A DNA stretch of 12,784 bases from JBFLXN01 sp040755715 [NCBI: Candidatus Edwardsbacteria bacterium]. Lineage in GTDB: Bacteria > Edwardsbacteria > AC1 > JBFLXN01. Position numbers and translations under genes: made by a program. Positions 1 to 12,784 of the stretch are shown here, one piece after another. The DNA lies in NCBI GenBank assembly GCA_040755715.1, contig JBFLXN010000070.1:1-12784 (forward strand). The letters are read 5' to 3'. The notes beneath the pieces are model-generated. The model was not told the origin of the DNA. It saw only the letters and a list, made by a program, of their open reading frames with translations, and ran no database searches. Position 1 is the first letter of the stretch; every line of letters begins with the position of its first letter.

Positions 1-350
1 GCCACAAGAGCCTCGGTGGAGGATTTATCAGATTATTCAGTCGTCTGTTTGGTAAATTTCTTGCCCTTCTCCGAGAGAGATAGAGCACTTTTTTATAGAG
101 TAGAACAATTTGTTAATTCTGGGGGGGACTTTCTATTTTTTTAACTGAAAAAATAAATCCAGCAGATTATCAACATTCGCTCTTAAATTCACTTCTGCCC
201 GGTGAAGTATTAGGCAAGAAGGACTTTTATCTTTCGTCGGTGATTCTTCAATCCCGTTATGGGCAGGAGTTATGGAAAGCTTGCCTCTGGATGGCTTTTA
301 TTCTAATGATTTTAGAGATGGTTAGCCGGGGTTGGCCTTTCAAATTTTAA
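1..350 (+). CDS. BatA-like membrane protein, C-terminal part, with an internal -1 frameshift (5' end outside the window)
   Basis: Frame 1 is open from the first base and reads through VEDLSDYSVVCLVNFLPF and EQFVNSGGDFLFF, then meets TAA at 142-144. The frame one base back continues directly with LTEKINPADYQHSLLNSLLP and ends at TAA 348-350. Joined, the two parts give about 116 residues: the end of a vWA/Rossmann-like domain, where EQFVNSGGDFLFF corresponds to the usual '..V..GGGL.IFL' strand, followed by ELWKACLWMAFILMILEMVSR, a single C-terminal membrane helix. This architecture is typical of BatA/aerotolerance-type proteins with an N-terminal double-transmembrane domain. The switch point is the run of seven T at 136-142: an eighth T, or a -1 slip, restores the frame. 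It could be a real mutation, a recoding site or an assembly error. The gene overlaps the convergent minus-strand gene by 11 bp. The family call is moderately sure; the exact role in the envelope is not known. Confidence 0.68.
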
Positions 351-1623
351 GTTTTTCTTCTATCTTTGCGATTTCAAAGACTATTCTGAACAGCCCTTCA
401 TAAGCCTGGTTCATTGAGACATTTCGCCGGGACATCACGGTCTTAGCAGTCTTGAGTGCGTTGTCCAATTTGTGCTCCACAAATTTTTCTGAATCGCCCC
501 AGCTAAATGACGGGAGAAATTTCTTCACCACACCGCCACCGAAGACATTGCTGACTACTCCAATAATTGTGCCAGTGTTGATTAAGGTTCCAATTGCTGT
601 CTTGGTATGGTCGCCGATAAAACAACCAACTTTTAATGAGCGGGTATTGATTTCTCCCGATGGTAGAAATACCTTTACTTCCCCGTAGTCATTTTTTAGG
701 TCGCTGTTGGTAGTCAATGCACCAATATTTATCCATTCACCAAGATAGGCATGCCCTAAAAATCCATCATGATGCTTGTTAGTGTAAGACATAATAATTG
801 ATTCTTCAATCTCACCTGCTATACGACAATAATTTCCAATCGTAGTTCCCCCCCGAATCTTTGCTCCATCTATCAGTGTATTTTCTCCAATATAACAGGG
901 TCCATCAATAATACTTGGTCCCCGCACCAATGAATTTTTGCCGATACTAATTGGACCTTCTTTCGTATCCAAGACAACTCCGGCTTCAACTCTAGCACCC
1001 CGGTCTACAAAAATCTTTGAGGACTTTCCATAAACAACCACTCGCTTATCTATCCAGCCGGAGTTTTTCTGTGGTCTCCCCAAATCCTGAATCAACAAGT
1101 TGGCATTCTGATTGACTAAATCCCAGAGATACCGAATTACATCTATTTTTACCTCTTTTGTCTCTGTCTCTTTGGCTATTTCTCCTAAAAACCTAAAAGA
1201 GAGGGGATAGGTTATTCCTTTAGAAAATTTTTCCTTTAGCTTTTCAGTAGCTAAAAATAGCGCTACTATTTCTTCGGCATTTCGGAAGACTGTGTCTGTA
1301 GTTGTGGTTGGAAGCCTTTTATGGAGAATGGCTCGTCCATTGATGAGAATGAGTGGTTGTCCCGTCTGTGGCGGGACTTGATTGAATTTAGCCAATGGCT
1401 TTTTTCCTTTTCCGCCAAAACCACGGTGGATCCTTTCGGACAGGGTTTCTACGAGGTAATCCCGGCAGAGAAGATAACTGGGACTTTTTGGATATAGTTC
1501 TTCTATGCGTTCCTGCAAGGTCTTTGTGCCAGTGATAAGTTCAAAAGATGGACGAAAGTAAGTCAAAGGTAAAAAATTCTTATACCCTTCGTCTTCGTAA
1601 ACTAGGTAAATAGGCGGTCGCAT
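340..1623 (-). CDS. GlmU-like sugar nucleotidyltransferase / acyltransferase with left-handed beta-helix
   Basis: This is a protein of 427 residues. The N-terminal part (about 1-190) begins YLVYEDEGYKNFLPLTYFRP, the atypical nucleotidyltransferase start of the family often annotated as alternative bacterial GlmU. It lacks the classical GxGTRM loop. From about 195 to 365 there are isoleucine- and glycine-rich hexapeptides (for example GPCYIGENTLIDGAKIRGGT) expected of a left-handed beta-helix acyltransferase. The segment NKHHDGFLGHAYLGEWINIG (282-301) and the following TNSDLKNDYG are the conserved acetyltransferase core. By family, the protein would make UDP-N-acetylglucosamine or a related activated sugar in the cytoplasm; the exact substrate is not proven here. 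The start ATG at 1623 has AGGAG six bases upstream (1630-1634 on the opposite strand). The gene lies 51 bp after the YkgJ-type gene, so the two may be co-transcribed. Its 3' end overlaps the convergent BatA-like gene. Confidence 0.85.
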   Translation of the reverse strand: MRPPIYLVYEDEGYKNFLPLTYFRPSFELITGTKTLQERIEELYPKSPSYLLCRDYLVETLSERIHRGFGGKGKKPLAKFNQVPPQTGQPLILINGRAILHKRLPTTTTDTVFRNAEEIVALFLATEKLKEKFSKGITYPLSFRFLGEIAKETETKEVKIDVIRYLWDLVNQNANLLIQDLGRPQKNSGWIDKRVVVYGKSSKIFVDRGARVEAGVVLDTKEGPISIGKNSLVRGPSIIDGPCYIGENTLIDGAKIRGGTTIGNYCRIAGEIEESIIMSYTNKHHDGFLGHAYLGEWINIGALTTNSDLKNDYGEVKVFLPSGEINTRSLKVGCFIGDHTKTAIGTLINTGTIIGVVSNVFGGGVVKKFLPSFSWGDSEKFVEHKLDNALKTAKTVMSRRNVSMNQAYEGLFRIVFEIAKIEEKLKI

Positions 1624-1674
1624 TTTGGTCTCCTTTTCTTGTTTATCTCTATCTCTCGTTTCTATCTCCCCTTT

Positions 1675-2193
1675 CTATTTCGGTGATAACAAAGGTTTGC
1701 CATATTGACAGATTAAATTGTAAAATTTCTTCCAGACCAGAGGCAATTCTGGCTCCAGTAATTTCCAGGCTTTGATGATTCTTTTGATGAACTCTTTAGA
1801 AAGTTTATCTTTTAATGGACAATAATCAATGAGAAAAAACTCCATTCCCTTCTTGTCTAGGTGGAATCTTGGGAGCAGTGGAAAACTCCGGCAATCAAAG
1901 GGGCGAAATGCACGGATAGAACACTCCTTACCAGAAAGAAATGGACAAGGGACAGTATCTGGCATCGTGCCATAAATAAATCCATCAATTTCCTTGAGAG
2001 TAAATTTATTCTCGGTCGCCTTAATCTTTTCATTTATGTATTCCATCTCGTAAGGCAAAAAGACGACCAATTCTCCACTACCAACAGCCTCACAGGCACC
2101 CGTGGGGCAAACCTCTACACAAGGCATCGTGGCTTTGGAAGTAATCTTATAAACCCGTTCAATTAGTTCATACCATTTTTGTTTATTGTCCAT
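1675..2193 (-). CDS. YkgJ-family cysteine-cluster protein (putative metal-binding)
   Basis: The protein has 172 residues. The core carries CPFL (Cys83), KECSIRAFRPFDCRSFPLLP (Cys91 and Cys101) and DYCPL (Cys125), the arrangement of the YkgJ 'zinc/iron-chelating' family. An extra N-terminal group, Cys25, Cys29 and Cys34 in CVEVCPTGAC, resembles part of an iron-sulfur motif and is less usual. The biochemical role of the family is poorly defined. I chose the ATG at 2193: a perfect GGAGG (2199-2203 on the opposite strand) sits five bases before it. The longer reading starts at a GTG (2205) that immediately abuts this ribosome-binding site, so it is unlikely. The gene lies 206 bp after rlmI, across a repeat-filled gap, and 51 bp before the GlmU-like gene. 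Confidence 0.8.
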   Translation of the reverse strand: MDNKQKWYELIERVYKITSKATMPCVEVCPTGACEAVGSGELVVFLPYEMEYINEKIKATENKFTLKEIDGFIYGTMPDTVPCPFLSGKECSIRAFRPFDCRSFPLLPRFHLDKKGMEFFLIDYCPLKDKLSKEFIKRIIKAWKLLEPELPLVWKKFYNLICQYGKPLLSPK

Positions 2194-2198
2194 ATAAG

Positions 2199-2203
2199 CC
2201 TCC
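2199..2203 (-). promoter_or_regulatory. Ribosome-binding site deciding the YkgJ-type start
   Basis: On the minus strand this reads GGAGG, five bases before the ATG at 2193. It would lie inside the coding sequence if the upstream GTG at 2205 were used, so it favours the shorter protein. Confidence 0.75.
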
Positions 2204-2205
2204 AC

Positions 2206-2303
2206 TTGTAGTGTAGCCCTTTATGGGCGTAATGTTTTTCTTTCGCATTTCTTATTTTGCAGTTTGCATTGAGGTTTCACGGGGACGAGCCCCTGCACTA
2301 CAA
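2206..2303. repeat. MITE-like element with 11-bp terminal inverted repeats
   Basis: The left end TTGTAGTGTAG (2206-2216) is inverted at the right end as CTGCACTACAA (2293-2303), 10 of 11 matching, with the outer eight exact. Just inside each end is a small GC hairpin: GCCC-TTTAT-GGGC at 2216-2228 and GGGG-ACGAG-CCCC at 2281-2293. No open reading frame is visible inside. It fills the gap between rlmI and the YkgJ-type gene and would form the untranslated leader of the latter. The GTAG and GGGGC/GCCCC motifs recall the palindrome inside hypE, but kinship is only an inference. Confidence 0.55.
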
Positions 2304-2326
2304 CCCCATTTTTTACCCCTCCTTGT

Positions 2327-2399
2327 TTTACGCTCTCCGAATTCCGCTTGACGCTTTACGCTTTCTGGCGTTAAGCATAATGCGTTCAGCGTCCGGCGT
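2327..2399. repeat. 'TTTACGC'-type repeat at the 3' end of rlmI
   Basis: A stretch dominated by ACGC/GCGT words (TTTACGCTCT, TTGACGCTTTACGC, GGCGTTAAGC, ATGCGTTCAGCG) that fold back on each other imperfectly. It begins directly after the rlmI stop codon as read on the minus strand. The 10-mer TTTACGCTCT at 2327-2336 recurs at 12536-12545 in the similar element after aspS. It may serve as an RNA 3'-end structure, but there is no clean GC stem followed by a T run. Confidence 0.5.
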
Positions 2400-3575
2400 T
2401 TATTTTTCTACCTTTAATATGGCACATTTAAGATATTCTGTCTCCTTTGCGGCCAAAAGAACTGGATGGTCCATCGACTGGTGGCGGAAGCCCAGAAGTT
2501 GTAAAACACAATGAGCATCCCTGCCTGCTTCTAAGAGAATCTCTTTGAATAGTTGATTTTCAATGTGATAAGAGCAGGACCAAGTGACTAAGATACCTCC
2601 GCTTTTTAGAATTTTCATTGCCCTCAAGTTTATCTCCTTGTATCCTCTGATAGCTCCCTCAATCTCTTTTTTACTTTTAGCAAAAGAAGGAGGGTCAAGA
2701 ATGATTAAATCATATTCTTCTCTCTTTTCTTCTTTTTTTCTTAAAGCTTCAAAGACATCGTCAATTTCAAATCTTACCTTCGCAGAAACTCTATTTAACT
2801 TTGCATTTTTACAGGCTAAATCAATTGCTGTGTCTTTACTCTCAATTCCTTTTACCGCAGTAACTCCGGCTTTAGCCGCATATATAGAAAAGGCGCCGGT
2901 ATAACAAAAACAATCAAGGACTCTGGCTCCTTTGGCATAAGAACTCATCGCTAAACGATTTTCTCTCTGGTCAAAGAACCAGCCTGTCTTTTGACCCTGT
3001 TCAATGTCCACCAAGAATCTTAACCCGTTCTCCTCGATCATTAAGGGAGAACCGATTTCTCCAAAGAGAAGTCCCTTCTCTTCTTTCAATCCTTCTAGAT
3101 GGCGCAAAGTAAGGTCGCTTTTTTCATAGATTCCCTGAGGTTTCATTATCTCTTGTAAAGCCTCTAAAATCTTTTCTTTCAATCTTTCCATCCCTAAGGT
3201 TAGAACCTGGATGACCAAGAAATTTTCATATTTGTCAACAATCAATCCAGGCAAAAAATCCCCTTCACTAAAGATTAAACGATACGACTTTTCTTGCGGA
3301 TAAATCCTCTCTCTAAACTGTTGTGCCTTCTGAATGTGCTTGATGAAAAAATTTTTATCAATTTCTTCTTTCTCTCTACTTAGAAGGCGAATGGAGATTA
3401 AAGAATGAGGATTGTAATATCCAATTCCAAGAAATTTGCCTCGGAAGTCAAGGACTTCTACTATTTCGCCCGATTCTTCTGAACCTTCTACTTTCCAGAT
3501 TTCGTTAGAAAAAACCCAGGGATGTCCGGAACGAATCCGCCGTTCTTGATTCTTCTTTAGGAATATTTTGGTCAT
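2400..3575 (-). CDS. rlmI: RlmI-like 23S rRNA (cytosine-5)-methyltransferase
   Basis: The protein has 391 residues, the usual length for the RlmI/YccW class of SAM-dependent rRNA methyltransferases, which methylate cytosine 1962 of 23S rRNA in E. coli. The N-terminal PUA domain starts with SGHPWVFSNEI (16-26). A linker domain follows, then GQKTGWFFDQRENR (194-207), the SAM-binding motif VLDCFCYTGAFSI (219-231), and the catalytic-region motif LDPPSFAKSK (293-302). TWSCSYH (331-337) supplies the conserved cysteine near the active site. The family is clear; the exact target base in this organism is inferred. No good Shine-Dalgarno precedes the ATG, and a TATAAT lies only eight bases upstream, so the mRNA may be leaderless. 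It is transcribed away from the ferredoxin gene. Confidence 0.88.
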   Translation of the reverse strand: MTKIFLKKNQERRIRSGHPWVFSNEIWKVEGSEESGEIVEVLDFRGKFLGIGYYNPHSLISIRLLSREKEEIDKNFFIKHIQKAQQFRERIYPQEKSYRLIFSEGDFLPGLIVDKYENFLVIQVLTLGMERLKEKILEALQEIMKPQGIYEKSDLTLRHLEGLKEEKGLLFGEIGSPLMIEENGLRFLVDIEQGQKTGWFFDQRENRLAMSSYAKGARVLDCFCYTGAFSIYAAKAGVTAVKGIESKDTAIDLACKNAKLNRVSAKVRFEIDDVFEALRKKEEKREEYDLIILDPPSFAKSKKEIEGAIRGYKEINLRAMKILKSGGILVTWSCSYHIENQLFKEILLEAGRDAHCVLQLLGFRHQSMDHPVLLAAKETEYLKCAILKVEK

Positions 3576-3583
3576 TGCTCTAA

Positions 3584-3612
3584 ATTATATACTTTTTATA
3601 TTCTAAATGCAA
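3584..3612 (-). promoter_or_regulatory. Candidate rlmI promoter giving a leaderless transcript
   Basis: On the minus strand TTGCAT (3607-3612), a 17-bp spacer and TATAAT (3584-3589) precede the rlmI ATG at 3575. Transcription would begin at about 3576-3578, practically at the start codon. The -10 box is perfect and the -35 box is weak. Confidence 0.5.
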
Positions 3613-3649
3613 GAGATTTTTCTAGCTCCAAGAACGCCTTCTTTTTTTC

Positions 3650-3679
3650 TTGCTTTCATTTTTCTATTTTTGCTATACT
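3650..3679 (+). promoter_or_regulatory. Candidate ferredoxin promoter (extended -10)
   Basis: TTGCTT (3650-3655), an 18-bp spacer and TATACT (3674-3679), with TG at 3671-3672 forming an extended -10. It faces the ferredoxin gene and lies back-to-back with the rlmI promoter. The resulting leader of roughly 100 nt would contain the hairpin at 3687-3770. Confidence 0.5.
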
Positions 3680-3686
3680 TTATTTT

Positions 3687-3770
3687 GTCCACAGAGGACG
3701 CAGAATAGAGATCAATTAAAAGGACTATAATTTCTCTGCCTAGTCCGCGTACTTTTTCTGTGTAATCTGT
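3687..3770. repeat. Imperfect hairpin repeat in the ferredoxin leader
   Basis: The left half CCACAGAGGACGCAGAATAG is imperfectly inverted by the right half, which contains CTCTGCCTAGTCCGCGT and TTTCTGTGTAAT. The wording resembles the CCACGGAG/CACAGAG-ended hairpins at 4011-4143, 5245-5477 and 10503-10645. This is the weakest member of the set. Confidence 0.4.
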
Positions 3771-3789
3771 AAAAAAAGAGGAGGGGAAA

Positions 3790-3990
3790 ATGCCCAAGCA
3801 AGAATTGCCCAAGATTGACTTGGAAAAATGTGATGGTGATGGAACCTGCGTAGATTCCTGTCCAATGCAGGTTTTAGAGATTGTTGATGGTAAAGCCAAG
3901 GTCGTCCGACCGGATGACTGCACTGCCTGCACCATCTGTGTTGACGCCTGTCCACAAAAAGCCATCGTCTTGGAAGAAATGGACTATTGA
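3790..3990 (+). CDS. Ferredoxin, two clusters, with Asp replacing one cluster ligand
   Basis: A 66-residue cytoplasmic electron carrier of the bacterial 2x[4Fe-4S] type. The second motif is canonical: CTACTICVDACP (Cys44, 47, 50 and 54). The first motif reads CDGDGTCVDSCP, so Cys14, Cys20 and Cys24 are present but the second ligand is Asp17. This matches the known pattern in Pyrococcus furiosus ferredoxin, where Asp ligates the cluster or allows interconversion between [3Fe-4S] and [4Fe-4S]. A perfect AGGAGG (3779-3784) lies five bases before the ATG. The gene follows a candidate promoter at 3650-3679 and sits between rlmI (divergent) and hypE, which is 187 bp downstream. The electron partners are not in the window; a link with a hydrogenase is suggested only by proximity to hypE. 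Confidence 0.9.
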   Translation: MPKQELPKIDLEKCDGDGTCVDSCPMQVLEIVDGKAKVVRPDDCTACTICVDACPQKAIVLEEMDY

Positions 3991-4010
3991 AAGATAGGGA
4001 GTGGACGAAA

Positions 4011-4143
4011 ACCACGGAGGGCACAGAGGTAATGAACAAATAAGTGGGAAGTGAGAAGTAAGAAGGGGAAAGTTATGAATTTCTTCAGTTCCCATTTCCA
4101 ACTTCCTACTTCCCAGTTGAGTCTTCTCTGTGTTCTCTGTGGT
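4011..4143. repeat. Long imperfect hairpin element between ferredoxin and hypE
   Basis: The left end ACCACGGAGGGCACAGAGG (4011-4029) is inverted at the right end (about 4125-4143), 15 of 19 bases matching. An inner pair also matches: AAGTGGGAAGTGAGAAGT from 4042 against the complement of CTTCCTACTTCCCAGTT. The element holds no real gene and occupies most of the gap before hypE. Confidence 0.6.
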
Positions 4144-4177
4144 AAAATTATAAAATTGAATTTGTTGCTATTCAAAA

Positions 4178-5224
4178 ATGAACGATAGAATAACCATTAA
4201 TACCATTCTCCTCGCTCACGGCGGTGGTGGACGATTAACCCACGAACTGGTGAGCAAAATTTTTAAGAGCAAATTCAATAACCCCATTTTAGATTTGCTT
4301 GATGATTCAGCCGCTTTTGAGATTCAAGTAGGGGCGTTAAATTTAACGCCCCTACAACTGGCCTTTACTACTGATTCCTATGTGGTTAAACCTTTTTTCT
4401 TCCCGGGAGGGGATATTGGCAAATTAGCGATTTGCGGCACGGTAAATGATTTGTCAATGAAAGGAGCCAAGCCACTCTATCTCTCCGCAGCATTTATTAT
4501 AGAAGAGGGATTGGAAATTTCCATCCTTAAAAGAATTGTTGATTCTATGGTTCAATCCGCTAGAGAAGCAGAAGTGCAAGTTGTAGCCGGGGATACCAAA
4601 GTAGTAGAAAAAGGAAGTGGTGATGGACTTTTTATTACTACGACAGGAGTAGGAGTGATTGAAGATAAATCTCTAAAAATCTCCGGTTCTAACGCCGAGC
4701 CGGGTGACCTAATCATTTTGAGTGGTTCAGTCGGTGAACACGGTATGGCTGTAATGAATGCCCGCCACCAATTTGGATTTGAAAGTGAATTTCTCAAGAG
4801 CGATTGTGCTCCATTAAATTCTTTAGTGACAAAAATGTTAGAAACAAATCAAGAGATTCATACCTTACGGGATCCGACCCGGGGAGGTTTAGCCACTACG
4901 CTCAACGAAATCGCTCAACAGTCCAAAGTTGGTATATTCATTGATGAGAGAAAAATTTTGGTAAAGGAAGAAGTCAAAGGTGCTTGCGAACTATTAGGAA
5001 TTGACCCTTTATATGTTGCTAATGAGGGTAAATTGGTAACAATGGTAAAAAGAAAAAGTGCAGAAAAAATTCTTGAAGTAATGCATACTCATCCTTACGG
5101 AAAGGAGGCGGTTATTATTGGCGAAGTGAAAGAGGAGCCAGTAGGTGTTTTTTTACAAACAGAAATTGGCGGCACCAGACCACTATTAATGTTAGAAGCA
5201 GAACAATTGCCACGAATCTGTTGA
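4178..5224 (+). CDS. hypE: Hydrogenase maturation protein HypE, carrying an in-frame palindromic insert
   Basis: A PurM-like ATP-binding protein of 348 residues. By family it dehydrates the thiocarboxamide placed by HypF on its C-terminal cysteine, making the cyanide ligand of [NiFe]-hydrogenase. Visible signatures are AHGGGGRLTHEL (13-24), LAFTTDSYVV (61-70), FFPGGDIGKLAICGTVNDLS, VVAGDTKVVEKG, DPTRGGLATTLNEIA and the obligatory C-terminal PRIC ending in Cys348. Residues 51-60 (VGALNLTPLQ) look extra compared with the family and are encoded by a perfect palindrome at 4328-4355. There is no convincing ribosome-binding site before the ATG, and a hairpin repeat ends about 35 bp upstream. hypABCDF and hydrogenase genes are absent from the window, so hypE is an orphan here. 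The protein looks complete otherwise. Confidence 0.95.
   Translation: MNDRITINTILLAHGGGGRLTHELVSKIFKSKFNNPILDLLDDSAAFEIQVGALNLTPLQLAFTTDSYVVKPFFFPGGDIGKLAICGTVNDLSMKGAKPLYLSAAFIIEEGLEISILKRIVDSMVQSAREAEVQVVAGDTKVVEKGSGDGLFITTTGVGVIEDKSLKISGSNAEPGDLIILSGSVGEHGMAVMNARHQFGFESEFLKSDCAPLNSLVTKMLETNQEIHTLRDPTRGGLATTLNEIAQQSKVGIFIDERKILVKEEVKGACELLGIDPLYVANEGKLVTMVKRKSAEKILEVMHTHPYGKEAVIIGEVKEEPVGVFLQTEIGGTRPLLMLEAEQLPRIC
4328..4355. repeat. Perfect 28-bp palindrome inside hypE
   Basis: The arm GTAGGGGCGTTAAA (4328-4341) is followed without a spacer by its exact reverse complement (4342-4355). It is flanked on both sides by AA (4326-4327 and 4356-4357). Removing 28+2 bp leaves hypE in frame and yields EIQ-LAFTTDSY, close to ordinary HypE proteins. 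Confidence 0.85.
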
Positions 5225-5244
5225 GAAATTATAGGAGAATTTAG

Positions 5245-5477
5245 ACCATAGAAGCACGGAGGAACGGAGACACGGAAGAATCAAATGACAGATTATAACT
5301 AAACTCTAAGTCCTAAATCCGAAATCCTAAACAAACTTAAAATCCAAAATCCCAAAATTTTTATTTTAGGTTTGTAGTTTTGGATTTATTTAGAGTTTAG
5401 TGTTTCGAGTTTAGAGTTTTTGGTCTGATTTCTGACTTCTGTAATTTTCCGTGCTTTTCGTATTTCCGTGGTTAATG
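5245..5477. repeat. Long imperfect hairpin element between hypE and the EIIA gene
   Basis: The ends are ACCATAGAAGCACGGAGG (left) and TTTCCGTGGTTAATG (right, to 5477), imperfectly inverted. An inner perfect 12-bp inverted pair is ACTAAACTCTAA (5298-5309) against TTAGAGTTTAGT (5390-5401). The right end shares CGTGGTTAATG exactly with the element at 10503-10645. This element takes up almost the whole 269-bp gap; I see no gene in it. Confidence 0.6.
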
Positions 5478-5493
5478 ATAAAAGGAGTAAGAA

Positions 5494-5955
5494 ATGAAGA
5501 TTAGAGAAATTTTGAGCGAGGATTGTATTAAACTTCCCCTCATTTCAAAAAATAAAAACGAAGTCTTAGAAGAATTAGTGAACATTCTAATAAAGGCTGG
5601 AAAGATCACCGAGAAGACGGCTTTGCTTGACTCTGCTATTGAACGAGAGGGTTTGATGAGCACCGGCATTGGCAAGTCGGTGGCCATTCCTCACGGGAGA
5701 ACTGAAGCGATTGAAAAGATGGTATCTTCATTTGGTATCAGTAAAGAAAAGATTGAATTTGGCTCACTAGACGGTGAACCAGTGCAGATTTTCTTTTTTC
5801 TGGCTACCCCTGCAGATATTATTTCAGAACATGTGCGGGCACTGGCTTTGATTTCTAGAATGCTCAATAAAGACAAGGTGCGCGAAGTATTGTTGAAAGC
5901 AAAAAATTCTTCCGAAGTGATAAAAATTCTTGAAGAAGGGGAAAAAGAATTTTAA
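5494..5955 (+). CDS. PTS EIIA domain protein (fructose/PtsN type)
   Basis: A stand-alone EIIA domain of 153 residues, the full length of the fructose/mannitol/nitrogen-PTS class. The phosphorylated histidine is His67 in VAIPHGRT, and the second conserved histidine is His113 in ISEHVRALALISRML. By family, it receives phosphate from HPr or NPr and passes it to a permease or uses it as a regulatory signal in the cytoplasm. The start ATG has AAAGGAG (5481-5487) six bases upstream. The stop lies 29 bp before the GTG of an SLC13-type transporter, and no EIIB or EIIC gene is present. A regulatory role on that transporter is therefore the most economical reading. HPr and EI genes are not in the window. 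Confidence 0.9.
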   Translation: MKIREILSEDCIKLPLISKNKNEVLEELVNILIKAGKITEKTALLDSAIEREGLMSTGIGKSVAIPHGRTEAIEKMVSSFGISKEKIEFGSLDGEPVQIFFFLATPADIISEHVRALALISRMLNKDKVREVLLKAKNSSEVIKILEEGEKEF

Positions 5956-5984
5956 ACAACCAACAAATTTCTGAAGCCAAAGAA

Positions 5985-7487
5985 GTGGTCTCTTTTGCTG
6001 AAGAAAGATTTGAGTGGTGGCGAAAAACTATTGGGCTTTTCGCTGGCCCAGTTGTCTTTTTATTTTTCTACATTTTACCAACTCCCTCTCTCTCCTGGCC
6101 AGCACACCGTTTAGGAGCTATTCTGGGACTGATCTTATTCTATTGGATTACCGAAGCCATTCCTATACCCGTCACCGCTCTTTTAGGTCCAATACTTTGC
6201 ATAATCTTTGGCGTAGCTCCAGCCAAAGAAGTATTAGCTCCTTTTGCCGACCCGGTCGTCTTTCTCTTTATTGGTAGTTTTATCCTGGCAGAATCAATGA
6301 TGGTGCACCAATTGGATAGACGCTTTGCCTATTCTATCCTTTCTCGTCCCAGCGTGGGAAAGAGTCCTTTTAGAATTTTCTTCGCCTTAGGAGCTATTTG
6401 TGCCTTTATTTCTATGTGGGTTTCCAATACCGCGACTACGGCGATGATGTATCCTATCGGACTCGGCATTCTCTACACCCTCTCGGAGATGAAAGGTGAA
6501 GACAAAAAAATTTTCCCAAAGAAATATGCCGTTGGAATGATGCTTTTGGTAGCTTATGCTTCTTCTATTGGTGGCATTGGAACACCCGTGGGCACACCGC
6601 CGAATTTGATTGGTATTGGTATGATTCATAAATTAGTGGGATTACGGATTTCTTTCTTTCAGTGGATGCTTTTCGCCGTTCCTGTGATGATGGTGATGTA
6701 TTTTTTTTTGTATCTTTTACTCATAAAACTCCATCCTCCAGAAACAAAAGAATTGCAAGGTGCCGCCGAATATGTGCAGATGAAACTTTCTGAGATGAAA
6801 GGATGGACTGCGGGGCAAAGGAATTCTTTAATCGCTTTTTTAGTAGCGGTGTTTTTGTGGGTCTTTCCGGGATTTTTAGCAGTCATCTGGGGAACAGGTT
6901 CACAAATTTATCAATGGTATAATTCGCATTTCCCAGAGGGAACGGTAGCACTTCTTGCCGCTTCCTTGCTTTTTTTCCTACCAACTAATTGGAAGGAGAG
7001 AAAATTTACTCTTTCCTGGAAACAAGCTGTCTCTATTGACTGGGGGACAATTTTGCTCTTCGGTGGCGGACTTTCTTTAGGAAGTCTGATGTTTAGCACA
7101 AAATTAGCAGAGAATTTGGGACAATCAATCGTTCATTTAAGCGGTGCCACTGACCTCTGGACAATCACCGCCGTTTCTATCTTCTCCGGCATTTTGATTA
7201 GTGAGACAACTTCTAATACCGCTTCCGCAAATATGGTTATTCCAGTAATGATTGCTATCGCCAAAAGTGCTGGGGTCAGTCCAATTCCTCCTGCGCTCGG
7301 CGCTTGTTTAGGTGCCAGTATGGGCTTTATGCTACCAATCTCTACACCACCAAATGCGATTGTGTATGGTTCTGGAATGGTGCCAATTACCAAGATGATT
7401 AGAGCTGGTGTGATGATAGATTTCCTCGGCTTTCTTACTATTTTCCTCGGTTTGCGAATACTTTGTCCCCTTTTAGGACTTTTGTAA
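5985..7487 (+). CDS. SLC13/DASS-family anion:Na+ symporter
   Basis: A polytopic inner-membrane protein of 500 residues with about eleven hydrophobic segments. The two family SNT motifs are present, in MWVSNTATTAMM (SNT at 147-149) and SETTSNTASANM (SNT at 410-412). Each is followed by its paired loop, GTPVGTPPNLIG and STPPNAIVYGSG. These are the Na+- and carboxylate-binding hairpin regions of DASS carriers, which import di- or tricarboxylates, sulfate or phosphate with sodium. The exact substrate cannot be read from the sequence. The start is a GTG at 5985 with no strong ribosome-binding site; no ATG occurs between the in-frame stop at 5931 and the first helix. It is likely translated from the same mRNA as the EIIA gene, 29 bp upstream. 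Confidence 0.88.
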   Translation: MVSFAEERFEWWRKTIGLFAGPVVFLFFYILPTPSLSWPAHRLGAILGLILFYWITEAIPIPVTALLGPILCIIFGVAPAKEVLAPFADPVVFLFIGSFILAESMMVHQLDRRFAYSILSRPSVGKSPFRIFFALGAICAFISMWVSNTATTAMMYPIGLGILYTLSEMKGEDKKIFPKKYAVGMMLLVAYASSIGGIGTPVGTPPNLIGIGMIHKLVGLRISFFQWMLFAVPVMMVMYFFLYLLLIKLHPPETKELQGAAEYVQMKLSEMKGWTAGQRNSLIAFLVAVFLWVFPGFLAVIWGTGSQIYQWYNSHFPEGTVALLAASLLFFLPTNWKERKFTLSWKQAVSIDWGTILLFGGGLSLGSLMFSTKLAENLGQSIVHLSGATDLWTITAVSIFSGILISETTSNTASANMVIPVMIAIAKSAGVSPIPPALGACLGASMGFMLPISTPPNAIVYGSGMVPITKMIRAGVMIDFLGFLTIFLGLRILCPLLGLL

Positions 7488-7540
7488 AAGGGTAAGGTCA
7501 ACAATGCCTTATTTGGGCAAAAAGAAGATAACGAAAAACT

Positions 7541-8875
7541 ATGATTAAAAACACCATAGCGCCAAAACAAACAAAACAGACGACCATGTTCGGGACGTAC
7601 GAGTTTCCTTCTTACGAAGAGATAATGGAAGCTTATGCTAAGGAATTTGCAAATTATGTCCTCCCGAAGGGGGATACAATATTTGGCTTCTGGATGCAAA
7701 CATTAGCTGATTTGGAATTTTTAGATTTGGAGTTACAAGGGTTAACTAAGGAATATATCATAGACCCAGTTAATAGGGTTGTTAATCTCAAGGGTGACGA
7801 AGATTTTATAAGATTGAGAATTGCCCACCTTGAAAAAGTTAAAGGAAAAACAACTCTCTATACTAATTTGGTAGATAAATTTGGCGATACTAATGCCTAC
7901 GCTTTTCATAATCTTTATCCATATAAAGGTAAATTTTATCCTCGTGTAGTGCGAACTTTAATCAATGCCTTCAAGTTAGATTACAATTCGTTTCTTCTTG
8001 ACCCTTTCAATGGTTCTGGAACTGCTACTCATGAGGCTTCTCTAATGGGAATTAAGAGCATCGGCATAGATGTTACTCCAATGGGAATCGTTTTATCTGA
8101 GTTAAAAAATGATTTGCTTTTCATTGATGAGGAAAAATTGAGTTTTACACCAAAAGAGCTACAAGAGATTTTGCATGCAATAGAAAATAAAAGATGGAAA
8201 CATGCTGATTCTATAATTCACAAATTGATGTTGGCAGTATATTTTGATACTGTTGATGCTTTTGTGAGGACTTCGAGATATAATAGAAAAGGGAAGGTGG
8301 GTCTTTTTCTCGAAAAGTTCCATTACATAAAAGATTGCTATAAAAAAACTATGGAGATTAAAGAAAAATATGGACTTAAATTTGAGCCTGCCCACATTAT
8401 ACAAGGGGACATACTTGAACTAAAAAACATGAATGAAATGCAAGAAAAATTTGATGTCTGTATTACAAGTCCACCTTACTATTTTTCTATAGATTATGTT
8501 GGAAAAGATAAAATTGCTTATGATTATTTAGGTGCTGATATGAAAGAGATTGAATCTAAGTATCTGGGAATGAAAAATAATGGACAGCCAAAAAGCAACT
8601 ATAATGGTTTGCCTCCAAGGGTTGCTATGTATTATGAGGATTTAAAGGATTCCGTAAATAATATCTTCTGGGCATTAAAACCCGGTGGGAAGTTGGCAAT
8701 AATAATTGGAGATAGCACTGTTAATGGCAAAAAAATTCCAACAACTATGACGACTAAAAAGTTCTGTGAAGAAGCAGGATTCAAGTTTGAAAAGTTAATA
8801 TTTAATCCTCTTTTAGGTGCTCGTAACAGGGCAATAAGAGGAGAAAGTGTGATAATCTGTGAGAAGGGGCAATAA
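7541..8875 (+). CDS. DNA methyltransferase (probably N4-cytosine or N6-adenine), modification part of an R-M cassette
   Basis: A protein of 444 residues with two hallmark motifs: the SAM-binding DPFNGSGTATHEA (154-166) and the catalytic TSPPYYFSIDY (309-319). The SPPY form favours N4-cytosine methylation, although N6-adenine enzymes can share it. Motif I precedes motif IV, with about 145 residues between them that could hold the target-recognition region; LKPGGKLAIIIGDS (379-392) follows. It would protect host DNA from the nuclease encoded two bases downstream. The ATG at 7541 has no clear ribosome-binding site, and an ATG at 7586 is an alternative. The cassette looks richer in A/T and in ATA and TTA codons than its neighbours, which suggests horizontal acquisition. 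The recognition sequence is unknown. Confidence 0.85.
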   Translation: MIKNTIAPKQTKQTTMFGTYEFPSYEEIMEAYAKEFANYVLPKGDTIFGFWMQTLADLEFLDLELQGLTKEYIIDPVNRVVNLKGDEDFIRLRIAHLEKVKGKTTLYTNLVDKFGDTNAYAFHNLYPYKGKFYPRVVRTLINAFKLDYNSFLLDPFNGSGTATHEASLMGIKSIGIDVTPMGIVLSELKNDLLFIDEEKLSFTPKELQEILHAIENKRWKHADSIIHKLMLAVYFDTVDAFVRTSRYNRKGKVGLFLEKFHYIKDCYKKTMEIKEKYGLKFEPAHIIQGDILELKNMNEMQEKFDVCITSPPYYFSIDYVGKDKIAYDYLGADMKEIESKYLGMKNNGQPKSNYNGLPPRVAMYYEDLKDSVNNIFWALKPGGKLAIIIGDSTVNGKKIPTTMTTKKFCEEAGFKFEKLIFNPLLGARNRAIRGESVIICEKGQ

Positions 8876-8877
8876 AT

Positions 8878-10140
8878 ATGATTATGAAAAGGAACCTTCT
8901 GTGTGTAAAGGCAAGAGAAAAACTAGACCTTGGTCGGCTATTACTCTATGAACCATACAAAAACATATTGGTGAAATTTAAGGAGCTATGTATGGATATC
9001 AATGCTAAAGATTTCGATCCTGTAGCCAAAGTTTACCATGGATTATTGAGTGTCCCTCCTGAAATTAGGGAATATTATGAAGCTTTATTAGGTGTTACTT
9101 CCTATTATGAATCCAGTCATGGTGGCAGAGGAAAATATATTGAAAAGAAAATTGCCTCGTCTTTTGAAACTTGTTCTCTTGACATAGAACTTAGTAAACT
9201 TCCATTTTGGTTGGAATATCCATCGCTTCATAAAAAGAAAGGAATCTTTACTCAGCAAGGATTGTCATCAGACGAAAAGAAAATTTTAAGAACAATTGAA
9301 TGGGATTGGATAGGTGATAGAGATGTAAGCACAGATGTGGGAAGCATTATACATAATGAAAGAGCAATGGTGTTGGTTGAACTAAAAAATAGAGTAGATA
9401 CCGGTGGAACGGCTGGAAGGCGAGAGGTTTGGACTTCAGAAAAGTTTGGAATCTTTGTAGAGTATCTAAAGTCCAATAAAAAGTTGTTTAGAAAAAGTGG
9501 CAAAGAATTTTCTTTGGCAGAATTGCTTGAAAATTTTGGAATTGAACATTTGGAAATTTATTTAGGTGTTTTATTTGATAAGGGTGACAGGCCTGCAACA
9601 TTGGAAAGTGACAAAATCAACGGTTTTTATTCTTCAAGCAAACAGGGTTTTGAATATTTACAAAATTTAGTTAAACAAAGTTCAACAATAAAGATAGTTA
9701 GTGAGGATCCGGAAAACCTGCAAATTGAACTTGACTCTGTTTATTCAGATTTGAAAGTTAAGATAGGTACTTTATATGGAAATGATATTTCATTAAAGCT
9801 TTTTAGAAAAAGTTTCCCTGTAGCTGACTTACTCTTGTTAAAATATGACGATATTTGGTTGTCTCAGCTAATAACCATTGATGAAAGAACCATGCTACTC
9901 AAGTATCGAAAGAATTATATGTCAACTTTTCTGGACTTATTGAAAAGAGATAAGGATTTGAGAATAATGTACGACAACATTATCAATTCGGAATGTGAAG
10001 AAGGCGAACTTAATGCGATTGTAAATTACATACTTGATAAATATACTGCTATCTTTGAGGACAAAATGTTACCTACCGGTAGGGAGAAAGTCCAATATTT
10101 AGCAGATGTAATTCAAGTTTTATGTGCTGCGGAGTCGTAA
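8878..10140 (+). CDS. Putative type II restriction endonuclease (PD-(D/E)XK-like)
   Basis: I do not recognise a precise family for this 420-residue protein. A plausible PD-(D/E)XK nuclease core is visible: a helix with Glu89 (GKYIEKKIA), acidic residues in WIGDRDVSTD (Asp147, 149 and 153), then a hydrophobic strand AMVLVELKNRVDTGG giving Glu168-x-Lys170. The remainder is mixed and charged, with no membrane segment or other motif. It begins two bases after the methyltransferase stop and ends one base before the zinc-ribbon gene, which strongly implies a cognate restriction enzyme. AAGGGG (8864-8869) serves as ribosome-binding site for the ATG at 8878; an ATG at 8884 is possible. Alternatives are a different DNA-acting nuclease of a defence cassette. 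Confidence 0.62.
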   Translation: MIMKRNLLCVKAREKLDLGRLLLYEPYKNILVKFKELCMDINAKDFDPVAKVYHGLLSVPPEIREYYEALLGVTSYYESSHGGRGKYIEKKIASSFETCSLDIELSKLPFWLEYPSLHKKKGIFTQQGLSSDEKKILRTIEWDWIGDRDVSTDVGSIIHNERAMVLVELKNRVDTGGTAGRREVWTSEKFGIFVEYLKSNKKLFRKSGKEFSLAELLENFGIEHLEIYLGVLFDKGDRPATLESDKINGFYSSSKQGFEYLQNLVKQSSTIKIVSEDPENLQIELDSVYSDLKVKIGTLYGNDISLKLFRKSFPVADLLLLKYDDIWLSQLITIDERTMLLKYRKNYMSTFLDLLKRDKDLRIMYDNIINSECEEGELNAIVNYILDKYTAIFEDKMLPTGREKVQYLADVIQVLCAAES

Positions 10141-10141
10141 A

Positions 10142-10363
10142 ATGGCAATTAAGTGTGAAGTATGCTGTATCAATGATGCACAAGCAAAGGACTATAGAAA
10201 TGTTGAAGGGATGTATGGTAAATATTTAGTTTGTCCTAATTGCTTTATATTAAATGACAAATGGTTCTTCAGGCTGAACTACGCAAAGGAAGGGGTGGGT
10301 AAGAAAAGGATTCTGTCACAAATTACCGAAGGGAGCTGGAAAGATTACCTTATAACAAAATAG
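10142..10363 (+). CDS. Small zinc-ribbon protein of the R-M cassette, function unknown
   Basis: A 73-residue protein with two CxxC knuckles: Cys5-Cys8 (KCEVC, followed by another Cys9) and Cys31-Cys34 (VCPNC). This spacing is typical of a zinc ribbon. The C-terminal half is basic and aromatic (WFFRLNYAKEGVGKKR), which could suit nucleic-acid contact. There is no helix-turn-helix, so it is not an ordinary R-M controller protein. I chose the ATG at 10142, seven bases after GGAG (10131-10134) and one base after the nuclease stop; the longer reading from 10124 would overlap the nuclease gene. The position implies co-translation with the nuclease. Its role could be as a nuclease subunit, regulator or unrelated passenger; none is proven. 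Confidence 0.7.
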   Translation: MAIKCEVCCINDAQAKDYRNVEGMYGKYLVCPNCFILNDKWFFRLNYAKEGVGKKRILSQITEGSWKDYLITK

Positions 10364-10409
10364 TGATATAAACAGAACAAAATGTAAGGTGGATACCCAG
10401 AAATCATCG

Positions 10410-10452
10410 GGATAGGGAGAATAGCACGAAAATGCTCGGACCCCTCCCATCC
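10410..10452. repeat. GC-rich hairpin downstream of the R-M cassette
   Basis: GGATAGGGAG (10410-10419) pairs with CTCCCATCC (10444-10452) with one bulge. An inner AGCA/TGCT stem (10423-10426 and 10433-10436) closes a six-base CGAAAA loop. There is no T run after it, so it may be a repeat or RNA structure rather than a standard terminator. Confidence 0.45.
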
Positions 10453-10502
10453 TGACCCTCGGCTCTGCATCTTTGCTCAACGGACAGGTTTGCAGTGCTA
10501 TG

Positions 10503-10645
10503 CATAATTCCAAATAATGCGTGAAGGAACCACGAATGAACACGAAAGTTTTGAGTTTGTTGAGTTTATTGGATTTGTTGGGTTAAACTCAATAAAATAG
10601 TGTTACTTCGTGTCCATTCGTGGTTAATGCATAATTTGGGATAAT
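10503..10645. repeat. Long near-perfect hairpin element before aspS
   Basis: The arms ACCACGAATGAACACGAA (10529-10546) and TTCGTGTCCATTCGTGGT (10607-10624) are inverted at 17 of 18 positions. Outer arms (GCATAATTCCAAATAATGC against GCATAATTTGGGATAATT) and an inner pair TTTGTTGAGTTTA/TAAACTCAATAAA extend the fold. The right boundary CGTGGTTAATG is identical to that of the element at 5245-5477. Confidence 0.7.
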
Positions 10646-10681
10646 TGGGACTCCGCCTCAGTTAAAAGGGTATTCCGAACA

Positions 10682-10689
10682 AGGTGAGG
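10682..10689 (+). promoter_or_regulatory. Ribosome-binding site deciding the aspS start
   Basis: AGGTGAGG lies nine bases before the ATG at 10699. The longer reading would start at a GTG (10684) inside this site, so the ATG is preferred. Confidence 0.7.
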
Positions 10690-10698
10690 AATAATTTA

Positions 10699-12495
10699 AT
10701 GTTTTTAGAAACCTTGAAAGATTGGCGGCGCACTCATAATTGTGGTGAATTGCGGAAAGAAGAGGTCAACAAAAATGTGATTCTAATGGGTTGGGTAAAC
10801 CGCCGACGGGACCACGGAGGCTTAATCTTTATTGATTTACGCGACCGTTACGGTGTTATCCAAATCGTCTTTAGACCGGAAGAGGGCGAACCCTTGATAG
10901 AAAAAGCACGCACTCTGAAAAACGAATTTGTGATTGCTATTAAAGGAATAGTGGAAGAAAGACCAGCAGGAATGGCTAATCTTTCTATAACTACCGGAGA
11001 AATAGAAATTCTGGTGAAAGAACTACGCATTCTCAACGAGTCGCTCACGCCACCTTTTCTTGTTGACGATACAGTGCAGGTAAATGAAGAATTGCGATTG
11101 CAGTGGCGCTATCTTGATTTACGACGTCCTCAGATGAATCAAAATATTATTTTACGTCATAAGGCGGCTCAAGCAGTAAGAGAATTTCTCAACGCCCACA
11201 ATTTCATAGAGATTGAGACGCCAATGCTAATCAAAAGCACACCAGAAGGGGCACGAGATTACTTGGTTCCCAGCCGAATACACCCTGGAAAATTCTATTG
11301 TTTGCCGCAATCTCCGCAAATTTACAAACAACTTTTAATGATGTCAGGTTTTGACCGCTACTATCAATTGGCACATTGCTTTCGGGATGAAGATTTGAGA
11401 GGTGACCGCCAGCCAGAATTCACCCAGATTGATATTGAAATGAGTTTCGTCGGTGAAGAAGACATCTTTTCTCTTGTTGAACAATTGATGCGACATATCT
11501 TCAAGTTCACGAGAGAGATAGAGATTGAAACTCCTTTTCCCCGAATTCCATACAGTGAGTCAATGGAATCCTTCGGAACCGATAAACCAGACTTGCGTTT
11601 TGGTCTGAAATTAACAGAGGTAAGTGAAATTGTCAAAGAAAGCAATTTTTTTATCTTCAAGAATGTGCTGGAAACAGGTGGTATAGTCAAGGCCATCAAT
11701 GCCAAAAGTGCCGCTCATTGGAGTAGAAAGGAAATTGAATCTTTGGCAGAGATAGTAAAGCATTTTGGCGCCAAAGGTATTGTCTGGATGAAATTTCAAG
11801 AAGGAAAATTTTCCTCACCAGTAATCAAATGTTTCCCAGAAAAAATCCTACAGAGGTTAAAGGAAAGAGTAGAAGTAGAGGAAGAGGACTTACTTCTCCT
11901 TGTGGCAGATAAGCCCACCGTAGTGCTTCAAAGCTTAGCTGCCTTGAGAAACGAACTGGCAAAGAGATTGGGACTTTTGAAAAAAGATGTTTTTAAATTT
12001 TGCTGGATTGTGGATTTTCCTCTTTTTAAGTGGAATGAAGAAGAAAAGAAATGGGAAGCAGAACACCATCCATTTTCAATGCCCCAGGAAGAAGATTTGC
12101 CATTCTTAGAATCAGACCCCAGTAGGGTTAAAGGTAGAATTTATGATTTGATTTGTAATGGCATTGAACTCTCTTCTGGGAGTATCAGAAACTATCGGAA
12201 GGATATTCAAGAAAAAATCTTTCAGATAATGGGAATGAGCGAAGAAGAAGCAGCAAGGCGTTTTGGCTTCTTGCTTTCTGCACTGGAATACGGGGCTCCT
12301 CCTCACGGCGGCATTGCCCCTGGCTTTGACAGAATTGTGATGCTCCTTTCAGGACGAGAGACGATTCGTGATATTATTGCCTTTCCCAAGACCCTACAGG
12401 CAACTGCCCTTTTAGAAGGTGCTCCCTCTTTAGTAGATGAGAAGCAATTAAAAGAGGTGCATATTTCATTAGATATACCGAAAACAGACCGCTAA
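10699..12495 (+). CDS. aspS: Aspartyl-tRNA synthetase, bacterial type
   Basis: A class II synthetase of 598 residues, the normal length for bacterial AspRS, charging tRNA-Asp (and possibly tRNA-Asn) with aspartate. The N-terminal anticodon-binding OB fold includes GWVNRRRDHGGLIFIDLRDR. The catalytic core shows QSPQIYKQLLM, motif 2 FRDEDLRGDRQPEFTQ (228-243) and motif 3 GGIAPGFDRIVML near the C-terminus. A bacterial GAD insertion domain lies between, at about 300-425. His39 and Gly91 (in RPAGMAN) match the positions reported as His31 and Gly83 in the non-discriminating Pseudomonas aeruginosa enzyme, so it may also make Asp-tRNA-Asn. The start follows the AGGTGAGG site. The last codons and the stop lie inside a repeat hairpin (12489-12591). 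The functional call is firm. Confidence 0.97.
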   Translation: MFLETLKDWRRTHNCGELRKEEVNKNVILMGWVNRRRDHGGLIFIDLRDRYGVIQIVFRPEEGEPLIEKARTLKNEFVIAIKGIVEERPAGMANLSITTGEIEILVKELRILNESLTPPFLVDDTVQVNEELRLQWRYLDLRRPQMNQNIILRHKAAQAVREFLNAHNFIEIETPMLIKSTPEGARDYLVPSRIHPGKFYCLPQSPQIYKQLLMMSGFDRYYQLAHCFRDEDLRGDRQPEFTQIDIEMSFVGEEDIFSLVEQLMRHIFKFTREIEIETPFPRIPYSESMESFGTDKPDLRFGLKLTEVSEIVKESNFFIFKNVLETGGIVKAINAKSAAHWSRKEIESLAEIVKHFGAKGIVWMKFQEGKFSSPVIKCFPEKILQRLKERVEVEEEDLLLLVADKPTVVLQSLAALRNELAKRLGLLKKDVFKFCWIVDFPLFKWNEEEKKWEAEHHPFSMPQEEDLPFLESDPSRVKGRIYDLICNGIELSSGSIRNYRKDIQEKIFQIMGMSEEEAARRFGFLLSALEYGAPPHGGIAPGFDRIVMLLSGRETIRDIIAFPKTLQATALLEGAPSLVDEKQLKEVHISLDIPKTDR

Positions 12496-12591
12496 CCGCT
12501 GTGCGCTTTCCACCAAACCGCTACTCGCTTGGTGCTTTACGCTCTACGCTTTTGGCATCCTGCGTCTAGCGTATTTTTTAGCGGTCAGCGG
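12489..12591. repeat. Hairpin repeat covering the aspS stop codon
   Basis: The outer arms CCGCTAACCGCT (12489-12500) and AGCGGTCAGCGG (12580-12591) are inverted at 11 of 12 positions. Inside are a CACCAA/TTGGTG hairpin (12511-12516 and 12529-12534) and an ACGCTCTACGC/GCGTCTAGCGT stem (12539-12549 and 12562-12572). The aspS TAA is at 12493-12495, so the repeat supplies the end of the gene. The folded RNA could protect or terminate the 3' end. Confidence 0.6.
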
Positions 12592-12634
12592 AATGCGGAA
12601 AACGGACAGGTCGGTAACATTAGGGCAATTTTTC

Positions 12635-12664
12635 TTGACAATTGAGGGTAATTGATGATATAAT
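12635..12664 (+). promoter_or_regulatory. Strong sigma70-type promoter, probably of an rRNA operon
   Basis: A perfect TTGACA (12635-12640), an 18-bp spacer and a perfect TATAAT (12659-12664), with TG at 12656-12657 forming an extended -10. Transcription would start at about 12671 and run off the right edge. A consensus promoter of this quality, followed by boxB- and boxA-like signals, is typical of rRNA operons. Confidence 0.75.
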
Positions 12665-12699
12665 AGTTACTGGTGAAAAATAGAGACTTCAATATAACT

Positions 12700-12719
12700 G
12701 GTTCCTGATAAGGGAAGCC
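12700..12719 (+). promoter_or_regulatory. boxB-like hairpin in the leader
   Basis: GGTTCC pairs with GGAAGCC with one bulged base around a short loop. It lies about ten bases before the boxA-like motif, the order seen in bacterial rRNA leaders. Confidence 0.45.
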
Positions 12720-12727
12720 AAAGTTTT

Positions 12728-12739
12728 TGCTCTTTGACA
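12728..12739 (+). promoter_or_regulatory. boxA antitermination motif
   Basis: TGCTCTTTGACA differs at one position from the E. coli rRNA boxA (TGCTCTTTAACA), the site that loads NusB/NusE on rRNA transcripts. No gene follows before the window ends; a 16S rRNA gene is expected within a few hundred bases. Confidence 0.65.
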
Positions 12740-12784
12740 TTTTCTATTCTTATTTTCTTTTTCCTTTGCGAGAACGATAAATTC

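Follow-up and report, generated by a model that had tools for sequence, protein, structure and literature searches.

A perfect palindrome in frame within hypE of a Candidatus Edwardsbacteria bacterium is probably an intragenic double-foot REP of the TnpA_REP-associated type

The hypE gene of a Candidatus Edwardsbacteria bacterium contains a perfect 28-bp palindrome that is probably an intragenic double-foot REP of the type associated with TnpA_REP (RAYT) transposases, most likely of subclass 2.4 / RAYT group 4. A double-foot REP is a repetitive extragenic palindrome whose 5' end is GTAG and whose 3' end is CTAC. We place the probability of this reading at roughly 0.8. The palindrome lies in the window, the whole stretch of 12,784 nucleotides that was analysed, within an ORF identified as HypE by NCBIfam TIGR02124 (456.9 bits, the cut-off being 251.6). 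On the + strand the site reads ...GAGATTCAA, then the palindrome GTAGGGGCGTTAAATTTAACGCCCCTAC, then AACTGGCC..., with 14 of 14 pairs matched between two 14-bp arms and no spacer. The first base of the palindrome is the first base of hypE codon 51, and its translation is VGALNLTPL(Q), HypE residues 51-60, Q60 being shared with the flank. The sequence-only reading had described this arrangement, including the AA on both sides and the position in frame within hypE, and direct reading of the DNA confirmed it. The coordinates are given in Table 1.

Table 1. Features at the palindrome site, numbered along the window.
Feature	Position	Strand	Basis
Probable double-foot REP, perfect 28-bp palindrome GTAGGGGCGTTAAATTTAACGCCCCTAC	4328..4355	.	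Direct reading, chance estimate, class comparison, available part of PMC6006769
Left arm, 5' foot GTAG then GGGGC	4328..4341	+	Direct reading
Right arm, 3' foot CTAC at its end	4342..4355	+	Direct reading
Left AA flank, resembles a target duplication with 4356-4357	4326..4327	+	Such matches not above chance in the class
Right AA flank	4356..4357	+	Direct reading; flank statistics
HypE codons 51-60 (VGALNLTPLQ), modelled loop between strands 44-49 and 59-68	4328..4357	+	Translation, structure model
hypE, 348 aa	4178..5224	+	TIGR02124, PDB HypE matches, model match to 3vti_C

Approximately 9e-5 perfect palindromes with a half-length of at least 14 are expected by chance in the window, and a chance origin was rejected on this ground. 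Simulation of 300 first-order Markov sequences gave half-lengths of at most 11. Besides this palindrome, the window has just one with a half-length of at least 7, and its half-length is 7.

Three intergenic stretches of the window (4010-4160, 5245-5400 and 10528-10625) are rich in repeat-like wording, namely ACCACGGAGGGCACAGAGG, the pair GGGAAGTGAGAAG / CTTCCTACTTCCC, and AACCACGAATGAACACGAA, which has a 95% inverted copy 60 nt away. Elsewhere in the window, the stretch 7541-10140 encodes a DNA methyltransferase (Pfam N6_N4_Mtase, PADLOC MTase_II) and, directly after it, a 420-aa protein with no Pfam or PADLOC match, possibly the restriction partner of the methyltransferase.

Members of the palindrome class were sought using the pattern GTAGGGGC, 6-18 free bases, GCCCCTAC, with the reversed pattern as the control. 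The pattern was present, at 1-21 matches each, in nine of 25 genomes chosen among 80 fetched by HypE similarity. The nine comprised three genomes of Chloroflexi type (Dehalococcoidia, Thermanaerothrix and Anaerolineaceae), two of Planctomycetota and one each of Firmicutes, Ignavibacteria, Omnitrophota and WOR-3, and the control gave one match each in two other genomes. Among 251 Chloroflexota genomes, 85 carried a total of 1219 matches, with up to 154 in one genome, compared to 34 matches in 27 genomes for the control. At least 120 stretches in viral contigs matched the GTAGGGGC...GCCCCTAC pattern. When the loci were pooled, the window included, they represented 202 distinct sites, and 133 of these had at most one mismatched pair; lengths of 22-34 bp were allowed, and 92 of the 133 palindromes were exactly 28 bp long and 25 were 29 bp long. 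The constant ends of the class follow from the search pattern, and the cores are variable yet paired; the core sets of two copy-rich genomes that were compared differed. One 28-mer, GTAGGGGCAATTCATGAATTGCCCCTAC (core AATTCATGAATT), was identical in genomes of different phyla, comprising one Ignavibacteria and two Planctomycetota genomes (G007, G019 and G021), and in viral contigs L106 and L141. The exact 28-mer of the window had no match in the viral contigs and, in a search allowing up to two mismatches, its exact form was absent from 149 Planctomycetota genomes, one of which carried a form differing by a single compensated pair. Plasmid records gave three weak matches to the window element, the best with 86.7% identity over 30 of 32 bases. 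The occurrence of the class in nine of 25 genomes, in 85 of 251 Chloroflexota genomes and in viral contigs supports the proposal that the hypE palindrome is one member of a dispersed class.

The available part of Quentin et al. (2018; PMC6006769) ties double-foot REPs that have GT[AG]G at the 5' end and C[TC]AC at the 3' end to TnpA_REP subclass 2.4, and treats REPs in frame inside tnpA_REP, between HuH and Y, as a feature of that subclass. Since that work describes both double-foot REPs and in-frame gene copies, the nature of the class is already known. The hypE element has the same ends and a long stem. Eight fetched copies of the class, from six genomes, lay in frame in ORFs whose products have MPNHVHGI or a motif very similar to it. 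A profile of these eight ORFs matched a single PDB entry, that of E. coli TnpA_REP (4er8, E 1.2e-5). NCBIfam NF047646, the REP-associated tyrosine transposase, matched all seven RAYT ORFs tested, always below its cut-off (two stretches in six ORFs, one stretch in L203), and Pfam Y1_Tnp reached its cut-off in one of the seven, scored below it in three and did not match three. A RAYT match was found in 42 of 55 Chloroflexota genomes with at least three palindromes compared to 25 of the 196 others (Fisher p = 4e-19, uncorrected for kinship or genome quality). A match here means E <=1e-8 across the 251 genomes to a profile built from palindrome-bearing ORFs, with at most 11 first-look candidates per genome scored among the matches listed. 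There were counter-cases, as 11 genomes had at least five copies without a RAYT match and 19 had a RAYT match without a strict palindrome. No tnpA_REP ORF was seen within the 12.8-kb window.

Thirty RAYT loci were then compared, a set that is biased because it takes the best match from each of the 30 top-ranked of 67 genomes. An in-frame palindrome lay within the ORF in 14 of the 30, downstream of the HUH motif in 13 and upstream in one, and nine of the 13 had a copy 15-18 residues past HUH. Six loci had palindrome copies nearby outside the frame. Carrying a palindrome did not go with a longer HUH-to-WQ distance in these RAYTs. The motif NH[IFV]H was present in 21 loci, WQ in 29 and a relaxed Y[IVL]xxNP-like motif in 29. 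Strict YIxNNP, as portrayed for subclass 2.4 in the available part of PMC6006769, was kept in only four, and most of these RAYTs depart from it. On motif evidence the transposases found with the class thus fit subclass 2.4 only in part, and their exact assignment to subclass 2.4 / RAYT group 4 is no more than likely. At one site upstream of a RAYT gene (L467:4744 / L468:5081), genome G514 has an intact 28-bp palindrome and genome G141 the same palindrome with extra central bases.

Instead of mobile DNA, the palindrome could be a hairpin with a function in hypE at the RNA or DNA level, such as an attenuator, an mRNA stability element or a regulator site, that is translated incidentally. The RNA fold is indeed strong: the 48-nt stretch around the palindrome has a folding energy of -22.1 kcal/mol (z = -4.5), and the palindrome folds into a 12-bp stem with a 4-nt loop. 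However, the same ends and length recur at unrelated sites in many genomes, outside coding-like frames in the one tested. In addition, VGALNLTPLQ, whose presence in relatives would according to the sequence-only reading have spoken against an insertion, was seen in none of 80 HypE relatives. A terminator and an Rfam RNA were each considered and rejected, as no terminator-like site was reported at the palindrome and all Rfam families stayed below their gathering scores within the window. We therefore regard a functional hairpin as improbable.

The sequence-only reading had compared the palindrome to Rickettsia palindromic elements and had proposed a 2-bp target duplication. According to this proposal, the palindrome would be a Rickettsia-type element or another element that duplicates 2 bp of its target, and the empty hypE allele would read ...TTCAACTGG.... 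The AA on both sides, the preservation of the frame by 28 plus 2 bp and the solved HypE 3VTI, which has the length implied by ten extra residues, are all consistent with it. According to the available part of Di Nocera et al. (2013; PMC3733652), Rickettsia palindromic elements are likewise palindromes kept in frame in protein genes, but RPE-4 and RPE-6 carry a CGTC tag and RPE-1 is longer, and CGTC repeats are said to be without a dedicated transposase. The hypE element has no CGTC tag, and its GTAG/CTAC ends fit GTAG double-foot REPs instead. Nor were target duplications enriched in the flanks of the class. Direct flank matches at k=2 were found at nine of 126 sites, compared to 7.6 expected by shuffling, and in three of 72 copies in genome G147. 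The corresponding values over the 126 sites were 30 compared to 25.4 expected at k=1, and 0 or 1 at k=3-9. As the k=2 matches do not exceed expectation, the AA/AA of the window is no more than chance gives. A pyrimidine preceded the element at 93 of 126 sites and a purine followed it at 88; the same flank bases occurred in 39 and 36 of the 72 G147 copies, which is no preference. An A at position -1, as in the window, was found at a minority of sites (14/126). A Rickettsia-type or otherwise target-duplicating element is, in our view, slightly less probable even than a functional hairpin.

The intragenic GTAG REPs reported in the available part of PMC3733652 are another parallel, as they too are translated in frame inside known proteins, where those authors suggest that they form loops or linkers. 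The GTAG families described there are stem-loops with one unpaired GTAG end, whereas in the hypE copy GTAG is paired with CTAC and the palindrome is loopless and perfect. In the part available, hypE is not among the genes named. Compared to the double-foot REPs in the available part of PMC6006769, the window copy differs by its position in a conserved metal-enzyme maturation gene. A literature search with gtaggggc returned nothing on this repeat, judged by the listing, and we do not claim absence from print; the same letters occur in primers in the available part of PMC4192349. Among the matches listed for inserted palindromes in hypE, none was on this subject by title. The kind of repeat is already known, and the hypE copy is probably a new example of an intragenic double-foot REP.

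The HypE protein itself bears on how much sequence was gained. Twenty residues separate the DD and TTD motifs in the window HypE. The spacing in relatives is 13 residues in 64 of 80 (62 counted by script and two more by eye; rows L001, L002, L028 and L067 were read by eye), with none shorter and a range of 13-25. In solved HypE structures, with the alignments read by eye, it is 10 in 3VTI, 12 in 2Z1T, 13 in 2Z1E and 18 in 2I6R. Removal of 30 bp from the window gene leaves 10 residues between the motifs. The earlier claim that this removal restores a family-like length therefore holds for 3VTI but for none of the 80 relatives, whose spacing is never below 13. The claim of ten extra residues gives way in the same manner to a net gain of approximately seven relative to the usual length; a gain of ten is possible given the one short solved HypE, but by these alignments seven appears to be the better estimate. 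A net gain of seven residues would mean that 28 bp came in and about 7 bp went out. That the residues encoded by the palindrome are an ancestral HypE loop, and the palindrome a coincidence of codons, is extremely improbable, since only about 9e-5 such palindromes are expected by chance and its ends match the dispersed class exactly, even though the loop is naturally variable in length among the 80 relatives.

The best HypE relative was 59-60% identical to the window protein. No close relative was found in two Desantisbacteria genomes, where HypE was 58% and 52% identical; the aspartyl-tRNA synthetase of Desantisbacteria CG1_02_38_46, at 57%, was one of the better full-length matches to that of the window. 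A structure model of the window HypE had a mean pLDDT of 93.4 and superimposed on 3vti_C with a TM-score of 0.95 by target length. In the model, residues 50-58 form the turn between the two flanking strands, and the mean pLDDT of residues 51-60 was 79, compared to 92 and 96 for the neighbouring blocks. The earlier suggestion that the insert is kept in frame as a peptide is supported, with the peptide modelled as a beta-hairpin loop. On this model the loop likely tolerates a peptide, and the effect of the palindrome on HypE is probably close to neutral.

IS200/IS605 relatives act on single-stranded DNA, and the spread of REPs by TnpA_REP has been inferred from genomes and from in vitro cleavage. 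If the hypE palindrome is a double-foot REP, a RAYT of the host or of one of its ancestors may have brought a REP hairpin in single-stranded form into hypE, by copying or by moving it. By acting on single-stranded DNA, TnpA_REP would have placed the hairpin without a duplication, and selection would then have kept only frame-preserving outcomes in the tolerant loop. The hypE allele would have survived because the frame was kept, because it is read in a phase without the TAG of the foot and because the peptide falls in a hairpin turn of variable length. The foot can be read in three phases, and a TAG stop arises in one of them; the phase of the window copy, which opens a codon at the first base, is also used by 12 of the 14 palindrome-bearing RAYT loci. 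The complete palindromy of the hypE copy suggests that it may have arrived recently.

Copies in coding sequence were compared in several other settings. In genome G147, a frame with coding-like codon use on both sides was found for none of 72 copies, compared to 326 of 975 random nearby positions (threshold 4); at threshold 0 the values were nine of 72 and 440 of 975. This is a crude test of codon use on both sides of the element and covers 72 of 154 copies. It indicates that the elements seldom lie within genes of G147, and it makes a copy in a conserved enzyme such as HypE unusual. Other in-frame copies were found in a 2-methylcitrate dehydratase gene (prpD), in a Mu gemA-like gene and in a glycosyltransferase gene between its two domains. 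The prpD stretch with its 27-bp REP is 34 bp long, and the corresponding stretch in a relative (protein 82% identical) is 28 bp long and has no palindrome. A second relative (L337, 83%) has an apparent decayed REP with a different core at the site occupied in L296. At this site the native loop is longer in a third relative and in the solved PrpD proteins, so the REP takes the place of native sequence instead of lying next to it. The prpD relative L339 carries a second REP-like palindrome further along the gene, at RPYGSY; native codons there are similar to the end of a REP, and a TAG is reported inside the frame. A viral gene with a REP in its signal peptide is three residues longer or one residue shorter than two relatives, in an alignment read by eye. 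At the signal-peptide site, where L422 has the REP, its relative L424 shows another kind of repeat-like stretch, rich in CTCC/TATC.

Intergenic sites also differed in their cores. At one orthologous site (L471:2245 / L472:2149), two genomes that are 95.7% identical around it had completely different cores, one REP being 25 bp long and the other 27 bp. Five sites with differing strict palindromes were compared between G141 and G514; three differed by point mutations in the element and two by a changed core, and none of the five was empty. A sixth, G514:C1:148356, had no good counterpart in the stretches compared. No empty site was found at the intergenic locus L302, where an inverted repeat of some kind was seen by eye in 20 of 20 aligned loci, drawn from a genus of 57 genomes, with hairpins unlike one another. 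A search of viral contigs for an empty gemA site returned two loci only, each matching the full-length query at 100% identity, and a portal-protein query returned, apart from itself, only distant relatives of at most 64% identity.

The 6 bp gained in prpD, the +3 or -1 residues of the viral gene, the net seven residues of HypE and the core change at the 95.7%-identical site raise a further idea, that double-foot REPs overwrite, the hairpin replacing a target stretch of roughly its own size, with cores that can be swapped while pairing remains perfect. Changes of core at a site together with small net gains in genes hint at overwriting or conversion and not at plain insertion. We hold this idea only tentatively and think it unlikely to be correct, as there are few comparisons, most of them distant ones, and as selection for the frame alone would favour copies with a compensating loss.

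Nostoc reportedly has small dispersed repeats, attributed to Elhai et al. in 2008, that are very small and lie within and between genes. In the present survey, double-foot palindromes were frequent in Chloroflexota and occurred in other phyla as well. Given their strong depletion from coding-like frames in the one copy-rich genome tested, the copies that survive within genes are informative on how REPs land. Where a perfect REP lies in an enzyme that is conserved and can be assayed, the event is marked, and its empty form, its effect on the protein and its footprint on the target can all be measured. If overwriting were true, such elements would rewrite protein loops rather than lengthen them.
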